The notes below the pieces were generated by a model. That model saw only the letters and a program-made list of their open reading frames with translations. It was not told the origin of the DNA and searched no databases. A stretch of DNA of 64,000 nucleotides from Marinobacter nitratireducens (lineage in GTDB: Bacteria > Pseudomonadota > Gammaproteobacteria > Pseudomonadales > Oleiphilaceae), in contig NZ_ANIE01000005.1 in NCBI RefSeq assembly GCF_000708045.1, positions 124,001-188,000 of the forward strand, in the 5' to 3' direction. The position numbers and the translations under genes are program-made. Every line of letters starts with the position of its first letter. The first letter of the stretch is position 1. Shown here in pieces: positions 1 through 64,000 of the stretch.

Positions 1-1
1 G

Positions 2-1738
2 ACCGACTATGACCGATCACTGATCAGTGCCGGTGGCGGGGTATTTCCACGCTCTGCCAAGTCGATCCCGGTATCGGAGGAAATGCGTAAGGCTCTGGCG
101 ATTGATGCCCGGCAGGTAACGCCCAGTGAGCTCATCCAGGCTCTGCTCAGGGCTCCGGTGGATTTGATCTGGAATGGCGGTATCGGAACCTACGTTAAAG
201 CGTACGGTGAATCCCATGAGTCAGTGGGTGACCGTTCCAACGATGCTGTTCGCGTGGATAGCAGCGCCCTGAGGTGCCGGGTACTGGGGGAGGGCGGAAA
301 CCTCGGTTTCACCCAGCTTGGGCGCACGGCCTTCGATCGGGCCGGCGGTTCCGCCAATACCGACTTCATTGACAATGCGGGAGGTGTGGACTGCTCGGAT
401 CATGAAGTGAATATCAAGATTCTTCTCAACCAGCAGGTTGCTGCAGGGCAGCTGACCCTGGCAGCTCGCAATCGACTGCTCAAAGCCATGACGCAGGAAG
501 TGGCAGAACTGGTATTGCAGAACAACTATCGGCAGACCATGGCCCTCAGTCTTGCCTGCTCAGGAAAAGCCGGCTCTCAGGATAGCTACGAGCGCCTGAT
601 GCGTCGGCTTGAGGCCGATGGTCGTCTGGACCGGGCGCTGGAGTTCCTGCCAGACGATGACCAGTTGCGGGAACGTCGTGAGCGCAATGAAGGCTTCACT
701 CGTCCGGAGTTGGCGGTGCTGTTGTCCTACGCAAAAATTGAGTTAAAACAGGCCCTGCTGGCTGCGCCGATCGTTCATGACCCGAAATTTGTAGCTGCCC
801 TGTATTCGGCGTTTCCCGAGTCTCTGTGCGCCTCGTTTCCTGAGGCGATTGAAACCCATCCATTGCGGGCGGAGATTTCAGCGACCCAGATTGCCAATGA
901 CATGGTCAACCGCATGGGCATTACCTGGTTGGAGCAGATCCGAAATGCCACTGGCGCAGATCACGGGCGCATCGCCGCCGCGTACCTGATCTCGGTGGAT
1001 ATTCATGACGTAAACCAGCGTTGGGAGGCCATTGAGGCCCTCGATGGGAAAATTGCGGCAAAGGTTCAGGCTTCGCTGTTCGGTGACGTTATCAGCCTGG
1101 TGTCCCGGAGTACCAGTTGGCTCCTTTATAACCGCCACCTTGCGCTGGATCCGGCAGAGTGTATGGCTCGTTACCAGCCGCTGCTGGCCGGTGTTCTTGC
1201 CTCACCAGGGCGACTTTCGTCGGTGATACCTGAAAGTCGTTGGTTTGAGCACTATGCTGAGTACAGGGAGCAGAAGGTCCCGGAAACGCTGGCGGTGTAC
1301 TGCGCTTCTGCCGAAAGCCGGTACTGGTTGATGGATATGATCGAGATATCCCTTCAGCTTGGTCAGGATCTGGAGTCGGTAGCCTGGGTCTATTTCAGGT
1401 TGGGCGAGAGCCTCAACCTGATATGGCTGGATCGTCAGATGCGGGCCTATCGGGCCAGCGGCCACTGGCAGTTGATGGCGACCGTACATTTCCGGGATGA
1501 GTTGGACCATCAGCTACGTCTGCTCACCGCGAGTGTCCTGACCTCAGGAGGAGGGGCTGAGGGTGAGGCTGCGGGAGAGCCCGCCCACAGGTTGGAAGCG
1601 TGGCGTGATGCTCGTCAACCAACGCTCGCGCGATGGCAGAAAATGCTCGGTGAGATGCAAATGACCAGCGACGTCGATTGCGCGGTATTTTCAGTGGCGC
1701 ACAGCGTTCTCAGGGAGCTGTCCCTTGAAATTTGCTGA
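2..1738 (+). CDS. gdhB: NAD-specific glutamate dehydrogenase, C-terminal part (5' end outside window)
   Basis: This is the last 578 codons of a large (normally about 1,600 residue) NAD-dependent glutamate dehydrogenase, which deaminates glutamate to 2-oxoglutarate in the cytoplasm. The reading frame is already open at base 2, so the start lies before the window. The visible part holds the nucleotide-binding region (DLIWNGGIGTYVKA, then GEGGNLGFTQLGR and NTDFIDNAGGVDCSDHEVN) followed by the long helical C-terminal domain of this family. It sits 175 nt before putA in the same direction. PutA makes glutamate from proline, so the two genes give consecutive steps of proline catabolism. The family assignment is firm; the symbol follows Pseudomonas usage. 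Confidence 0.93.
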   Translation, partial: TDYDRSLISAGGGVFPRSAKSIPVSEEMRKALAIDARQVTPSELIQALLRAPVDLIWNGGIGTYVKAYGESHESVGDRSNDAVRVDSSALRCRVLGEGGNLGFTQLGRTAFDRAGGSANTDFIDNAGGVDCSDHEVNIKILLNQQVAAGQLTLAARNRLLKAMTQEVAELVLQNNYRQTMALSLACSGKAGSQDSYERLMRRLEADGRLDRALEFLPDDDQLRERRERNEGFTRPELAVLLSYAKIELKQALLAAPIVHDPKFVAALYSAFPESLCASFPEAIETHPLRAEISATQIANDMVNRMGITWLEQIRNATGADHGRIAAAYLISVDIHDVNQRWEAIEALDGKIAAKVQASLFGDVISLVSRSTSWLLYNRHLALDPAECMARYQPLLAGVLASPGRLSSVIPESRWFEHYAEYREQKVPETLAVYCASAESRYWLMDMIEISLQLGQDLESVAWVYFRLGESLNLIWLDRQMRAYRASGHWQLMATVHFRDELDHQLRLLTASVLTSGGGAEGEAAGEPAHRLEAWRDARQPTLARWQKMLGEMQMTSDVDCAVFSVAHSVLRELSLEIC

Positions 1739-1856
1739 TCAGCAATATGTTTAATGGCTAAAAAATACTGCAAGTAAAGTCATCATGTTTTAATTGAAGG
1801 ATTAATAAAGTCTAAACGCACTGTCAGATTCTTTTTAATGGAGGAATCGTCTTTTT

Positions 1857-1872
1857 CATTCTCGGTAGAATG
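1857..1872 (+). promoter_or_regulatory. Small inverted repeat upstream of putA
   Basis: CATTCT-cggt-AGAATG forms perfect 6-bp arms 41 bp before the putA start, inside the AT-rich 1739-1913 gap. It could be a small operator or a leader hairpin. No -35/-10 pair is clear enough to call, so function is only inferred. Confidence 0.25.
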
Positions 1873-1913
1873 CGAAACAGAGAAGACTAACAGCTAAATA
1901 AGAGGGTACAACT

Positions 1914-4900
1914 ATGAGACCGCAGCAATCCGTGAATCCGGACCTGAACTTTAATCGCCAGGCGATCCGTCAGAACTATCTGGCGGATGAGTACGAGGTG
2001 ATTCATTCGTTGATTGCTGACGCTCAGTTGTCCCAGGCCGAGCGCGAAGCGATATCTGCTCGCGCCGCTGACCTGGTGCGTAGCGTCCGCAAGAACGCCC
2101 GCCCAACCATTATGGAAAAATTTCTGGCGGAGTACGGACTGACAACCAAGGAAGGCGTTGCGCTGATGTGTCTGGCTGAAGCCCTGTTGCGGGTGCCGGA
2201 TAACCTCACGATACACGATCTCATCGAAGACAAGATTACCTCCGGTAACTGGGGGGCTCATGTTGGTAAGGCGCAATCTGGCATGATCAACACCGCTACC
2301 ATGGCGCTGCTGATGACCAGCAACCTGCTTAAGGACTCAGAGCGTCAGAGCGTTGGCGAAACACTTCGCAAGCTGGTCAAACGAATGGGCGAGCCGGTGG
2401 TTCGAACCGTCGCCGGACAAGCCATGAAGGAAATGGGGCGTCAGTTCGTTCTGGGGCGGGATATTGAAGAAGCCCAGGATCGCGGTGAAGCTCAGGTCCA
2501 GCGCGGCTACACCTACTCCTATGACATGCTCGGTGAAGCTGCGCGTACGGATGCGGATGCCGTTCGTTACTTCAATGCCTACTCGAATGCCATCGACAGC
2601 ATCGCCAAGAACTGTCAGGGCGATGTGCGCACGAATCCGGGTATTTCGGTAAAGCTTTCTGCCCTCCATGCCCGTTACGAGTACGGCAACAGGGATCGGG
2701 TCATGAAGGAGCTTGCACCGCGAGCCCTTGAACTCGCCAAAAAGGCCGCCAGGGCCAACATGGGGTTCAATATCGATGCCGAGGAGCAAGATCGTCTGGA
2801 CCTGTCTCTGGATGTCATCGAGGCGGTCCTGTCTGACCCGGAACTGGCGGGCTGGAACGGCTTTGGAATTGTTGTTCAGGCCTTTGGCAAGCGCTCTGCA
2901 CAGACTCTGAACTGGCTCTATGCTCTGTCTGAGAAGCTGGATCGTCGCATCATGGTGCGGCTGGTCAAGGGTGCCTATTGGGACGCCGAGATCAAGCGTG
3001 CTCAGGTGATGGGGCTCTCGGATTTTCCGGTGTTTACCCGCAAGGCGTGCAGTGACGTGTCATATCTGGCCTGCGCAAAGCAGCTGCTGGGCATGACCGA
3101 CCGTATCTATCCCCAGTTCGCGACCCACAATGCCCATTCCGTGTCGGCAGTGCTTGAGCTGGCGAAGGATCTGGATCGATCGGCATTCGAGTTCCAGCGT
3201 TTGCACGGCATGGGCGAGTCCCTGCACGACCAGGTCATCGCCGACAGTGGTGTACCTTGCCGGATCTACGCCCCGGTGGGTGCTCACAGTGACCTGTTGG
3301 CCTATCTGGTGCGTCGCCTCCTCGAGAATGGCGCCAACAGTTCGTTCGTGAACCAGATTGTGGATACCCGCATCACACCGGAAGAAATCGCGAAGGATCC
3401 GATCGATGCCGTCAATGCCCTGGGCGAGAACATCTCCTCGAAGGCCATCGTGCGGCCTGAAAAGCTCTTCGGCGATCAGCGTCGTAACTCCAAAGGTTGG
3501 GACATCACCGATCCGGTGACCATTGCCGAGGTGGAGCAAGGACGTGGTCAGTACCGAGAGTTTCGTTGGAAAGGTGGCCCGGTGATGGCGGTCGATTCCT
3601 CCAGCGATAATATGGTAGAGGTTCGCAACCCGGCGAACCCCGATGACCTTGTGGGTGAAATTACCTTTGCTTCCGAAGCCGATGTCAGTGCGGCTCTGGA
3701 CGCTGCCAGTGAGGGCTTTAAGAGCTGGTCTTCGGTGCCTGCGGAAGAGCGTGCAGCGATCATCCGGAGAGTGGGGGATCTGTATGAAGAGAATGCCCAC
3801 GAGCTGTTCGCACTGACCACTCGCGAGGCCGGGAAATCCCTGCTGGATGCGGTGGCGGAAATCCGTGAGGCCGTCGATTTCGCGATGTTCTATGCCAACG
3901 AAGGTGTCCGCTACCAGAACGACGGCGAGGCGCGTGGCGTGATCTGCTGTATCTCACCCTGGAACTTCCCGTTGGCCATCTTTACCGGCCAGATTCTGGC
4001 GAACCTGGCGGCGGGCAATGCGGTGGTTGCGAAGCCTGCCGAACAGACTTCCTTGTTGGCCGTCCGTGCTGCTGAGCTGATGCTTGAGGCTGGTATTCCC
4101 CGGGCTGCCATGCAGTTGCTGCCGGGTACTGGTGCAACCGTTGGTTCGGCGCTCACCTCCGATCCTCGCGTGGCCGGTGTTTGCTTTACCGGATCGACTG
4201 CAACGGCTCAACGCATTAACAAAGTGATGACGGACAACATGGATCCGGATGCGCCCCTGGTTGCGGAAACCGGTGGCCTGAACGCCATGATTGTGGATTC
4301 CACGGCGCTGCCGGAACAGGTGGTGAGAGACGTGCTGGCGTCGTCATTCCAGAGCGCCGGTCAGCGCTGCTCTGCCCTGCGCATGCTCTATGTGCAGAAG
4401 GACATCGCCGATCACCTGCTGGAGATGCTCTACGGGGCCATGGAGGAGCTGGGCATAGGTGACCCCTGGTTGCTGTCTACGGACGTTGGGCCGGTGATCG
4501 ACGAAAATGCCCGCAAGAAGATCGTGGATCACTGCAACAAGTTCGAGGCGAAAGGACAGCTTCTGAAGAAGCTTGATGTGCCGCAAAATGGCTTGTTTGT
4601 TTCGCCCGCGGTTCTCAAGGTGAACGGCATTGAGGACATGGAGGAAGAGATCTTCGGTCCGGTCCTGCACGTGGCTACCTTTGAAGCGAAAGACATCGAC
4701 AAGGTGGTGGATGCGGTCAATGCGAAAGGTTACGGTCTGACGTTCGGCGTTCACAGCCGTGTGGATCGCCGGATTGCCCGTATCACCAGTCGTATCAAGG
4801 TTGGCAATACCTACGTTAACCGTAACCAGATTGGTGCGATTGTTGGCTCCCAGCCGTTCGGTGGTGAAGGTTTGTCCGGCACCGGGCCCAAGGCCGGTGG

Positions 4901-5543
4901 ACCGCACTATGTGCGTCGGTTCATGAAGGGCGAGACGATCAGCAAGCCCGCCCAGTCCAGCGGTAAGGTACTGTCTGCGGATCGTGTCCAGAAACTGATC
5001 GGCAAGCTGGATTCCCTGACGGCTCCGCAGCCACAGGAACGTCAGCAAATCCTGAAACCGTTCTTTGGTGACGTGCCGGCTCCTCTGGATGCCGGGTACG
5101 AGGAGATGCCGGGGCCTACTGGTGAGCAGAACCATCTGTCTGACCATGCCCGTGGCGTGATCCTTTGCCTGGGGCCCGATGCCGAGTCTGCGATGGAGCA
5201 GGCTGCCACGGCGCTATCACAGGGCAACAAGGTGGTTGTGATTGCTCCGGATGTGGAAAAGCAGGCTGAGGGCGCGGTGAAGGCCGGGTTGCCGATTGTG
5301 GCAGCAAATGGCGTGTTGGACCCTGATGCACTGGCGACATTGACCGGATTCGAGGCCGTGGTCAGTGTGGCCGAGCGTTCGCTGCTGAAGCAGTATCGGG
5401 AAGCTCTAGCCCAGCGTGATGGGGCACTGCTGCCGATCATCACCGAGCACAAGCTGGACCAACGGTTCGTGATTGAACGCCACCTCTGTGTGGATACCAC
5501 GGCGGCAGGTGGTAACGCCAGCCTGATTGCCGCTTCGGAGTAA
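1914..5543 (+). CDS. putA: Bifunctional proline dehydrogenase / P5C dehydrogenase PutA
   Basis: PutA oxidises proline to glutamate in two steps (FAD-dependent proline dehydrogenase, then NAD-dependent P5C dehydrogenase). The 1,209-residue protein has an N-terminal helical region, a PRODH barrel ending near RRLLENGANSSFV, an aldehyde dehydrogenase domain with general base Glu785 (VAETGGLNAM) and nucleophile Cys819 (SAGQRCSALR), and a C-terminal extension of the long PutA type. It begins directly with the arm/PRODH region and lacks the ribbon-helix-helix DNA-binding domain of enterobacterial PutA, so it should not autoregulate. An AGAGGG ribosome site precedes the ATG. It follows the NAD-glutamate dehydrogenase gene. 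Confidence 0.97.
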   Translation: MRPQQSVNPDLNFNRQAIRQNYLADEYEVIHSLIADAQLSQAEREAISARAADLVRSVRKNARPTIMEKFLAEYGLTTKEGVALMCLAEALLRVPDNLTIHDLIEDKITSGNWGAHVGKAQSGMINTATMALLMTSNLLKDSERQSVGETLRKLVKRMGEPVVRTVAGQAMKEMGRQFVLGRDIEEAQDRGEAQVQRGYTYSYDMLGEAARTDADAVRYFNAYSNAIDSIAKNCQGDVRTNPGISVKLSALHARYEYGNRDRVMKELAPRALELAKKAARANMGFNIDAEEQDRLDLSLDVIEAVLSDPELAGWNGFGIVVQAFGKRSAQTLNWLYALSEKLDRRIMVRLVKGAYWDAEIKRAQVMGLSDFPVFTRKACSDVSYLACAKQLLGMTDRIYPQFATHNAHSVSAVLELAKDLDRSAFEFQRLHGMGESLHDQVIADSGVPCRIYAPVGAHSDLLAYLVRRLLENGANSSFVNQIVDTRITPEEIAKDPIDAVNALGENISSKAIVRPEKLFGDQRRNSKGWDITDPVTIAEVEQGRGQYREFRWKGGPVMAVDSSSDNMVEVRNPANPDDLVGEITFASEADVSAALDAASEGFKSWSSVPAEERAAIIRRVGDLYEENAHELFALTTREAGKSLLDAVAEIREAVDFAMFYANEGVRYQNDGEARGVICCISPWNFPLAIFTGQILANLAAGNAVVAKPAEQTSLLAVRAAELMLEAGIPRAAMQLLPGTGATVGSALTSDPRVAGVCFTGSTATAQRINKVMTDNMDPDAPLVAETGGLNAMIVDSTALPEQVVRDVLASSFQSAGQRCSALRMLYVQKDIADHLLEMLYGAMEELGIGDPWLLSTDVGPVIDENARKKIVDHCNKFEAKGQLLKKLDVPQNGLFVSPAVLKVNGIEDMEEEIFGPVLHVATFEAKDIDKVVDAVNAKGYGLTFGVHSRVDRRIARITSRIKVGNTYVNRNQIGAIVGSQPFGGEGLSGTGPKAGGPHYVRRFMKGETISKPAQSSGKVLSADRVQKLIGKLDSLTAPQPQERQQILKPFFGDVPAPLDAGYEEMPGPTGEQNHLSDHARGVILCLGPDAESAMEQAATALSQGNKVVVIAPDVEKQAEGAVKAGLPIVAANGVLDPDALATLTGFEAVVSVAERSLLKQYREALAQRDGALLPIITEHKLDQRFVIERHLCVDTTAAGGNASLIAASE

Positions 5544-5557
5544 GCGACCGCTGCTCG

Positions 5558-5594
5558 ACGCTACGCCGTTCGGAATTACCGAGCGGCGTAGCGT
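5558..5594. terminator. Bidirectional terminator-like hairpin between putA and the SLT gene
   Basis: Arms 5558-5573 and 5579-5594 are 16 nt with one mismatch around the loop AATTA. The hairpin spans the stop codon of the convergent transglycosylase gene (5576-5578) and lies 15 nt after the putA stop. There is no long T-tract, so termination efficiency is uncertain. Confidence 0.6.
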
Positions 5595-6274
5595 TCGTGG
5601 AGAATGCCGACACGCTCTACGTAAGCTTTGGTTTCGGCGTAGGGGGGAACGGTGCCATAGCGGGTCACCGCACCGGGGCCGGCGTTGTAGGCGGCGGTGG
5701 CGAGTTTAATATCGCCATCGAATCGCTTCAGCATCCTGGCGAGATAGTTGACGCCGCCCCGGATGTTTTCGGCCGCGATCAGTGCGTTTTTTACGCCCAG
5801 TTCATCCGCCGTTCCCGGCATAAGCTGCATCAGGCCTTGCGCACCCACGGGTGAGAGAGCCTTTTCGTTGAAGGCGGATTCGGCGTGGATCACGGCCCGG
5901 ACCAGCGCCGGATCGACGCCAAACTCACGGGCGGCCGTCCGTATTTCGTTCCGATAGGGCTTGGTGTACAAGGGAGTTTTGCGCCAGTCCACCTTCGAGT
6001 TGGGATCACAGGCGTAGCAGTGAAAACGGATCACCTCAAACTCTGCACCGCTGGGCCGGTCGCTGCTGTAGGCAATCACACCATGGTCATCGGTATAGCG
6101 GTACACCGTATCATTGCCGGTTGAGGCGCGCGGCTGATCACGTTTGACGTTGGTGAATTCTACCCGGCCATCGTCATGCACAATGCGTTGGATACTGTCG
6201 GCCCAGGCTGCGGCCGAACCCAGAAGCAGCGTCGTCGTGATCAATGAAATCAGGGATGTTCTTCCAGTCGCCAT
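5576..6274 (-). CDS. Lytic transglycosylase, SLT domain with N-terminal DUF4124-like region
   Basis: A periplasmic murein lytic transglycosylase of 232 residues. Residues 1-25 are a signal peptide (cleavage after AWA). A short DUF4124-like segment (HDDGRVEFTN, DDHGVIAYS) follows, then an SLT/lysozyme-like domain with catalytic Glu132 in HAESAFNEKALSPVGAQG, the GLMQLMP motif and the AYNAGPGAV motif. These enzymes cleave glycan strands to 1,6-anhydromuramyl ends. It stands alone, convergent with putA. The family and catalytic motif are clear; which physiological transglycosylase it corresponds to is not. Confidence 0.9.
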   Translation of the reverse strand: MATGRTSLISLITTTLLLGSAAAWADSIQRIVHDDGRVEFTNVKRDQPRASTGNDTVYRYTDDHGVIAYSSDRPSGAEFEVIRFHCYACDPNSKVDWRKTPLYTKPYRNEIRTAAREFGVDPALVRAVIHAESAFNEKALSPVGAQGLMQLMPGTADELGVKNALIAAENIRGGVNYLARMLKRFDGDIKLATAAYNAGPGAVTRYGTVPPYAETKAYVERVGILHERYAAR

Positions 6275-6411
6275 GCTTTGCCCGAACAGAGTCTCTTTCA
6301 GCCGTTTACGTTGATCCTGAGATTATACGGCCTTCGCTGGAGGAGAAAACGCCGCACTTTGTCTGAAAAGTGTTACGAAGTTAGCGTTTGCCAGCGGTGT
6401 CTCATTTCGCA

Positions 6412-7752
6412 TCAGGTTTCGTCCAGTATCCGCTCCGAAGGTAACCTTTCTCCTGACCAGTTTTCCATCAGGCGGCAGGTAACCAGGTCTCCCGTCACGT
6501 TAATGGCGGTGCGGCACATATCCAGAATCCGATCGACGCCCATAATCAGGGCAATGCCGCCCGGAGGAACGCCGACCGTTTGCAGCACCATAGCCAGAAT
6601 GACGATGCCCACACCGGGAGTTGCCGGTGATCCAATGGAGGCGCCCACGGCCATTGCGACCACCAATGCCATACTGCCCATGCTGAGATCAATGCCGTAA
6701 ACCTGGGCCAGGAATATCGTGGCAACGGCCTGGTACAGGGCAGTGCCGTTCATGTTGATGGTGGCTCCCAGGGGGATGACAAACTGGGAAACCGATGGTC
6801 TGACCCCGAGTTTGTCTTCTGCCGTCCGAATGGACAACGGCATGACGGCGGCGGAACTGGACGTGGAGAAAGCAAGCAACAGGACGTCCCGGGTACTTTT
6901 CAGGAAACGTTTCGGGGATTCGCCGGCAAGCAGTTTGAGAATGACCATGTAAAAGCCGAGCAGAACCAGAAGCCCGGCAATCACGGTGGCCACATAAGAG
7001 GCCATGCCCAGCATCGCGGTAAAACCGATGGTGGTCGTCAGTTGGGCCATCAGCCCGAAGACCGCGAATGGTGCCAGCCTCATGGCCCATCGCACCACGG
7101 TCATGCAGATCTGCTGCAATGAGTCGAGCAGATCGAGCATGGGGCGCGCTTTCTCCGGGGCCATGCTGACCAGCGCAATCCCGACGATGATGGAAAAGAT
7201 CACCACCTGCAGCATCTGGCCTTCCACCATGGCATCCAACGGATTGCCGGGGATCAGTCCCAGCAAGGTCTCGGGGAGTTCCAGTACGCTGGGCATGGTC
7301 GAAGTGGGTGTGTCGGCTTCGGGTGCTGTTGTCGCAAGCCCTTTCAGCATTTGCCCCGGGTTGAACAGTCCTCCGATCCATAGGCCAATACTGGCGGCAA
7401 TGGCGGTGGTGATCACAAAGAAACCGGTAACCCGAACCCCGAGTTTGCGCAACTGCTCCAGGTTTTCGCTTGCGGCCAGACCGCGAACCACCGAAGCAAT
7501 CACAAGAGGAATGACGATCATTTGGATCGAGGCCAGGAATAGCTGCCCCGGGAATGCCAGCCAGTTACCGATCAGGGTGCCGGTGGCGGGTTCGACAAGG
7601 CCCACCGAGGGGCCCAGCAGTGTGCCGACAACCAGCCCCAGGAACATGCCGACCAGAACTTTCAGCCACAGCCGTCCCTTGACCAGCCCTGAGAGATAAA
7701 CGCTGAGGTGGCGAAGTGGCCGATTATAGTCGCCTGTTGGTGTCTCCGGCAT
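6412..7752 (-). CDS. Dicarboxylate/amino acid:cation symporter (DAACS family)
   Basis: An inner-membrane secondary transporter of 446 residues related to GltP, GltT and DctA. It shows the serine-rich re-entrant motif (FSTSSSAAVMPLS) and the substrate/cation-binding NMNGTA motif, with about eight hydrophobic segments. Uptake of glutamate, aspartate or C4-dicarboxylates coupled to Na+ or H+ is the family role; substrate cannot be fixed from sequence. The start at 7752 has a good GGAAGGT site. It lies 36 nt downstream of rsuA on the same strand and could be co-transcribed. The 137-bp gap 6275-6411 shows no gene. Confidence 0.93.
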   Translation of the reverse strand: MPETPTGDYNRPLRHLSVYLSGLVKGRLWLKVLVGMFLGLVVGTLLGPSVGLVEPATGTLIGNWLAFPGQLFLASIQMIVIPLVIASVVRGLAASENLEQLRKLGVRVTGFFVITTAIAASIGLWIGGLFNPGQMLKGLATTAPEADTPTSTMPSVLELPETLLGLIPGNPLDAMVEGQMLQVVIFSIIVGIALVSMAPEKARPMLDLLDSLQQICMTVVRWAMRLAPFAVFGLMAQLTTTIGFTAMLGMASYVATVIAGLLVLLGFYMVILKLLAGESPKRFLKSTRDVLLLAFSTSSSAAVMPLSIRTAEDKLGVRPSVSQFVIPLGATINMNGTALYQAVATIFLAQVYGIDLSMGSMALVVAMAVGASIGSPATPGVGIVILAMVLQTVGVPPGGIALIMGVDRILDMCRTAINVTGDLVTCRLMENWSGERLPSERILDET

Positions 7753-7788
7753 GCTGAAACCTTCCGTGTTCCGGTAACGCGCTGTCAG

Positions 7789-8514
7789 TCAAGAATAGCT
7801 CATTTGGCTTGGCCGGGTGGGCTGTACCGACCTGATTTCCTCTCCGGAAAGGCGCCGGTATTGTCCCGGCGCCAGCCCCGAATCCAGCCGGATGGCGCCC
7901 ATGCTCTCCCGATGCAGTGTTGTCACCCGATTGCCAACCGCGTGGAACATGCGTTTGACCTGATGGTAACGCCCTTCGTAGATGGTCACCCGGGCTTCGT
8001 GTTGTCCCAGCATTTCCAGCTTGGAAGGCGAGGTGGTCAGCTTTTCGAAGTCGAACCATATACCCTCGGCAAAGCGCCCTGCAGTCTCCGGGGACACCGG
8101 TTCAGCGGTGGTTACACGGTAGACTTTGGGGATCTTGATCCTGGGTTCCGTCAGCCGGCGGGACCAGTTGCCGTCGTTGGTGAGAATCAGCAGACCGGTG
8201 CTGGCCCGGTCCAGACGCCCGGCAATGTGCAGGCCCGGGTGAAGCTCAGGGGCAATGAGGTCCATCACGGTGGTGTGGGCGTCGTCTTCGGTGGCGCTGA
8301 GATAACCCGCAGGTTTGTTGAGCATAAGGTAATGGGCTTCTTCGCCCGCCTGCACAACCTGTTTGTTGATTTGAACCCGGCTAAAACGCGCAATATCACG
8401 TCCGGACTCTGTGCAAATCTGCCCATCAACGATCACCTGCCCGGAGGCGATCAGCGCGTTGGCCTGTTTACGGCTGATGTTGTGACAGTTGCTGAGAATT
8501 CGGGAGAGCTTCAT
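7789..8514 (-). CDS. rsuA: 16S rRNA pseudouridine synthase, RsuA/RluB/E/F family
   Basis: A 241-residue pseudouridine synthase. It has an N-terminal S4-like RNA-binding region (KLSRILSNCHNISRKQANALI, residues about 2-50) and a catalytic domain with the conserved GRLDRASTGLLILTND motif, where Asp102 is the nucleophile. The HQVKRMF motif typical of the RsuA branch is present. Length and the S4 domain fit RsuA (16S U516) best, but RluE/RluF-like function is not excluded. It is divergent from the small TIGR02647 gene, with starts only 53 nt apart. Confidence 0.88.
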   Translation of the reverse strand: MKLSRILSNCHNISRKQANALIASGQVIVDGQICTESGRDIARFSRVQINKQVVQAGEEAHYLMLNKPAGYLSATEDDAHTTVMDLIAPELHPGLHIAGRLDRASTGLLILTNDGNWSRRLTEPRIKIPKVYRVTTAEPVSPETAGRFAEGIWFDFEKLTTSPSKLEMLGQHEARVTIYEGRYHQVKRMFHAVGNRVTTLHRESMGAIRLDSGLAPGQYRRLSGEEIRSVQPTRPSQMSYS

Positions 8515-8567
8515 GGGTTAATCAGCTATGCTTGAATGAGATTCCGACAATAATACGAGGAAATGCC

Positions 8568-8807
8568 ATGCCATTCTCTGCTGATCGCCTTGCCGAACTC
8601 AACCTGCTTACCCAGTTTTCGTCAACCTCCAGTCAGGAAGGTATCAAGGTGCATGCCCATACCGCTGCGCCGGAGACGGTGAAGGCTGCCGAGAGCCTGT
8701 TTGCCAAGGGATTGATCAGTCAGAAAGACGGCGGTTACCTGACCCCGTTGGGGGCCGAGGCGGTGGACCTGACACAGAAGCTGCAATCGATTCTGCAAAG
8801 CGGCTGA
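8568..8807 (+). CDS. TIGR02647 family small protein
   Basis: A 79-residue cytoplasmic protein starting MPFSADRLAELNLLTQFSS. It matches my memory of the conserved gammaproteobacterial family TIGR02647, whose function is unknown. An in-frame TTG at 8532 exists, but the ATG at 8568 has an ACGAGG ribosome site 7 nt upstream and gives the usual family N-terminus. The C-terminal half (GLISQKDGGYLTPLGAEAVDL) resembles a winged-helix-like segment. No membrane segments or catalytic motifs are visible. It is divergent from rsuA. Confidence 0.8.
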   Translation: MPFSADRLAELNLLTQFSSTSSQEGIKVHAHTAAPETVKAAESLFAKGLISQKDGGYLTPLGAEAVDLTQKLQSILQSG

Positions 8808-8953
8808 TCCGCCAACTTTCGCTGATTATTATGCCCGGGCCGGTGCAGGCATCTGTACTGGTCTGATTCCTGTTTTTCTGTGTCTGTTTTGTTTGCAGAC
8901 TCGTTCTTAAAGTGGTTGGACATATCCATCGTCCTAACCACCAGTTGAGATTC

Positions 8954-9841
8954 ATGCGGTCACTGTTTTTTTCTCTGTTTATTCCCGCCTTATTCGTGTG
9001 GCTCTGGAGCACCGGCTTCATTGGGGCAAAATATGGTTTGCCTTACGCCGAGCCATTCACGCTGTTGCTGATTCGGATGTTGCTGACGCTCTCGCTCTTG
9101 GTGGTTCTGGCCAGGATACTGAAGACCCGTTGGCCAGGCTGGCGGGGAGCGGGCCATTTGGCAGTGACCGGTATCCTTGTGCACGGGTGTTATCTGGGCG
9201 GGGTCTACTACGCCATTGATGGCGGAATGGCGTCCGGTGTCGTTTCTCTGATTGTTGGCCTGCAGCCACTGGTGACGGCTGCCGCTGCGGTTTTCTTTCT
9301 GAAAGAATCGGTGTCCGGCCGTCAATGGCTGGGCCTGGTGCTGGGCCTGTTGGGTGTGGCACTGGTGTTGGCGGAAAAATATGGTGGTCATGGCTCCGGT
9401 GTCGGGCTGACGATCTGGTCATTGCTCTGGTCGCTTCTGGCACTGGCCGGGATATCCATGGGGACTGTCTACCAGAAGCGGCACGGCACTGGCGCGGATT
9501 TGGTGGCGGGGACACTGATTCAGTATAGCGCTGCGGCTATGTTTTTTGCCGTGGGCGCATTCACCCTGGAAACCCGTGAGGTTGAATGGAGTCTGCAGTT
9601 GCAGTTGTCCATGGCGTGGCTGGTTCTTGGCGTATCGATCGGCGCGATCCTGCTATTGATGTGGCTGATCCGTCAGGGCGCCGCCTCGCAGGTGGCCAGT
9701 CTTTTCTATCTGGTACCCCCGGTGACCGCACTGGAGGCATTCCTGCTATTTGATGAGCGTCTTGGCGGGCTGGCAATGGCAGGGGGTATGGTGGCGATTA
9801 CGGGGGTCGCCCTGTCGGTCACCCAAGGACAGAAAACCTGA
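8954..9841 (+). CDS. EamA/DMT family transporter
   Basis: A 295-residue inner-membrane protein with about ten hydrophobic segments arranged as two EamA repeats (first ending near FFLKESVSGRQWLGLVLGLLG, second near FDERLGGLAMAGGMVAITG). DMT exporters move amino acids, metabolites or drugs; substrate is unknown here. I chose the ATG at 8954 (MRSLFFSLF) over the in-frame GTG at 8912 because the latter adds 14 polar residues not expected before the first helix, and a TTGAG site precedes 8954. It appears to be a single-gene unit. Confidence 0.9.
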   Translation: MRSLFFSLFIPALFVWLWSTGFIGAKYGLPYAEPFTLLLIRMLLTLSLLVVLARILKTRWPGWRGAGHLAVTGILVHGCYLGGVYYAIDGGMASGVVSLIVGLQPLVTAAAAVFFLKESVSGRQWLGLVLGLLGVALVLAEKYGGHGSGVGLTIWSLLWSLLALAGISMGTVYQKRHGTGADLVAGTLIQYSAAAMFFAVGAFTLETREVEWSLQLQLSMAWLVLGVSIGAILLLMWLIRQGAASQVASLFYLVPPVTALEAFLLFDERLGGLAMAGGMVAITGVALSVTQGQKT

Positions 9842-9969
9842 TTTTTTCGCGCATAGATACGATTTGTCACTGACATTTGTTCCCAGACGAGCAATCATAT
9901 GCTGAATTGGCAGAATCGATCAGATTCATTGGCCAAAAACGCCAAATTTGAATCATTGGAAAGGACATA

Positions 9970-10752
9970 ATGGTGTCAGTCATCACAGCATTGATGGGGA
10001 GCAAGAGAGCGTCCCTCCTGAAACGCAGCCTGGTCGGTCTGGTGTTGTCAGCCACGGCTGTTACGGCCATGGCGGCAGACCGACTCTATATCTTTACCGA
10101 GAACTACCCGCCTTATAATACATCGCTATCCGGCAAGAACTTCGCCCACAGTGAAGACGATATTTCCGGAATCTGCGGTGATATGGTCAAGGCCATGCTG
10201 GCCCGGGTGGACTACGACTATGTCATGAAAATGCGGGCCTGGAGTTTTGCTTACGACCGTGTCCAGAAAAAGGAAAACCACGGACTGTTCTGCACGGCAC
10301 GCACAGACGAACGGGAAGACCAGTTCCAGTGGGTGGGGCCGCTGGCATCCATCAAGTGGACATTGTTCGCTGCCCCGGGATCAGATATCACGCTGGGCAG
10401 CCTTGACGATGCCAGGGAGCTCAAGATCGCCGGATACAAGGGCGATGTTATGTCGGAGTATCTGGTGGAGCAGGGCTTTGACGTCGTGATGGGCGTTTCC
10501 AGCGATGTGAACACTAACCGACTGAAGCTGGGGCAGGCAGATCTCTGGGTGACCGATGGGCTTGTTGGCCCCATGATGGCGGAAAAGCACGGGATGACCG
10601 GGCTCAAGCCGGTTCTGGTCTTCCGGGAAACGCCCATGTATCTGGCGTTCAGTAAGCAGACCTCCCCGGAGATCGTTCAAGACCTGCAAAAAGCTCTCGA
10701 TGACGCCCGCAGTGCTGGCGATCTGAGCGAGATCGCCGCGCGTTACGAGTGA
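9970..10752 (+). CDS. Periplasmic solute-binding protein, SBP_bac_3 type
   Basis: A 260-residue secreted protein resembling extracellular solute-binding family 3 proteins (amino-acid ABC transporter type). A signal peptide ends near TAMAA (about residue 36). The mature part begins DRLYIFTENYPPYN, typical of this fold, and contains GICGDMVKAML and WVTDGLVGPMM. No permease or ATPase gene is adjacent, so it may be an orphan receptor or work with a distant transporter. Its stop codon directly abuts the stop of the convergent desaturase-like gene (10750-10755). Confidence 0.82.
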   Translation: MVSVITALMGSKRASLLKRSLVGLVLSATAVTAMAADRLYIFTENYPPYNTSLSGKNFAHSEDDISGICGDMVKAMLARVDYDYVMKMRAWSFAYDRVQKKENHGLFCTARTDEREDQFQWVGPLASIKWTLFAAPGSDITLGSLDDARELKIAGYKGDVMSEYLVEQGFDVVMGVSSDVNTNRLKLGQADLWVTDGLVGPMMAEKHGMTGLKPVLVFRETPMYLAFSKQTSPEIVQDLQKALDDARSAGDLSEIAARYE

Positions 10753-11781
10753 TCAGGTGGATGGCCCCGGAGTTGATCCTTCGGGGCTGTCGGGTCGCCT
10801 GAGCCGTCTCGCCAGGTTGGTAAACGGTGTCACAATCAGGCTGTAAACCGTGAGGTAATGTTCGGCATCCCGCTGACCAGTGCCGAATCGTATCGGTTCA
10901 GGCGTGCTGCTTGTCACATAGAGGGTGCCGAACATCCAGTCCCACACCGACAGGTTGGTGCCAAAGTTCTTGTTGAAGTGGCGCTGTGCGTCGCTGTGAT
11001 GGATCTGATGCTGCGCTGGGCTGTTCAGAAAGCGCTCAACCCTCGGGCCGAATGAGAGCCACACATGGCTGTGCCGCAGGTTGGCAGCCAGGCTGTTGAA
11101 GATGAAGGTCAAATAGGTCACGCCAAACAGCGTGTAGCGGCTGATCTCCCCGCCGCAGGCATACCAGAATGTCCCTGCGTAGGCACCGACCACGACCGCA
11201 GTTGCAATTCTCTCCACTATTTTTTCTACAAAGTGAATCCGGCTGGCGGTGGGCGGCACCAGAACCGGTGCCGAATGATGCACCTTGTGGAATTCCCAGA
11301 GCCATTTCGAGTGGAACGCGCGATGAACCCAGTAATGCTTGAAGTCGTAAACCAGGAAAAGGCCGAGGCCATACAGCAGGGACAGAGACAGGTTCTCGCC
11401 AGTTTGGGGGCGGGCACCCCAGAGATTGGTAAAGAACGCGATGTAGTCGCCTGACTGAAGAATATAGGGATCAACCAGGGCAACGACTGGCAACACCAGC
11501 GCAACCTTCAGGACGGCCCGGATCAGGTAGTAGCGATAGTCCAGCAATGCCGAGCGATGTAGATGGACCCGGGAGCCGCCCAGAAACTGCCAGAATGAAC
11601 GGGTGTCTGTTTGCCCTGTGCGTAAGTTGACTCTGAACAGCGCAAAGGCAACCAGGAGGGATATGCCGAGAAACAGGATGCCCAGACGCCCATTCAGATC
11701 GAACAAGCCGAGAAACTGGTGAGTAACCGGTTCGAAAATGTACTGATCGAGGTGTTCGAGAAGCGTCGAAAAAGCGTCCAA
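10753..11781 (-). CDS. Sterol desaturase / fatty acid hydroxylase superfamily protein
   Basis: A 342-residue integral membrane di-iron oxygenase-like protein. The three histidine clusters of the superfamily are visible: HYWVH with RAFH, FHKVHH, and HQIHHSDAQRH near the C-terminus. Several hydrophobic stretches lie before and between them. Family members hydroxylate or desaturate lipid substrates such as sterols, carotenoids or fatty acids using O2; the actual substrate here is unknown. It overlaps nothing and converges with the solute-binding protein gene. Confidence 0.9.
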   Translation of the reverse strand: MDAFSTLLEHLDQYIFEPVTHQFLGLFDLNGRLGILFLGISLLVAFALFRVNLRTGQTDTRSFWQFLGGSRVHLHRSALLDYRYYLIRAVLKVALVLPVVALVDPYILQSGDYIAFFTNLWGARPQTGENLSLSLLYGLGLFLVYDFKHYWVHRAFHSKWLWEFHKVHHSAPVLVPPTASRIHFVEKIVERIATAVVVGAYAGTFWYACGGEISRYTLFGVTYLTFIFNSLAANLRHSHVWLSFGPRVERFLNSPAQHQIHHSDAQRHFNKNFGTNLSVWDWMFGTLYVTSSTPEPIRFGTGQRDAEHYLTVYSLIVTPFTNLARRLRRPDSPEGSTPGPST

Positions 11782-11879
11782 AACGGTCGGCCTTCATTGA
11801 AATCGAGCCGAATTATAGGTGTATTTCTTGATCACTTCAATGAGATCGGTTATCAGCTGCAAATGCGAGTTGTTGGTGA

Positions 11880-12392
11880 TCAAAACCAGAGCCGAATCTC
11901 CGGGCCAGGTCGGTGTCGGTCTATCGTGAATCCGAGGCCTTTGAGCGTATTGAGGAGCGCCTCGGTGTCTTCGACATTGAGGAAACCACCGACAGAAATG
12001 TGTTCGTTGCGGTGATGGAGATAAAGTCTCGCTGGCGCAAACGGGTGTGGTGCCTCGTCAAGTTCCAGGTGAGTCTGATGGCGAGGCAGTGTCCACTGGG
12101 CGTTGCGCCGCTGCCGGCCCTTTTCCAGGCGTATGGTATTGCCTTCCATTGTGAGCACTTCCTTACGCTGGCAGTCCCTGGAGGTTGTGTAGATTCCAGC
12201 CGCGACGGCAATCAATTCGATGCCGGCGAAGGGCAATATGACCCAGGCACCCACCAGGGCCCATCCGGTGGCGATGATGGCAGATAACAGGGTCAACGCC
12301 GCCAGGAACCGGAGATTGCCTCGCCAGCTTAATGAGCGATTGGGTGTCAACAGGAGACGGGTGCCTCCTGGGTGGTGCAGGGCCTGGACCAT
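11880..12392 (-). CDS. DUF2244 family membrane protein
   Basis: A 170-residue protein with two adjacent hydrophobic helices (about residues 28-68: LRFLAALTLLSAIIATGWALV and the following AWVILPFAGIELIAVAAGIY), each written only in part here. A soluble C-terminal region follows, ending GFTIDRHRPGPEIRLWF. The layout and the YTTSRDCQRKEVLTMEGN segment fit DUF2244, often found near cytochrome oxidase genes in other proteobacteria, though none is seen here. Function is unknown. Confidence 0.8.
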   Translation of the reverse strand: MVQALHHPGGTRLLLTPNRSLSWRGNLRFLAALTLLSAIIATGWALVGAWVILPFAGIELIAVAAGIYTTSRDCQRKEVLTMEGNTIRLEKGRQRRNAQWTLPRHQTHLELDEAPHPFAPARLYLHHRNEHISVGGFLNVEDTEALLNTLKGLGFTIDRHRPGPEIRLWF

Positions 12393-12466
12393 GGATCTTC
12401 ACCTCGCCGATTCCATAGGGAATGTACGTGGCCTGTTTAATTATTGATCATAGTCAAGGATGACGC

Positions 12467-13153
12467 TCAGGTCTTGTGGGCATAGCGCCGTTCGGGCCGG
12501 CCAACGGAACCATAGGTCACCTCCGCCGAGAGTTCTCCGGTTCCGACCAGGTATTCCAGGTACCGTCGCGCGGTTGTGCGTGATGCTCCCATTTCAGCGC
12601 CCACTTCTTCTGCGCTCCACTGTCCGCCCCGGGCGGCTACCGCCCGGATTTTGTTCAGGGTCAGGGCGTCGATGCCTTTGGGCAGGCGTTCTTCCTTCGG
12701 CGTCTCGTCTTCACCACTGCTACGGGGGAGCAGAGCGTCCACTTCTTTCTGTGCCAGTTGATGCAGGCCCGACAGGCGGTTCAAGTGGTCACGGTATCGA
12801 CTGATGGCATCCTGCAGACGTTCAAACACCAGAGGCTTGAGGATATAGTCGAATACACCACCACGCAGGGCGCTGCGAAGCGTTTCTACCTCCTTGGCGG
12901 CGGTGATCAGGATGACATCGCTGCTGCTGTCAATCGCCCGAAGTTCCCGTAGCAGATCCAGGCCGTTGCCGTCCGGGAAGTACACATCCAGCAGGATGAG
13001 GTCAGGCGACATCACCTCCACGAGATCCCGGGCATCGGCCATCGTGTGTGCGATGCCGCATAATTCCAAGCCTTCCAGACGCTCCACAAAGCGGCGCTGG
13101 ATCTCAGCAATCTTGCGATCGTCCTCGACGATGAGTATGCGGATGGGTGTCAC
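12467..13153 (-). CDS. Response regulator, CitB/DcuR type
   Basis: A 228-residue regulator for the neighbouring sensor kinase. The receiver domain starts IRILIVEDDRKIAEI, with the phosphoacceptor Asp in LILLDVYFPDGNG and a conserved Lys in YILKPL. The C-terminal part carries a winged helix-turn-helix (WSAEEVGAEMGASRTTARRYLEYL), as in CitB and DcuR. I start it at the GTG of 13153, which overlaps the kinase stop (GTGA), rather than at an upstream ATG that would add 31 unrelated residues. It probably activates the divergent tctCBA operon. Confidence 0.9.
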   Translation of the reverse strand: MTPIRILIVEDDRKIAEIQRRFVERLEGLELCGIAHTMADARDLVEVMSPDLILLDVYFPDGNGLDLLRELRAIDSSSDVILITAAKEVETLRSALRGGVFDYILKPLVFERLQDAISRYRDHLNRLSGLHQLAQKEVDALLPRSSGEDETPKEERLPKGIDALTLNKIRAVAARGGQWSAEEVGAEMGASRTTARRYLEYLVGTGELSAEVTYGSVGRPERRYAHKT

Positions 13154-14811
13154 AGGCTTGTCCTCTCCTCCGGTCGTTTGGGCAGATAGAGGGTGAATCG
13201 ACTGCCTTTTTCGGCCAGATTCTCTACCGTGATGGAGCCGCCCCAACGGTTCAGGAACTGCTGCACCAGGTGCAGGCCGATGCCGTGGTCCTCACCTTTG
13301 CTGCTGACGCCCCGTTCGAAGATTTTTCGCTGGGCTTCCTCGGGAACGCCAGGTCCTTCATCTTCTACCTCAAAGATTAGTTCCTCGCCCAGATCTGTCA
13401 TGGACAGGCGAACCCGGCCTCCCTCGCCGGAGTGAAGGCGCGTTGCCTCCAGCGCATTGTCGATCAGGTTGCCAAGGATACTGACCAGCTGGTCCCGGGG
13501 CAGAAGTTCGGGAATATCGGTCATCCGGCTGTCAGGATCAATGTCCAGACGAAGCCCCATTTCCCGGGCGCGGTTGTACTTGCCCAGCAGGCACCCGGCA
13601 ATCACCGGGTCGGGGACGGCCTCCAGTAGCAGGTGCAAGAGCGCCTGATGGTCGCTCACTTCGCTGCCGATCAGGTTCAGGGCTTCATCGTGGGCGCCAA
13701 TCTGGATCAGCCCTGCAATGGTATGGAGCTTGTTGGAGTACTCGTGGGTCTGGCTGCGCAGAGTGTCGGCGTACTGCTGAATACGGGTGAGGCGTCGACT
13801 GACCTGATCCAGCTCATTACTGAGACGGAAACTGGCCACCACGCCGATGATGTCATTTCCCTGTCGGACCGGTAGTCGGTTGACCACCATCTGGCGGCCT
13901 CTCAACCAGATTTCCCGATCGAAATCCGGTTGCCCCGACTCGAGCACGGACATCAGGCTGCTGTCCGGGAGGATATCCAGAAGTGGGGTGCCCGCCAGTG
14001 ATTCGTCTGGTGACAGGTTGAGAGTTTCGTGGGCGGCGCGGTTTGCGGTGGTGATGATCCCTTCGCGGTTGACCGCAATGATGCCTTCCCGAACCGATTG
14101 CAAGGTTGCGTCCCGTTCCTGGAAAAGACGGGCGATTTCTTCGGGTTCCAGCCCGAAAATGGCACGCTTGAACCGCCCGGCGATAACGATAGCCGAAAGG
14201 ATCGTGAACAGAAGTGCGGCGCCGACAACGCTGTATAGCACAATGTTGTAGCGCTGAATGGTGGTGTCTACCTGATCCAGGCTGTAACCGACGGACACGA
14301 TACCGATAATATCCCCGGAATCCGGGGCTTTCACTGGTGCTTTGCCGCGCATGGATTCACCCAGACTGCCCTTGGCCCGCCCGACGTAAGCATTGCCGTT
14401 GACCAGTGCTTCCCGCCCGTCGTCGCCATCATCATCGGCCATGGAGAAGCCGATGCGTGATGTGTCGGGGTGGGCCAGCCGGATAGCCTCGTGATCACCA
14501 ATAACGATAAACAGTGCTTCGTTGGTGTCCGCCAGGCGTGCGGCCAGCCGGTTCAGGTCCGGAATATCCCGGGAGCGGATGCCATTGATGACGGCCGGGG
14601 TCGCCGCAACGGTTTTCGCCACCATCAATGCTCGCCGGGCGATCTCGTCATAGAGCGAGTCACTCAGGTAATAGCCAGCGAAGCCACCAATGAGGATGGT
14701 TTGGAAGGCGCCGAGAAATCCCAGGGTGAGGATCATTCGGGTTTTGAGTTTTGTCTTACGCAACACGGATCCGGTAAGGCTTATTGTCATTTTCTGATCA
14801 GGGTAATGCAT
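13150..14811 (-). CDS. Sensor histidine kinase, CitA/DcuS type
   Basis: A 553-residue membrane kinase. There are two transmembrane segments (about residues 29-50 and 195-215) with a periplasmic Cache/PASC-like sensor between them. A cytoplasmic PAS domain follows, then the SPOB-type phosphoacceptor box (QTHEYSNKLHTIAGLIQIG) and an HATPase domain (LGNLIDNALEAT, DEGPGVPEE, GIGLHLVQQF). This is the CitA/DcuS branch that senses external carboxylates. Translation is coupled to the response regulator by a 4-nt overlap. The gene is divergent from tctC, so an extracellular tri- or dicarboxylate is the likely ligand. Confidence 0.92.
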   Translation of the reverse strand: MHYPDQKMTISLTGSVLRKTKLKTRMILTLGFLGAFQTILIGGFAGYYLSDSLYDEIARRALMVAKTVAATPAVINGIRSRDIPDLNRLAARLADTNEALFIVIGDHEAIRLAHPDTSRIGFSMADDDGDDGREALVNGNAYVGRAKGSLGESMRGKAPVKAPDSGDIIGIVSVGYSLDQVDTTIQRYNIVLYSVVGAALLFTILSAIVIAGRFKRAIFGLEPEEIARLFQERDATLQSVREGIIAVNREGIITTANRAAHETLNLSPDESLAGTPLLDILPDSSLMSVLESGQPDFDREIWLRGRQMVVNRLPVRQGNDIIGVVASFRLSNELDQVSRRLTRIQQYADTLRSQTHEYSNKLHTIAGLIQIGAHDEALNLIGSEVSDHQALLHLLLEAVPDPVIAGCLLGKYNRAREMGLRLDIDPDSRMTDIPELLPRDQLVSILGNLIDNALEATRLHSGEGGRVRLSMTDLGEELIFEVEDEGPGVPEEAQRKIFERGVSSKGEDHGIGLHLVQQFLNRWGGSITVENLAEKGSRFTLYLPKRPEERTSL

Positions 14812-15003
14812 CCATGGGGCAGATGCCCGTGATCTTTATGAACAAAATGGGTTTTAAAGCCAATAAAGGACTTACGTTCACAAGCTTCATTGTAGCGACT
14901 TGTGCCTATTAACCTGAGTCCATTCGCTCCTCTGGTCTGCCAACGCCAGGGACACGGTCCTGCCTCAGGAGTGATGACAAAAACAAGTTGATGAGGTGCA
15001 ACA
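14812..15003. promoter_or_regulatory. Divergent control region between the sensor kinase and tctC
   Basis: This 192-bp non-coding stretch separates the outward-reading kinase and tctC genes, so it should carry both promoters and the response-regulator sites. It contains an AT-rich core around 14836-14895. A GAGGTG ribosome site lies just before the tctC ATG. I could not pick convincing -35/-10 hexamers. Confidence 0.5.
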
Positions 15004-15981
15004 ATGTTGATGAAACGAACTCTGTCCTTCGTGGCGGCCGCGGCCGTCTCCATGTCTGCCTTTGCCTGGCAGCCTTCCGGTAAAGTCGAATGCCTCGCGC
15101 CTGCAGATCCAGGCGGCGGTTGGGATTTCACCTGTCGCAGTGTTGGCAATGTCATGCAGCAACTCGACCTGGTTGATGGCAGCGTGCAGACCGTGAATAT
15201 GGCGGGCGCCGGTGGCGGCGTCGCGTTTGCCCACACCGTGAGCAAGCGGGCTGAGGATGACAAGTTGCTGGTTGCCGCATCCACTGCGACGACGACCCGT
15301 CTGGCACAAAAACAGTTCCCTGGTATGAATGCCGATATGGTGACCTGGGTTGGTGCTTTGGGTGCTGACTACGGCATCATCGCGGTCGGTAAAGACTCGA
15401 AATACCAGAACCTGAATGAACTGATGGATGCCGTTAAAGCCAATCCAAAATCGGTCAAGTTTGCTGGTGGTAGTGCCCGAGGTGGCTGGGACCACCTGAA
15501 AGTGCTGATCGCTGCCAAAGCAGCGGGTGCTGGAAACCTGCCTCGTATCCCTTACCTGTCATATAACAACGGTGGCGAGGCCATGACTCAGGTAGTCGGT
15601 GGCCAGGTTGATGCCTTCACAGGGGATATTTCCGAAGCAACCGGTTTCATGGAATCGGGTGATCTGCGTGTCATCGCGGTGCTGGCGGACGAGCGACTGC
15701 CAGGAAAGTTTGGTGACCTGCCGACAGCCAAAGAGCAGGGTATTGATGCCGTTGGTCCCAACTGGCGTGGTTTCTATATGCCGAAAGGGGCTGATCAAGA
15801 GGCCAAAGAGTACTGGGTTGATGCTGTCGAGACTCTGTACGCCAGCGATGAGTGGCGCAAAGTCATGCTCAGCAACGGGCTGATTCCGTTCCATCCGCCT
15901 GCGGACGAGTTTGAAGCCTTTGTCCGTAACCAGGTGAAGGACATTGAACAACTGTCTCGCGAAATCGGGCTGCTGAAATGA
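15004..15981 (+). CDS. tctC: Tripartite tricarboxylate transporter substrate-binding protein TctC
   Basis: A 325-residue periplasmic receptor for a tripartite tricarboxylate transporter. A signal peptide cleaves after SAFA (residue 21). The mature protein has the typical Bug/TctC features: VECLAPADPGGGWDFTCR near the N-terminus, NMAGAGGGVAF, and FAGGSARGGWDH. It binds citrate-like or other carboxylic acids and delivers them to TctAB. It is the first gene of tctCBA and overlaps tctB by ATGA. Exact substrate is not readable from sequence. Confidence 0.94.
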   Translation: MLMKRTLSFVAAAAVSMSAFAWQPSGKVECLAPADPGGGWDFTCRSVGNVMQQLDLVDGSVQTVNMAGAGGGVAFAHTVSKRAEDDKLLVAASTATTTRLAQKQFPGMNADMVTWVGALGADYGIIAVGKDSKYQNLNELMDAVKANPKSVKFAGGSARGGWDHLKVLIAAKAAGAGNLPRIPYLSYNNGGEAMTQVVGGQVDAFTGDISEATGFMESGDLRVIAVLADERLPGKFGDLPTAKEQGIDAVGPNWRGFYMPKGADQEAKEYWVDAVETLYASDEWRKVMLSNGLIPFHPPADEFEAFVRNQVKDIEQLSREIGLLK

Positions 15982-16424
15982 CCAGCCTTGGTGATCGTAC
16001 TCTCGGCCTGGGCCTTCTGGTCCTCGCCGTTGCCTATGGCTGGGCCGCCCAACAGTGGCCCGAGCCGTTTGGTGGCGCCGAGGGTGTGGGCCCGGAAACC
16101 TTCCCCACCATTCTTTCTGTGGTTCTGGTGGCCGGAAGTCTCTACCTGATGATCAAGCCCGATCCGGATGCTCAGTGGCCTATGGGCAAATCCGCCCTCG
16201 AACTGTTGATCTCCGTCGTGGTGCTGGTGGTGTACGCCTTCCTGCTGGAGCCCCTCGGATTCATCGTGTCTACAACCCTGGCTGTGGGCGTTCTCAGCTG
16301 GCGAATGGGGGCCGCGCCCAAGCGAGCCTTCATCACCGGGCTCGTCAGTGCGGTTGTGGTGTTTGTCCTCTTTAACTACGGCTTGTCCCTGAGCCTGCCG
16401 GCTGGTCTGCTGGAGGTGCACTGA
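15978..16424 (+). CDS. tctB: Tripartite tricarboxylate transporter small membrane subunit TctB
   Basis: A 148-residue inner-membrane protein with four hydrophobic segments (starting near LGLGLLVLAVAYGWAAQ, then at about residues 35-55, 75-98 and 115-140). It is the normal size and pattern of the TctB subunit. It overlaps tctC by 4 nt and tctA by 1 nt (TGATG), which points to translational coupling. Its role is structural, with TctA forming the transport pore. Confidence 0.93.
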   Translation: MTSLGDRTLGLGLLVLAVAYGWAAQQWPEPFGGAEGVGPETFPTILSVVLVAGSLYLMIKPDPDAQWPMGKSALELLISVVVLVVYAFLLEPLGFIVSTTLAVGVLSWRMGAAPKRAFITGLVSAVVVFVLFNYGLSLSLPAGLLEVH

Positions 16425-17950
16425 TGGAAACGCTTGGATTCCTGATGGACGGGTTTGCGGTGGCCTTTACACCGTACAACCTCATGTTTGCCCTGTTTGG
16501 TGCCTTTGTGGGCACTCTGATCGGCTGTTTGCCGGGACTGGGGCCGGCCAATGGCGTGGCGATCCTGATTCCGCTGGCATTCACGCTCGGTCTGCCTCCG
16601 GAAACCGCGATGATTTTGCTGACGGCAGTGTATGCCGGTGCCATGTACGGTGGCCGTATTTCATCGATTCTGCTGAACATTCCCGGTGACGAGCCGGCCA
16701 TGATGACGTGCCTGGATGGCTATCCCATGGCACGGAACGGTCGCGCAGCCGATGCTCTGGCCGCGTCGGCCATAGCCTCTTTTGCCGGCAGCCTGATCGG
16801 CACCATTGGCCTGATCATGCTTGCTCCGATACTGGCGAAATTTGCCCTGACCTTTGGTCCCGCGGAGTACTTTGCGCTATTCCTGCTGGCGTTCGCCACC
16901 CTGGGTGGTATTACCGGCAAGAATCCGATGAAAACCGTGATCGCGGCAACGCTCGGTATCATGATCTCAACCGTGGGTATTGATATCTCCACCGGCACCC
17001 AGCGTTACACCTTCGGGGTGCTGGAGCTGTATGAAGGCATCGACTTCATTCTGGCCATTGTTGGGCTGTTTGCTATCTCGGAACTGCTGTTTTTCGTAGA
17101 GCACCGGATGGGCGGCGGTCGCGACAAGATGACGGTGGGCAAACTGACACTGACCGCCAAAGAAGTCATTTCCACCCTGCCCACGCAGGTGCGTGGCGGC
17201 GTGCTGGGCTTCATTGCGGGGGTTCTTCCCGGCGCTGGCGCCTCCCTCGGCAGCTTCATCAGCTACACCCTGGAAAAGCAGGTGATCGGCAAGAAAGGCA
17301 AGTTCGGGGAAGGGGATATCCGCGGTGTTGCTGCGCCTGAAGCTGGCAACAACGGCGCCTCCTCGGGTGCCCTGGTGCCGATGCTGACCCTCGGTGTGCC
17401 GGGCAGTGGCACCACTGCGGTACTGCTGGCGATGTTGATCTCCCTGAACATCACCCCGGGGCCGCTGATGTTCACCCAGAACGCGGACATTGTCTGGGGG
17501 GTGATCGCGGCCTTGCTGATCGGCAATGTGTTGCTGCTGGTGCTGAATATTCCGCTGGTCGGATTCTTTGTGAAGCTGCTGTCCGTGCCGCCGATGTTCC
17601 TGTTGCCCATTGTGACCATGGTGGCCTTTGTGGGCATCTACTCCATCAGCCACAGCACATTCGATCTTTACTTCATGGTGGCCTTCGGTGTGGCGGGTTA
17701 TTTCCTGCGTAAGCTGGAGATTCCGCTGGTCCCGATCATTCTTGGTCTTTTGCTGGGTCCGGAAATGGAGAAGAACCTGGGGCACGCACTGGTACTGTCC
17801 GATGGGGACTGGAGCATCCTCTGGTCCAGCTCGCTGTCCATCGGCCTCTGGGTGGTTGCCGGTCTCGGCCTCCTGCTTCCTTACATTGTCGGTCCGATCC
17901 TGCGTCGTCGTATGCACGCTGCGATGAAGGAAACACCTGTAAGCGATTGA
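16424..17950 (+). CDS. tctA: Tripartite tricarboxylate transporter large permease TctA
   Basis: A 508-residue permease with about twelve membrane helices. It has the family motifs GCLPGLGPANGVAILIPL near the N-terminus and VLPGAGASLGSFISY plus EAGNNGASSGALVPML in the middle, which are the two repeated glycine-rich motifs of TctA. It forms the Na+-driven channel that receives substrate from TctC. It is the last gene of the operon and is followed by a strong intrinsic terminator. Confidence 0.96.
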   Translation: METLGFLMDGFAVAFTPYNLMFALFGAFVGTLIGCLPGLGPANGVAILIPLAFTLGLPPETAMILLTAVYAGAMYGGRISSILLNIPGDEPAMMTCLDGYPMARNGRAADALAASAIASFAGSLIGTIGLIMLAPILAKFALTFGPAEYFALFLLAFATLGGITGKNPMKTVIAATLGIMISTVGIDISTGTQRYTFGVLELYEGIDFILAIVGLFAISELLFFVEHRMGGGRDKMTVGKLTLTAKEVISTLPTQVRGGVLGFIAGVLPGAGASLGSFISYTLEKQVIGKKGKFGEGDIRGVAAPEAGNNGASSGALVPMLTLGVPGSGTTAVLLAMLISLNITPGPLMFTQNADIVWGVIAALLIGNVLLLVLNIPLVGFFVKLLSVPPMFLLPIVTMVAFVGIYSISHSTFDLYFMVAFGVAGYFLRKLEIPLVPIILGLLLGPEMEKNLGHALVLSDGDWSILWSSSLSIGLWVVAGLGLLLPYIVGPILRRRMHAAMKETPVSD

Positions 17951-17991
17951 TGATCTTTTCAGCTCCCACTGACTCATCGTTGTCAGTCTTT

Positions 17992-18020
17992 GCACCGGGT
18001 TTTGCCCGGTGCTTTTTTTT
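17992..18020 (+). terminator. Rho-independent terminator of tctCBA
   Basis: GCACCGGG (17992-17999) pairs with CCCGGTGC (18005-18012) around a 5-nt loop, and eight T residues follow (18013-18020). It lies 42 nt after the tctA stop. This is a textbook intrinsic terminator. Confidence 0.93.
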
Positions 18021-18082
18021 GTCTGGCTGATAGACTCTACGCAGTACAACTTCCACCCGAAAACGAAGCAGGGATTTTAAGC

Positions 18083-18754
18083 ATGGACATCATGGTGCTC
18101 GGCGCGACCGGATTGACCGGAAGCCTGGTAGTGAAAGGGCTTCTTGCCAGGCCCGAGGTCAAACGGGTTATTGTACTGTTGCGAACGCCCTTGGATGTAG
18201 AGCACTCAAAACTGGACCAGCGGGTTGTGAACTTTGAAGAGCTGGACCAGTCTCCGGATTTGTTTGCGGTGGATGGACTGGTTTGCTGTCTGGGCACCAC
18301 CATCAAAAAGGCGGGGTCCCAGGAAACCTTTCGCAAGGTGGATTTTGGCTACCCGCTGACGGCAGCGAAACTGGCCAGGGAGCAGGGTGCCCGGTCCATG
18401 ATCCTGATGTCGGCGATTGGTGCCTCTTCGGACTCCACCATCTTCTACAACCGGGTGAAGGGGGAGCTGGAGGACGCCGTTCGGGCCCTGGGGTTCCCCT
18501 ATCTCTCCATCTATCATCCCAGCTTGCTGCTGGGCGACCGGCACGAAAACCGCACTGGCGAGGCGCTCGGGCAGAAGGCTATGCCGCTGGTAAACCGGTT
18601 TCTGGTAGGGCCCCTGGACAAGTACCGCGCGATTGATGCCGAAACGGTGGCCGGGGCAATGGTCAATGAAATTTGCGGACTCGCGTCCGAGACGGCTGCC
18701 GAGCAGGTGCTTCAGATACGCCAGTATCCCGAGATTGTCGCGCTCGCGGAGTAG
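18083..18754 (+). CDS. NAD(P)H-binding SDR-like oxidoreductase
   Basis: A 223-residue protein with an N-terminal Rossmann motif (MDIMVLGATGLTGSLVVKGL). It belongs to the atypical SDR/NmrA-like group close to HTATIP2, with MSAIGASSDSTIFYNRVKGELE and YLSIYHPSLLLGDR as family-like segments. The catalytic YxxxK-like spacing is present as Y-N-R-V-K. I start it at 18083; an earlier in-frame ATG lies inside the tctA terminator and would add 31 unsupported residues. Substrate is unknown. It converges with the LysE gene. Confidence 0.85.
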   Translation: MDIMVLGATGLTGSLVVKGLLARPEVKRVIVLLRTPLDVEHSKLDQRVVNFEELDQSPDLFAVDGLVCCLGTTIKKAGSQETFRKVDFGYPLTAAKLAREQGARSMILMSAIGASSDSTIFYNRVKGELEDAVRALGFPYLSIYHPSLLLGDRHENRTGEALGQKAMPLVNRFLVGPLDKYRAIDAETVAGAMVNEICGLASETAAEQVLQIRQYPEIVALAE

Positions 18755-18757
18755 GGA

Positions 18758-19378
18758 TCATTTTCCGGTCAGAATGCCGGCGACCAGTCGCCCGGCCAGT
18801 GCAACCAGAACCGCGCCGAATACGCGCTCAAACCAGACCGCCCGGCGTCGCAGTGCGGCCAGCCATTTCGGATTCGAGAACAGCCAGACAACGATCAGGT
18901 ACCAGCCGGTATCGATCATCAGCGCCGTAGCAGCATAGCCAGCCTTGGCCAGCAGGCTGGTGTCAGTGCCGATAACCTGGCTGAACAGGGCCAGGAAAAA
19001 CACCGCAGCCTTGGGATTGAAAAAGGCCATCAGAAAGCCATCCCGCGCCGCGCTGGTGGTGGTCGGAATCTCCGGCATTTCGTTGTTCTGCGCGGGCTTT
19101 GCGGTTATGCCCTTGAATCCGATCCATGCCAGGTAGAGCGCCCCGCCCCATTGCAGGGCTGGAAACACTGTTGGCGATGTGGTGATCACCGCGGCCAGGC
19201 CGAGGATGCTGAGAAACGCATAAACTCCAATACCCAGACCATGGGAGACGGCGGTAATCATCCCGTTGCGCCGCCCCCCGCTCAGTGTCTGCTTAAGCAC
19301 CAGTGCCAGAGAAGGGCCCGGAGACATGGCGCCCAGGATGCAGATGGTCACGACGGTCAGCCAGGTGGCGAGGGTCAT
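18758..19378 (-). CDS. LysE family amino acid exporter
   Basis: A 206-residue inner-membrane protein with about six hydrophobic helices. The N-terminal signature GAMSPGPSLALVLKQTLSGGRRNG is typical of the LysE/RhtB group (quoted here only in outline). The AFFNPKAAVFFLALF motif in the middle is also characteristic. The family exports basic or neutral amino acids and homoserine lactones; the substrate cannot be decided. It ends 3 nt from the convergent oxidoreductase gene and probably forms a single-gene unit. Confidence 0.92.
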   Translation of the reverse strand: MTLATWLTVVTICILGAMSPGPSLALVLKQTLSGGRRNGMITAVSHGLGIGVYAFLSILGLAAVITTSPTVFPALQWGGALYLAWIGFKGITAKPAQNNEMPEIPTTTSAARDGFLMAFFNPKAAVFFLALFSQVIGTDTSLLAKAGYAATALMIDTGWYLIVVWLFSNPKWLAALRRRAVWFERVFGAVLVALAGRLVAGILTGK

Positions 19379-19467
19379 CTCGATACAGTCCTTTGCAAAT
19401 AAAACAGGCCGCTAATGGTAGCAGCCTGTTGCTTCTGGAAAACCTGTCAAATGCAACGGTCCCACAC

Positions 19468-21141
19468 TCAGTGGCCAGCAAGGATCCAGCCGGCGGCTTT
19501 CTCGGCGATCATCAGGGTGGGTGAGTTGGTGTTTCCACTGGTGATGGTTGGCATCACGCCGGCATCTACAACGCGGAGACCGCTCACCCCACGAACGCGC
19601 AGGTGAGGGTCCACCACGGCCATTTCGTCTTCGGCGTGTCCCATGCGGGTGGTGCCAACCGGGTGGAAAATCGTTGTGCCGATATCGCCTGCCAGCTTGG
19701 CGAGCTCTTCATCGGTCTGGTATTGGGCGCCCGGTTTGAACTCTTCTGGCTGGTAGCGGGAAAACGCCGGTTGCTCAGCGATACGGCGAGTTACCCGAAG
19801 CGAGTCTGCTGCCACCTTTCTGTCTTCCGGGGTGCTGAGATAGTTCGGTGCAATGGCCGGTGCCTCGCGTGGATCCCTGCTGCGGATCTGCACGGTACCG
19901 CGGCTGGTGGGGTTCAGGTTGCAGACGCTGGCGGTAATGGCCGGGAAGTCGTGCAACGGCTGGCCAAAGGCCTCCAGGCTGAGGGGCTGAACGTGATACT
20001 CGATATTGGCGTGTTTATAGTCTTCCGAGCTGCGGGTAAACAGGCATAACTGGGACGGGGCCATGCTCATCGGACCGGATCGGGAAAGGACATATTCCAG
20101 GCCTATACGGGCCTTGCCGATCAGCGAGTTGGCCATGGTATTCAGGGTCTTGGCGCCTTTGACCTTGTACACCGATCGAATCTGCAAGTGATCCTGCAGG
20201 TTCTCGCCCACGCCGGGCAGGTCGGCAACCACCGGAATGTCATGCTCTGCGAGTAGCGCGGCTGGCCCGATTCCGGAAAGCTGCAGGATCTGTGGCGAGC
20301 CAATGGCGCCGGCCGAGAGAACGACCTCTCTCGCCGCCTGGGCAAGAATCTCACCGTAGCCGGCCCGTTCCACTCGAACGCCTGTGCAGCGGGGCTGTTT
20401 CCCGTCGATGGTTTCGGTTTCCAGCCCCAGTACCTGGCTGGAATGCCAGAGTGTCAGGTTGGGCCGTTTCTCGGCTTCCCTGAGGAACGCCTTGGAAGTG
20501 TTCCAGCGCCAACCGGATCGCTGGTTGACCTCGAAGTAATCAACCCCTTCGTTATCGCCACGATTGAAATCCCGGGTTCTGGGTACGCCTGCTTCGACGG
20601 CGGCCGTGGCAAAATCTTCCAGTACCTTCCATTTCAGGCGTTGGTGCTCAATGCGCCATTCGCCGCCATGACCGTGATACTTCTCATGGTCTGGGTCCGC
20701 ATCGCCGCCTTCGTCCAGTCGGTAATGATCCTCGTGGCGCTTGAAGTCCGGCAGGCAGTTTTCCCAGCACCAGGCATCTTCACCCGTCACCGAGGCCCAG
20801 TGATCATAGTCTCTCGCCTGGCCCCGAATATAGAGCATGCCATTGATGCTGGAACAGCCACCCAGGGTTTTGCCCCGTGGATAGATCAGGGAGCGACCGT
20901 TCAGGCCCGGATCCGGCTCGGTGCGAAAGCGCCAGTCGGTTCGGGGGTTGTCGATGCAGTAGAGGTAGCCCACCGGAATATGTATCCAGTGGTAGTTGTC
21001 CCGGCCACCGGCTTCGATCAGCAGCACCCGGTTGGCGGGGTTGCCGCTGAGACGGTTGGCCAGCAGGCAACCGGCTGTGCCGGCGCCCACAATGATGTAA
21101 TCGAATTCCGGATGCCCCGATGTCTTATTGTTATCGGACAT
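19468..21141 (-). CDS. GMC family FAD-dependent alcohol/choline dehydrogenase
   Basis: A 557-residue flavoprotein of the glucose-methanol-choline family. It has an N-terminal dinucleotide-binding motif (YIIVGAGTAGCLLANRL), PRGKTLGGCSSINGMLYIRG (GMC signature 1), GAIGSPQILQLSGIGP (signature 2), and a C-terminal catalytic His region (HPVGTTRMG, then SGNTNSPTLMIAEKAA). BetA-type choline dehydrogenase is the nearest well-known relative, but no betaine aldehyde dehydrogenase or BetI is adjacent. It lies 16 nt after mmsA in the same direction, so it probably oxidises an alcohol in the same pathway. Confidence 0.92.
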   Translation of the reverse strand: MSDNNKTSGHPEFDYIIVGAGTAGCLLANRLSGNPANRVLLIEAGGRDNYHWIHIPVGYLYCIDNPRTDWRFRTEPDPGLNGRSLIYPRGKTLGGCSSINGMLYIRGQARDYDHWASVTGEDAWCWENCLPDFKRHEDHYRLDEGGDADPDHEKYHGHGGEWRIEHQRLKWKVLEDFATAAVEAGVPRTRDFNRGDNEGVDYFEVNQRSGWRWNTSKAFLREAEKRPNLTLWHSSQVLGLETETIDGKQPRCTGVRVERAGYGEILAQAAREVVLSAGAIGSPQILQLSGIGPAALLAEHDIPVVADLPGVGENLQDHLQIRSVYKVKGAKTLNTMANSLIGKARIGLEYVLSRSGPMSMAPSQLCLFTRSSEDYKHANIEYHVQPLSLEAFGQPLHDFPAITASVCNLNPTSRGTVQIRSRDPREAPAIAPNYLSTPEDRKVAADSLRVTRRIAEQPAFSRYQPEEFKPGAQYQTDEELAKLAGDIGTTIFHPVGTTRMGHAEDEMAVVDPHLRVRGVSGLRVVDAGVMPTITSGNTNSPTLMIAEKAAGWILAGH

Positions 21142-21157
21142 GGCTCAGCCTCCAGTG

Positions 21158-22669
<1,512 letters not shown>

Positions 22670-22816
22670 GTTGGCCTCGTTCTGCATTTGGTCAGATTTG
22701 TCGCTGGTGGCTTTCGGAGCTCCGTGAAATCCTGTGCTATGCCACTTTTTGTTCGACTGTTGATCAGATAATCTAGATTCAGGTGGGCGGCGAAGCAATT
22801 GAGTTTTTCAAAAGCA

Positions 22817-22839
22817 AGATATAAAAAATTATTATATCT
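22817..22839. promoter_or_regulatory. Candidate LysR operator between mmsA and lysR-type gene
   Basis: AGATATAA (22817-22824) and TTATATCT (22832-22839) are perfect inverted arms around 7 bp. They sit in the divergent gap 22670-22884, 46 bp before the LysR start. Dyad symmetry with AT-rich arms fits a LysR-type binding site, but no protein data support it. Confidence 0.45.
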
Positions 22840-22884
22840 ATTGGGCGAGTGAGCCCCGGATCAACCACGTTTGGACATCTGGAT

Positions 22885-23793
22885 ATGCAGCAGTTACAGG
22901 GACTCAGAGCGTTTGTAACGGTGGCGCGGGAAGGCAGCGTGTCCAGGGCCGCGGAGAAACTGCACCTGACCCAGCCTGCGGTCAGCCTGAAGCTGAAACA
23001 GCTCCAGCAAGACATCGGGCTGAAACTGTTTTCCCGAAAGCCTCAGGGGCTGGACCTGACGGCGGATGGCCAGGCGTTATTGCCGGTGGCGGAGCGGGCC
23101 CTGGCGGGCCTTTCCGCGTTTGAGCAGAGTGCCCGGGCATTGCACAGTACCGTGCGCGGGCGGCTGCGGATTGGCACCATCGTGGATCCTGAATTCATCC
23201 GCCTGGGGGCTTTCCTGAATCGTCTGGTGGCCAGGGCTCCGCAGCTGGAAACCGAGCTGCATCAGGGCATGAGTGGCAGTGTTCTCGAACAGGTGCGTAA
23301 GGGTGACCTGGACGTGGGGTTTTACCTGGCGCCGCCGGATGCCGGTCCCGGGAAGGCGGCACCGGAACTGACCCACCGTGAACTGGCCAGGTTCGACTAT
23401 CACGTGATTGCACCATCCGGGTGGGCGGCCAGGGTTGCGGACAACCGATGGGAGGTGCTGGCAGGATTACCGTGGATCGTAACGCCCGTGGATTCCGTTC
23501 ATAACCGCCTGTTGAACGATGTCATGAGCCCCATGGGACTCGCTCCGAATGGCGTTGCCCAGGTGGATCAGGAGGCCTGCATGCTGGATCTGGTGCGCGC
23601 CGGGGTGGGGCTGAGCCTCGCACGGGACGCCCTGGCGATGGCCGAGCGCCAGGAACGGGGCCTGGTTGTTGTTGAGGGCGTTCGTTTGCCCTGCGCCCTC
23701 AGTTTTATCTGGCATCGGGATCGTAGCGGTGAGCCTATGCTGCAGGAGGCTCTGGAAGCGCTGGCCGGTGTCTGGGGTCTGCCTGCAGCCTGA
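22885..23793 (+). CDS. LysR family transcriptional regulator
   Basis: A 302-residue regulator. The N-terminal helix-turn-helix reads LRAFVTVAREGSVSRAAEKL then LTQPAVSLKLKQLQ, and a type-2 periplasmic-binding-like effector domain follows from about residue 90. The ATG at 22885 gives the standard LysR start a few residues before the HTH; a GTG at 22849 would add 12 unusual residues. It is divergent from mmsA and the GMC gene and most likely controls them. The effector is unknown. Confidence 0.93.
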   Translation: MQQLQGLRAFVTVAREGSVSRAAEKLHLTQPAVSLKLKQLQQDIGLKLFSRKPQGLDLTADGQALLPVAERALAGLSAFEQSARALHSTVRGRLRIGTIVDPEFIRLGAFLNRLVARAPQLETELHQGMSGSVLEQVRKGDLDVGFYLAPPDAGPGKAAPELTHRELARFDYHVIAPSGWAARVADNRWEVLAGLPWIVTPVDSVHNRLLNDVMSPMGLAPNGVAQVDQEACMLDLVRAGVGLSLARDALAMAERQERGLVVVEGVRLPCALSFIWHRDRSGEPMLQEALEALAGVWGLPAA

Positions 23794-23795
23794 GT

Positions 23796-24077
23796 TCAGT
23801 CGTTTTTTCGGTCTGAATGCCCCAGCGAGCGTTCTTCGTCGATTTCATCCCGGACCAGCTGTTTCAACTGGGTGATCTCCGGAAACCCGTTTTGCTCCTT
23901 GCGGGACCAGATACGTTTGTCATCCACCCAGACTTCAAAAATGCCGCCTGTCCCCGGGTGCAGGGTGAGTTCGCCGATGTCCCCTTCGAAGGTGGTGAGA
24001 AGCTCCTGTGCCATCCAGGCTGAGCGCATAAGCCAGCGGCAACCGGTGCAATAATGGATATCGACGTGATGTGTCAT
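23796..24077 (-). CDS. SelT/SelW/SelH (Rdx) family thioredoxin-like protein
   Basis: A 93-residue protein with the CxxC redox motif Cys10-Thr-Gly-Cys13 (HYCTGCRWLMRSAWMAQELL) and the TGGIFEVWVDDKRIWSRKEQ segment typical of the SelW-like Rdx family. The Cys form replaces the selenocysteine found in animal homologues. Its biochemical role in bacteria is unclear. The start overlaps the stop of the alpha/beta hydrolase gene by 4 nt, so the two are co-transcribed with the hydrolase first. Confidence 0.88.
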   Translation of the reverse strand: MTHHVDIHYCTGCRWLMRSAWMAQELLTTFEGDIGELTLHPGTGGIFEVWVDDKRIWSRKEQNGFPEITQLKQLVRDEIDEERSLGHSDRKND

Positions 24078-25018
24078 GCCTGATGTATCTCCTGTCTGGC
24101 GGTGCCATGTTCAAGTTGGTTGCGGATTCGGCGGAAGAGATCGTCCTGAAAGCTCTCCGAGAGCGGATACAGGTGTCCGGCCTCGGGCAGCAGTGTCAGG
24201 CTGGCTCTCGGAAGATGCTCTTTCAGGTGGCGGGCGTAGTCTACCGGAATAAACGGGTCCTGGCCGCCCTGGTAGATCCACACCGGCATCTTGACCTCGC
24301 CCAGGGTGAACCCCCAATCCTCGAGTTCGGTCAACAGGTCGGTGGCGATGGCCTGACCGCCGCTGGCAAGGCAGGCGAGCTGGTCTGCCCGGAAGTTTTC
24401 CCCTTTCAGGAAAGCTCGAAGGAGCTGCTGATCCTGCGTGCTGACAAGCTCCGTGGCCTCGCGCATGTAAAGACCGGGGTGGCGGCGTGATAACCAGGCA
24501 ACCACCCTGACCATTAACCGCACCAGCGCTGGGCTCAGGCGAGCCAGTGCCGGGCCGGGCCATCGGGTGCCCTCAATCAGGTTGCGGGGGCCGGGGTACT
24601 CCGCGAAATGCGTGTATCCAGAAAGGCAGACTCCAATGTCCATGCGCGGTGAGAGCCGATAGCAGCACGCCAGAGTTCGGGATCCACCGCTGGACCAGCC
24701 AAGATGGCTGAACCGCTCGATTCCGAGGCTGTCAGCCAGTTGACGAATGTCGTCCGGGTAGTCCAACAGGGTTCGGTGTGGCTGGAATCCGGAGCCGCCG
24801 ATGCCGGGTCGATCCGGTGTAATGATGCGAAAGCCATGGCGTCTGGCTCGGATGTGCAGGAAGCGGCCTTCAAGTCGGGAGCCCGGCATTCCGTGGGCAA
24901 AGAACAACGGGTACCCGTCTGGATCGCCCAGGTCGGTGAAGGCGAGCCTGCGACCATCTTCGAGAAGAACGGTGGAATCCGCAGGCCGTTTGGGTTGATC
25001 AGGTTCGGTGCGCAGCAA
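24074..25018 (-). CDS. Alpha/beta hydrolase
   Basis: A 314-residue alpha/beta-hydrolase fold protein. The oxyanion region FFAHGMPGSR, the nucleophile elbow GWSSGG, the acidic region YQGGQDPFIPVDYA and the catalytic His in PEAGHLYPL are all visible. There is no signal peptide. The substrate (ester, epoxide or haloalkane) cannot be assigned. It overlaps the following SelW-like gene by 4 nt. Confidence 0.88.
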   Translation of the reverse strand: MLRTEPDQPKRPADSTVLLEDGRRLAFTDLGDPDGYPLFFAHGMPGSRLEGRFLHIRARRHGFRIITPDRPGIGGSGFQPHRTLLDYPDDIRQLADSLGIERFSHLGWSSGGSRTLACCYRLSPRMDIGVCLSGYTHFAEYPGPRNLIEGTRWPGPALARLSPALVRLMVRVVAWLSRRHPGLYMREATELVSTQDQQLLRAFLKGENFRADQLACLASGGQAIATDLLTELEDWGFTLGEVKMPVWIYQGGQDPFIPVDYARHLKEHLPRASLTLLPEAGHLYPLSESFQDDLFRRIRNQLEHGTARQEIHQA

Positions 25019-25043
25019 AGACCGGTGTCCTTTCCGGTGAATG

Positions 25044-25496
25044 TCAGTCTGTTTTGTATGTAGGGTATGTGGAACGAGAGAGCGTTGGCTTGCAGCCGAT
25101 CACACCCCTGGCTTTTTCCTGGGCATGGAGGTACCAGCGCAGTCCGGGCTTGGTAAACGTCCGGTCGGTGATTCGAAACTCGGCCGTTTCCACGGTGAGG
25201 GGAATCGGGGTGCCGTCAGCGTGCCGATAGACGCAACTGGTTTCCAGTGTCAGAGCTCTGGCAACCGGCAATTCTATGAATCCGTCCTCCTGGACAACGG
25301 GTTTTTCGCCGTCCACCTCTGTAATCCTGAGGCAGGGGCCGTAATGTTCCTTGTCCAGATCGTCCAGGTACTCGCTCAGGCAGTGTTTTGCACTCAGCAG
25401 GATCGTATCGCCGCGAGTGGGTCGGGCGTCACCAGACATGGATTGGCACCCTGACAGGACAATGAGCATAAACAGGAAAGGCGCTGCTTGCCGCAT
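25044..25496 (-). CDS. Putative lipoprotein
   Basis: A 150-residue predicted lipoprotein with signal MRQAAPFLFMLIVLSGC and lipobox Cys17. A GGAG ribosome site precedes the ATG. The mature part has four further cysteines in short contexts (KHCLSEY, GPCLRI, TSCVYR, IGCKP), which may form disulfides in the periplasm. I do not recognise the family. It lies between the hydrolase pair and the cytochrome genes on the same strand, with 54 nt to tsdA-like upstream. Confidence 0.72.
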   Translation of the reverse strand: MRQAAPFLFMLIVLSGCQSMSGDARPTRGDTILLSAKHCLSEYLDDLDKEHYGPCLRITEVDGEKPVVQEDGFIELPVARALTLETSCVYRHADGTPIPLTVETAEFRITDRTFTKPGLRWYLHAQEKARGVIGCKPTLSRSTYPTYKTD

Positions 25497-25550
25497 AGTA
25501 GTCTCCGGTAGATCTTCGCTATGCGCCTTTCCTGCTGAGTGTGCCGCTGG

Positions 25551-26531
25551 TTAGTCGAACGTTCTCGGTCTCAGGGCGTCCGGTTTCAGGAAAGGCTTGC
25601 TTCCAGTGTTTTCGTGATCACCCAGAAGCTTACCATTCACAACCGTCCCGTAGTTGGTGTGTTTATGAAAGTTAAGGTATTTCTCCCGGGTTTCCTTTAC
25701 ATCGCCGGTGTATCGAGGATCCTGCGGACGCTCCTGGGAGTTGATGTAGTTGGCCACCTGCCAGGCCTCATCGTCGGTCAGGGATCCGGGTTTGCCCAGG
25801 GGCATGTTGTTCTTGATGAATGACGCGGCGGTAAATACCCGGGTCATACCGGCGCCCCAGTTGTAGGATGCGTCCCCCCAAAGTGGCGGAAAGACCACCT
25901 CGCCGTCCTTGTGTTGGCCCTGGCCATTATCACCGTGGCAGATCGCACAGTTTTCGGTATAGACCGCCTTGCCCCTGTTGTAGTCCAGTTCTGGCTTTTC
26001 CTTGCCCAGATGGCTAAAGCCCCGGCCACCAATGTTCTTTTCATACATCGGTGCGCCAGTCGCGAGCCACTTGTGGTAGGCCACCATGGCGAGCATGTCA
26101 TCGCTGCCATAGGCCGGTGGTGTGCCGTTCATGGAGAATGAGAAGCACCCGGCAATTCGTTCTTCAAGGGAGTTCACGTGCTGGTTCTTGCCCCGGAAGT
26201 CGGGCAGCGTCGTGGCCGCGGGCCAGACCGGGGCGGACCAGTTCCGGCGTCCCTCGCCCATGTGGCAGGATTTGCAATTCATGTCATTGAATACATATTC
26301 GCCACGGAACTGCTGGGTGTTCATGAACATGTCACGGCCCCGGAGAATGACCTTTTTAAGCTCCGGGTGAATCTTGTCACTGTTCATCAGGTCTTCCACG
26401 GTCGGTGCCTGGTGAACATACTGGCCTTCCTTGAAATCCGGCAGCTTCACGGGCACCGCAGGTTCAGCGGATAGCACGGCATTGCTGACCAGCAGGCCGG
26501 CAAACAGGGAAGTAAAGAGTCTGATCTTCAT
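25551..26531 (-). CDS. tsdA: Di-haem c-type cytochrome, probable thiosulfate dehydrogenase TsdA
   Basis: A 326-residue periplasmic di-haem cytochrome with a signal peptide ending near VLSA. Haem sites are Cys86-Lys-Ser-Cys-His90 and Cys195-Ala-Ile-Cys-His199. Between them is RIAGCFSFSMNG, where Cys129 matches the position of the unusual Cys axial haem ligand of TsdA enzymes. The PPLWGDASYNWGAGMTR and NNMPLG motifs of TsdA are also there. TsdA oxidises two thiosulfates to tetrathionate, or runs in reverse. It follows the c4-like cytochrome gene by 15 nt, like known tsdBA operons. Assignment rests on recalled motifs. Confidence 0.82.
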   Translation of the reverse strand: MKIRLFTSLFAGLLVSNAVLSAEPAVPVKLPDFKEGQYVHQAPTVEDLMNSDKIHPELKKVILRGRDMFMNTQQFRGEYVFNDMNCKSCHMGEGRRNWSAPVWPAATTLPDFRGKNQHVNSLEERIAGCFSFSMNGTPPAYGSDDMLAMVAYHKWLATGAPMYEKNIGGRGFSHLGKEKPELDYNRGKAVYTENCAICHGDNGQGQHKDGEVVFPPLWGDASYNWGAGMTRVFTAASFIKNNMPLGKPGSLTDDEAWQVANYINSQERPQDPRYTGDVKETREKYLNFHKHTNYGTVVNGKLLGDHENTGSKPFLKPDALRPRTFD

Positions 26532-26546
26532 GGCAACGTTCTCCTG

Positions 26547-27206
26547 TTATCGGGTGCTAGCTGACAGGCTGCCCAGGTAGGCTGCCACGGCATCGATTTG
26601 TTCAGGTGACAGCCGCTCAGCGACCGCGGTCATCAGCTGGTTCGGGTCGTTTGTGCGCTGACCGCTTCGCCAGGCTTCCAGTTGCTGCTTGATGTAGGAC
26701 GGGTGCTGCCCCGCCAACGCCGGGAAGGCATTACCCACGCCCCGGTTTCCAGGCCCGTGGCAGGTGGAGCAGGGCGGGATGTTGTTGTCCCAATCGCCGC
26801 TTTCGGCCAACTTCTGTCCCATTGCCAGCGCTTTGTCGCCTGCGTTGGACGACGATGACGACATTGGAATCGGAAGCTCCGAGTAGTAGGCGGCGATATC
26901 CCGGAGTTGCTGATCACTGAAATTGTCCACATTGGGCTGCATCACCGCGTTGACTCGCCGGCCCGCGTTGTAGTCCTGCATCTGTTTGGCGAGATAATCC
27001 GCATCCAGTCCGGCCAGTCTCGGGAATCCGGCAGCGGCATTGCCACCACCATCGGGGCCGTGACAGGCCATGCATGGAGCACCGCTGCCGTCGCCCCGGG
27101 TTACGAGGCTTGCGCCTTGCTCTGGATTACCCTGCGCCTGGCTGGTTGGTGTGAGTAGCAACGCTGTGCAGCCTGCTATCAGCAGGCGGGAGAATTGACG
27201 CTTCAT
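26547..27206 (-). CDS. tsdB: Di-haem cytochrome c4-like protein, probable TsdB
   Basis: A 219-residue periplasmic cytochrome with a signal peptide (cleavage after SQAQ, about residue 25) and two c-type haem sites in tandem halves: Cys45-Met-Ala-Cys-His49 and Cys146-Ser-Thr-Cys-His150. Each half has the FP-AL/RLAG-Y pattern of cytochrome c4 (FPRLAGLDADYL; FPALAGQHPSYI). It is the first gene of a pair with the TsdA-like enzyme, so it is the natural electron acceptor for it, passing electrons to a terminal oxidase. Without that context it would simply be called cytochrome c4. Confidence 0.82.
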   Translation of the reverse strand: MKRQFSRLLIAGCTALLLTPTSQAQGNPEQGASLVTRGDGSGAPCMACHGPDGGGNAAAGFPRLAGLDADYLAKQMQDYNAGRRVNAVMQPNVDNFSDQQLRDIAAYYSELPIPMSSSSSNAGDKALAMGQKLAESGDWDNNIPPCSTCHGPGNRGVGNAFPALAGQHPSYIKQQLEAWRSGQRTNDPNQLMTAVAERLSPEQIDAVAAYLGSLSASTR

Positions 27207-27431
27207 TGTTGACCTCCGCAGGATTGCGGTTCAGGAACGGTGACGGCGGATCTGTTGCCTTACCCTTCCAGTGTAGATCCTGTTGTTGTGTTTTATTGGG
27301 AATAACGATATTACACATAGGAATATATCGAATGCTAGCGCTTAACGCGAGCGTGATTCGTGGTAATGGGCTGGAATCCATTGGCCGGGTTGAGTACAGT
27401 GCCCCGGGTTTTCATCCCCCGCTAGGTAACC
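27207..27431. promoter_or_regulatory. Divergent promoter region between the cytochrome pair and TauE/SafE gene
   Basis: A 225-bp AT-rich gap between outward-reading genes, so it should hold two promoters. It contains CGATAT (27306-27311) and ATATCG (27325-27330), 6-bp inverted arms 13 bp apart, as a possible shared operator. No hexamer pair is certain. Confidence 0.4.
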
Positions 27432-28217
27432 ATGGCTGACCTGAACGCTGTCCAGTACATTCTCATTGCTCTGATCTTCGTATGGAGCGGCTTTGTACGC
27501 TCGGGTCTGGGGTTTGGTGGTGCCGTGCTGTCGCTGCCTTTTCTGTTGCTGGTACTGGATCAGCCTCTGGTGTTTCTGCCGATCATCGCCGTGCACCTTC
27601 TGGTGTTCTCGTCATTGACGATCTGGATGAATAACCGAAAACCGTCTAGCGCTCCCGGCGATGGGGATGCCGTGAGCGAGGGGACGGTGGACTGGCGCTA
27701 CCTGTGGCGAATCCTCGGCATCATGATTGTGCCGAAACTGATCGGGGTATTTGGCCTGATCACCCTGCCGGGGAATATCCTGAGTGCCATTATTTTCGTG
27801 ATTGTGGCGCTGTACTCCGTGTCTTACATCGTGAACAAACCTTTCCGAAGTAACAGCAAGGTGGTTGATGCGGTGTTTTTGATGGTTGGGGGTTATATCA
27901 GCGGCACGTCCCTGATCGGAGCGCCTCTGATTATTGCTGTGGCGGCTCAGCACCTGCCAAAGGAAAAGCTGCGGGATACGCTGTTTGCCCTTTGGTTCAT
28001 TCTGGTGATGATCAAGATGGGCGCATTCGTGTGGGCAGGCATCGATCTGCAATTGATACATCACGTGTGGTTGTTGCCCTGCGCGGCCGTCGGGCATGTC
28101 ATCGGGCTGCAGTTCCACGACCGGATCCTGAAAGCTGAGACGCCGATCTTTTTCCGGATTCTCGGTGCCGTGCTACTGGTAGTCAGTAGCATCGGCATGG
28201 TCTCGGTTCTCGGATGA
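27432..28217 (+). CDS. TauE/SafE (TSUP) family sulfite/anion exporter
   Basis: A 261-residue inner-membrane protein with about eight hydrophobic helices. The glycine-rich N-terminal motif (FVRSGLGFGGAVLSLPFLLL) and the second-half motif GGYISGTSLIGAPLIIAVA are typical of TauE/SafE/TSUP transporters, which move sulfite, sulfoacetate or other sulfur anions. It is divergent from the tsdBA-like pair, which supports a sulfur-compound role. An AGGT site precedes the ATG. Confidence 0.88.
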   Translation: MADLNAVQYILIALIFVWSGFVRSGLGFGGAVLSLPFLLLVLDQPLVFLPIIAVHLLVFSSLTIWMNNRKPSSAPGDGDAVSEGTVDWRYLWRILGIMIVPKLIGVFGLITLPGNILSAIIFVIVALYSVSYIVNKPFRSNSKVVDAVFLMVGGYISGTSLIGAPLIIAVAAQHLPKEKLRDTLFALWFILVMIKMGAFVWAGIDLQLIHHVWLLPCAAVGHVIGLQFHDRILKAETPIFFRILGAVLLVVSSIGMVSVLG

Positions 28218-28225
28218 TTCCCTGG

Positions 28226-28891
28226 TTAGCTGGCGCGTCCGAACATGCGTTCAAAGAATCCGGCTGACTTCACATCGGGAATGGGGAGTTCGTTTACTTC
28301 CTCCATGGCCCGTCGCCAGAAACGCTGGGGGTCGTCCAGATCCGCTACGCTGCTGCGCTGGTCGGCGGTATAGTGATTGTGTTCGCCTTCCAGGCCACGG
28401 CCCATTAATTCAATCGTCCACAGATAAATGGCAGCCCGCACGGTTCTGAGTAGCTGGCTGTAAACGTCGCGACTCAGGTTAATGGCCAGCTCGGCGCTCA
28501 GGTTGATCTGCTTCTGCAGAGTTGCCATGGCTTCCTTTTCCAGCTGCACCCGGTTGCCATCACCCTTCTTGCAGCCAACACAGAATTTTTCCAGCACTTT
28601 GGTGCCGTCGACGAGGCTCAGGTGGCCATGTTCCCGTGTCTGATCCTCATTTACCGGTGCGGGGATCCAGCCATACTGTGGTGATCGGGCTACAATGTGT
28701 CCAGGCAGGTCTCGACGATAGGGTGGCGCTGCGGTTTCGTCTTCATAGCCATCCAGTTCGTTTCGCAGCCAGGCGGCCATCTTCTTCTGGCGCAGCATCA
28801 TGGCGAGGGTAATGGCGGAGGGCATGATCTGCTCGAGCAGCTCTGCGGAATCCAGGGTGCGTTCCTGGAGATGATTCACGGATGCGGACAT
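28226..28891 (-). CDS. AbiTii-like domain protein
   Basis: A 221-residue cytoplasmic protein. The N-terminal 60 residues (AITLAMMLRQKKMAAWLRNE, then LDGYEDETAAPPYRRDLPGH) closely resemble the AbiTii domain described from phage abortive-infection systems, including the W-NELxGY and PxYR features. The remainder has no catalytic motif I know: a helical middle (KEAMATLQKQINLSAELAIN) and a tail ending GFFERMFGRAS. There is no toxin or nuclease partner alongside. It converges with the TauE/SafE gene. The domain call is from memory; the function is unknown. Confidence 0.6.
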   Translation of the reverse strand: MSASVNHLQERTLDSAELLEQIMPSAITLAMMLRQKKMAAWLRNELDGYEDETAAPPYRRDLPGHIVARSPQYGWIPAPVNEDQTREHGHLSLVDGTKVLEKFCVGCKKGDGNRVQLEKEAMATLQKQINLSAELAINLSRDVYSQLLRTVRAAIYLWTIELMGRGLEGEHNHYTADQRSSVADLDDPQRFWRRAMEEVNELPIPDVKSAGFFERMFGRAS

Positions 28892-29085
28892 GGTTTCCTC
28901 CTCCGATAGCCAAGTCTCCGGTCCGCACCGGTGGCTATCAGTCTATTGTTATTGTTTGGATATCCACTGAGTGTCTGGTGACCCGGTGGAGGTGTCTAAA
29001 AACTAGACAACAGGTTCGTTTTTGGCTGTTGTAAAACCGTTGTCCTCTGTAACAAGACGTAACGGCAAGGCGGGGGAAGCTTGTT

Positions 29086-29739
29086 ATGAAAACGGAAGAG
29101 TTTGAGGCCCGTCGTGCCTCAATGGTGGATGACCAGATTATTGCCCGGGGGATTACGTCTCCCCTGGTGATCGAAGCCATGCGGCGGGTACCGAGGGATC
29201 GGTTCGTCATTAACAGCATGATCGATTGCGCCTACGACGACGGCCCATTGCCGATTGGTGCCGGGCAAACCATTTCCCAACCCTACATTGTGGCCTTGAT
29301 GGCTGAGGCGCTTGAGCTGGACGGGGGAGAAACCGTGTTGGATATTGGCACCGGATCGGGCTACGCCGCCGCTGTTATGGCCTGCATTGCCCGGCAGGTG
29401 TTCGGGATTGAACGCATCCCGGAACTTGCCCAGCGAGCCGGGCAGGTTCTGGCAGAGCTGGGCTATGACAATGTGACGGTCCGATGCGCCGATGGCACGC
29501 TCGGGTGGCCCGAAAAATCCCCGTTTGATGGCATCTGTGTGGCCGCTGGCGCCCCGGCTGTCCCCGAGGCACTGAAGGCGCAACTGGCGGTCGGAGGACG
29601 TCTGGTTATCCCTGTTGGGTCCGAGTACAGCGTGCAGTCATTGCAGCGTATTACCCGGTTGTCCGAGGCGGAATACCGCACGGAAGACCTGGGCGGCGTC
29701 CGGTTTGTGCCGCTTCTTGGCGAACAGGGCTGGTCCTGA
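29086..29739 (+). CDS. pcm: Protein-L-isoaspartate O-methyltransferase
   Basis: A 217-residue SAM-dependent methyltransferase that repairs isoaspartyl residues in damaged proteins. It has the PCMT N-terminal segment RRVPRDRFV, the IGAGQTISQPYIVALM motif, and SAM motif I VLDIGTGSGYAAAVMA. Length and order fit Pcm well. In many gammaproteobacteria pcm sits with surE and nlpD-rpoS; here it is alone. A purine-rich GGGGGAAG site precedes the ATG. The 194-bp gap before it shows no gene. Confidence 0.93.
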   Translation: MKTEEFEARRASMVDDQIIARGITSPLVIEAMRRVPRDRFVINSMIDCAYDDGPLPIGAGQTISQPYIVALMAEALELDGGETVLDIGTGSGYAAAVMACIARQVFGIERIPELAQRAGQVLAELGYDNVTVRCADGTLGWPEKSPFDGICVAAGAPAVPEALKAQLAVGGRLVIPVGSEYSVQSLQRITRLSEAEYRTEDLGGVRFVPLLGEQGWS

Positions 29740-29749
29740 ACGTCTTCTT

Positions 29750-30559
29750 TTAGCCGGTGGCGTTTGTGCTCTCGAAAATCCGGTCGGCGGATGCCGCGAC
29801 AAAACCTCTGTAGAGTTCGCCGGTATCGGGTTTGGGATAGCGAAGGGCGAATTCGTAAAAGCAGCTTGGGATCAGGTGTTCACCGTCGGCAAAAAGCATT
29901 GGCACCCTGTCAGCCATGGTTGATGACTGTTCCAGCAGATCGTCCGGCGAGCCTTTCACCTCTCCTCCTGACCCATTGATGGTATAGCCGTGAGCTTTCA
30001 GCAGGTCATTAACGGCCTGCACGCTATTGAACTGTTCGAGGTGATTAACGCTGACGGTGAAGTGGTTGGCCCGGTAGCCCCAGGCGGCGGTCCACGCAGC
30101 GTATTCACTTTCCTTGAGCAGTGCCTGGTAAGTCTCGTAGTTCAGTTCCCAGTGTCGCCCTGAATAGAGAAAATCTTTGGCCTTCACGTTCTCGGTTGAT
30201 ACGTGGGAGACCAACTCGTGAACGATGGTTTGCAGCGCCGGTGAGCATTGATCAACCAGAAGCTCGGAGATAAAGACTTTCGGGGCACCCGGCGCGGGGT
30301 GCTCGTAATGCCGTGCAAACAGTTTCTTTGCCTTGAAATGGTATTCGCCGCCAGGGTGATAGCCGAGTGCAAGGAAGTGCTGGGCCAGCGCATCCAGACC
30401 GACCGGATGGATGTTGAAGGTTCTCAGGGCGATGTGGTCATTGACGATTTCCCTGCCCTGGCTCTCACCCAGAAGCTGATGAATCTTCTCGGCGGATGGC
30501 GTGACCGTCCGGTACTGATTCCAGAGTTCTTCGAACAGGTTTTTCCAGTCAGTGTGCAT
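29750..30559 (-). CDS. DUF1338 / 2-oxoadipate dioxygenase-decarboxylase-like protein (short form)
   Basis: A 269-residue member of the DUF1338 group, whose long members (HglS/YdcJ) are Fe(II) 2-oxoadipate dioxygenase/decarboxylases of lysine breakdown. Candidate metal ligands are the His in NDHIALRTFN, the His in FTVSVNHLEQFN and the Glu in CFYEFALRYP. It is shorter than HglS, so its substrate may differ. It overlaps astA by 11 nt and is translated after it, which points to a role in arginine or related amino acid catabolism. Enzymatic activity is inferred. Confidence 0.8.
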   Translation of the reverse strand: MHTDWKNLFEELWNQYRTVTPSAEKIHQLLGESQGREIVNDHIALRTFNIHPVGLDALAQHFLALGYHPGGEYHFKAKKLFARHYEHPAPGAPKVFISELLVDQCSPALQTIVHELVSHVSTENVKAKDFLYSGRHWELNYETYQALLKESEYAAWTAAWGYRANHFTVSVNHLEQFNSVQAVNDLLKAHGYTINGSGGEVKGSPDDLLEQSSTMADRVPMLFADGEHLIPSCFYEFALRYPKPDTGELYRGFVAASADRIFESTNATG

Positions 30560-31631
30560 AGTGTTTCTCCGGAGTCATGGCGATGTGTTCGGGGTGCGTA
30601 GCCGGCCGAGTGTTGCCCATGGCAAGTGCCCGGACCGGTGCGCCATTGTCTAGCCCGAGCTGTCGGGACAGGGTCGGAGACATGAGCACCGTCTTGCCTG
30701 CGGTGGTTGCATCTGAGGTCACCGTTGCCCGGAAATCTGCCAGCCCGGTATTCGCAACAAGTGTCGGAGTTCCAGCCGCTTCTGGTTGTCCGATTGCCAC
30801 GGTGCGCAAGCCCCTTGATGTACGAACACTGCGAATGCTGGCCAGAGGGCATTCCACGGTCGGGCCACCATCAAAGACATCCACCAGGCCCCGGAATCGA
30901 AAGCCCTCGGCTTCCAGCATCGCAAGGGCCGGGCGGGTCTGTTCATGGACCTTTCCGACCACGCCACGGGCTTCAGCGGACAGCATTGAGGTATAAATCG
31001 GGTGATCCGGAATCAGGTCCTCAATGAACTCGGTGTGCCCGGCTCCCACAAGGCTGGTGACCGATGCAAACTCAAGATCTGCAAAGTGGGTCTTCAGGCA
31101 GTTCCAGAACGGTGATTGCCCGCCCTCGTCAGAGACACCGCGCATCTCGGCAATGACCGTATCGGAAAAGCGCTCCGGGTGCATCGCCATGAACAGGAAG
31201 CGAACCCGCGAGAGTAACTTTCCGGCCAAGGGGCGGCGGTATTCGGGGCGCAGATAGAGCGAGCAGATTTCTGTACAGCCCGTGTAGTGCTGGCAGCGGG
31301 TGAGCGTGTCAATCTGGCGGTGAAGCCCCAGATTTCTCGAATGCTGTACCAGCGTGCTGTGACGGAAATGGTAGAGCGGATGGATGCGCCCGACAGATGC
31401 CTGTATGCCCGTGGTTCCCATCACTGCGCCCGTTGCTGTGTCCTCCAGTACGAACAGGTAGTACTCGTCACCAGGGGCAGAGAGTGTGCGTTGGAAGCTG
31501 TCGACCGAGTGATCAATCTTGCGGGCCAGGGCGTCGCGATCGGGCATCAGCGACGTAAACCCCGGGCCGGACTCCTCGGCAATCCGGAAAAGCGCATCCA
31601 GGTCCTTCGGTGCAATGGGGCGGATGATCAT
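30549..31631 (-). CDS. astA: Arginine N-succinyltransferase AstA
   Basis: A 360-residue enzyme that transfers succinate from succinyl-CoA to arginine, the first step of the AST pathway. It has the AstA N-terminus (IIRPIAPKDLDALFRIAEES), CTEICSLYLRPEYRR, FIAEMRG-like region and the VDVFDGGPTVECPL segment. The remaining AST genes (astC, D, B, E) are not next to it; instead it is followed by a DUF1338 gene overlapping by 11 nt. It is divergent from an Lrp-type regulator with dyad sites between them. Confidence 0.94.
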   Translation of the reverse strand: MIIRPIAPKDLDALFRIAEESGPGFTSLMPDRDALARKIDHSVDSFQRTLSAPGDEYYLFVLEDTATGAVMGTTGIQASVGRIHPLYHFRHSTLVQHSRNLGLHRQIDTLTRCQHYTGCTEICSLYLRPEYRRPLAGKLLSRVRFLFMAMHPERFSDTVIAEMRGVSDEGGQSPFWNCLKTHFADLEFASVTSLVGAGHTEFIEDLIPDHPIYTSMLSAEARGVVGKVHEQTRPALAMLEAEGFRFRGLVDVFDGGPTVECPLASIRSVRTSRGLRTVAIGQPEAAGTPTLVANTGLADFRATVTSDATTAGKTVLMSPTLSRQLGLDNGAPVRALAMGNTRPATHPEHIAMTPEKHYAH

Positions 31632-31677
31632 GGGCGAGTTCCTGAAAGTGAATTGCCCTCAGTATGAAGATCTGTTG

Positions 31678-31754
31678 TGTCACTTTGCAGATTCATAATG
31701 ATCGAATTGATCGGTAATATGATCAAAATGAGATAGATTGAGTTCAAAGTGACA
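31678..31754. promoter_or_regulatory. Operator-like dyads between astA and the Lrp-type gene
   Basis: TGTCACTTTG (31678-31687) and CAAAGTGACA (31745-31754) are exact 10-nt reverse complements 57 bp apart. Nested between them are TTGATC (31707-31712) and GATCAA (31721-31726). Widely spaced symmetric sites fit an Lrp-type octamer wrapping the divergent promoter. Confidence 0.6.
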
Positions 31755-31787
31755 GAAGTTCACTGTGACCGGAAGATAAGGTGATAG

Positions 31788-32225
31788 ATGGATAAGGTGA
31801 TCGCTAAGCAGGATCGGAAGCTGCTCATGCTCCTGCGGGACAATGCCCGGAGCAGTATCACGGAGCTAGCGCGGGCGCTGGGGGTTTCGCGCTCTACCGT
31901 ACAGAATCGGATAGCGAAGCTTGAGTCGAGCGGAGTGATACGCGGGTATTCGGTGCAGTTGGGGGGCGCGTTTTCCGCAAACCAGGTCGAGGCGCATGTT
32001 TCAATCAAGGTAGTGCAGAAACTGACGGCTCGCACCAATTCGGCTTTGGAGAGTATCAGTCACGTTGCCCAGCTGTATTCTGTCAGCGGGGAATACGACC
32101 TCATCGCGATAGTACAGGCTCAGTCCCTTGAGGAGCTGAGCGCAGTACTGGACGACATTGGTAATCTGGAGGGCGTGGAGCGAACGAACTCCGCGGTGGT
32201 CCTTGAAACGAGGTTGCGACGCTAG
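31788..32225 (+). CDS. Lrp/AsnC family transcriptional regulator
   Basis: A 145-residue regulator. The N-terminal helix-turn-helix reads ITELARALGVSRSTVQNRI then AKLESSGVIRGY, and a RAM ligand-binding domain follows (VSGEYDLIAIVQAQSLEEL). These proteins respond to amino acids. Being divergent from astA-DUF1338, it most likely controls that operon, with arginine or a derived amino acid as effector. Its 3' end overlaps the convergent GST gene by 4 nt. Confidence 0.93.
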   Translation: MDKVIAKQDRKLLMLLRDNARSSITELARALGVSRSTVQNRIAKLESSGVIRGYSVQLGGAFSANQVEAHVSIKVVQKLTARTNSALESISHVAQLYSVSGEYDLIAIVQAQSLEELSAVLDDIGNLEGVERTNSAVVLETRLRR

Positions 32226-33133
32226 GCGGTTTGCTCGACAACCCGGAATCCCTGTTTGGGGAAATGCAGATGCAACAGCCCGGTTTTTGGGGATGAGCGG
32301 GAGATCACCGTCTTTGTGTCATCGGAATAAACCAGGCTGCCCGACACGGGATCGCGTCCGTAATCGGACGGCGCGATGGTCACCGGTGTGCCGGACTCCG
32401 CGCCAGGTTCGAGGGGTTCTGGCGTTGCTGAGGCAGCCATTGCAATCGCGTCCTCTGGTGTGATCTCTCGGGGGCTACCATGCCCGAACGCCTTCATGCG
32501 TGCCATCCACGCTGACACCCTGGGCGCGTTCTCCAGCCAGGGTTTGCCTGCAAGATCGCACACGAACCACAAACCATGATACGCGGAAAAGTCTGCAATG
32601 CAGGGCGTTGGGCCGAACAGAAAATCCTGTGACAACCGGTTTTCGAGGTCTGCTATGTGATCAAGGACTTTTCGTTTCGCCTCCGCTCCGCGGACAGCTT
32701 TCACTCGGGCTTTACGACCCATGTTGATCCTGTCCTTGAGAAAGCGGAAGGTGTTGATCAGCGAGGTCTCGCGAATCAGCCTGCGGAGCATCCGGCCGTC
32801 GCTCGCGGCAATGACGCACGCGAGAAAAATGTCGAGGTCTGCCTTGCGAACGAACGCCTGAACTTCTTCCGGTTGATTTTCCAGAGCAAGCTCGGGTTTT
32901 CCACTGAGGCGGGCGATTTCGGACGCGATCGTACGGGTGTCGCAGAATATATCCGCACCCCGTTGTGCCACAGGAACCTTACGATAGCCCCCGGCGAGAG
33001 CTTCCAGCACGGGACGTGGGGGCATTTCGCGGACGGTCACTGACAGCCACGAAAGCTCTGAATAGCCAAGCATGGCCCTGATTTTTTCGGAAAAGGGGGA
33101 AAGTGCGTAATGGAACAGTGTCAATTCAGCCAC
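32222..33133 (-). CDS. Glutathione S-transferase family protein
   Basis: A 303-residue protein with an N-terminal thioredoxin-like GST domain (LTLFHYALSPFSEKIRAML; the first active-site position is Ser, not Cys) and a helical C-terminal domain (FGPTPCIADFSAYHGLWFV). A 90-residue C-terminal extension (from about residue 215) is not part of the standard GST fold and I do not recognise it. Substrate is unknown. A small membrane-protein gene lies 95 bp upstream on the same strand. Confidence 0.85.
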   Translation of the reverse strand: MAELTLFHYALSPFSEKIRAMLGYSELSWLSVTVREMPPRPVLEALAGGYRKVPVAQRGADIFCDTRTIASEIARLSGKPELALENQPEEVQAFVRKADLDIFLACVIAASDGRMLRRLIRETSLINTFRFLKDRINMGRKARVKAVRGAEAKRKVLDHIADLENRLSQDFLFGPTPCIADFSAYHGLWFVCDLAGKPWLENAPRVSAWMARMKAFGHGSPREITPEDAIAMAASATPEPLEPGAESGTPVTIAPSDYGRDPVSGSLVYSDDTKTVISRSSPKTGLLHLHFPKQGFRVVEQTA

Positions 33134-33228
33134 GGAAGCGGGTCCTTCTGCAATTTAGTCAAGGGTACAGCAGAAGGGGGCTTATACGGACCTGTCAGGC
33201 CTGTCTTTCGGGGCCAGCTGTTCGGACG

Positions 33229-33336
33229 TCAGGCGCCGAGCAGACCCGCGTACGCGCAATAGAAAAACGCTGCCGATCCAACCAGAATCACGCCCCAGGC
33301 TGGAAAAACCAGAACAGATCGAGTCGTTGTTCTCAT
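33229..33336 (-). CDS. 35-residue single-pass membrane protein
   Basis: A short reading frame of 36 codons including the stop. The start ATG (33334-33336 on the minus strand) is preceded by a perfect GGAGGT ribosome site 4 nt away. The peptide begins MRTTTRSVLVFPAWGVILVG, followed by SAAFFYCAYAGLLGA. This gives a basic N-terminus and one hydrophobic helix of about 25 residues with a central Cys. I do not recognise it. It may be co-transcribed with the GST gene. Strong RBS and membrane-like composition argue for a real gene, but conservation was not checked. Confidence 0.62.
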   Translation of the reverse strand: MRTTTRSVLVFPAWGVILVGSAAFFYCAYAGLLGA

Positions 33337-33567
33337 AGTCACCTCCTGCAGTGATGCTATCCGTTACGCCTCATTGGTCAATGTAGATCATTCTTGACGG
33401 ATGTCACGGATCAATTGTTGAGATTGCGTTTGTGGTTTGTGACCAGGTTCCCAGTGATAACGAATTGGTCACTGAGCAAGGTGGATATTGCTATTGAGCT
33501 GACCGGGAATCTGTCTACTATGAACTCAGACCGATTAAGACCCACAAGAACAACAAAGGAGCCATTG

Positions 33568-35250
33568 ATGGCCGTAGATCCGCAGAAGCAGACATCCGTC
33601 CATTGTCTTTATTACTGGGCCGCACAGAGCCCGGATACCGTCTATCTGACACAGCCTTATCCCGATGGCCGGGTTGAAGACATCACCTGGAGACAGGCCG
33701 CCGACCAGGTGTCCAGAATGGTGGCGCACCTGAACAGCCTTGGTTTGCCGGAGCGCAGCAATATCGCAATTCTTGGCAAGAACAGTGCCCACTGGATTCT
33801 CGCTGATCTGGCTATCTGGGCTTCGGGCCATGTGTCGGTGCCCCTGTATCCGACCTTGAATGGCGACACGGCGGCTTACGTCCTCGAACACTGCGAAGCA
33901 AAGCTGATGTTCCTTGGCAAGCTGGACGGGACCGCGGACGGATGGAACGACATCAAAGGCCATATTCCCGAGGATCTACCGCTCATTTCTCTGCCCATGT
34001 CACCGCGCGATGATACCCCTAAGTGGCAGGACATTGTTGCCCAGTCCGCACCTGCGGAACCGATACTTCCTGACCCGGACGATCTGGCAACCATGGTCTA
34101 TACCTCTGGCAGTACCGGGCGCCCCAAGGGCGTCATGCATAGCTTCCGGACCATGATTTCGGTGGCGGACGGCCTTCAGCAGCTTTTCCCGGTGTCGTCC
34201 GAGGAGCGCATGTTGTCCTACCTCCCACTGGCCCATGTGGCGGAGCGGGCGGCGGTTGAAACCCAGTCGCTGTACTACGGTTTTCACCTGTATTTCGCCA
34301 ATTCCCTCGATACCTTCCAGGAAGATCTTCAGCGGGCAAGGCCGACGCTGTTCTTCTCCGTGCCCAGGCTATGGATGAAATTCTATCTGGGTGTCAACGC
34401 AAAGCTGCCACCGAAGAAGCAGAAGCTTCTGTTCAAGCTGCCTGTGGTTAACTCCATCGTGAAAAAGAAAGTGCTCAGGCAACTGGGGCTTGATCACTGT
34501 CGGGCAGCGCTGACCGGGGCTGCGCCCCTGTCGGCCGACATTATCGACTGGTATCGGAATCTCGGGCTGGAGTTGCTCGAGGTTTACGGCATGTCAGAAA
34601 ATTTCGGTTATTCCCACGCCAACCGACCCGGTCAGGCCAAGGTAGGCACTGTCGGTATGGCCAACCCTGGCGTACTGCACCGGATTGGCGAGGGCGGCGA
34701 AGTTCAGGTGAAAAGCCCGGGCCAGATGTTGGGGTACTACAAGAATGAAGAGAAAACTCGCGAGGACCTTACCGAAGACGGGTTCCTGAAAACCGGCGAC
34801 ATGGGTGAGATTGACAGTGATGGTTGCCTGCGAATCACCGGCCGGGTGAAGGATCTGTTCAAGACCGCCAAGGGAAAATATGTGGTGCCGGTGCCCATCG
34901 AAAACCGTTTCAACCATCCCAAAGCCGAGGTGGTGTGCGTGGCCGGGGCAAATCAACCGCAACCCTGCCTGATGGTTCTGCTGTCGGAAGAGGCACGGCA
35001 AGAGTTGGAATCGGGTGCGGAACGGTCTGAGCTGGAACAGGAACTGACCGCGGAACTGGATGCCGTCAATGCCGCCAGTGAGGCTCATGAAAAGCTGGCA
35101 TTCCTGGTCATTGTCCGGGAGCCCTGGAGCATGGAGAACGGTATGCTGACGCCAACCATGAAGATCAAGCGTAACGTGATCGAGGACTACTACACCCGGA
35201 AGATGGATGAGTGGTTCGGGCAGAAGCAGAAAGTGATCTGGGAGTTCTGA
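33568..35250 (+). CDS. AMP-dependent acyl-CoA synthetase
   Basis: A 560-residue adenylate-forming enzyme that activates a fatty acid to acyl-CoA. Visible motifs are the P-loop MVYTSGSTGRPKGVMH, YGMSENFGY, TGDMGEID and GRVKDLFKTAKGKYV, close to the long-chain/AMP-binding group including the bubblegum-like enzymes. I start it at the ATG of 33568, which has AAAGGAG upstream; the frame stays open for 58 more codons upstream but without a good start. It is followed by a strong bidirectional terminator. Chain-length preference is unknown. Confidence 0.92.
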   Translation: MAVDPQKQTSVHCLYYWAAQSPDTVYLTQPYPDGRVEDITWRQAADQVSRMVAHLNSLGLPERSNIAILGKNSAHWILADLAIWASGHVSVPLYPTLNGDTAAYVLEHCEAKLMFLGKLDGTADGWNDIKGHIPEDLPLISLPMSPRDDTPKWQDIVAQSAPAEPILPDPDDLATMVYTSGSTGRPKGVMHSFRTMISVADGLQQLFPVSSEERMLSYLPLAHVAERAAVETQSLYYGFHLYFANSLDTFQEDLQRARPTLFFSVPRLWMKFYLGVNAKLPPKKQKLLFKLPVVNSIVKKKVLRQLGLDHCRAALTGAAPLSADIIDWYRNLGLELLEVYGMSENFGYSHANRPGQAKVGTVGMANPGVLHRIGEGGEVQVKSPGQMLGYYKNEEKTREDLTEDGFLKTGDMGEIDSDGCLRITGRVKDLFKTAKGKYVVPVPIENRFNHPKAEVVCVAGANQPQPCLMVLLSEEARQELESGAERSELEQELTAELDAVNAASEAHEKLAFLVIVREPWSMENGMLTPTMKIKRNVIEDYYTRKMDEWFGQKQKVIWEF

Positions 35251-35284
35251 TACTCCGGGAGGTAAGCTCGCTTGCGGGTAACAA

Positions 35285-35322
35285 AAAACGCCGGCGCCTC
35301 ATGTTGAGGTCGCCGGCGTTTT
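35285..35322. terminator. Bidirectional intrinsic terminator
   Basis: A long stem: CGCCGGCG (35289-35296) plus CCTCA pairs with TGAGG plus CGCCGGCG (35311-35318), with a 3-nt loop and one bulge. It is flanked by A residues on the left and TTTT on the right. It ends the acyl-CoA synthetase gene and, read the other way, the small minus-strand gene at 35375. Confidence 0.9.
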
Positions 35323-35374
35323 CGTATCCGATCCTGAAAGCTGATTGCCTGATGCAATCGCCCTGGCCGGGTAA

Positions 35375-35569
35375 TCAGTGACCGCCCTGCATCTGGGTGA
35401 GGTCCTGGGCAACGGTCTCGGCCTTGCGGTTCCAGGACCGGAGCTTGCGGCTGATAAACTGTCCCACCTGCGCGGCGGCTGCGCGGGTATACTGGCTCCG
35501 CACGTCAGCACCATTGTGGAGGATGCTGGACGGCAGTGGGTTTACGGTTGCGGTACGGTTCTGAATCAT
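35375..35569 (-). CDS. Small hypothetical protein
   Basis: A 64-residue protein beginning MIQNRTATVNPLPSSILHNG, then VRSQYTRAAAAQVGQFISRK and a helical, basic, Gln-rich tail. A purine-rich GGGGGGAAGG stretch lies before the ATG and the bidirectional terminator at 35285-35322 follows the stop, both arguing it is real. No domain is recognised. The length and amphipathic helix (QYTRAAAAQVGQFISRKL) faintly recall phasins, but that is speculation. Confidence 0.55.
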   Translation of the reverse strand: MIQNRTATVNPLPSSILHNGADVRSQYTRAAAAQVGQFISRKLRSWNRKAETVAQDLTQMQGGH

Positions 35570-35697
35570 GGAGCCTTCCCCCCTTGTCTGGTGGATTAGT
35601 TAGCGATCTATCTTTAATTTACACGATATTCTAAGGATACTTTTTTGCAGCTTAAATACGTTAAAATCCGTACTCATGTTGCAAATATGCAGTAATT

Positions 35698-36600
35698 ATG
35701 GACTGGGATTATCTTCGATACATACGGGCTCTGGCAATAGGTGGAACGCTTGCCAAGGCCGGAGAATTGCTGGGCGTTCACCAAACCACTGTTTTACGTA
35801 GACTTGATCAGATGGAGGAGTCTCTCGGCGTTCAGTTTTTTGAGCGGAACCGGGACGGATTGCAGCTGACGCCGGTCGGTGAAACCGCTTTCAGAAAGGC
35901 GGAAAAGCTGGCGGTGGAAATGGAAAACCTGCAACGAAAACTGGTTGGACAGGACGATTCGGCGCCGGTTGGCAAGGTGCGGGTTGCGGCCGAAGACGCG
36001 ATGATGAATACGTTACTCAGCCCGATTCTGGCGACACTGGTTCGGGAGTTTCCGGACATTGAGCTGGAGGTCCTCACCGACAACGATGTGGCTAACCTCA
36101 GCCATCGCGAGGCAGACCTGACCCTTCGGCCGGAAAACAAACCCCAGGCGACGTTGGAGGGCGAGCGAATTGCCGCCATCGAGTCCGCTGTTTACGGTTC
36201 TGCACTGTACTGCCGTCGAAACCGGAGTATGGACCTGGAGAATAGCCCGGAGGATGTCACCTGGATTGTTCCGGACGAAACCTTCAGCCATCTTGCCACC
36301 GGGCGCTGGTACCGCAAACAGTTGAAAAACGTGACCTCTGTGATTCGCTGCAATAGCTTGCAGTCCATGCACTCACTGGCCAGATCCGGTGCCGGTGTGG
36401 CGGTGCTTCCCTGTTATCTGGGAGATAGTGTAAAGGAGCTGAGACGGCTCTCGGACCCGCTGGAGGGAGAAAGTGTGGATCTGTGGCTGCATGTGAACCA
36501 GGACACCCAGCAGATGGCGCGGGTTCGCATTGTCATGGAATATCTCGTGGAGCGGCTCCAGGCACTGGAATCCTCTATCGAAATCAGCACAACCTTCTGA
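35698..36600 (+). CDS. LysR family transcriptional regulator
   Basis: A 300-residue LysR protein of the VirR/LysR-substrate type. The HTH is in YIRALAIGGTLAKAGELLGV then HQTTVLRRLDQMEESLG; the pattern (LGVHQTTVLRR) is that of the group close to YwfM/PA-type single-target regulators. An effector-binding domain follows. It is preceded by an AT-rich gap and no strong ribosome site. The target is not clear: the neighbour on the left is the small 64-residue gene on the opposite strand, which is a candidate. Confidence 0.92.
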   Translation: MDWDYLRYIRALAIGGTLAKAGELLGVHQTTVLRRLDQMEESLGVQFFERNRDGLQLTPVGETAFRKAEKLAVEMENLQRKLVGQDDSAPVGKVRVAAEDAMMNTLLSPILATLVREFPDIELEVLTDNDVANLSHREADLTLRPENKPQATLEGERIAAIESAVYGSALYCRRNRSMDLENSPEDVTWIVPDETFSHLATGRWYRKQLKNVTSVIRCNSLQSMHSLARSGAGVAVLPCYLGDSVKELRRLSDPLEGESVDLWLHVNQDTQQMARVRIVMEYLVERLQALESSIEISTTF

Positions 36601-36612
36601 CAGGGTTGAATA

Positions 36613-37284
36613 TCAGGCTTCACAGAACGGCCAGAACTGATACCAGCGCCAGCATTGAAACTCCTGTTCACAGTTCTGGAGCTGGTTGTCATAGCGGAAC
36701 GCCCGGTTCTGGACCCGCTGCGCCAGTGCCGTGACATCGGGTTTCTGTTTGTGGCTTCCACGTTGATAGCCGCCTCGCCCTTCATGATAGGCCAGGTAGA
36801 GATGACGCGGGTTATAAAAGCCGACACCAGCCTGTTTCCGGGTCAGGTGGTTGTACCAGCCGACAAAGTCGAGTGCGTATTCCATGTCCGTTCGGACGAC
36901 GTACCACTTCCCGTTGTTGGCCTCCAGGTATTCCCGCCAGGCCGGGTCAAGGGCCTGGGCATAGCCATAGGCTGTCGTTGGGCGAGCCCAGGGTATGACC
37001 CCCCAGAGCTTTGTCCTGGGTGGCTGTGCGTGGCTGCGAAAGGACGACTCGTAATAGACAAAAGCCATCTGGGTGGCGATTGGCGTGCCCCATCGCTCCT
37101 GTGAATTCCTCGCATAGTCATACCATGCTGGGTGCTCGCGAAAGATTTCGCACAGGTTGTCCGGATTGGCGGGAGGCGAGGGTGCCAGCAGGCTGAATCT
37201 AAGGGTGGCCCAAATGCCAATCAGCAGGCCGACAACCGGAAACCCATACCAACTGAGCCGTGAACGCAGGATTTTTCCTACCAA
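36613..37284 (-). CDS. Membrane-anchored SLT-type transglycosylase
   Basis: A 223-residue protein with an N-terminal membrane anchor (about residues 12-30) and a periplasmic SLT-like domain. The catalytic Glu is Glu79 in FVYYESSFRSHAQP, followed by YGYAQALDP and LAYHEGRGGY, as in the SLT_2-type family. The start is a TTG at 37284 with GGAG eight bases upstream; no ATG fits. Peptidoglycan cleavage is the expected role. It converges with the LysR gene and is divergent from the DUF2059 gene. Confidence 0.82.
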   Translation of the reverse strand: MVGKILRSRLSWYGFPVVGLLIGIWATLRFSLLAPSPPANPDNLCEIFREHPAWYDYARNSQERWGTPIATQMAFVYYESSFRSHAQPPRTKLWGVIPWARPTTAYGYAQALDPAWREYLEANNGKWYVVRTDMEYALDFVGWYNHLTRKQAGVGFYNPRHLYLAYHEGRGGYQRGSHKQKPDVTALAQRVQNRAFRYDNQLQNCEQEFQCWRWYQFWPFCEA

Positions 37285-37373
37285 ACCGTCATCTCCGACA
37301 GCCGCCGATTGCTTGCCGAACCCGGGTCGACCGTGTCATAAACGAAATATCCATACCTCAGGATGATAGAGAC

Positions 37374-38204
37374 ATGATGCTTCGTACCCTAGTTAAACCT
37401 GTTTTAGTTGTCGGCCTGTTATTCAGTGTTCAGGCCTACGCGTCGCCGTCCGCCTCCGACGTCCTGGAAGTCTCCCCAGTTGACGACATTGTGGCCCTGT
37501 ATCCAGCGATGATGAAGGAGGGGATCCGGGAGGGGCTTAAGCAGAGTGGTGGCGTCCCGCCCATGGTGGCCCAAACCATTGGCCATGTGGTGACCAGCAG
37601 TTTCACGGAGGCGGAGATTGAAAAGCAGATCGTGGACAACTTGGAAAGCGGGCTGTCTGAACATCAGCTCAAGGCCGTCCACGACTGGTATCAGACACCG
37701 GTTGCGAAGAAAATCTCCCAAGCTGAAATTGCCGCCTCGGATCCCGCGAACTGGCAGGGTATTCAGGCCAGGGCTTCCGAGCTGAACAAAAAGTATCAGG
37801 GCAGTGAGCGAGCGAAGAAGTTTGATCGCTTTGATCGGGCGGCCCGGGCGACGGAGAGTGCTGTCGATACCTCGATTGCTGTTCAATTGAGTATGGCGTC
37901 TGCTGTTTCTGCCCTGAGCGGGGAATCAGTGCATTACGATGCCATCAAGCAAAAGATCGAAGGCCAGCGCAGCATGCTTCGGGGGGTGGTTGGCCAGCAG
38001 GTGTATGACAGTTACCTTTACACCTATGAGAATATCAGCGACCAGGAGCTTGGCCTGTACCTGGACTTCCTGGAAAGCGGCCCGGGCGCGGCCTTTTCAG
38101 AGATCGTGACCGACAGTATCCAGCAGGCCATTACGGATCCGATCGAGTCGATGGGTGGCCAGATTGCGCGTTTTCTGGCTCCGGCACCAGCAGCCGGTCA
38201 GTAA
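37374..38204 (+). CDS. DUF2059 family periplasmic protein
   Basis: A 276-residue protein with a signal peptide (cleavage after AYA, residue 23). It shows two copies of the helical DUF2059-like repeat: YQTPVAKKISQAE in the first half and YLDFLESGPGAAFSEI in the second. Function of the family is unknown. Its last 74 nt overlap, in antisense, the 3' end of the MBL-fold hydrolase gene. The ATG at 37374 (MMLRTLVKP) is preferred over an in-frame start at 37260. Confidence 0.8.
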   Translation: MMLRTLVKPVLVVGLLFSVQAYASPSASDVLEVSPVDDIVALYPAMMKEGIREGLKQSGGVPPMVAQTIGHVVTSSFTEAEIEKQIVDNLESGLSEHQLKAVHDWYQTPVAKKISQAEIAASDPANWQGIQARASELNKKYQGSERAKKFDRFDRAARATESAVDTSIAVQLSMASAVSALSGESVHYDAIKQKIEGQRSMLRGVVGQQVYDSYLYTYENISDQELGLYLDFLESGPGAAFSEIVTDSIQQAITDPIESMGGQIARFLAPAPAAGQ

Positions 38205-39252
38205 AGCCGGCTAGTTCACGGTAAACCGCGTCGCGCTTGCGTGCATACCGATGGGAAAAGTGAAAGGCGATCAGCTGGCGGACTCCGGCCTGATTGGCGA
38301 TGCGGGCAGTCGCGTCTGTGGTCAGATGATGGGTCCGTTTGGCCTGCTCGGTGTCGGCGACCATGAACGATGCTTCGCAGAACAGGGTGTGCGCACCGGC
38401 GGCGAGATTGGTGAGATTCCGGATGTTGCCTGGCGTGTCGGCAAAGTCGGTTGCGTAGACAATGGCTTGTCCGGCCTCCTGTTTCAGAATTTTCGAGGCC
38501 AGGGTGCCGGCCCGATAGGTTTCGCCATTCCCTGGGCAGATCAGCTTGTCAGGTTGTTTTTTCAGCACGGCCATCTTCAGGTCATGAAGCCAGGGCCCTG
38601 CTTTGGCATCTATGTCAGACAGACTGTTTTTGCGCACCTGTAGCTTCCCGAAAGGCTCCCAGGCATAAGCCAGTACTGGAGTGCCATGGTCGAGTTGTGT
38701 GGCGCGAACCCGGAACTCCGGTTCGTGCAGGAGTTCTCCATTCGGGGTCGGCTGGTCTTGCAATGGCTCGGGTGTCTCGCCTGAAACCAGCCGCCACCGC
38801 TTCATGTGATCACCGTGCCACTCATGAACGACAAACCTTGGAGCGCGGTCCTCCACCCGATCCCACAGAACCCCCTTGGTGATGCCTGAAATATGCTCCA
38901 GCAACCCCGGTGGGCCATAGAGCCGGCAGGCGGGAAAATGGCCAATCCGGCTGCGCATGAACCACATGAATCCGCCAATATGGTCAGCATGGCAGTGGGT
39001 AATAAATACGTCGCTGACCTGATGGGCAGAGCGCAGTGCCATTCGGCCACTGTCGCCCATGTCGAACAGCAGGCTCCGGGCCTCATGGATCAACCGGAGC
39101 TGAAGCAGGGGGTCTCCGCCAATACCATTCACCAGTGTTGCGATCGCCGGCCCGACCCGGACGGCAACCTGTGGATCTCCGGCGACGCTGGTGAGTGCTC
39201 CCAGCTCGACGCGGACTTCAAATGCGCGTTGGTCAGACTGTGTATGGGGCAT
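38131..39252 (-). CDS. MBL-fold metallohydrolase (RNase Z-like)
   Basis: A 373-residue metallo-beta-lactamase fold protein with the HxHxDH metal motif (FITHCHADHIGGFMWF), a Gly-Asp-rich start LLFDMGDSGRMAL, a central YATDFADT and a later HFSHRY. It resembles the RNase Z/ElaC superfamily but lacks obvious tRNA-binding arms, so function is open. I use the ATG at 39252, which has GGAG upstream; a TTG at 39336 would add 28 residues. Its 3' end overlaps DUF2059 by 74 nt in antisense. Confidence 0.8.
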   Translation of the reverse strand: MPHTQSDQRAFEVRVELGALTSVAGDPQVAVRVGPAIATLVNGIGGDPLLQLRLIHEARSLLFDMGDSGRMALRSAHQVSDVFITHCHADHIGGFMWFMRSRIGHFPACRLYGPPGLLEHISGITKGVLWDRVEDRAPRFVVHEWHGDHMKRWRLVSGETPEPLQDQPTPNGELLHEPEFRVRATQLDHGTPVLAYAWEPFGKLQVRKNSLSDIDAKAGPWLHDLKMAVLKKQPDKLICPGNGETYRAGTLASKILKQEAGQAIVYATDFADTPGNIRNLTNLAAGAHTLFCEASFMVADTEQAKRTHHLTTDATARIANQAGVRQLIAFHFSHRYARKRDAVYRELAGFTDRLLVPEPENAQSGHPSTRSDP

Positions 39253-39362
39253 ACGTCGGACTCCGGGCGTGTGACGATCACGTTGCTCAGGTGTGATCAA
39301 TATTTGTACATCCTGGGTTTTCGGTCCACTCTCCAAAGTATATGCAACCGAGGAGCTACGCC

Positions 39363-40541
39363 ATGGATTTCAACGCCTATCAGAAAGCGTTGCCCAGGGA
39401 GCTTCGAGGCATGGAGTGCCCTTTTCCGGAGGATGAGTATGCCCGCCGCCTGACGAGAGTGCGTGACCTTATGGCGGTATCCGACCTGGATGCCTTGTTG
39501 CTGACTGATCCCTCCGACATTTTTTATCTGTGTGGCTACAGCACGTTTGAGGTGTCCGTTCACATCGCGCTGGTGGTGACGGAATCCTCTCTGATGCTTC
39601 AGGTGCCCTCCATTGAGATGGGGCCGGCGGTCATTACGACCCGGGTTGAGGTTGTTTCCGGTTATCGCTGGGAGGGTATCGGGGAAGTGCTTACGCCTCT
39701 GGTTGAAGCCCTGAACGATTCCGCGGATACCGTCGGAGTGGATGCCTGGCATGGATCGCTTCGTCAGGGCGTGTTGGAAGGGCTCAAGTCTCGCCTGCCG
39801 GGTGTGCGTTTTATCCACAGTGGAGGCCTGGTGAAAAAGGTCCGCATCGTCAAGTCACCGGCGGAGCTGGATTACCTGCGCCAGAGTGCGGATATTACCG
39901 CCACGGGACTGGCTGCCGCAGCCGCGGCCGTGAGGCCGGGAACAACCGACAACGAGGTGGCTGCCACGGGAGCGGAGGCCTTGTTGGCTGCTGGCAGTGA
40001 ATTCATGAGTATGCAGCCTATTGTTACCAGCGGTCGGCGCAGCAGTGTCATTCACACCAATCACAATCGCTGCCGCATTGAAGAAGGGGAACCGGTGTTC
40101 CTGGAATTCGGATCGTCCTGGAACCGCTACACGGCTCCGATGATGCAAACCGTTGTCGCGGGGAGCCCGACGCCGGAGATGCGGGATGTATTCGATGGCT
40201 GCAGACGCCTGGTCGACACATTGCTCGACAGCGTAAAGCCGGGCGTGACCTTTGATGAGGCGGCTACCCGTGCCGAGGCCGCCATGTCAGGGTTGGCTGG
40301 CAAGGTGTTTTTCTCGGGAGTGTTTGGCTACACGGTGGGTGCCCAGTTCCCTCCATCCTGGGTGGAAGGCTCCGGCTTCATCGCACGGGGAGGCAATGCC
40401 GAGTTTCGGCCCGGCATGGTCTTCCATCTGCCGATTTGTCTGAGAATACCGGGGAAATGGGGGATCGGGAGTAGCGAAACGATTACGGTGACTGACCATG
40501 GGGCAGAGCCGATAACCCGAAACCCGTGGTTGCTGGGATGA
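39363..40541 (+). CDS. M24 (creatinase/aminopeptidase-like) hydrolase, possible ectoine hydrolase DoeA
   Basis: A 392-residue pita-bread fold protein with a creatinase N-terminal domain. Four of the five M24 metal ligands appear replaced: the usual D-x-G-x-D region reads LEFGSSWNRYTAPM, the His region reads VFGYTVGAQF, and the first Glu is FHLPICLRIP; only the last Glu (GSSETITV) remains. This is like metal-independent creatinase and DoeA ectoine hydrolase. DoeA is plausible for a halophile, but no other ectoine-degradation gene is adjacent. AGGAG precedes the ATG at 39363. Confidence 0.8.
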   Translation: MDFNAYQKALPRELRGMECPFPEDEYARRLTRVRDLMAVSDLDALLLTDPSDIFYLCGYSTFEVSVHIALVVTESSLMLQVPSIEMGPAVITTRVEVVSGYRWEGIGEVLTPLVEALNDSADTVGVDAWHGSLRQGVLEGLKSRLPGVRFIHSGGLVKKVRIVKSPAELDYLRQSADITATGLAAAAAAVRPGTTDNEVAATGAEALLAAGSEFMSMQPIVTSGRRSSVIHTNHNRCRIEEGEPVFLEFGSSWNRYTAPMMQTVVAGSPTPEMRDVFDGCRRLVDTLLDSVKPGVTFDEAATRAEAAMSGLAGKVFFSGVFGYTVGAQFPPSWVEGSGFIARGGNAEFRPGMVFHLPICLRIPGKWGIGSSETITVTDHGAEPITRNPWLLG

Positions 40542-40550
40542 CTGTATGGA

Positions 40551-41474
40551 CTATTGCAGCCGGAGTTCTTTGAGTATGACTGTGCGGGGCCTGGGCAAAT
40601 GGGTAGCGAACAGCCCCAGGCGTCGAATCCGGCCCATATCCATGTCCCGGCTTTCCGGGGCTTCGCGGATTGTGTCCAGAGGAATGACAAACCGGTTGTC
40701 GCCTGTGGCGAGTAGTAGGCGCTGATTGAACCGGTCGGAATAGCGGTTGTTATCTTCATGGGCGACGTCGTGAATGCGGATGGTCATTTGCAGCGGGGCC
40801 TGCTCCGGGTTATACAGGCTCAGGATCAGTTGCTGATAGTCCCGCCAGTCGCCGGCAAGGTTTTGCAGCGTTGCCCCCGAGTATGTTTCGGTGCCCATGT
40901 GGATGGATAGCCCGCCGGAGGCGTCATCCACTTTCGATACCTGCCCACGCCAGAACAGGGAAGGATCGCTGCGGGTAAAATCGTAAAGTTGGGGGAGTTG
41001 CTGATGCACCTGAAACTGTTGCAAGGCGACTGTTGCTGTTGAGGCCAGCTCCAGGGCCGCCAGTAAGGCGGTAGACAGTTTCAGAACTCTGCCACCTGCT
41101 GGCGTTGGTCTGCTGGGAAACCAGGCCAGAACCAGCCACATACCGATCAGGTTGCGGAGCACATCGTGCCAATCCATGTCCCGTCCCAGTCCGGACTGGA
41201 TTGTTTCTATTGCAAGCCCAAGGGCCAGTAGTATCGCCGTGGGGGCAAACCAGAGCCGCCAGCCCCGGAACCAGCGCCAGGGCTGAATACCGAGAGTGAA
41301 GAGCGCGAAAAGGCCAATGTGGCCGAGGTTCCAGACGGATCGAAGTAATGGGCCGGAGGAGTAGTCCGGGCCGCCGATGAAGAGCAGCGGGGTAATCAGG
41401 AAGGCGCCCAACAGGGCCAGCGAGCGCAGTCGCTGTCTTGTTTGGGCGCCTTTTGTCGCCGTGCTGGCGAGCAT
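40551..41474 (-). CDS. VanZ family membrane protein
   Basis: A 307-residue protein. The N-terminal half has about five hydrophobic helices with the VanZ-like motif DWHDVLRNLIGMWLVL. The C-terminal half is a soluble beta-rich domain (FWRGQVSKVDDASGGLSIHM, LSLYNPEQAPLQMTIRIHD) reminiscent of a carbohydrate-binding jelly-roll. Function is unknown in Gram-negative bacteria. It overlaps the PpiC gene's stop by 1 nt, so it is translated after ppiC. Confidence 0.82.
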   Translation of the reverse strand: MLASTATKGAQTRQRLRSLALLGAFLITPLLFIGGPDYSSGPLLRSVWNLGHIGLFALFTLGIQPWRWFRGWRLWFAPTAILLALGLAIETIQSGLGRDMDWHDVLRNLIGMWLVLAWFPSRPTPAGGRVLKLSTALLAALELASTATVALQQFQVHQQLPQLYDFTRSDPSLFWRGQVSKVDDASGGLSIHMGTETYSGATLQNLAGDWRDYQQLILSLYNPEQAPLQMTIRIHDVAHEDNNRYSDRFNQRLLLATGDNRFVIPLDTIREAPESRDMDMGRIRRLGLFATHLPRPRTVILKELRLQ

Positions 41475-41752
41475 CAGCTACGGCTGGTGACTTCCAGCAA
41501 GTGGTAGCCGAATTGGGTCTGGATAGGACCAATCACGGTGTTCAGGTCGCTGCTGAACACGGCCTTGTCGAACTCGGGAACCATCTGGCCCGGGCCGAAA
41601 GAACCGAGGTCACCGCCGTTGCGGCCAGACGGGCAGGAGGAATGCTGCTTGGCAACTTCAGCGAAGTCCTGACCGCCTTCGATGGCTTTTTTCAGTTCTT
41701 CGCACTTGGCTTCGCTGTCCACCAGGATGTGGCGTGCTGTTGCTTGAGTCAT
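41474..41752 (-). CDS. ppiC: Parvulin-type peptidyl-prolyl isomerase PpiC
   Basis: A 92-residue single-domain parvulin. It contains the family motifs ARHILVDSEAKCEELKKAIEGG and NGGDLGSFGPGQMVPEFDKAVF, and ends TQFGYHLLEVTSR. There is no signal peptide, so it acts in the cytoplasm as a folding catalyst. It starts the ppiC-vanZ pair on the minus strand, divergent from the DUF1415 gene across the palindromic element. Confidence 0.94.
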   Translation of the reverse strand: MTQATARHILVDSEAKCEELKKAIEGGQDFAEVAKQHSSCPSGRNGGDLGSFGPGQMVPEFDKAVFSSDLNTVIGPIQTQFGYHLLEVTSRS

Positions 41753-42065
41753 GGTTCTGTTCCCATTGTTGGTTGGTAATTACTTCTGGGGAGAATGCTG
41801 CCCTGACAGGGCTGTGTAGGCAAGTGCTTTTTGTCTGCTGTCTCAATTCCGGTTGGTTCCCTGTAGTATGTTGGGCCTGCACCTGTGAGCTTGGCTTTGG
41901 GTGCGGTGAGAGTGCGGGTCGCCAGCTCAAAAAAACGCTCCTGGCGGCACATCCTTGTGGCGCTTGGGCTTCGCCATCCATGGCTTCGCACATTTTTTGA
42001 GCTGGCGACCCGCACTCTCAGGCACGCTTTGGAGTTGCCTTCCACTGGGTTACAGGAGACATCGT
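41753..42065. other. 313-bp gap holding a long palindromic element
   Basis: The gap between the ppiC start and the DUF1415 start has no convincing coding sequence. Short frames in it come only from the palindrome. It contains the element described separately at 41907-42020 and the ribosome site AGGAG before the TTG at 42066. Promoters for both neighbours should lie here too. Confidence 0.7.
41907..42020. repeat. Palindromic structured element, copy 1
   Basis: Arms 41907-41934 and 41993-42020 are perfect 28-nt reverse complements (the inner ends are an A-tract and a T-tract). The 58-nt loop starts ACGCT and ends CGCACA and contains two small hairpins, CACA-TCCT-TGTG and GCCAT-CC-ATGGC. The loop closely matches that of the element at 54465-54577, but the arms are unrelated. 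It lies between divergent genes, so it cannot be acting only as a terminator. Confidence 0.85.
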
Positions 42066-42617
42066 TTGGAGAATGTTCTGGTCGTTGAGTCGACGCGTAA
42101 ATGGGTCGAGGACGTTGTGGTCGGCTACAACCTGTGTCCGTTCGCCAAACGGGAACTGGTCAGAAACCGGGTGCGCTTTGTGGTTTCGGAGGCCACAACC
42201 GAAGACGAGTTGCTTCGGGATCTGCATGCCGAATTGCACCGCCTCGATGACGAGCCTGAGATCGAAACCACGTTGCTGATCCATCCGCATGCGTTAACGG
42301 ACTTCGGCGCGTACAACGACTTTCTGGACGCAGCCGATGGCCTGCTGGCGTTTCTGGAGATGGATGGTATTTATCAGATTGCCAGTTTCCACCCGGACTA
42401 CCAGTTTGAGGGCACGGACCCGGAGGCGGCGGAGAATTACACCAACCGTTCGCCGTTTCCTATGCTGCACCTGTTGCGGGAGGCCAGTCTGGAAGCGGCG
42501 ATTGAAAACTATCCGGACATTGATGCCGTGCCGGCCCGGAACATCGAGTTGATGAATGATCTGGGCGCGGAGAGGATGCGGGCACTTCTTGCCAGTTGCA
42601 TGCTGGGCAAACAATAA
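42066..42617 (+). CDS. DUF1415 family protein
   Basis: A 183-residue cytoplasmic protein of the DUF1415 family, recognised by RKWVEDVVVGYNLCPFAKRE near the N-terminus and the C-terminal NYTNRSPFPMLHLLREASLE. I start it at a TTG (42066) because AGGAG lies 7 nt before it and the family N-terminus begins there; an earlier in-frame ATG (41955) is inside the palindrome. Function is unknown. Downstream genes (methyltransferase-like, sirtuin) follow at short spacing. Confidence 0.85.
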   Translation: MENVLVVESTRKWVEDVVVGYNLCPFAKRELVRNRVRFVVSEATTEDELLRDLHAELHRLDDEPEIETTLLIHPHALTDFGAYNDFLDAADGLLAFLEMDGIYQIASFHPDYQFEGTDPEAAENYTNRSPFPMLHLLREASLEAAIENYPDIDAVPARNIELMNDLGAERMRALLASCMLGKQ

Positions 42618-42636
42618 ACGACGTTGAGGTTATCTT

Positions 42637-43368
42637 TTGGGACTTCTTTTTGAGCAGATCGACAGCCAACCCTCGGCTATTGGTGAGATAACACTGCGGC
42701 GGCGCCGTATTCCGGCCATCAGTGACCGGGACGTATACGAGGTCAAGCTGGGTGAGGAATTCCTGATGTCCAGCATGTTTGTGGACGCTGAAATTGCGCT
42801 GTCAGATATTGGCCTGAATGCGGCCGAGGGTGAGTCCCTGAGAGTGGTGGTTGGTGGCCTTGGTCTGGGCTACACCGCGGTCGCGGCCCTGCAGCATGAG
42901 CGGGTGGATGAGCTGTTGGTGGTTGAGTATCTTGAGCCGGTCATACGTTGGCATCAGCAGGCGCTTGTTCCCCTCGGGGCTGATCTGAACGCAGACAGCC
43001 GGAGCCGGTATGTCCATGGTAGTTTTTTTGATCTTGCGGTTGCTGATCCGGAATCTGGTGGCTTTGATCCCGACGCTCCGGGAAGCACATTCGATGCGAT
43101 TCTCCTTGATATTGACCATTCTCCGAGAGCCCTGTTGCACGACTCCAGCGCCAGTTTCTACACCACCGAAAATATCTCCCGGATGGCGCGACAGTTGAAT
43201 CCTCGGGGGATCTTCGCCATGTGGTCCAACGAGGGTGAGGATGACGATTTTATGAAGGTGTTGCGGCAGGTGTTCATCGATGTTGAGTGTCACGTCGTAA
43301 CCTTCTTTAACCCGTTCCAGAACAGGGAGTCGTTCAACACGGTGTATGTTGCCCGGAAGCCGGGCTGA
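42637..43368 (+). CDS. Spermidine synthase-like SAM-binding protein
   Basis: A 243-residue protein resembling the spermidine synthase/methyltransferase fold. It has a glycine-rich nucleotide motif (VVVGGLGLGYTAVAAL), acidic LLVVEYLEPVIRWH, and FDAILLDIDHSP where a catalytic Asp would sit. There is no adjacent speD, so spermidine synthesis is doubtful and methyl transfer or a non-enzymatic role is possible. The start is a TTG at 42637. It lies 19 nt after DUF1415 and 15 nt before the sirtuin gene. Confidence 0.75.
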   Translation: MGLLFEQIDSQPSAIGEITLRRRRIPAISDRDVYEVKLGEEFLMSSMFVDAEIALSDIGLNAAEGESLRVVVGGLGLGYTAVAALQHERVDELLVVEYLEPVIRWHQQALVPLGADLNADSRSRYVHGSFFDLAVADPESGGFDPDAPGSTFDAILLDIDHSPRALLHDSSASFYTTENISRMARQLNPRGIFAMWSNEGEDDDFMKVLRQVFIDVECHVVTFFNPFQNRESFNTVYVARKPG

Positions 43369-43383
43369 TTAGTCGGGGAGTGA

Positions 43384-44289
43384 ATGAAGTCTATGACCCA
43401 CCGAGTGCGTCCTTTCGCCAGCAGTCAGCGTCTGCCGGATATTGATGAGCCGTTGGCCAGACATGATCCGGAAGAGGCTGCTGATCAGTTGGCGGCGTTT
43501 ATTCGTCGCCACCCCCGATTGATGATTCTTACTGGCGCCGGTGTCAGTACCGATTCCGGCATACCCGATTACCGTGACGGTGACGGCGCCTGGAAGCGCA
43601 AGCAGCCGGTTCAGCACCAGGCCTTTATGGGCAGCTTTGAAATCCGGCAACGATACTGGGGGCGGAGTCTGATTGGCTGGCCGGTGATGCAGAAGGCAGC
43701 GCCGAATCCCTCCCATCACTACATTTCGGAACTTGAGCAAGCAGGGCACAGTCGCCTCGTTGTGACCCAGAATGTTGACCGACTGCACCAGAGAGCTGGT
43801 ACGCAAGCGGTCTTGGACTTGCACGGCCGGGCGGATGAAGTGCTGTGTATGGACTGCGGCTACCGCTGTTCCCGCGATGAAGTGCATGAGCGATGCGCGG
43901 ACCTGAATCCGGGGTTTCTGAGTTATCAGGCTGGCGTGGCGCCAGACGGTGATGCCGATCTCGACGTGGATTTCTCGGATTTCCGTCTCGCGGACTGCCC
44001 GACCTGCAAGGGTATTCTCAAGCCGGATGTGGTGTTTTTCGGAGATTTTGTACCAAAGAGTCGGGTGCAAACCGCACTGGATGCCCTGAAGGCCAGCGAT
44101 GGCTTGTTGGTGATCGGTTCTTCCCTGATGGTTTATTCGGGCTTTCGGTTTTGCCGGTACGGCAAAGAGTGGGAAAAGCCCATGGCGACCCTTAATCTGG
44201 GCCGCACACGGGCGGAGGATCTGGTTGATCTCAAACTGAATGCACGAATTGGCGAAACGTTGCAGGCAACGCTCCGGCAGCTTCGTTAA
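43384..44289 (+). CDS. NAD-dependent protein deacylase, SIR2 family (class II-like)
   Basis: A 301-residue sirtuin. Motifs: MILTGAGVSTDSGIPDYRD (NAD site), VTQNVDRLH and DLHGRADEVLCMDCGYRC, with the zinc-binding CPTCKGILKPDVVFFGD pair. The long insert before the second zinc pair and the GAGVSTDSGIPDYR sequence fit the SIRT4-like branch. It removes acyl groups from lysines using NAD. It abuts the convergent metal-dependent hydrolase gene without a gap (44289/44290). Confidence 0.92.
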   Translation: MKSMTHRVRPFASSQRLPDIDEPLARHDPEEAADQLAAFIRRHPRLMILTGAGVSTDSGIPDYRDGDGAWKRKQPVQHQAFMGSFEIRQRYWGRSLIGWPVMQKAAPNPSHHYISELEQAGHSRLVVTQNVDRLHQRAGTQAVLDLHGRADEVLCMDCGYRCSRDEVHERCADLNPGFLSYQAGVAPDGDADLDVDFSDFRLADCPTCKGILKPDVVFFGDFVPKSRVQTALDALKASDGLLVIGSSLMVYSGFRFCRYGKEWEKPMATLNLGRTRAEDLVDLKLNARIGETLQATLRQLR

Positions 44290-45117
44290 TCAGGCGAATT
44301 TTAGGGTCTTCCGCCATTTGTGCAGCAGAAACTCGGTGTCGTGCTGCCACGGATGGAAGCTGGGTTTGAAGTAGTCCAGGTATTCCGGGATGATCGCCGT
44401 GAACATCCCTTTCGGACCCCAGAAACGATTTAGCCCGCTTGCCCAGGAGCGCAGGTTGGTAAGTTGCTTGTCTTCCCGCATAAGCTCAAAGATGAAGGCA
44501 TGAATGGCCACCATGATCAGAACGGTTGCCAGCATCATGGTGCCCATGCGGATGGCGTAGTTCGCCGGGCCTTTGCCGTAGATTTCCTGGTAGGCATCAA
44601 ACGCGACGGCTTTGTGTTCATTTTCCTCGACACAGTGCCATGCCCAGAGCGTGCGCATGGTCGGGTCAATCTTGCTGACCATGTCCTCGCGTTTCAGCAG
44701 TTGGGCGGAAAGAATGCCTGTGAAATGCTCCAGGGCGACGGTTGCAGCCAGGTGGGCGCGCTCGTTTTTCAATAGCGGCAGGTTTTTGACCGAAAGAAAG
44801 TTTCGAGTCCAGCCTTCCAGCCTCTTGATATCAAAGCCCTGATTGATTGCGCCCTCGTTGAAGTGTCCGTGCTCCTTGGCGTGCATGGCCTCTTGCCCGA
44901 TAAAGGCGCTGATGTCTTTCTGCAGTTGCGGGTCCTCAACCTTTTCGCGTACCGCGCGAACGCTGGCCACAAAAAAACGTTCTCCATCCGGGAACAGAGC
45001 AGACAGAGCATTGAACATGTGGGTCATGAACGGGTCGTTATCGACCCAATGACGTGGAACATCGTCAAACCCGAAGTCCTGTCGGCGAACTGGAAAAGAA
45101 GCGGTTACTGCGGACAT
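44290..45117 (-). CDS. Metal-dependent hydrolase (PF10118-like)
   Basis: A 275-residue protein with two ExxH pairs (QEAMHAKEH, EENEHKAVAF) and ALEHFTG, arranged like a di-metal ferritin-like helical core. One hydrophobic segment near residues 185-205 (MGTMMLATVLIMVAIHAFIF) suggests membrane association. It matches my memory of the family annotated metal-dependent hydrolase. Activity is unproven. It is followed at its 5' side by the NSS terminator. Confidence 0.8.
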   Translation of the reverse strand: MSAVTASFPVRRQDFGFDDVPRHWVDNDPFMTHMFNALSALFPDGERFFVASVRAVREKVEDPQLQKDISAFIGQEAMHAKEHGHFNEGAINQGFDIKRLEGWTRNFLSVKNLPLLKNERAHLAATVALEHFTGILSAQLLKREDMVSKIDPTMRTLWAWHCVEENEHKAVAFDAYQEIYGKGPANYAIRMGTMMLATVLIMVAIHAFIFELMREDKQLTNLRSWASGLNRFWGPKGMFTAIIPEYLDYFKPSFHPWQHDTEFLLHKWRKTLKFA

Positions 45118-45221
45118 AGGAGAAGCCCCTCAATCATTGTTGTCTAACAATAATGCAGACTACGGGGTTTTCGCGGTGATGTCTGATCAGAATGGGACAG
45201 ATGTTTGGCAGGAAAGACTTC

Positions 45222-45260
45222 TGCGCGAAAAAAGAAAAGGAGCGGCAATGCCGCTCCTTT
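45222..45260 (-). terminator. Intrinsic terminator of the NSS transporter gene
   Basis: AAAGGAGCGGC (45236-45246) and GCCGCTCCTTT (45250-45260) form an 11-bp stem with a 3-nt loop. Read on the minus strand a T-rich tail (TTCTTTTTT, 45227-45235) follows. It lies 31 nt past the transporter stop. Confidence 0.88.
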
Positions 45261-45290
45261 CAACAATGTTTCAGATCTGGCAACAGTGCT

Positions 45291-46703
45291 TCAGATCAGG
45301 TTGTAGATAAAGACGATGGATACGGCAACTGGCGTGATGAAGCGAACGGTTGTTAGCCAGAGCTTGAAGGAGGAGTCGGACAGTGACAGTTCGTTCTTCA
45401 TCGCCTGTTTCGACATAACCCAGCCAGCCATGACGGCAACCAGCAGGCCGCCCAGCGGCAACAGGATGTTGGCGGTGAAGAAGTCGAGCAGGTCAAAGAT
45501 GGTCTTACCTTCCAGCATCGGGATAAAACTCAGCGGCGCAACGTCCGACCACAGGTTCAGGGACAGAATCGACGCAATACCGAGTCCCCAGCACACCAGA
45601 CCAGCACCCAGGGTACTGATGGTGCGGTTCATGCCTTTCTGCTCTTCAAGCCACTCCACAATGGGCTCAAGTAACGAGATACCGGACGTCCAGGCGGCGA
45701 AAATCAGCAGAATGAAGAAGAGAGAACCGAACAGGCTGCCCATGGGCATCTGCCCAAACGCCAGCGGCAGAGTCTGGAAGATCAGACCCGGGCCAGCGCC
45801 AGGCTCCAGGCCATTGGCAAATACCACCGGGAAGATAGCGAGGCCGGCAAGCAGCGCGACACCGGTATCAATCACCGAGACCGTAATGGAGGTCTTGGCA
45901 ATGGACACGTTCTTCGGCAGATAGGAGCCGTAGGCCATCATCACCGCCATACCGAGACTCAGGGTGAAAAATGCATGGCCAAGGGCAACCAGAATGCCCG
46001 AAGTGGTCAGCTTGGAGAAGTCAGGCTGGAACAGGAAGGAAACGGCTTGACCGAAGGCGCCGGTTGTCATGGCGTAGCCAACCATCACCAGCAGCAATAC
46101 GAACAGGGCCGGCATCAGAATGCTGACCGCGCGTTCAAGACCGGCGCGAACGCCTTTGGCGACCACGGCCATCACCAGGCCCATAAACACGGTATGCCAG
46201 AGCAGAAGCGTGCCGGGGTCACTTAACAGCCCCGAAAAGATGGCGCCGACCGCTTCGGCAGACTGACCGGTTAACTGGCCACTGGCGGCGGTGCCGACAT
46301 AGGAAACCGCCCAGCCACCAATGACAGAATAGAAGGAGAGAATCAGGAAGCCGGCGAGCACACCGACGGCGCCCACCAGTTTCCAGGCCGGGTTCAGGCC
46401 GTCTCTTTCGGTGATCAGGCGCAGGCTGTTGACGGGGCTGCGCCCTCCCCGGCGGCCAATCATGACTTCCGCCATCATGATGGGAATACCCACCACGGCG
46501 ATGCAGGCCAGGTAAACAATGACAAAAGCCCCGCCACCATTTTCACCGGTGATGTACGGAAACTTCCAAATGTTGCCAAGGCCCACGGCAGAGCCGGTTG
46601 CGGCCAGAATGAAAGCGAGCCGGGAGGACCAGAGCCCCCGCTTGGCATTGGCTCCTTCAATGGCGCCATCGTATGTGGCGGATCCGGATGAAGTAACAGA
46701 CAT
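45291..46703 (-). CDS. Sodium-dependent transporter, NSS (SNF) family
   Basis: A 470-residue inner-membrane symporter with about eleven to twelve helices. The signature FILAATGSAVGLGNIWKFPY and GGGAFVIVYLACIAVVGIP near the N-terminus define the neurotransmitter:sodium symporter family; bacterial members carry amino acids such as leucine, tyrosine or tryptophan. Its position next to leucine dehydrogenase supports an amino acid substrate. The gene ends with a terminator. I found no small MetS-like subunit in the gap. Confidence 0.94.
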   Translation of the reverse strand: MSVTSSGSATYDGAIEGANAKRGLWSSRLAFILAATGSAVGLGNIWKFPYITGENGGGAFVIVYLACIAVVGIPIMMAEVMIGRRGGRSPVNSLRLITERDGLNPAWKLVGAVGVLAGFLILSFYSVIGGWAVSYVGTAASGQLTGQSAEAVGAIFSGLLSDPGTLLLWHTVFMGLVMAVVAKGVRAGLERAVSILMPALFVLLLVMVGYAMTTGAFGQAVSFLFQPDFSKLTTSGILVALGHAFFTLSLGMAVMMAYGSYLPKNVSIAKTSITVSVIDTGVALLAGLAIFPVVFANGLEPGAGPGLIFQTLPLAFGQMPMGSLFGSLFFILLIFAAWTSGISLLEPIVEWLEEQKGMNRTISTLGAGLVCWGLGIASILSLNLWSDVAPLSFIPMLEGKTIFDLLDFFTANILLPLGGLLVAVMAGWVMSKQAMKNELSLSDSSFKLWLTTVRFITPVAVSIVFIYNLI

Positions 46704-46740
46704 GCGTATCTCCTGCGATATTTGTTCTTGTATCAGGTGA

Positions 46741-46771
46741 AAAAGGGGAGCCGCGACCCCTCGCGGCTCCC
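46741..46771 (-). terminator. Intrinsic terminator after leucine dehydrogenase
   Basis: GGGAGCCGCGA (46746-46756) pairs with TCGCGGCTCCC (46761-46771) around CCCC. On the minus strand it is followed by C and TTTTT. It lies 23 nt past the dehydrogenase stop and separates it from the NSS gene. Confidence 0.88.
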
Positions 46772-46793
46772 AGGGGGAAGCACCGGTGTCAGG

Positions 46794-47894
46794 TTACCCG
46801 GCGCAAGCCAACCGCTCGGGCGCCAGCCCAGCACCTGCGGTATGCTTTCGGAAACGCTCTTCAGCCAGTTCGTTGGCGATCTCGCCTGTTGGCAAGCCCG
46901 TGCGGTCTGAGCGATTGAAAATCTCGGTGAGCGTGTCCCCGATCGTGTCCACATGGGCGCGGACCTGATCGGGGGAAGCGCCTTTGCGCTCGTAGAATAC
47001 GTCGATGATGCCGCCGGCATTGATGGCAAAGTCCGGCGCATAGAGGATGTTGTGCTGTCTAAGCATGGCATCATGTTCCGGGCGATCCAGAAGGTTGTTG
47101 GCTGCACCGGCAACAATACCTGCCTTGAGTTCCGGAATACTGCGATCATTGAGTACGGCACCCATGGCACACGGGGCCACCACGTCCACAGGTAAAAACA
47201 GGATGTCTTCTGCCGAAGCCGGTTTGGCGCCCAGTTCATCAATGGCGCGTTGCATGTTCTCGGCATGAATGTCGTAGACCCAGAGATCAGCACCCGCCTC
47301 TTTCAGGTGTTTGGCGAGCCGGAAACCGACATTACCAATGCCCTGGATGGCCACTTTGAGGCCGCTCAGGTTGTCCTGCCCGAGCTTGTGTTTTACGGCT
47401 GCCTTGAGGCCGATGAATGTACCGTAAGCGGTCGCCGGGGAGGGATCGCCATTGCTTGGATTGCCATCGAAACCGATGCGGGAAGCGATGCCTGCTACGT
47501 GTTGGGTATGGCGCCCCATCACCTTGAGGTCCGGGACACTGGTGCCGGAATCTTCGGCAGCAATGTACTGGCCGCCCAGACCTTCCAAATGGCGTCCCAT
47601 GGCTTCCAGCAGTGCGTCACTCTTCTGTTTTCTGGGATCGCCAATGATCACCGATTTACCGCCGCCAAGGTCCAGGTTGGCCAGGGCAGATTTGTAGGTC
47701 ATACCGCGAGACAGGCGTAGCACATCACGCAGGGCTTCTTCGTCACTGGCGTAAGGGAACATCCGGCACCCGCCGAGCGCGGGGCCGCGGGAGGTGTTAT
47801 GGATGGCAACAATGGCTTTGAGTCCGGTTTCCGGGTCGCAGAAAAAGGACAGGTGTTCGTGGTTATCGAACTCCGGATGGCTGAATACGTTCAT
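46794..47894 (-). CDS. Leucine/phenylalanine/valine dehydrogenase
   Basis: A 366-residue Glu/Leu/Phe/Val dehydrogenase-family enzyme. It shows [31 protein letters not shown] (Lys68 and Lys80, the latter matching the catalytic Lys of Bacillus leucine dehydrogenase), and the NAD motif [13 protein letters not shown]. It reversibly deaminates branched-chain or aromatic amino acids to 2-oxo acids. The 2-oxo acids could feed the indolepyruvate oxidoreductase encoded just upstream, and AzlCD next to that exports branched-chain amino acids. It lies 70 nt downstream of the oxidoreductase gene. Confidence 0.92.
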
Positions 47895-47964
47895 GGCGTT
47901 TCACCTCATTTCCGTGACCGGCCGCTACCCTTGTGAGGCCTGCGGCGGTCGGTTGTTGTTTTAG

Positions 47965-50900
47965 TCAGACCGCGGCATTCGCGATTTGTTGATGTTCCCT
48001 GGCATCAGGGTTGAGCTCGGCCCGTAGTTGGCGACGCTCCTTTCGACTTGCCTCATAGGCGTGTTCTTTCACCGGGCCATAGCCACGGATCTTCTCAGGC
48101 AGATTGGCCAGCTTGCGAGCCGCATCCGCGTGGTCAGCGCTCAGGTGTTTGAGCAGGAATGCGATGTCTGTCTCGTACTCACGGATAAGCTTGCGTTCGA
48201 GGCGGCGATCCGCGGTGTAGCCGAACGGGTCCAGTGGGGTGCCTCGCAGGCCGCGGGCCTTAGCGAGCAGGGCAAAGACGGTTTCCATCCAGGGGCCAAA
48301 CTTCAGCTTCCGGGGACGTTCGCCATTCCGGCTTCGGCTCAGCAGCGGCGGCGCCAGATTGAACTCCAGCTCAACCTCGCCTTCGAACTCTTCCTCCAAC
48401 TGCTTGCGCAGGCTGCCATTGCTGAACAGACGGGCAACTTCGTACTCGTCCTTGTAGGCCAGCACCTTGGCGTAGTTCTCGGCAATGGCACGGAACAGCA
48501 GTGGGTCCCGCCCCAGCTTCTGGCTGATGGTCTGCTCGGCATTGCGCACCAGCTTTTCGTAACGACGTGCCAGTCCGGCATTCTGATACTCGGTCAGATG
48601 CGCCTTGTTGCGCTCGATCAGCTGGTCCGTGGTTTCCTGAATCTGAACCGGGCTGCCTTTGGGCTGGGGAAAGGCCAGTGCTTTGACCTTCTCCAGATCG
48701 TGGGCGGCGCGGCGGCCCCAGAGGAATGCCTGTTTGTTCTTGTCGATGGCGACATTGTTGAGCTCGATGGCCCGCTCAATCGAGTCAGCGCTCAACGGCA
48801 ACAGGCCCTGTTGATAGGCAAAACCAACCGTGAACAGGTTGACGGCCATGCCATCGCCCATCAGCGCCTTGGCCAGACCACCGGCGTCGAGGAACCAGCT
48901 GCCGTCGGGACGGCAGGCTTCACGAACGCTCTGTTCCATGGATTCGCCGGGGAACTGAATGTCCGGGTCCCGGGTGAAAGCTGCCGGCATGGCAGCCTCG
49001 CTGTTAACCACGGCTCGGGAGAAACGGTTATCCATTTTGGCCAGGGCGTCATCGGTGGCGGCAACCATCAGGTCAAAGGCCATGATCAGGTCGGCCTCAC
49101 CGGCGGGAATGCGAACGGCGTGAATGTCTTCCTGCCTGTCGCTGATTCGGATGTGGCTGACCACGGCGCCGAATTTCTGCGCCAGGCCGGTCTGATCAAG
49201 CACCGACACCCCTTTTCCTTCCAGATGCGCCGCCATGCCGAGCAGGGCGCTGACGGTGACGACACCGGTGCCACCCACGCCGGTGAGCAGGATGCCGTAG
49301 GGGTTATGGCCTTCCACCAGCACCGGCTCCGGCAATTCCGGGAAGTCTACATCGGAGCTTACACCTGCTGGCTTCTTGAGTTTGCCGCCTTTGACGGTCA
49401 CGAAACTGGGGCAAAAGCCGCGTACACAGGAAAAGTCCTTGTTGCAGGCGGACTGATCAATGGTGCGTTTGCGACCGGCCTCGGTCTCTTTCGGCAACAG
49501 GGACAGGCAGTTGGACTGAATGCCGCAATCGCCACAGCCTTCGCAGACGTCGGAGTGGATCATTACCCGCTGATCCGGGTCTTCCATCGTTCCACGCTTG
49601 CGGCGGCGACGTTTCTCGGCGGCACAGGTCTGGTCGTAGATAATGACTGAGCAGCCCTCGATCTCCCGAAGCTCCCGCTGCAGGGCATCCAGATCATCTC
49701 GATGGTGGAACGTGGTGCGGTCCGCAAAGTCGGCCCGGGAGGGGTACTTGTCGATGTCGTCACTGACCACGGCAATGCGACGGACGCCTTCGCCGTACAG
49801 TTGATGGCTGATTTGTTGCACAGTCAAGGTGCCATCGACGGGCTGTCCACCGGTCATGGCCACGGCGTCGTTGTAGAGGATCTTGTAGGTAATGTTGGCG
49901 CCAGAGGCAATCGCAGCGCGGATCGCGAGCACGCCCGAGTGGAAATAGGTACCGTCGCCCAGGTTCTGAAACACGTGCTTCTGGTTGGTGAACGGTGCCT
50001 GACCCAGCCAGGTCACGCCTTCTCCTCCCATTTGGGTGAAGGTGTCCGTGCCCCGGTCCATCCAGGTCGCCATGTAATGACAGCCGATACCGCCAAGCGC
50101 ACGACTGCCTTCCGGCACCTGAGTGGATGTGTTGTGCGGGCAGCCGGAACAGAAGTGCGGTGTGCGCTCCAGGCGTTCTTTGGGTTCGGCAAGGCTGTTC
50201 TCTTTTTCAGTAAGAAAGTCGAGACGCTGGCGAAGTGTGTCGTTGCAATAACGGCCATTGAGCCGGGATGCGATGGCCCGGGCCACCATGGCCGGGGTCA
50301 GCTCGGAAATAGAGGGCAGGAGCTCATGGCCCTGATCATCCAGTTTCCCGATCACCAGAGGACGCTGATGATCCTGCCATCCGTAGAGCTGGGTCTTGAT
50401 TTGGTCTTCGATCAGACCACGCTTTTCTTCGACTACCAGAATTTCTTCCAGTCCCGAAGCGAACTCGAAAATGCCTTCCGGCTCCAGCGGCCAGGGCATG
50501 GCGACTTTGTAGACCGCCAGGCCAATCGCTTCCCGTTCCTCATCGCCGAGGCCCAGATCGGCCAATGCCTGGATGACGTCGAGATAGGCTTTGCCGGTGG
50601 TGATAATGCCAATTCTGGGCTGGCTGGCGCCGAGTACCGTGTGATCCAGCCGGTTGGCCCGGCAGAAGGCTTTGGCGGCTTCCAGCTTATAACGGTGCAG
50701 CCGCTCTTCCTGCTCCATGGGTTTGTCCGGCCAGCGGGAGTTGAGGCCGTCTTCCGGCAACCGGAAATCCTGAGGAATGCGGATGTTGATCCGGCTCAGA
50801 TCCAGGTTCGCGGAGATGGACGAGTCCATGTTTTCTGCCAGGGCCTTGAAGCCGACCCAGCAACCACTGAAACGGGACATGGCCCAGCCATACAGCCCCA

Positions 50901-51447
50901 TGTCCAGAATGTCCTGAATGCCTGCGGGGTTAAGCACCGGCATGGAGGCATCCATGAAACCATAATCGCTCTGGTGGGGCAGGGTTGAGGATTTGCACGC
51001 ATGGTCGTCACCGGCGACTGCCAGGACACCGCCAAAGCGTGAGGTGCCTGCGGCATTGGCGTGCTTGAATACGTCACCGGTGCGATCAACGCCCGGCCCT
51101 TTGCCATACCAGAGGCTGTAGACGCCGTCGTACTTGGCGCCTTCAAAGATATTGACCTGTTGGGTGCCCCAGACGGCCGTTGCGCCGAGGTCTTCGTTGA
51201 TGCCCGGCAGGAAGTGGATGTTCTGCTGCTTCAGGTAATCCCGGGCTTTCCACAGGACTTTGTCGAAGCCGCCCAGTGGTGAGCCGCGGTAGCCGGAGAT
51301 AAAACCGGCTGTGTTCAGACCATTGGCTTTGTCGAGCTGGGCCTGGAGCAGGGGAAGCCGCGCGAGGGCCTGGCTTCCGTTCATGTAGACCGCCCCGGAT
51401 TCTTTTTCCCAGACGTCGTTCAGGCTGGCATTTCGCAATTCATTCAT
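47965..51447 (-). CDS. Indolepyruvate/2-oxo acid:ferredoxin oxidoreductase, fused IorAB type
   Basis: A 1,160-residue fused enzyme. The N-terminal two thirds hold the thiamine-diphosphate parts (GYRGSPLGGFD; GGEGVTWLGQAPF), then a cysteine-rich ferredoxin-like stretch (SDVCEGCGDCGIQSNC) and a C-terminal gamma-like domain (LTGVGGTGVVTVSALLGMAA). It converts aryl or branched 2-oxo acids to acyl-CoA with reduction of ferredoxin. The adjacent leucine dehydrogenase would supply the 2-oxo acids. I use the ATG at 51447; an ATG at 51471 lacks a ribosome site. A long leader precedes it. Confidence 0.93.
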   Translation of the reverse strand: MNELRNASLNDVWEKESGAVYMNGSQALARLPLLQAQLDKANGLNTAGFISGYRGSPLGGFDKVLWKARDYLKQQNIHFLPGINEDLGATAVWGTQQVNIFEGAKYDGVYSLWYGKGPGVDRTGDVFKHANAAGTSRFGGVLAVAGDDHACKSSTLPHQSDYGFMDASMPVLNPAGIQDILDMGLYGWAMSRFSGCWVGFKALAENMDSSISANLDLSRINIRIPQDFRLPEDGLNSRWPDKPMEQEERLHRYKLEAAKAFCRANRLDHTVLGASQPRIGIITTGKAYLDVIQALADLGLGDEEREAIGLAVYKVAMPWPLEPEGIFEFASGLEEILVVEEKRGLIEDQIKTQLYGWQDHQRPLVIGKLDDQGHELLPSISELTPAMVARAIASRLNGRYCNDTLRQRLDFLTEKENSLAEPKERLERTPHFCSGCPHNTSTQVPEGSRALGGIGCHYMATWMDRGTDTFTQMGGEGVTWLGQAPFTNQKHVFQNLGDGTYFHSGVLAIRAAIASGANITYKILYNDAVAMTGGQPVDGTLTVQQISHQLYGEGVRRIAVVSDDIDKYPSRADFADRTTFHHRDDLDALQRELREIEGCSVIIYDQTCAAEKRRRRKRGTMEDPDQRVMIHSDVCEGCGDCGIQSNCLSLLPKETEAGRKRTIDQSACNKDFSCVRGFCPSFVTVKGGKLKKPAGVSSDVDFPELPEPVLVEGHNPYGILLTGVGGTGVVTVSALLGMAAHLEGKGVSVLDQTGLAQKFGAVVSHIRISDRQEDIHAVRIPAGEADLIMAFDLMVAATDDALAKMDNRFSRAVVNSEAAMPAAFTRDPDIQFPGESMEQSVREACRPDGSWFLDAGGLAKALMGDGMAVNLFTVGFAYQQGLLPLSADSIERAIELNNVAIDKNKQAFLWGRRAAHDLEKVKALAFPQPKGSPVQIQETTDQLIERNKAHLTEYQNAGLARRYEKLVRNAEQTISQKLGRDPLLFRAIAENYAKVLAYKDEYEVARLFSNGSLRKQLEEEFEGEVELEFNLAPPLLSRSRNGERPRKLKFGPWMETVFALLAKARGLRGTPLDPFGYTADRRLERKLIREYETDIAFLLKHLSADHADAARKLANLPEKIRGYGPVKEHAYEASRKERRQLRAELNPDAREHQQIANAAV

Positions 51448-51471
51448 GGTTATCACCGTTTCCAGAAACAT

Positions 51472-51995
51472 CGGAGCACGGGCGCTGCCTGCGCCGGGCG
51501 TGCGGAATTCAGTTCGGAGTCAGACAGACACAGGGCGGCTTATCCGCTGATACAGAAACCTGGGGTCTGATATGACTGAATTGATGTTGTCTCAGGCCGA
51601 GTTGGCCGATGGAAACGGAGATGGCAGGCGCCAATGTCAGGGATGCCTGCGATGACGCGCAGTCTGCCCATGGGGCGTACTGAGTGTGACATGTTGAAAT
51701 CCTCTCCCACCGTCGCCGGATCTCGGCGTTAGCGGTCGTCTTGTTGTTGTCGTCCGGCTTGTGGCCGGCGTTCTGATTTCATGGTCCATTTCCCGAATCG
51801 GGAGCACCCTTTTGGGGCGGGACGCAAAACAAATTAATCGCTCCGGTTGAGGGCGTCAATCACTAAAAGTAAGTTTCCGTAAACGTAAACTTTGCGGAAA
51901 ATAGATGCAGGTGAAAAACTTCTCGGTAAATCAACAACTCAGCTCTTCGGAAACTACCTATACGCAGAAGCAGAAAATTTAAATAGCTTGCTTAG
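51472..51995. promoter_or_regulatory. 524-bp divergent gap: long leader of the oxidoreductase gene and azlC promoter
   Basis: No normal gene lies here. On the minus strand I see a candidate promoter (-35 TTGACG at 51854-51859, 16 bp, -10 TTAATT at 51832-51837), so the transcript would have a leader near 375 nt. Inside it are two small frames with ribosome sites, 17 and 50 codons (51729-51782 and 51540-51692). A TCCCGA-a-TCGGGA dyad lies at about 51791-51803. On the azlC side, TTTCCG (51874-51879) pairs with CGGAAA (51895-51900). Confidence 0.45.
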
Positions 51996-52736
51996 ATGAA
52001 AAGTGCGTCGTACTCCTACCAATTGCAGCCCGCGAAAATTCGGTCAGAATTTTTTCGCCTGCTACCTATTTCCCTGTTTGTGGTGGCATTCGGCGCTGCA
52101 TTCGGCCTGGCGGCTGCGCAGGCCGGATTGACCCCGCTTGAAACCCTGTTGATGAGTGGCGCCGTGTTTGCGGGTGCCTCCCAGTTTGCGGCAATTGATA
52201 TGTGGGGCCCGCAGGTATCCACACTCCCGCTGCTTGCGGTGGTCTTTGCCATTAACTCCCGCCATCTCCTGATGGGGGCATCGCTGTATCCGATGCTTAA
52301 AAATGTCTCCCCGGGGAAGCGATACGGTCTTCTTCTGGTGCTAACAGACGCGAACTGGGCGGTATCTGCCCAGGAATATCAGAATGGTCGTCATAATCTG
52401 GAAGTGATTCTGGGCGGTGGCCTGGTGCTCTGGATGGCTTGGGTGATCGGGACTTTGCTCGGTGTTTATTTTGGCGGATTGCTTCAGGACCCGAAAAGTC
52501 TCGGGCTGGATATGGTTCTCGGCTGTTTCTTGTTGGCAATGGCCCTGGGAGGCAAACAGTCCCCGAGAATCCTGGTTTCCTGGACGGTCGCTGCAGTGGC
52601 TTCCCTGGCTGCCTGGAAATGGTTGCCTGCCAACATGCATGTGGTGGTGGGAGCTCTGGCTGGCGGCGTGATTGGCTATTTCTGGCTGGAAAAGCATGCC
52701 GACAGTGAACAGGTACAGGAAGAGGCGACGTCATGA
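51996..52736 (+). CDS. azlC: AzlC family branched-chain amino acid exporter large subunit
   Basis: A 246-residue membrane protein with about six to seven helices. The AzlC motifs FGAAFGLAAAQAGLTPLETLLMSGAV (quoted in outline) and FAINSRHLLMGASLYPML are present. With AzlD it exports branched-chain amino acids. It overlaps azlD by 4 nt (ATGA). It is divergent from the indolepyruvate oxidoreductase gene, next to leucine dehydrogenase, so the cluster balances uptake, export and degradation. Confidence 0.93.
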   Translation: MKSASYSYQLQPAKIRSEFFRLLPISLFVVAFGAAFGLAAAQAGLTPLETLLMSGAVFAGASQFAAIDMWGPQVSTLPLLAVVFAINSRHLLMGASLYPMLKNVSPGKRYGLLLVLTDANWAVSAQEYQNGRHNLEVILGGGLVLWMAWVIGTLLGVYFGGLLQDPKSLGLDMVLGCFLLAMALGGKQSPRILVSWTVAAVASLAAWKWLPANMHVVVGALAGGVIGYFWLEKHADSEQVQEEATS

Positions 52737-53041
52737 TTGAAACCACATCGACCGGCGTGCTCGCCCTGATTGGCCTTATGACGCTGGTCACCCTGGTTAC
52801 CCGATTCGGCGGCGTATTTGCGATGTCGTTTGTACGCATCAGCCCGCGCATTGAAAGCTTCATCAATACCATGGCCAGTTCCGTATTGATCGCGATTATT
52901 ATGCCGTTGGCGTTCTCGGGTGACGCCGGAGCGATTGCGGCACTGTCGACCACAGCCGCCATCATGCTGGCCACCAAAAAGCCACTGCCATCCATCGCAG
53001 CCGGTATCATTGCCGCGGGGCTTGTTCGCTACTTCCTGTGA
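52733..53041 (+). CDS. azlD: AzlD family small subunit
   Basis: A 102-residue membrane protein with about four hydrophobic helices. It has the AzlD segments TLVTRFGGVFAMSFVRISPR and AIIMPLAFSGDAG. It is the partner of AzlC and overlaps it by ATGA, so the two are translationally coupled. Confidence 0.92.
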   Translation: MIETTSTGVLALIGLMTLVTLVTRFGGVFAMSFVRISPRIESFINTMASSVLIAIIMPLAFSGDAGAIAALSTTAAIMLATKKPLPSIAAGIIAAGLVRYFL

Positions 53042-53128
53042 TCTCACAGGTCGTTTGTGGTTAATATTTGTTCAAGAAATCCGGCGGGGAGCCGATACGC
53101 AATTAACGCGTACAGAGGTTCCCCCGCC

Positions 53129-54448
53129 ATGATTTCGTCCAGTCAGATTTCCTTGTTCCAGGAGAGCAGCCGCCAGGTATCGGCCGTTGACAGCACCCAG
53201 TTGCGAATCAACCAGCAGACGCCCCGGGGCGTCGGCAATGACGGGGAGAATTCGAGGGGCTCGGAACTGACCCTGTTCCGGGAAGCCGCGTATCACTACA
53301 GCAGCCAGGAGCAGTTGGCGTTCAGCAGCTCGACTCAGGTAACCGACAACAACCGATCCGCGGTGTTCACCACCGATCAGCTGGTGGAGAAAAGCTCGGA
53401 ACTCTTCCTGATGGGCCAGCAGGCCATCACCGTCAGCCGTGCTGCGCTCGGTGGTGACGCCGGCGTTCAGGGCCAGGGCAGCCTTTTGGTAACGGCCGGG
53501 AAGTACATGTTCTACTCGGAAAGCGAATCCCGTTCCTTCGCCTCCACGGGCTCTATCGAACTGGATAGCGGAGAAACCGTCGACTTCACGCTGTCCCTGC
53601 GCCAATCCCAGTCCCGCAGTTACGAATACTCCGAAGTGGTCAAGATCCAGGAGCGGCCAATGACCGATCCCCTGGTGATCAACTTCGGTGCCACCACCGC
53701 ACAACTCACAGACACCCTGTTTGAATTCGACATGACCGGCAATGGCGATACAGCCCAGTTTGCAACGTTGGGCGGTGGAAGCGGGTATCTGGTGTTCGAC
53801 CGTAATGGCAACGGAACGGTCGACGATGGTTCGGAACTGTTCGGCCCCCAGAGCGGTTCCGGTTTCGCTGAGTTGGCGGCCTTTGATGATGACGGCAACC
53901 GTTGGATCGATGCCGGTGACGAAGTCTTCCAATCGCTGTCCGTGTGGGTTCAGACGGCCGATGGTAACGATGAACTCCGTTCTCTCAGTGAGGTTGGTGT
54001 TCAGGCGTTGTACGTGGATAGCGCTGAAGATCGTTTTACTCTGGCTAATGGACAGGGCGTTCCTTTGGGCCAGATCAAGTCTTCCGGAATCTACCTGACC
54101 ACCGACGGCGACGTTCGTACCCTCGAGGAAATTGATCTTGCCGAACAGAACACGGAGCAGGCCCCGGCCGCAGAAGAGGTTCTGTTCACCACCGAGCCGC
54201 AACGCGCCCGCGGCAACAGTGGTCTTGCGGAAGTTCGCGTGGAAGCGATCCGTTCGGCTCTCGAAAAGCTCAATGAAATCCGCGAAAAGCAAAAGGCGTT
54301 TATCGAAGAATCCAAAGAGGCAGGTAAATCCGAATCCCCCCTCGATGATTACCTGAAGATCATCGACAAACTCCGATTGGAGCTCTTGAACAGTCAGGAC
54401 GAGAAGAAACAGGCCGCCAGCAAATACCTGGAATTCGCCAACGTTTGA
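53129..54448 (+). CDS. EF-hand-like calcium-binding protein with C-terminal coiled coil
   Basis: A 439-residue protein with no signal peptide. A serine/glutamine-rich N-terminal region is followed by a central beta-like part with two EF-hand/dockerin-type loops: DRNGNGTVDDGSE from Asp224 and DDDGNRWIDAGDE from Asp253. A third imperfect loop is FDMTGNGD. The C-terminus is a charged coiled coil (ALEKLNEIREKQKAFIEES, then IDKLRLELLNSQDEKKQ). Similar proteins without known function occur in other gammaproteobacteria. Lack of a signal leaves localisation open; type I secretion is possible. The start at 53129 is preceded by AGAGG. Confidence 0.78.
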   Translation: MISSSQISLFQESSRQVSAVDSTQLRINQQTPRGVGNDGENSRGSELTLFREAAYHYSSQEQLAFSSSTQVTDNNRSAVFTTDQLVEKSSELFLMGQQAITVSRAALGGDAGVQGQGSLLVTAGKYMFYSESESRSFASTGSIELDSGETVDFTLSLRQSQSRSYEYSEVVKIQERPMTDPLVINFGATTAQLTDTLFEFDMTGNGDTAQFATLGGGSGYLVFDRNGNGTVDDGSELFGPQSGSGFAELAAFDDDGNRWIDAGDEVFQSLSVWVQTADGNDELRSLSEVGVQALYVDSAEDRFTLANGQGVPLGQIKSSGIYLTTDGDVRTLEEIDLAEQNTEQAPAAEEVLFTTEPQRARGNSGLAEVRVEAIRSALEKLNEIREKQKAFIEESKEAGKSESPLDDYLKIIDKLRLELLNSQDEKKQAASKYLEFANV

Positions 54449-54464
54449 GGATAAGTACCTCTCA

Positions 54465-54577
54465 GGCCGGGGCGGGGGAAGGGACTCCCCAAAAACGCTG
54501 TGAATACGTCCGTGTACGCTTGGCTCCGCCATCCATGGCTCCGCACATTTTGGGGAGTCCCTTCCCCCGCCCCGGCC
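54465..54577. repeat. Palindromic structured element, copy 2
   Basis: Arms 54465-54494 and 54548-54577 are perfect 30-nt reverse complements, very GC-rich with an inner A4/T4 tract. The 53-nt loop starts ACGCT and ends CGCACA, with small hairpins TACG-TCCG-TGTA and GCCAT-CC-ATGGC, like copy 1 at 41907-42020. It lies between two convergent gene ends (54448 and 54592), so it might also act as a terminator. Confidence 0.87.
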
Positions 54578-54591
54578 GTCTGGTCAGCACC

Positions 54592-55356
54592 TCAATCCTC
54601 AGTCATGGGGTTTGGGTTGAGCAGCGCCAGGTCTCCTATTCCAGGCAATTTGATACCAAGGGCCATCGGGTTTAGTCCAATCGACAGCCCCAGAAGATTT
54701 AGTTCAAGCCCCTCTTTGACCCCAGCCATCAGTCCGAAATAGCCACCCAGAGAAAGCTGGTAGCCGGCGCCTCCTGGCACTTCGGCCACCACGCTGTCAC
54801 CGAGGTAGTCTTTGCCAATGGCATGGCCGGGGAGTGCGATATCAAGTCCCGGAACTTCCTTGATCACCCAGGCCGTGAACGTATTGCTGTTCGGTCCCGG
54901 CCAGGCTTCGTAGGTTGTCGCGTAAGGATAGCTGGCAACGGCATCGTAAATCCGGGGAATCAGCGCCTCAGCTTCCGGGCCACGGATATCGGCATACAGT
55001 TCCGGTCGGGCGCCATACCAGTGGCGATCAGGTTCGCCCGGTTGGGAATTGACCACGTATCGGCGCCATCCGGTCACCTCATGCACGCGATACTCCTCGG
55101 CGCCTTTTTCCTTGGTGGCAAGCCAGGTGTGAACCGCAAAATAACCGCGCCAGCCCCAGGTTCTCGCACCGTAGACCTGTACCACCGCGCCCTCGTATTG
55201 CTCTGGTCGTGGGGCAATGCCCGCGCTTTCCCGGCTGGCGGTTCGCCAGCTCTCGGCGCCCTGCAGTTGGCCGCTGACGGCAAGAAGCAGTGGGCCAGCC
55301 ATCAGTACGAGTAGGCCGAGCAAAGGCCAGCGCGCGTATCGGAATGCTTTCTTCAT
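54592..55356 (-). CDS. DUF3750 family protein
   Basis: A 254-residue protein with an N-terminal hydrophobic helix (WPLLGLLVLMAGPLLLAVSG) that is a signal or anchor. The soluble part (VVQVYGARTWGWRGYFAVHT; ATTYEAWPGPNSNTFTAWVI) matches DUF3750, of unknown function and perhaps hydrolase-like. I use the ATG at 55356 (MKKAFRYARWP); an in-frame ATG at 55407 would add 17 residues and has no spaced ribosome site. It is divergent from the dodecin gene. Confidence 0.8.
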   Translation of the reverse strand: MKKAFRYARWPLLGLLVLMAGPLLLAVSGQLQGAESWRTASRESAGIAPRPEQYEGAVVQVYGARTWGWRGYFAVHTWLATKEKGAEEYRVHEVTGWRRYVVNSQPGEPDRHWYGARPELYADIRGPEAEALIPRIYDAVASYPYATTYEAWPGPNSNTFTAWVIKEVPGLDIALPGHAIGKDYLGDSVVAEVPGGAGYQLSLGGYFGLMAGVKEGLELNLLGLSIGLNPMALGIKLPGIGDLALLNPNPMTED

Positions 55357-55428
55357 TGGTGGTTTGCCCGTCGTCTGGTTGTCTTCTAGGCTCAGAATAT
55401 CAGGCATCTCCGAAAAAGGAGTATTACC

Positions 55429-55644
55429 ATGTCAGATCATCACGTGTACAAGAAAGTCGAGATCGTGGGCTCCTCAAAAAAGAGCATCGAGGACGCCATC
55501 GAAAATGCCCTGTCCGAGTGCGGCAAGAGCGTCAACAACATGGAATGGTTCGAGGTGCAGGAAACCCGTGGACACATCGTTGACGGCAAGGTGGGGCACT
55601 ACCAGGTCGTCCTGAAGGTGGGGTTCCGCATTACGAATAGCTGA
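55429..55644 (+). CDS. Dodecin family flavin-binding protein
   Basis: A 71-residue dodecin. The sequence YKKVEIVGSSKKSIEDAIENAL and the C-terminal HYQVVLKVGFRI match the family, which forms dodecameric shells that store or buffer flavins in the cytoplasm. An AAGGAG site precedes the ATG. Its 3' end overlaps a convergent hypothetical gene by 14 nt. Confidence 0.92.
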   Translation: MSDHHVYKKVEIVGSSKKSIEDAIENALSECGKSVNNMEWFEVQETRGHIVDGKVGHYQVVLKVGFRITNS

Positions 55645-56287
55645 CGTTCAGCATCCGTTGCCGGATGGCACTGACCAGCCGGTTCATCAAATCCCTCGCC
55701 TCGCCCTCATACAGGGCGTGGCACTTGTCGTGAAGAACCCGCCGGTCATGCCCTGAGGGCTCGATACTGGTATCTTTGACCAGATCGAGATACTCGCAGG
55801 CTGTCAGGTGTGCCTTGATCTCGGTGTCGATCAACCGGGTTGTCAGTTCCTCTACATTCTGATCGCAAAACGGTCGGTTACGATTCAGCAGTTGTCTGGC
55901 ATCCAGTGCGGCATTGCGGGCATCAAGCCTCAGGTCCCCGGCGGGCTCGTTGTGCTCGACGGCTCGCAGAAACGCTCCCAGGCTGTCATGCAGCTTCCAC
56001 AGCTGTGGCCAGATCTGATCGTAAGCCGCTTTCTCTGACTGGTACTGAGGTTCCGAGGTATCGCTGTGAATGGGCGGGCGGGGCGTCTGCTGGGCGTCGA
56101 ACTGTTGAACGCGCAGATCGTCCAGTTCACGACTGAGTGTGCTGGTTCTCTGCCGGAGTGTTTCCGTTTCCCGCAAAATTCGTCGTTTGCTGACCGATGC
56201 CAGTAGCAACGCCCCTAAAGCAATCGCCAGGCTGAGAGCCGAGATCAGATCGTTCCCGGGCACGGTCAAGAATGTGGCCAGTTCCAT
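55631..56287 (-). CDS. Hypothetical protein with N-terminal membrane helix and coiled coil
   Basis: A 218-residue protein. It has one membrane segment (LISALSLAIALGALLLASVS), then a coiled-coil stretch (ILRETETLRQRTSTLSRELD), then a helical soluble domain with little else recognisable. The ATG at 56287 has GGAGG nearby and is preferred to an upstream start. No family is known to me. Its last 14 nt overlap dodecin in antisense. Confidence 0.7.
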   Translation of the reverse strand: MELATFLTVPGNDLISALSLAIALGALLLASVSKRRILRETETLRQRTSTLSRELDDLRVQQFDAQQTPRPPIHSDTSEPQYQSEKAAYDQIWPQLWKLHDSLGAFLRAVEHNEPAGDLRLDARNAALDARQLLNRNRPFCDQNVEELTTRLIDTEIKAHLTACEYLDLVKDTSIEPSGHDRRVLHDKCHALYEGEARDLMNRLVSAIRQRMLNVSYS

Positions 56288-56364
56288 GGGGTAAGCCTCC
56301 GTTGGATACGCCCGCATTGCTCCTTCAGTATAGGTGGTCGATCAAGGCCCTGTGGGCGGAAAGT

Positions 56365-57522
56365 TCAGGTCTGTCTGAATGGCAGCAGTGTTCTGGCCTC
56401 CTCAAGATAGGATTGAACCTGTTCCGACTCTTCCGCGATAAAGTCGGCGATGGCATCCCGAAACCCAGGATGAGCGATGCCATGCCAGGAGTGGGTCAGC
56501 AGGGGCTCGAAGCCACGTACCAGCTTGTGTTCTCCCTGGGCGCCAGCGTCGAAGTGTTTCAGCCCGAGGTCGATAGCCAGCTCAATGCCCTGGTAATAGC
56601 ACGTTTCAAAGTGCAGGTGGTTGTATTCTTCCAGGCAGCCCCAGTAGCGACCGTACAGCGTATTCTCACCGTTCAGAAACAGAGCGCCGGCAATCATCTG
56701 GTCATCCTTGTCGGCGATGATCAGGTGCAGATGCTCGGGCAGACGGTCCCGTAGCCGGGTGAAAAAATCCCGATTGAGGTAGGGCCGCTGGCCGCGTTTC
56801 AGGTACGTGGCCTGGTAAAACACGAAAAAGGCGGCCAGCGCATGATCGGTGATATCAGTGCCGCTAACACGGCGAAACCCGATGCCCTGATCGATAACCT
56901 GGCGCCGTTCCTTGCGGATGGACTTTCGTTTTCGGGAGGTCAACTCTGCCAGAAATCCCTCGAAGTCTTCGTAATGCCGGTTGTGCCAGTGGAACTGACA
57001 GCCAATTCGGTGGAGCTGATCCTCACCTTGCAGCAGTTCCTGATCCCGGGCATCCGGAAACAGCAGATGCCAGGAGTGGGCGCCCAGCCGGTTGATCAGG
57101 GTGTCCAGCAGATCGTGAAGCTGAGCGGGTGTCAATTGGTTCCTCAAGGAGTCCGAAAACAGCAATCGAGGCCCCTGGGAAGGGGTAAATGGCACCGCCA
57201 TCAACAGTTTGGGGTAGTACTCCATGCCGTAGCGCTGGTATGCGTCGGCCCAGGCCCAGTCAAACACATACTCGCCCATGGAGTGGGACTTCATGTAGGC
57301 CGGTGCCAGCCCTGCAAGACGGCCATCAACGCGAAATACGAGATAGCAAGGCCGCCATCCGGTCTGCACCGTGGTGCAACCCGATTCTTCGAGGGCCTGA
57401 AAAAATTCATGACGCAGGAAGGGGGTGGCAGTGCCGGCCAGGTGATTCCAGTCGGCACGGGGGATCTCGTCGATGCTCTGGACCGTTTCCACGGTCAGGG
57501 ACGGTGTTCCGGGGTCTGGCAT
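56365..57522 (-). CDS. FemAB-like GNAT-fold acyltransferase (PF04339-like)
   Basis: A 385-residue protein of the peptidoglycan-related FemAB_like/DUF482 group with a double GNAT-like fold. Segments such as KRKSIRKERRQVIDQGIGFR and YGRYWGCLEEYNHLHFETCY are typical, and the tail HFDAGAQGEHKLVRGFEPL also fits. Its true substrate is unknown. The ATG at 57522 has AAGGAG upstream; an earlier in-frame start at 57558 is less likely. Confidence 0.82.
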   Translation of the reverse strand: MPDPGTPSLTVETVQSIDEIPRADWNHLAGTATPFLRHEFFQALEESGCTTVQTGWRPCYLVFRVDGRLAGLAPAYMKSHSMGEYVFDWAWADAYQRYGMEYYPKLLMAVPFTPSQGPRLLFSDSLRNQLTPAQLHDLLDTLINRLGAHSWHLLFPDARDQELLQGEDQLHRIGCQFHWHNRHYEDFEGFLAELTSRKRKSIRKERRQVIDQGIGFRRVSGTDITDHALAAFFVFYQATYLKRGQRPYLNRDFFTRLRDRLPEHLHLIIADKDDQMIAGALFLNGENTLYGRYWGCLEEYNHLHFETCYYQGIELAIDLGLKHFDAGAQGEHKLVRGFEPLLTHSWHGIAHPGFRDAIADFIAEESEQVQSYLEEARTLLPFRQT

Positions 57523-57579
57523 GGGTCGGAAAGCTCCTTTCGGTTGTCCCGATACCATACGCCAGATTCCCGTTGTTGA

Positions 57580-57945
57580 TCACTTCTCTTCGTTGTTATC
57601 CAGAACGCGGTCGCAGCGTTTTTCCATCTTGCCGCGATACTTGTCCATGCGTTTCTGATGCTTTTCGAACTGCTCCTGCTGAATCTCCTGCCAGATTTCT
57701 CGTTGTTCATCGGTCAGCTGCAGGCGATCGGCCATCGCCGCGCGACGTTCCTGCATTTCAGCCCTGCGTTGCTCACGGTTGAAGGGCCCATTGCCTTCCC
57801 GAAACTGTTCGCACATCTGCTCGATGTCGTGCTTGCCCCGGGAGTGATCGCCATTACGCTCGTGCGCAAAGGCGAACGGGCTTGTGGCAGCCAGGGTGGA
57901 TGCCAGTATGCCGGCGGCTATGAGGGCGCGTTTACGAGTAGTCAT
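57580..57945 (-). CDS. Spy/CpxP-like periplasmic chaperone
   Basis: A 121-residue periplasmic protein with a signal peptide (cleavage after AFA, residue 27). The mature part is a highly charged helix bundle with the LTxxQ motif (LQLTDEQREIWQEIQQEQ) typical of Spy and CpxP. Spy-like proteins bind unfolded proteins in the envelope. It is divergent from cpxR and shares a CpxR-box-like site with it, so CpxR induction is likely. AGAGGT precedes the ATG. Confidence 0.85.
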   Translation of the reverse strand: MTTRKRALIAAGILASTLAATSPFAFAHERNGDHSRGKHDIEQMCEQFREGNGPFNREQRRAEMQERRAAMADRLQLTDEQREIWQEIQQEQFEKHQKRMDKYRGKMEKRCDRVLDNNEEK

Positions 57946-58038
57946 GATCGGTACCTCTGGGTGAGTGACCCGGATGGGGTCGGTTGTTAAGACAACACCA
58001 TGGTACCGCTGGCTTTCGTCAGCGAGCGTCAGTGCTTT

Positions 58039-58054
58039 GTAAAGGTTCTGCAAA
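58039..58054. promoter_or_regulatory. CpxR-box-like site between spy-like gene and cpxR
   Basis: GTAAA (58039-58043), 6 bp, then GCAAA (58050-58054) is a one-mismatch fit to the CpxR consensus GTAAA-N(4-8)-GTAAA. It lies in the divergent gap 57946-58124. The match is suggestive only. Confidence 0.5.
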
Positions 58055-58124
58055 GGAAATTGACTCGCGCCGGCGGGTTTGCGGGCGCGTGATAGACTGC
58101 AGGCATCGGCATGGGAGGTAGAGA

Positions 58125-58811
58125 ATGCAGAATCGGGTGCTGCTCATTGAAGATGATGAAGAACTGCGTCAGTTGCTGGCCCGTTACCTCAGCAATCAGG
58201 GGTTTACGGTGCGTGAAGCGGCCAATGGCCGTGATGGTCTGAGGCTGGCACTGGGGCAGGACTGCGACATCGTGATCCTCGATATCATGCTCCCGGATAT
58301 CAGCGGCCTTGACGTGCTGCGTGAGCTGCGGGCGCAGACCCATCTTCCGGTGGTACTTCTGACCGCCCGGGGCGATGAAACCGACCGGATTGTCGGTTTC
58401 GAAGTCGGCGCCGATGACTACATTCCCAAGCCCTGCAATCCCCGGGAACTGGTCGCGCGTCTGCAGGCGCTTTTGCGGCGAATCGCCTGGGATCAGAAGA
58501 ACGAGGTCGATGGGGCGCGGGTCTACGGCGACTTGCGGGTAGAGCCAGCGCATCGCCGGGTCTATCAGGGCCAGGCGCCGGTTGAGTTAACGGCGACAGA
58601 GTATGAAGTATTGCTGGTCCTGCTCGCTCATGCCGGCAGCGTAGTGCGCAAGACCGATTTGATGCAATGGGCCCTCGGAAGGCGGCTGGAAGCCTATGAC
58701 CGGACCCTGGATATGCACATCAGTAACCTGCGCAAAAAACTGGGGAATGACGATCCGCCGAGAATCGAAACCGTGCGCGGATTGGGCTATAGCTATCGGG
58801 TGCCCGTGTGA
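58125..58811 (+). CDS. cpxR: OmpR-family response regulator, CpxR-like
   Basis: A 228-residue response regulator. Receiver: VLLIEDDEELRQLLARYLSN, phosphoacceptor Asp in IVILDIMLPDISG, Lys in DDYIPKPCNPREL. A C-terminal winged helix follows (LTATEYEVLLVLLAHAGSVV, DMHISNLRKKLG, RTVRGLGYSYRV-like end). A strong GGAGGT site precedes the ATG. It is coupled to the kinase by GTGA overlap and is divergent from a Spy-like gene, which fits the Cpx envelope stress system. Confidence 0.88.
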   Translation: MQNRVLLIEDDEELRQLLARYLSNQGFTVREAANGRDGLRLALGQDCDIVILDIMLPDISGLDVLRELRAQTHLPVVLLTARGDETDRIVGFEVGADDYIPKPCNPRELVARLQALLRRIAWDQKNEVDGARVYGDLRVEPAHRRVYQGQAPVELTATEYEVLLVLLAHAGSVVRKTDLMQWALGRRLEAYDRTLDMHISNLRKKLGNDDPPRIETVRGLGYSYRVPV

Positions 58812-60127
58812 AAAAGCGATTCATGTTTCCGCTGTTCTGGCGGATATTCCTGCTGATCTGGCTGGCCATGGCCATTACGGTGTTGGTGGGCAATCTTGCG
58901 ACCCACGCATTGCTTGAACGTGAGCGAGAAACCATTGAACGCCAGGTCGGGCTTCGCGACATGGGGTATGAAGCGATCCGTATCCGTGCAACAGAGGGAC
59001 GAAGGGCAGCCTTCGGTTTTCTGCGGGAACAGGGCCGGCAGATGGACCTTCACGTGCTACTGATCGAGAATCGGGAACAGGACGGCCGCCTGCCACCGGC
59101 CATTCGTGAGCGCATCAAATCAGGCTGGTATCGACATCAACCGGCCGTGATTGATCTGTCTGACCAGTATCAGCTTATCGCTTGGCCCCGCGGCCACGGC
59201 AGTGGTTGGCTGGATCCGGATGTGTTCCGGCTGCTCGAGTTAGTTGTCGGCTTCGTGATGATCACGCTGGCCTGCTGGTTGATCGCACGGGTTGTGTCCC
59301 GTCCGCTCAGACATATGGAGCGGACCGCCAGACTGATTGCAGGGGGCCGAACCGGTTTAAGGGTAAATGATCGAATCGCGAACCGGCGGGATGAGGTCGG
59401 TCAGCTGGCCGTTGCCTTTAACGCCATGACCGACCAACTCTGTGACCTGCTGGAACGTCAGCGACACCTGCTGCGGGATATCTCCCACGATCTGCGCACC
59501 CCTCTGGCGCGTCAGCGGGTCGCGATTGAGCTGGCCAGTGAGAGTGGGGCGGACGAAGAACTGATGGCCAGTATTCTTCGTCAGAACGAACGTCTTGAAA
59601 CGATGACGGCCCAGATTCTGACGCTCTACCGGGTTACCGAACAGGGTAATGAAATCGAGCGGGAGTCTGTGAGACCGGTCCATCTGATCAATCACGTACT
59701 GCAGGATGCGGCAGACTACGCAGAACAGCAGGGCGTGGATTGTCACCTGCAGGCCAGGGGCGACGTGTCCGATGTGACGGTGCTTGGCGATGCCACGCTG
59801 TTGCAGAGAGCTCTGGATAACATTGTCCAGAATGCCCTGGATCACACCCCGCCAGGGAGAACCGTTCAGGTGGGGCTGAGTCGTGATGATCGTTGGGTCC
59901 GGGTGGATGTCCGGGACGAAGGTGAGGGGGTGGACGAGGCTCTGCTGTCACAATTGTTTGAGCCGTTCTTCCAGGCAGACAAGTCCCGCGGAGGCTCGGG
60001 ATGGGGATTGGGCCTGGCCATTGCCCGGGATATTGTCAGGGCGCACGATGGTAAGATCAGCGCCACCAATGACACTGACGGCGGCTTACGGGTTACCGTC
60101 CTGTTGCCGCTGTTTACCGCGGGCTGA
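58808..60127 (+). CDS. cpxA: Sensor histidine kinase, CpxA-like
   Basis: A 439-residue kinase starting with a GTG that overlaps the cpxR stop. Two membrane segments (about residues 8-30 and 138-160) flank a short periplasmic region, then HAMP, the phosphoacceptor box LLRDISHDLRTPLARQRVAI, and the ATPase motifs ALDNIVQNALDHT, DEGEGVDE and GSGWGLGLAIARDI. This is the usual CpxA/EnvZ layout. Its last 42 nt overlap a small minus-strand gene. Confidence 0.9.
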   Translation: MKKRFMFPLFWRIFLLIWLAMAITVLVGNLATHALLERERETIERQVGLRDMGYEAIRIRATEGRRAAFGFLREQGRQMDLHVLLIENREQDGRLPPAIRERIKSGWYRHQPAVIDLSDQYQLIAWPRGHGSGWLDPDVFRLLELVVGFVMITLACWLIARVVSRPLRHMERTARLIAGGRTGLRVNDRIANRRDEVGQLAVAFNAMTDQLCDLLERQRHLLRDISHDLRTPLARQRVAIELASESGADEELMASILRQNERLETMTAQILTLYRVTEQGNEIERESVRPVHLINHVLQDAADYAEQQGVDCHLQARGDVSDVTVLGDATLLQRALDNIVQNALDHTPPGRTVQVGLSRDDRWVRVDVRDEGEGVDEALLSQLFEPFFQADKSRGGSGWGLGLAIARDIVRAHDGKISATNDTDGGLRVTVLLPLFTAG

Positions 60128-60295
60128 TGGGGTCGGGGCCTGAAGATTCTCGTCGTCTGGTTTAAGATCAGCGGCTCCGGAAAAATCGATCCCTTCCTGA
60201 AGTTCGTCTTCTTCGAAACGGATGCCGCAGGCCGCTTTGCGGATCTTCGCGGGTTGGGCAGTCCCGGGGCTGCCATTTTCTTGGTTATCTGACAT
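60086..60295 (-). CDS. Small hypothetical protein overlapping the 3' end of cpxA
   Basis: A 69-residue, hydrophilic protein starting MSDNQENGSPGTAQPAKIRK, then a segment KAACGIRFEEDELQEGIDFS, ending in a basic Gln-rich tail. GAGGT lies before the ATG at 60295. It is divergent from yigZ. The antisense overlap of 42 nt with cpxA is unusual but short. No family is known to me. Confidence 0.5.
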   Translation of the reverse strand: MSDNQENGSPGTAQPAKIRKAACGIRFEEDELQEGIDFSGAADLKPDDENLQAPTPSARGKQRQQDGNP

Positions 60296-60310
60296 AAGGC
60301 ACCTCACAAT

Positions 60311-60916
60311 ATGAGCAAAGATTACCCGGTTCCCGCAGGATACCTTGAGCGGGAAACGGAAGTGAAGAAAAGCCGCTTTATTGCCCGGGTGGTGCCGGTC
60401 GGTTCTCGTGAAGAGGTAAAGACCTGGGTCGAAAAGGCGCACCGGGAGCATCCGGATGCACGCCATGTGTGCTGGGGATATCAGATTGGACGCCCCGGCT
60501 CCGCCGCCGAAGCCGCAATGAACGATGATGGCGAGCCATCCGGAACGGCCGGAAAGCCCATTCTCAATGTGATTCAGCACAAGGATATGGGCGATGTGCT
60601 GGTGATCGTGATTCGCTATTTCGGCGGCATCAAGCTGGGCGCTGGCGGGTTGGTCCGGGCGTATGCCGGTGCCGCAGAGAGCGTGTTATCGGCCGTTGAA
60701 CGTGTGGTTCAGCAGCCTGTGGTCGAGACTGTCGTCACCATGTCGTTTGCCGATGAGCAGCCCGTGCGACACTGGTGTGAGGTCCATGGAGCGGTTGTGG
60801 AATCGGTGGATTACGCAGCCTCTGTGACGGCTCACCTTCAGGTGCCGGAAAACGGTGTGGATGACTTCGTGGCATTTTGTGAGGCCCAGAAGCTCGATTA
60901 CAGTTTGGAAAGGTGA
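60311..60916 (+). CDS. yigZ: YigZ/IMPACT family protein
   Basis: A 201-residue protein of the YigZ family (UPF0029 plus a C-terminal DUF1949-like domain). The N-terminal domain has KKSRFIARVVPV, HVCWGYQIG, DDGEPSGTAGKPIL and IVIRYFGGIKLGAGGLVRAY, the family core. Eukaryotic IMPACT regulates translation control; the bacterial function is uncertain. It is a single-gene unit with a start 15 nt from the divergent small gene. Confidence 0.93.
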   Translation: MSKDYPVPAGYLERETEVKKSRFIARVVPVGSREEVKTWVEKAHREHPDARHVCWGYQIGRPGSAAEAAMNDDGEPSGTAGKPILNVIQHKDMGDVLVIVIRYFGGIKLGAGGLVRAYAGAAESVLSAVERVVQQPVVETVVTMSFADEQPVRHWCEVHGAVVESVDYAASVTAHLQVPENGVDDFVAFCEAQKLDYSLER

Positions 60917-60992
60917 GGGAATAAACGGGCATCGTTGATCGTAGGCTGTGCGTATACTGGTTTTGAGGATGTAGGCAAATAGGGGGAACACC

Positions 60993-61523
60993 ATGATACG
61001 TATTCTGTTGATGTCGTTCGTTGTTCTGGCGATGGCTGGTTGTGCCAGTAACGTGGTCACGGACTACAGTTCGACGGCTGTCTTTGGCAACTATTCAACC
61101 TGGGCGTTTGCCCCGGAGGCGGGTGAGTCCTCGTTTGTTTCTCTGGATGGAACGCGGGTCCAGGCTGCCGTAGAACGAGAGCTGAATCGAAAGGCCATGA
61201 GAAAGGCGCCGGATAACGACGCTGATTTGCTGGTTAACTGGCAGATCGTCGAAGAAGACAGGCTGGATCGCACTGGCGTGGGGCTTGGATTTGGTTTCGG
61301 CAGTGGTAATTTTGGTTGGGCGCTCTCGTCGGCTCCGCCGATCCGTGAGGTTAAAGAAGGCAAGCTGGTCGTAGAGCTGGTTGATACCTCGACCAAACAG
61401 GTTGTGTGGCGAGCGGCCAGTCGCCGTTACCTGACGGAGAGTCAGTCCCCTGAGAGCCGGCGGGAGTTGATCGATGAGGTGGTCGCGGAGATGTTTTCGA
61501 AGTACCCTCCGGGCCTTGATTGA
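60993..61523 (+). CDS. DUF4136 family lipoprotein
   Basis: A 176-residue lipoprotein with signal MIRILLMSFVVLAMAGC and lipobox Cys17. The mature part matches DUF4136: YSTWAFAPE near the start and KLVVELVDTSTKQVVWRA further on, with a glycine-rich middle (GLGFGFGSGNFGW). It would sit in the outer or inner membrane facing the periplasm. Function is unknown. It ends 29 nt before the SUI1-type gene. Confidence 0.87.
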   Translation: MIRILLMSFVVLAMAGCASNVVTDYSSTAVFGNYSTWAFAPEAGESSFVSLDGTRVQAAVERELNRKAMRKAPDNDADLLVNWQIVEEDRLDRTGVGLGFGFGSGNFGWALSSAPPIREVKEGKLVVELVDTSTKQVVWRAASRRYLTESQSPESRRELIDEVVAEMFSKYPPGLD

Positions 61524-61552
61524 TTCATCTGAAGGAATTGACGGTTAGCAGA

Positions 61553-61915
61553 ATGGGAATGAAGAAACGTGCGGAAGGCGGTCTGGTATTCTCGACAGAA
61601 CAGGGCCGCATGTGTCCGGGTTGTCGCAATCCGGTATCTGATTGCACCTGTGGGCAACCTGAGCGCCCCCAGGGTGACGGTGTGGTGCGTGTCAGCCGTG
61701 AGACGAAAGGTCGTAAGGGCAAGGGCGTTACCCTGGTGACAGGCATTCCCATGGATGACAAGGAACTCAAGGCCTACGCGAAAGTCCTGAAAGCCAAGTG
61801 TGGCACCGGCGGAACCGTCAAGGACGGTGTCGTCGAGATTCAGGGCGACCAGAGAGATATCCTGGTTCCGTTGCTTGAGGCCAAGGGGTGGACCGTAAAA
61901 CGCGCTGGTGGCTGA
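61553..61915 (+). CDS. yciH: Translation initiation factor SUI1 family protein (YciH)
   Basis: A 120-residue YciH protein, the bacterial eIF1/SUI1 homologue that can affect initiation fidelity. It has a zinc-ribbon-like CPGCRNPVSDCTC before the core KGKGVTLVTGIPMDDKELKA and KCGTGGTVKDGVVEIQGDQR. I place the start at 61553 (MGMKKRAEGG); the ribosome site AAGGA is rather far upstream, so 61559 is possible. It follows the lipoprotein gene and may be co-transcribed with it. Confidence 0.92.
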   Translation: MGMKKRAEGGLVFSTEQGRMCPGCRNPVSDCTCGQPERPQGDGVVRVSRETKGRKGKGVTLVTGIPMDDKELKAYAKVLKAKCGTGGTVKDGVVEIQGDQRDILVPLLEAKGWTVKRAGG

Positions 61916-62053
61916 TGGTATTACACACAAGCCATTGATCCACGCGTTACAATACCCCGTGTGGCAACTCCCCAAATTTCAAACTGATGGAATCCTCAAG
62001 AGGCGGCAGCCCATCTGTCACCCCGGCAGGAGCTCCTTTGACCGGAGGAAAAC

Positions 62054-63307
62054 ATGCATATACTGGTTCTTGGCGCTGGCGTCGTCGGCATTACCACCGC
62101 CTGGTTTCTGCAAAAACAGGGGCACCAGGTTACGGTGATCGACCGGCAGAACCTCGCAGGCGTTGAAACCAGTTACGCAAACGGTGGGCAGATTTCGGTA
62201 TCCCACGCGGAGCCCTGGGCCAACCCGTCGGCGCCGCTCAAGGTTCTCAAATGGCTGACCCAACCCGATGCGCCCCTGCTGTTCCGCCCCAAGCTGGACC
62301 CGGCCCAGTGGCGCTGGGCACTGTCTTTCCTCGGTGAGTGCACGTCGGCCAAGGCGGCGCACAACATTCGCCAGATGGTGAACCTCGGGACCTACAGTCG
62401 TGACCAGTTGCAGGCTCTCAGGAAGGAAACCGGCCTTCAGTACGATCACCTTGAGAAAGGCATTCTGCATTTCTACACCAACCCGGCAGAATTTGACGGC
62501 GCCAGAGAACCGACCCGAATCATGCAGGATCTCGGGTGTGACCGGCAGATCATTGATGCCAATCGGGCGGTAGAGTTGGAGCCCGCACTGAAACCGATCC
62601 GGGACCGGATTGCCGGTGCGACCTACACCGCAGAGGACGAGTCCGGCGACGCCCGTAAGTTCACCCAGAACCTCGCGAAGCTCTGCGCCGAGGCTGGCGT
62701 TGAGTTTCGATACGGTACGGAGGTCGTCGGTTTCGATCAGGCCGGAGACCGGATACTCGGGGTCAGAACAATCCATGAAGGGCACCACGAAACGCTGAGA
62801 GCCGACTCCTACGTGCTCAGCCTGGGTAGCTTTAGTGCCATTCTCGCCCGCAAGATCGGGTTATTTCTGAACATCTATCCGGCCAAGGGCTATTCCATCA
62901 CGGTGCCGGTCAGGAACGAAGAAGCGGCCTTCAATGTCAGCCTCACGGATGACGAGTATAAGCTGGTTTACTCTCGCCTGGGCGACCGCCTAAGGGTTGC
63001 GGGGACTGCTGAGCTCAGTGGCTACGGCAGGGAACTCGATATGACCCGGTGCCGGGCAATTGTGCGTCGCTCGGCGGAGGTGATGCCTGAGGCTGCCTAC
63101 TGGGATCAGGCCGAGTTCTGGACCGGTTTGCGGCCGGCGACACCGTCCAATGTGCCGTACATCGGGAAGAGCCATTTCGCCAACCTCTACCTGAATACCG
63201 GTCACGGTACATTGGGCTGGACCCATTCGTGCGGATCGGCCGCGGCGCTGGCCGACATTGTGTCAGGCCGTAAACCAGGCGTGGATTTCACCTTTACCGG
63301 CCTCTGA
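62054..63307 (+). CDS. dadA: D-amino acid dehydrogenase DadA
   Basis: A 417-residue FAD-dependent membrane-associated dehydrogenase that oxidises D-amino acids such as D-alanine to 2-oxo acids, sending electrons to quinones. The N-terminus MHILVLGAGVVGITTAWFLQ gives the FAD Rossmann fold. SYANGGQISVSHAEPWANPS and the C-terminal GLRPATPSNVPYIG and GTLGWTHSCGSAAALADI are DadA hallmarks. No alanine racemase is adjacent in the window. A terminator follows. Confidence 0.96.
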   Translation: MHILVLGAGVVGITTAWFLQKQGHQVTVIDRQNLAGVETSYANGGQISVSHAEPWANPSAPLKVLKWLTQPDAPLLFRPKLDPAQWRWALSFLGECTSAKAAHNIRQMVNLGTYSRDQLQALRKETGLQYDHLEKGILHFYTNPAEFDGAREPTRIMQDLGCDRQIIDANRAVELEPALKPIRDRIAGATYTAEDESGDARKFTQNLAKLCAEAGVEFRYGTEVVGFDQAGDRILGVRTIHEGHHETLRADSYVLSLGSFSAILARKIGLFLNIYPAKGYSITVPVRNEEAAFNVSLTDDEYKLVYSRLGDRLRVAGTAELSGYGRELDMTRCRAIVRRSAEVMPEAAYWDQAEFWTGLRPATPSNVPYIGKSHFANLYLNTGHGTLGWTHSCGSAAALADIVSGRKPGVDFTFTGL

Positions 63308-63319
63308 CCCTGCCTTTTG

Positions 63320-63357
63320 AAACCGTGGTTCTTCTGGCCTGAAAAGCCACGGTTTTG
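63320..63357 (+). terminator. Terminator-like hairpin after dadA
   Basis: AAACCGTGG (63320-63328) and CCACGGTTT (63347-63355) form a 9-bp stem with an 18-nt loop, and T residues follow. It lies 12 nt after the dadA stop. Confidence 0.75.
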
Positions 63358-63452
63358 TCATCTGAAGTACATAAACTGTCCTCAACCTGTGATCTCCATC
63401 ACGAAATTGCGGCCGCTGATTCGGGCCCTGAACAATAACTACGGAGAGCAGA

Positions 63453-64000
63453 ATGGACAGGCAACGCCGTGCAGTCGTTAAAGGACTTGCTGCTACGTCT
63501 TTTACTGCGCTGACCGCTTGTGGCGGCAGCAGTACTTCGAACACCGAAACCGGTATTTCAACGAACGATGCAGGTGTGGTTGCCGGCGACAACGCGAATG
63601 TCCCGCAGGTTGCCTTCAACCATGGGGTTGCATCCGGTGATCCCTTGAGCGATCGAGTCGTGCTCTGGACTCGGGTAACGCCAACCGCCACCTTGCCCAG
63701 GGATGTCGAGAGTGTTCCTGTGCGTGTCACTATCGCCAGAGATCGCGATATGACTGACAAAGTCGGGCAGCTGAGTGTAACCACCAGCCCTGAAAACGAC
63801 TTTTGTGTGAAGGTCGACGTGGCCGGCCTGAAGGCGAATACCTGGTATTACTATCAGTTTTCGGTTGGTAACCAGTCCTCACCCGTCGGTCGAACAAGAA
63901 CCTTTCCCGAAGCGTCTGTTTCCAGTGAACGTGCCCGCTTTGCGGTCGTGTCATGCTCCAACTACGCCTATGGCCTGTTTTCGGTGTACAAAGCCGTCAG
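63453..64000 (+). CDS. phoD: PhoD-like alkaline phosphatase, N-terminal part (3' end outside window)
   Basis: A frame that is open to the window end; 182 complete codons are visible. It starts MDRQRRAVVKGLAATSFTAL with a twin-arginine-like RR and a lipobox-like TAC at Cys23, so export by Tat and possible lipidation are suggested. The mature part NHGVASGDPLSDRVVLWTRV, TWYYYQFSVG and FAVVSCSNYAYG match the PhoD N-terminal and catalytic domain start. PhoD hydrolyses phosphodiesters or monoesters. GGAGAG precedes the ATG. The remaining catalytic residues are outside the window. Confidence 0.85.
   Translation, partial: MDRQRRAVVKGLAATSFTALTACGGSSTSNTETGISTNDAGVVAGDNANVPQVAFNHGVASGDPLSDRVVLWTRVTPTATLPRDVESVPVRVTIARDRDMTDKVGQLSVTTSPENDFCVKVDVAGLKANTWYYYQFSVGNQSSPVGRTRTFPEASVSSERARFAVVSCSNYAYGLFSVYKAV

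Follow-up and report, generated by a model that had tools for sequence, protein, structure and literature searches.

Dispersed palindromes in Marinobacter as structured RNA elements of the TwoAYGGAY type with putative docking sites for the regulator CsrA

Judged by sequence comparison, the palindrome studied here (copy 1 in Table 1), which lies in a 64,000-nt stretch of the Marinobacter nitratireducens genome that was analyzed as a whole (the window), represents a structured RNA element of the TwoAYGGAY type, here encoded on the minus strand, of which the genome has about 70 dispersed copies and which probably offers docking sites to the global regulator CsrA. In the reading that we prefer, to which we give a probability of roughly 0.57, the minus-strand RNA would carry CsrA-binding GGA loops and its many copies would titrate CsrA or tether it.

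An inverted-repeat search of the window (exact seed of 11, arms at most 160 nt apart) returned copies 1 and 2 as the two longest inverted repeats, with exact arms of 28 and 30 bp, the third being 12 bp long. Given the base composition, the expected number of 28-bp arm pairs in 64 kb is about 3e-10. The original prediction had described two long perfect palindromes sharing a conserved core in the same orientation, and this can be seen on both sequences, the cores being nearly identical and the orientation identical. It had also held that the outer arms are unrelated between the copies, which stands insofar as the stems are private but has to be softened, since a loose 5' arm consensus, ending in ..CTTTCCAAAAC or A, is discernible over 221 stems. 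Copy 2 is located just past the 3' end of the DUF3750 gene, with gene and RNA on the same strand.

Table 1. Positions within the window of the two palindromes, their parts and the neighboring genes.
Feature	Position	Strand	Remarks
Copy 1, whole element	41907..42020	(-), selected RNA sense	model match G000:C5:165911-166016:-, 105.2 bits
Copy 1 outer stem, RNA 3' arm	41907..41934	(-)	exact 28-bp inverted repeat, 58 nt between the arms
Copy 1 outer stem, RNA 5' arm	41993..42020	(-)	exact 28-bp inverted repeat
Copy 1 hairpin 2	41973..41984	(-)	RNA GCCAUGGAUGGC, loop C-AUGGAU-G, predicted CsrA-type site
Copy 1 hairpin 1	41948..41959	(-)	RNA CACAAGGAUGUG, loop C-AAGGAU-G, predicted CsrA-type site
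Copy 2, whole element	54465..54577	(-), minus-strand RNA	53-nt-loop subtype; model match G000:C5:178471-178571:-, 105.7 bits
Copy 2 outer stem, both arms	54465..54494 and 54548..54577		exact 30-bp arms, 53 nt between them
Copy 2 hairpin 2	54528..54539	(-)	RNA GCCAUGGAUGGC
Copy 2 hairpin 1	54505..54516	(-)	RNA UACACGGACGUA
DUF1415 gene (PF07209)	42066..42617	(+)	flanked by elements at fixed positions, on one side or both, in most Marinobacter examined
PpiC-type peptidyl-prolyl isomerase gene	41474..41752	(-)	left neighbor of copy 1
DUF3750 gene (PF12570)	54592..55407	(-)	right neighbor of copy 2

The two palindromes belong to a large family. With up to three mismatches, the core motif occurs 41 times in the window's own genome and not once in the reversed control, and it is present in 25 of 38 relatives, namely, the own genome and all 24 other Marinobacter, and in none of the 13 others of the order. 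Among 369 genomes drawn from the class, which included no other Marinobacter, only the own genome has it. A collection scan gave at least 80 stretches among the matches listed (80 of 116), every one titled Marinobacter. A covariance model (R1) finds 72 matches in the own genome, two of which are in the window and two of which are weak (42 and 34.5 bits, the latter partial). In 15 other Marinobacter genomes, it finds from 3 to at least 145 per genome, high counts being possible lower bounds as at most 150 candidates were scored in each. Outside the genus, two other families of the order gave 19 and 26 matches, and five further genomes of the order gave none. Many of the weaker matches represent a second subfamily with a different core. 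Copies that overlap a predicted gene are few (2 of 36 in the own genome and 4 of 85 in named loci) and were excluded from the counts of gene context. Neither an absence of further copies nor noncomplementary stems, which the original prediction had named as refuting outcomes, was found; the own genome and the relatives searched instead hold the structured family that it had envisaged, with many, mostly intergenic copies, a conserved core and a covarying stem.

Covariation supports a common fold. In an alignment of 79 nonredundant copies in RNA sense (A1), hand-picked from 130 of 140 nonredundant copies and having arms of at least 24 and loops of 53, 54, 57 or 58 nt, 99.2% of the cells are paired, a percentage that is high by choice because long stems were selected for this alignment and for A2 below, such stems being present in 228 of 255 motif copies (the 27 dropped had a stem score below 17, some of them with long loops beyond the span of the stem finder). 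Double changes occur at 25 of the 35 stem pairs, and the covariation score is 0.714, compared with 0.168 after shuffling and no more than 0.141 when the partners are slid. In this fold, a long outer stem closes a junction with two small hairpins, each with a C-ANGGAN-G loop. That the external stem encloses both hairpins, on the GGA strand, is indicated by fold prediction, by the covariation in A1 and by the wobble bias described below. The closing stem of hairpin 1 covaries as well (CAC/GUG, UAC/GUA, CCC/GGG). Selection would preserve this fold together with the GGA loops but leave the letters of the stem free to drift, provided that a change in one arm is matched in the other. In long-loop copies (L073, L085, L090, L094, L095 and L018), extra small hairpins take the place of hairpin 1 or extend it, and the loops of those measured are 135 to 138 nt long. 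In many copies, the 3' side of the RNA stem is followed after about 3 nt by a C-rich consensus close to CWCCRAAG, with a similar but weaker one before the stem. A likeness to integron attC sites (GTTRRRY-like flanks), suggested by eye, was dropped. The flank motifs near CWCCRAAG on both sides are a weak family consensus rather than per-copy repeats.

The strand can be read from the arm mismatches. After removal of seven copies with repeated arms from the 228, the 221 distinct stems contain 170 arm mismatches, which on the strand originally read are 113 A.C/C.A, 9 G.T/T.G and 48 others, counted with a stem finder that penalized every mismatch equally. As these 113 would be G.U wobbles in an RNA of the opposite strand alone, the minus-strand RNA appears to be the selected molecule. 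The bias is seen in the own genome alone (26 reverse-strand versus 2 forward), in all four gene contexts (39:4, 20:3, 20:1 and 13:0, summing to 92 versus 8) and in model-found copies (17:3 and 53:13), for which the model itself favors G.U. The original prediction needs one correction here, as wobble bias and matches to the Rfam model RF01731 both point to the minus strand as the selected one. We regard this as a clean case of assigning a strand to an otherwise symmetric palindrome. Together, these comparisons establish the fold, the strand and the loop conservation of the family at the level of sequence.

The wobble bias also weighs on two further readings. The element might be a functionless, neutral palindrome that owes its perfect arms to repair of one arm from the other or to template switching, and exact arms without mismatch in 107 of the 228 copies are what such repair would give. 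However, repair should be symmetric between the strands, which the 113:9 bias is not, and it does not explain why the GGA of hairpin 1 is kept in 79 of 79 copies, so we hold this to be the least probable reading, close to negligible. Since arm-to-arm repair should be symmetric, the bias argues for selection on one strand, probably as RNA and less likely as single-stranded DNA. Alternatively, the hairpin could serve as a bidirectional transcription terminator or insulator, as suggested by the long G+C-rich stems in short intergenic spaces, including those of convergent gene pairs. Such a strand-symmetric function is, however, incompatible with the same bias; copies are found between divergent genes as well as between convergent ones, the A/T tracts adjoin the loop rather than follow the stem, and a T-run within 60 nt downstream is rare, being found for 4.7% of 171 copies on the RNA strand and 8.8% on the other. 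A terminator or insulator is therefore very unlikely. An own promoter combined with a terminator was dropped as a candidate, in the absence of an excess of T-runs or of sigma70-like promoter scores (3.41 upstream versus 3.59 on the other side, p 0.43).

Syntenic sites were tabulated for the best 30 of 57 DUF1415 loci and the best 30 of 44 genomes for DUF3750. Of the 30 species examined for DUF1415, 27 have an element before the gene, all in one orientation, and 19 have one after it, all in the opposite orientation. The own genome differs at this site by its left neighbor (the PpiC-type gene, on the other strand) and by a stem unlike those of the other species. Among many species, the upstream stems are related, some being identical, with compensatory changes. 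In an alignment of 22 copies before DUF1415 (A2; 22 of 25 well-paired upstream sites, three long-loop sites being left out), 97.3% of the cells are paired, again high by choice, double changes affect 24 of 38 pairs, and the covariation score is 0.456 versus 0.121 when shuffled. Two loci, L071 and L073, have the same stem with loops of 57 versus 138 nt. Because the stems at fixed sites are related and the loop types differ, the comparison speaks for long retention of copies with compensatory stem drift, and for exchange of the core between copies. A rebuilding of the stem on insertion, which the original prediction had offered as one explanation, is not needed, since different species retain copies at the same fixed sites and the stems of these are compensated, and it was set aside: the syntenic stems stay related between species, and no target duplication was found, the mean best identity of within-copy direct repeats at the flanks being 5.75 of 8 positions versus 5.72 permuted (sd 0.07, 162 copies). 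In the own genome, none of the 496 pairs among 32 copies share a stem 16-mer, which fits old copies with drifting stems and, taken alone, rebuilt stems too.

Beside the DUF3750 gene, an element is present in 15 of the 30 species, in one orientation in 7 and in the other in 8. These downstream sites (L100-L129) have partly similar stems and both orientations of the core, as if the core had flipped between the arms. At another locus (L098), the site after DUF1415 has a bare 10-bp palindrome, GCCGGTGGGT-T-ACCCACCGGC, at a position that in related species is occupied by a complete element sharing its stem base; a deletion of the core is the probable cause.

The main structural rival is a mobile element of single-stranded DNA, a palindrome akin to REPINs in which the folding strand that is excised would be selected and divergent pairs would be the mobile unit. 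The copies are dispersed, and their arrangement follows a rule. In RNA sense, every close pair (gap below 300 bp) is divergent, which holds for 9 of 9 pairs in the own genome and for 11 of 11 in named Marinobacter loci. With random orientation and independent pairs, the probability of this would be about 1e-12, although orthologous pairs may recur across two species. The gaps are 57 to 193 bp long (e.g., in G000:C5:244556-244834 and L174:6407-6744). As this divergent-pair rule also suits a mobile doublet, we shifted the odds by one point toward mobility. A genome-specific core variant spread over sites, CTTCG, also suits this reading, accounting for 31% of 32 own copies versus 2% of 110 others. 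This variant equally fits the exchange of cores between copies, as does the observation that the nearest neighbors of own cores are own copies more often than by chance (0.38 versus 0.22, with 8 of 500 permutations as high). G.T pairs are tolerated in DNA too. On the other hand, mobility is at odds with the missing target duplication in 162 copies; with the nine own pairs, which differ in stems and gaps (the gaps of the six that were read are unlike); with the 496 own copy pairs, in which no common stem 16-mer betrays a recent copy; and with a fold kept at fixed sites across species. Copy 2 gave no blastn match in 72,556 plasmid and 50,697 phage records, on account of which carriage by plasmids or phages was dropped. 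Overall, we view a mobile DNA element as improbable, and selection as RNA remains our preferred interpretation.

The main functional rival is a role in untranslated regions that is independent of CsrA, in which a REP-like hairpin in 3' UTRs or intergenic RNA would shield or process mRNA ends, the GGA loops being structural or serving another protein. The stems are predicted to be very stable (-78.5 to -85.6 kcal/mol, flanks included), and of the 113 copies that have two known neighbors and overlap no gene, 69 have a co-directional gene on the 5' side of the RNA (p 0.024). This downstream bias is weak, with 23:11 in the own genome (p 0.058) and 46:33 elsewhere (p 0.18), all p-values being too small as related copies were not fully collapsed, and the context itself coming from a simple codon-score gene finder. 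The remaining 44 of the 113 face a gene start. Moreover, the RNA is antisense to both neighbors in 42 of 168 de-duplicated copies, so a plain UTR role is insufficient; at the site before DUF1415, this is the case in all but one of the 27 species with an element there (26 of 27). Finally, the loops obey the CsrA rule position by position, with a free base followed by an invariant GGA. We consider such a role unlikely, if the most serious of the alternatives.

This brings us to the loops, on which the CsrA reading is founded. On the minus strand, both hairpins have C-ANGGAN-G loops, which is the form of a CsrA/RsmA site. In A1, GGA is fixed in 79 of 79 copies in both loops, and the A two bases upstream in 79 and 77 of 79; part of hairpin 2 was set by the motif used for the search, and the model also prefers GGA, while hairpin 1 lies outside the motif. 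In hairpin 1, the base before the invariant GGA is free (A5 C11 G25 U37) and the base after it is almost always a pyrimidine (U40 C37 G2). Two CANGGANG loops are kept in 128 of 135 model-found copies, the other seven being without two such loops, and under a stricter pattern the second loop is absent in 11 of 228 copies. According to a review (PMC7652899), the SELEX consensus of CsrA is RUACARGGAUGU, and the protein bridges sites 10 to 63 nt apart, best when more than 18. Copies 1 and 2 conform to this rule, with GGA in hairpin loops, the ANGGA context and a spacing within 10 to 63 nt, the stretch between the two GGA motifs, counted on the sequence, being 22 nt in copy 1 and 20 nt in copy 2. 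A GGA pair 20 to 22 nt apart would be within reach of a single CsrA/RsmA dimer. The csrA gene was found in 23 of 23 genomes searched, the own genome among them. Two of these genomes (G008 and G030) have three CsrA-family matches each, and the other 21 have one each.

We infer that the elements are transcribed, bound by CsrA and able to titrate it. Transcribed copies, mostly downstream of a co-directional gene or pointing outward from divergent pairs, would bind CsrA, and the element RNAs would jointly titrate it or tether it locally. More tentatively, and with odds that we place below even, the family could amount to a distributed CsrA reservoir, with up to about 145 or more dispersed RNAs per Marinobacter genome, each with two high-consensus sites and a fast-evolving paired stem, often paired divergently, and conservation would extend to copies whose RNA is antisense to the genes on either side. 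If this is true, a repeat family would do the work of the sponge for which other gammaproteobacteria use one to a few sRNA genes. If CsrA binds, repeats would join in the titration of a global regulator, most of whose sites would then escape a count based on canonical sponge sRNAs. In the open-licence literature searched, we recognized no report of a multi-copy CsrA-binding repeat, or of this repeat in Marinobacter.

Among known systems, REP, BIME and REPIN sequences resemble the element in being short, dispersed, intergenic and palindromic, with doublets of fixed orientation. However, REP stems are alike between copies, whereas those of the element are private and covarying, with strand-specific wobble. 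Sponge sRNAs of the CsrB/RsmZ type (RF00018, RF00166) have in common with it several GGA hairpin loops at the spacing of a CsrA dimer. Those sRNAs are single genes with a promoter and a terminator, in contrast to the element, with its many dispersed copies for which neither was detected. The two sponge models, which may be too narrow for Marinobacter, found nothing above cut-off in any of the 23 genomes and had no match at all in the own genome, the RF00166 controls yielding no true positive over the cut-off. In a genome of the same order without R1 matches (G031), two loci (L297 and L298) have overlapping CsrB-like RF00018 matches of 55 and 52 bits (cut-off 71).

The closest relative is TwoAYGGAY (Rfam RF01731, clan CL00106), a candidate RNA described in 2010 by Weinberg (PMC2864571), for which binding by CsrA has already been proposed from motif matches (PMC4333381). 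The original prediction, which knew of no named repeat family that fits, was wrong on this point. Although Rfam at gathering threshold gives no match in the whole window, RF01731 under permissive settings has a minus-strand match to copy 1 that scores 33.8 bits (gathering cut-off 43). Its best scores in two sets of 20 own loci, 41.6 and 38.2 bits, are below the cut-off as well, but two copies among 18 loci of other Marinobacter pass it (45.6 and 44.3 bits), and all matches in Marinobacter loci are on the RNA-sense strand. In the 369 genomes of the class, RF01731 has matches in 24, above the cut-off in 15, several being at the maximum of 7 set by the number of candidates scored per genome; 14 control genomes gave none. 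In other genera, four of the RF01731 loci (L262, L266, L267 and L272) have the same plan of a long outer stem and two hairpins, four (L256, L259, L260 and L261) have a second loop without GGA, and four (L265, L270, L273 and L275) have an outer stem of at most 16 bp according to the stem finder. Rfam microRNA matches to element loci were rejected as long-hairpin artifacts with scores far below their cut-offs. One locus (L012:1770-2052, minus strand) matches RF02514 (5' ureB sRNA) with 108 bits (cut-off 40), perhaps because of a urease coding sequence or its antisense.

TwoAYGGAY and the element are alike in strand, in their two A-N-GGA hairpins and in the poorly conserved external stem around them. 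They differ in length, RF01731 matches spanning 116 to 143 nt against 168 model positions, and in the base before GGA, which in the element is G or A rather than Y in 11 of 79 copies (hairpin 2) and 30 of 79 (hairpin 1); hairpin 1 of copy 1, for instance, reads AAGGAU. The TwoAYGGAY literature consulted makes no mention of 3 to 145 copies per Marinobacter genome or of divergent pairing. We take the element to be a high-copy, largely unannotated variant of this known RNA family, of which most Marinobacter searched have dozens to more than 100 copies per genome. A thinly described Rfam candidate thereby becomes an abundant, testable system with an assigned strand, strong covariation and a named candidate partner. 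The kind of RNA was already known as a candidate; what is added here is its abundance, the evidence for its strand, its compensated private stems and its arrangement.
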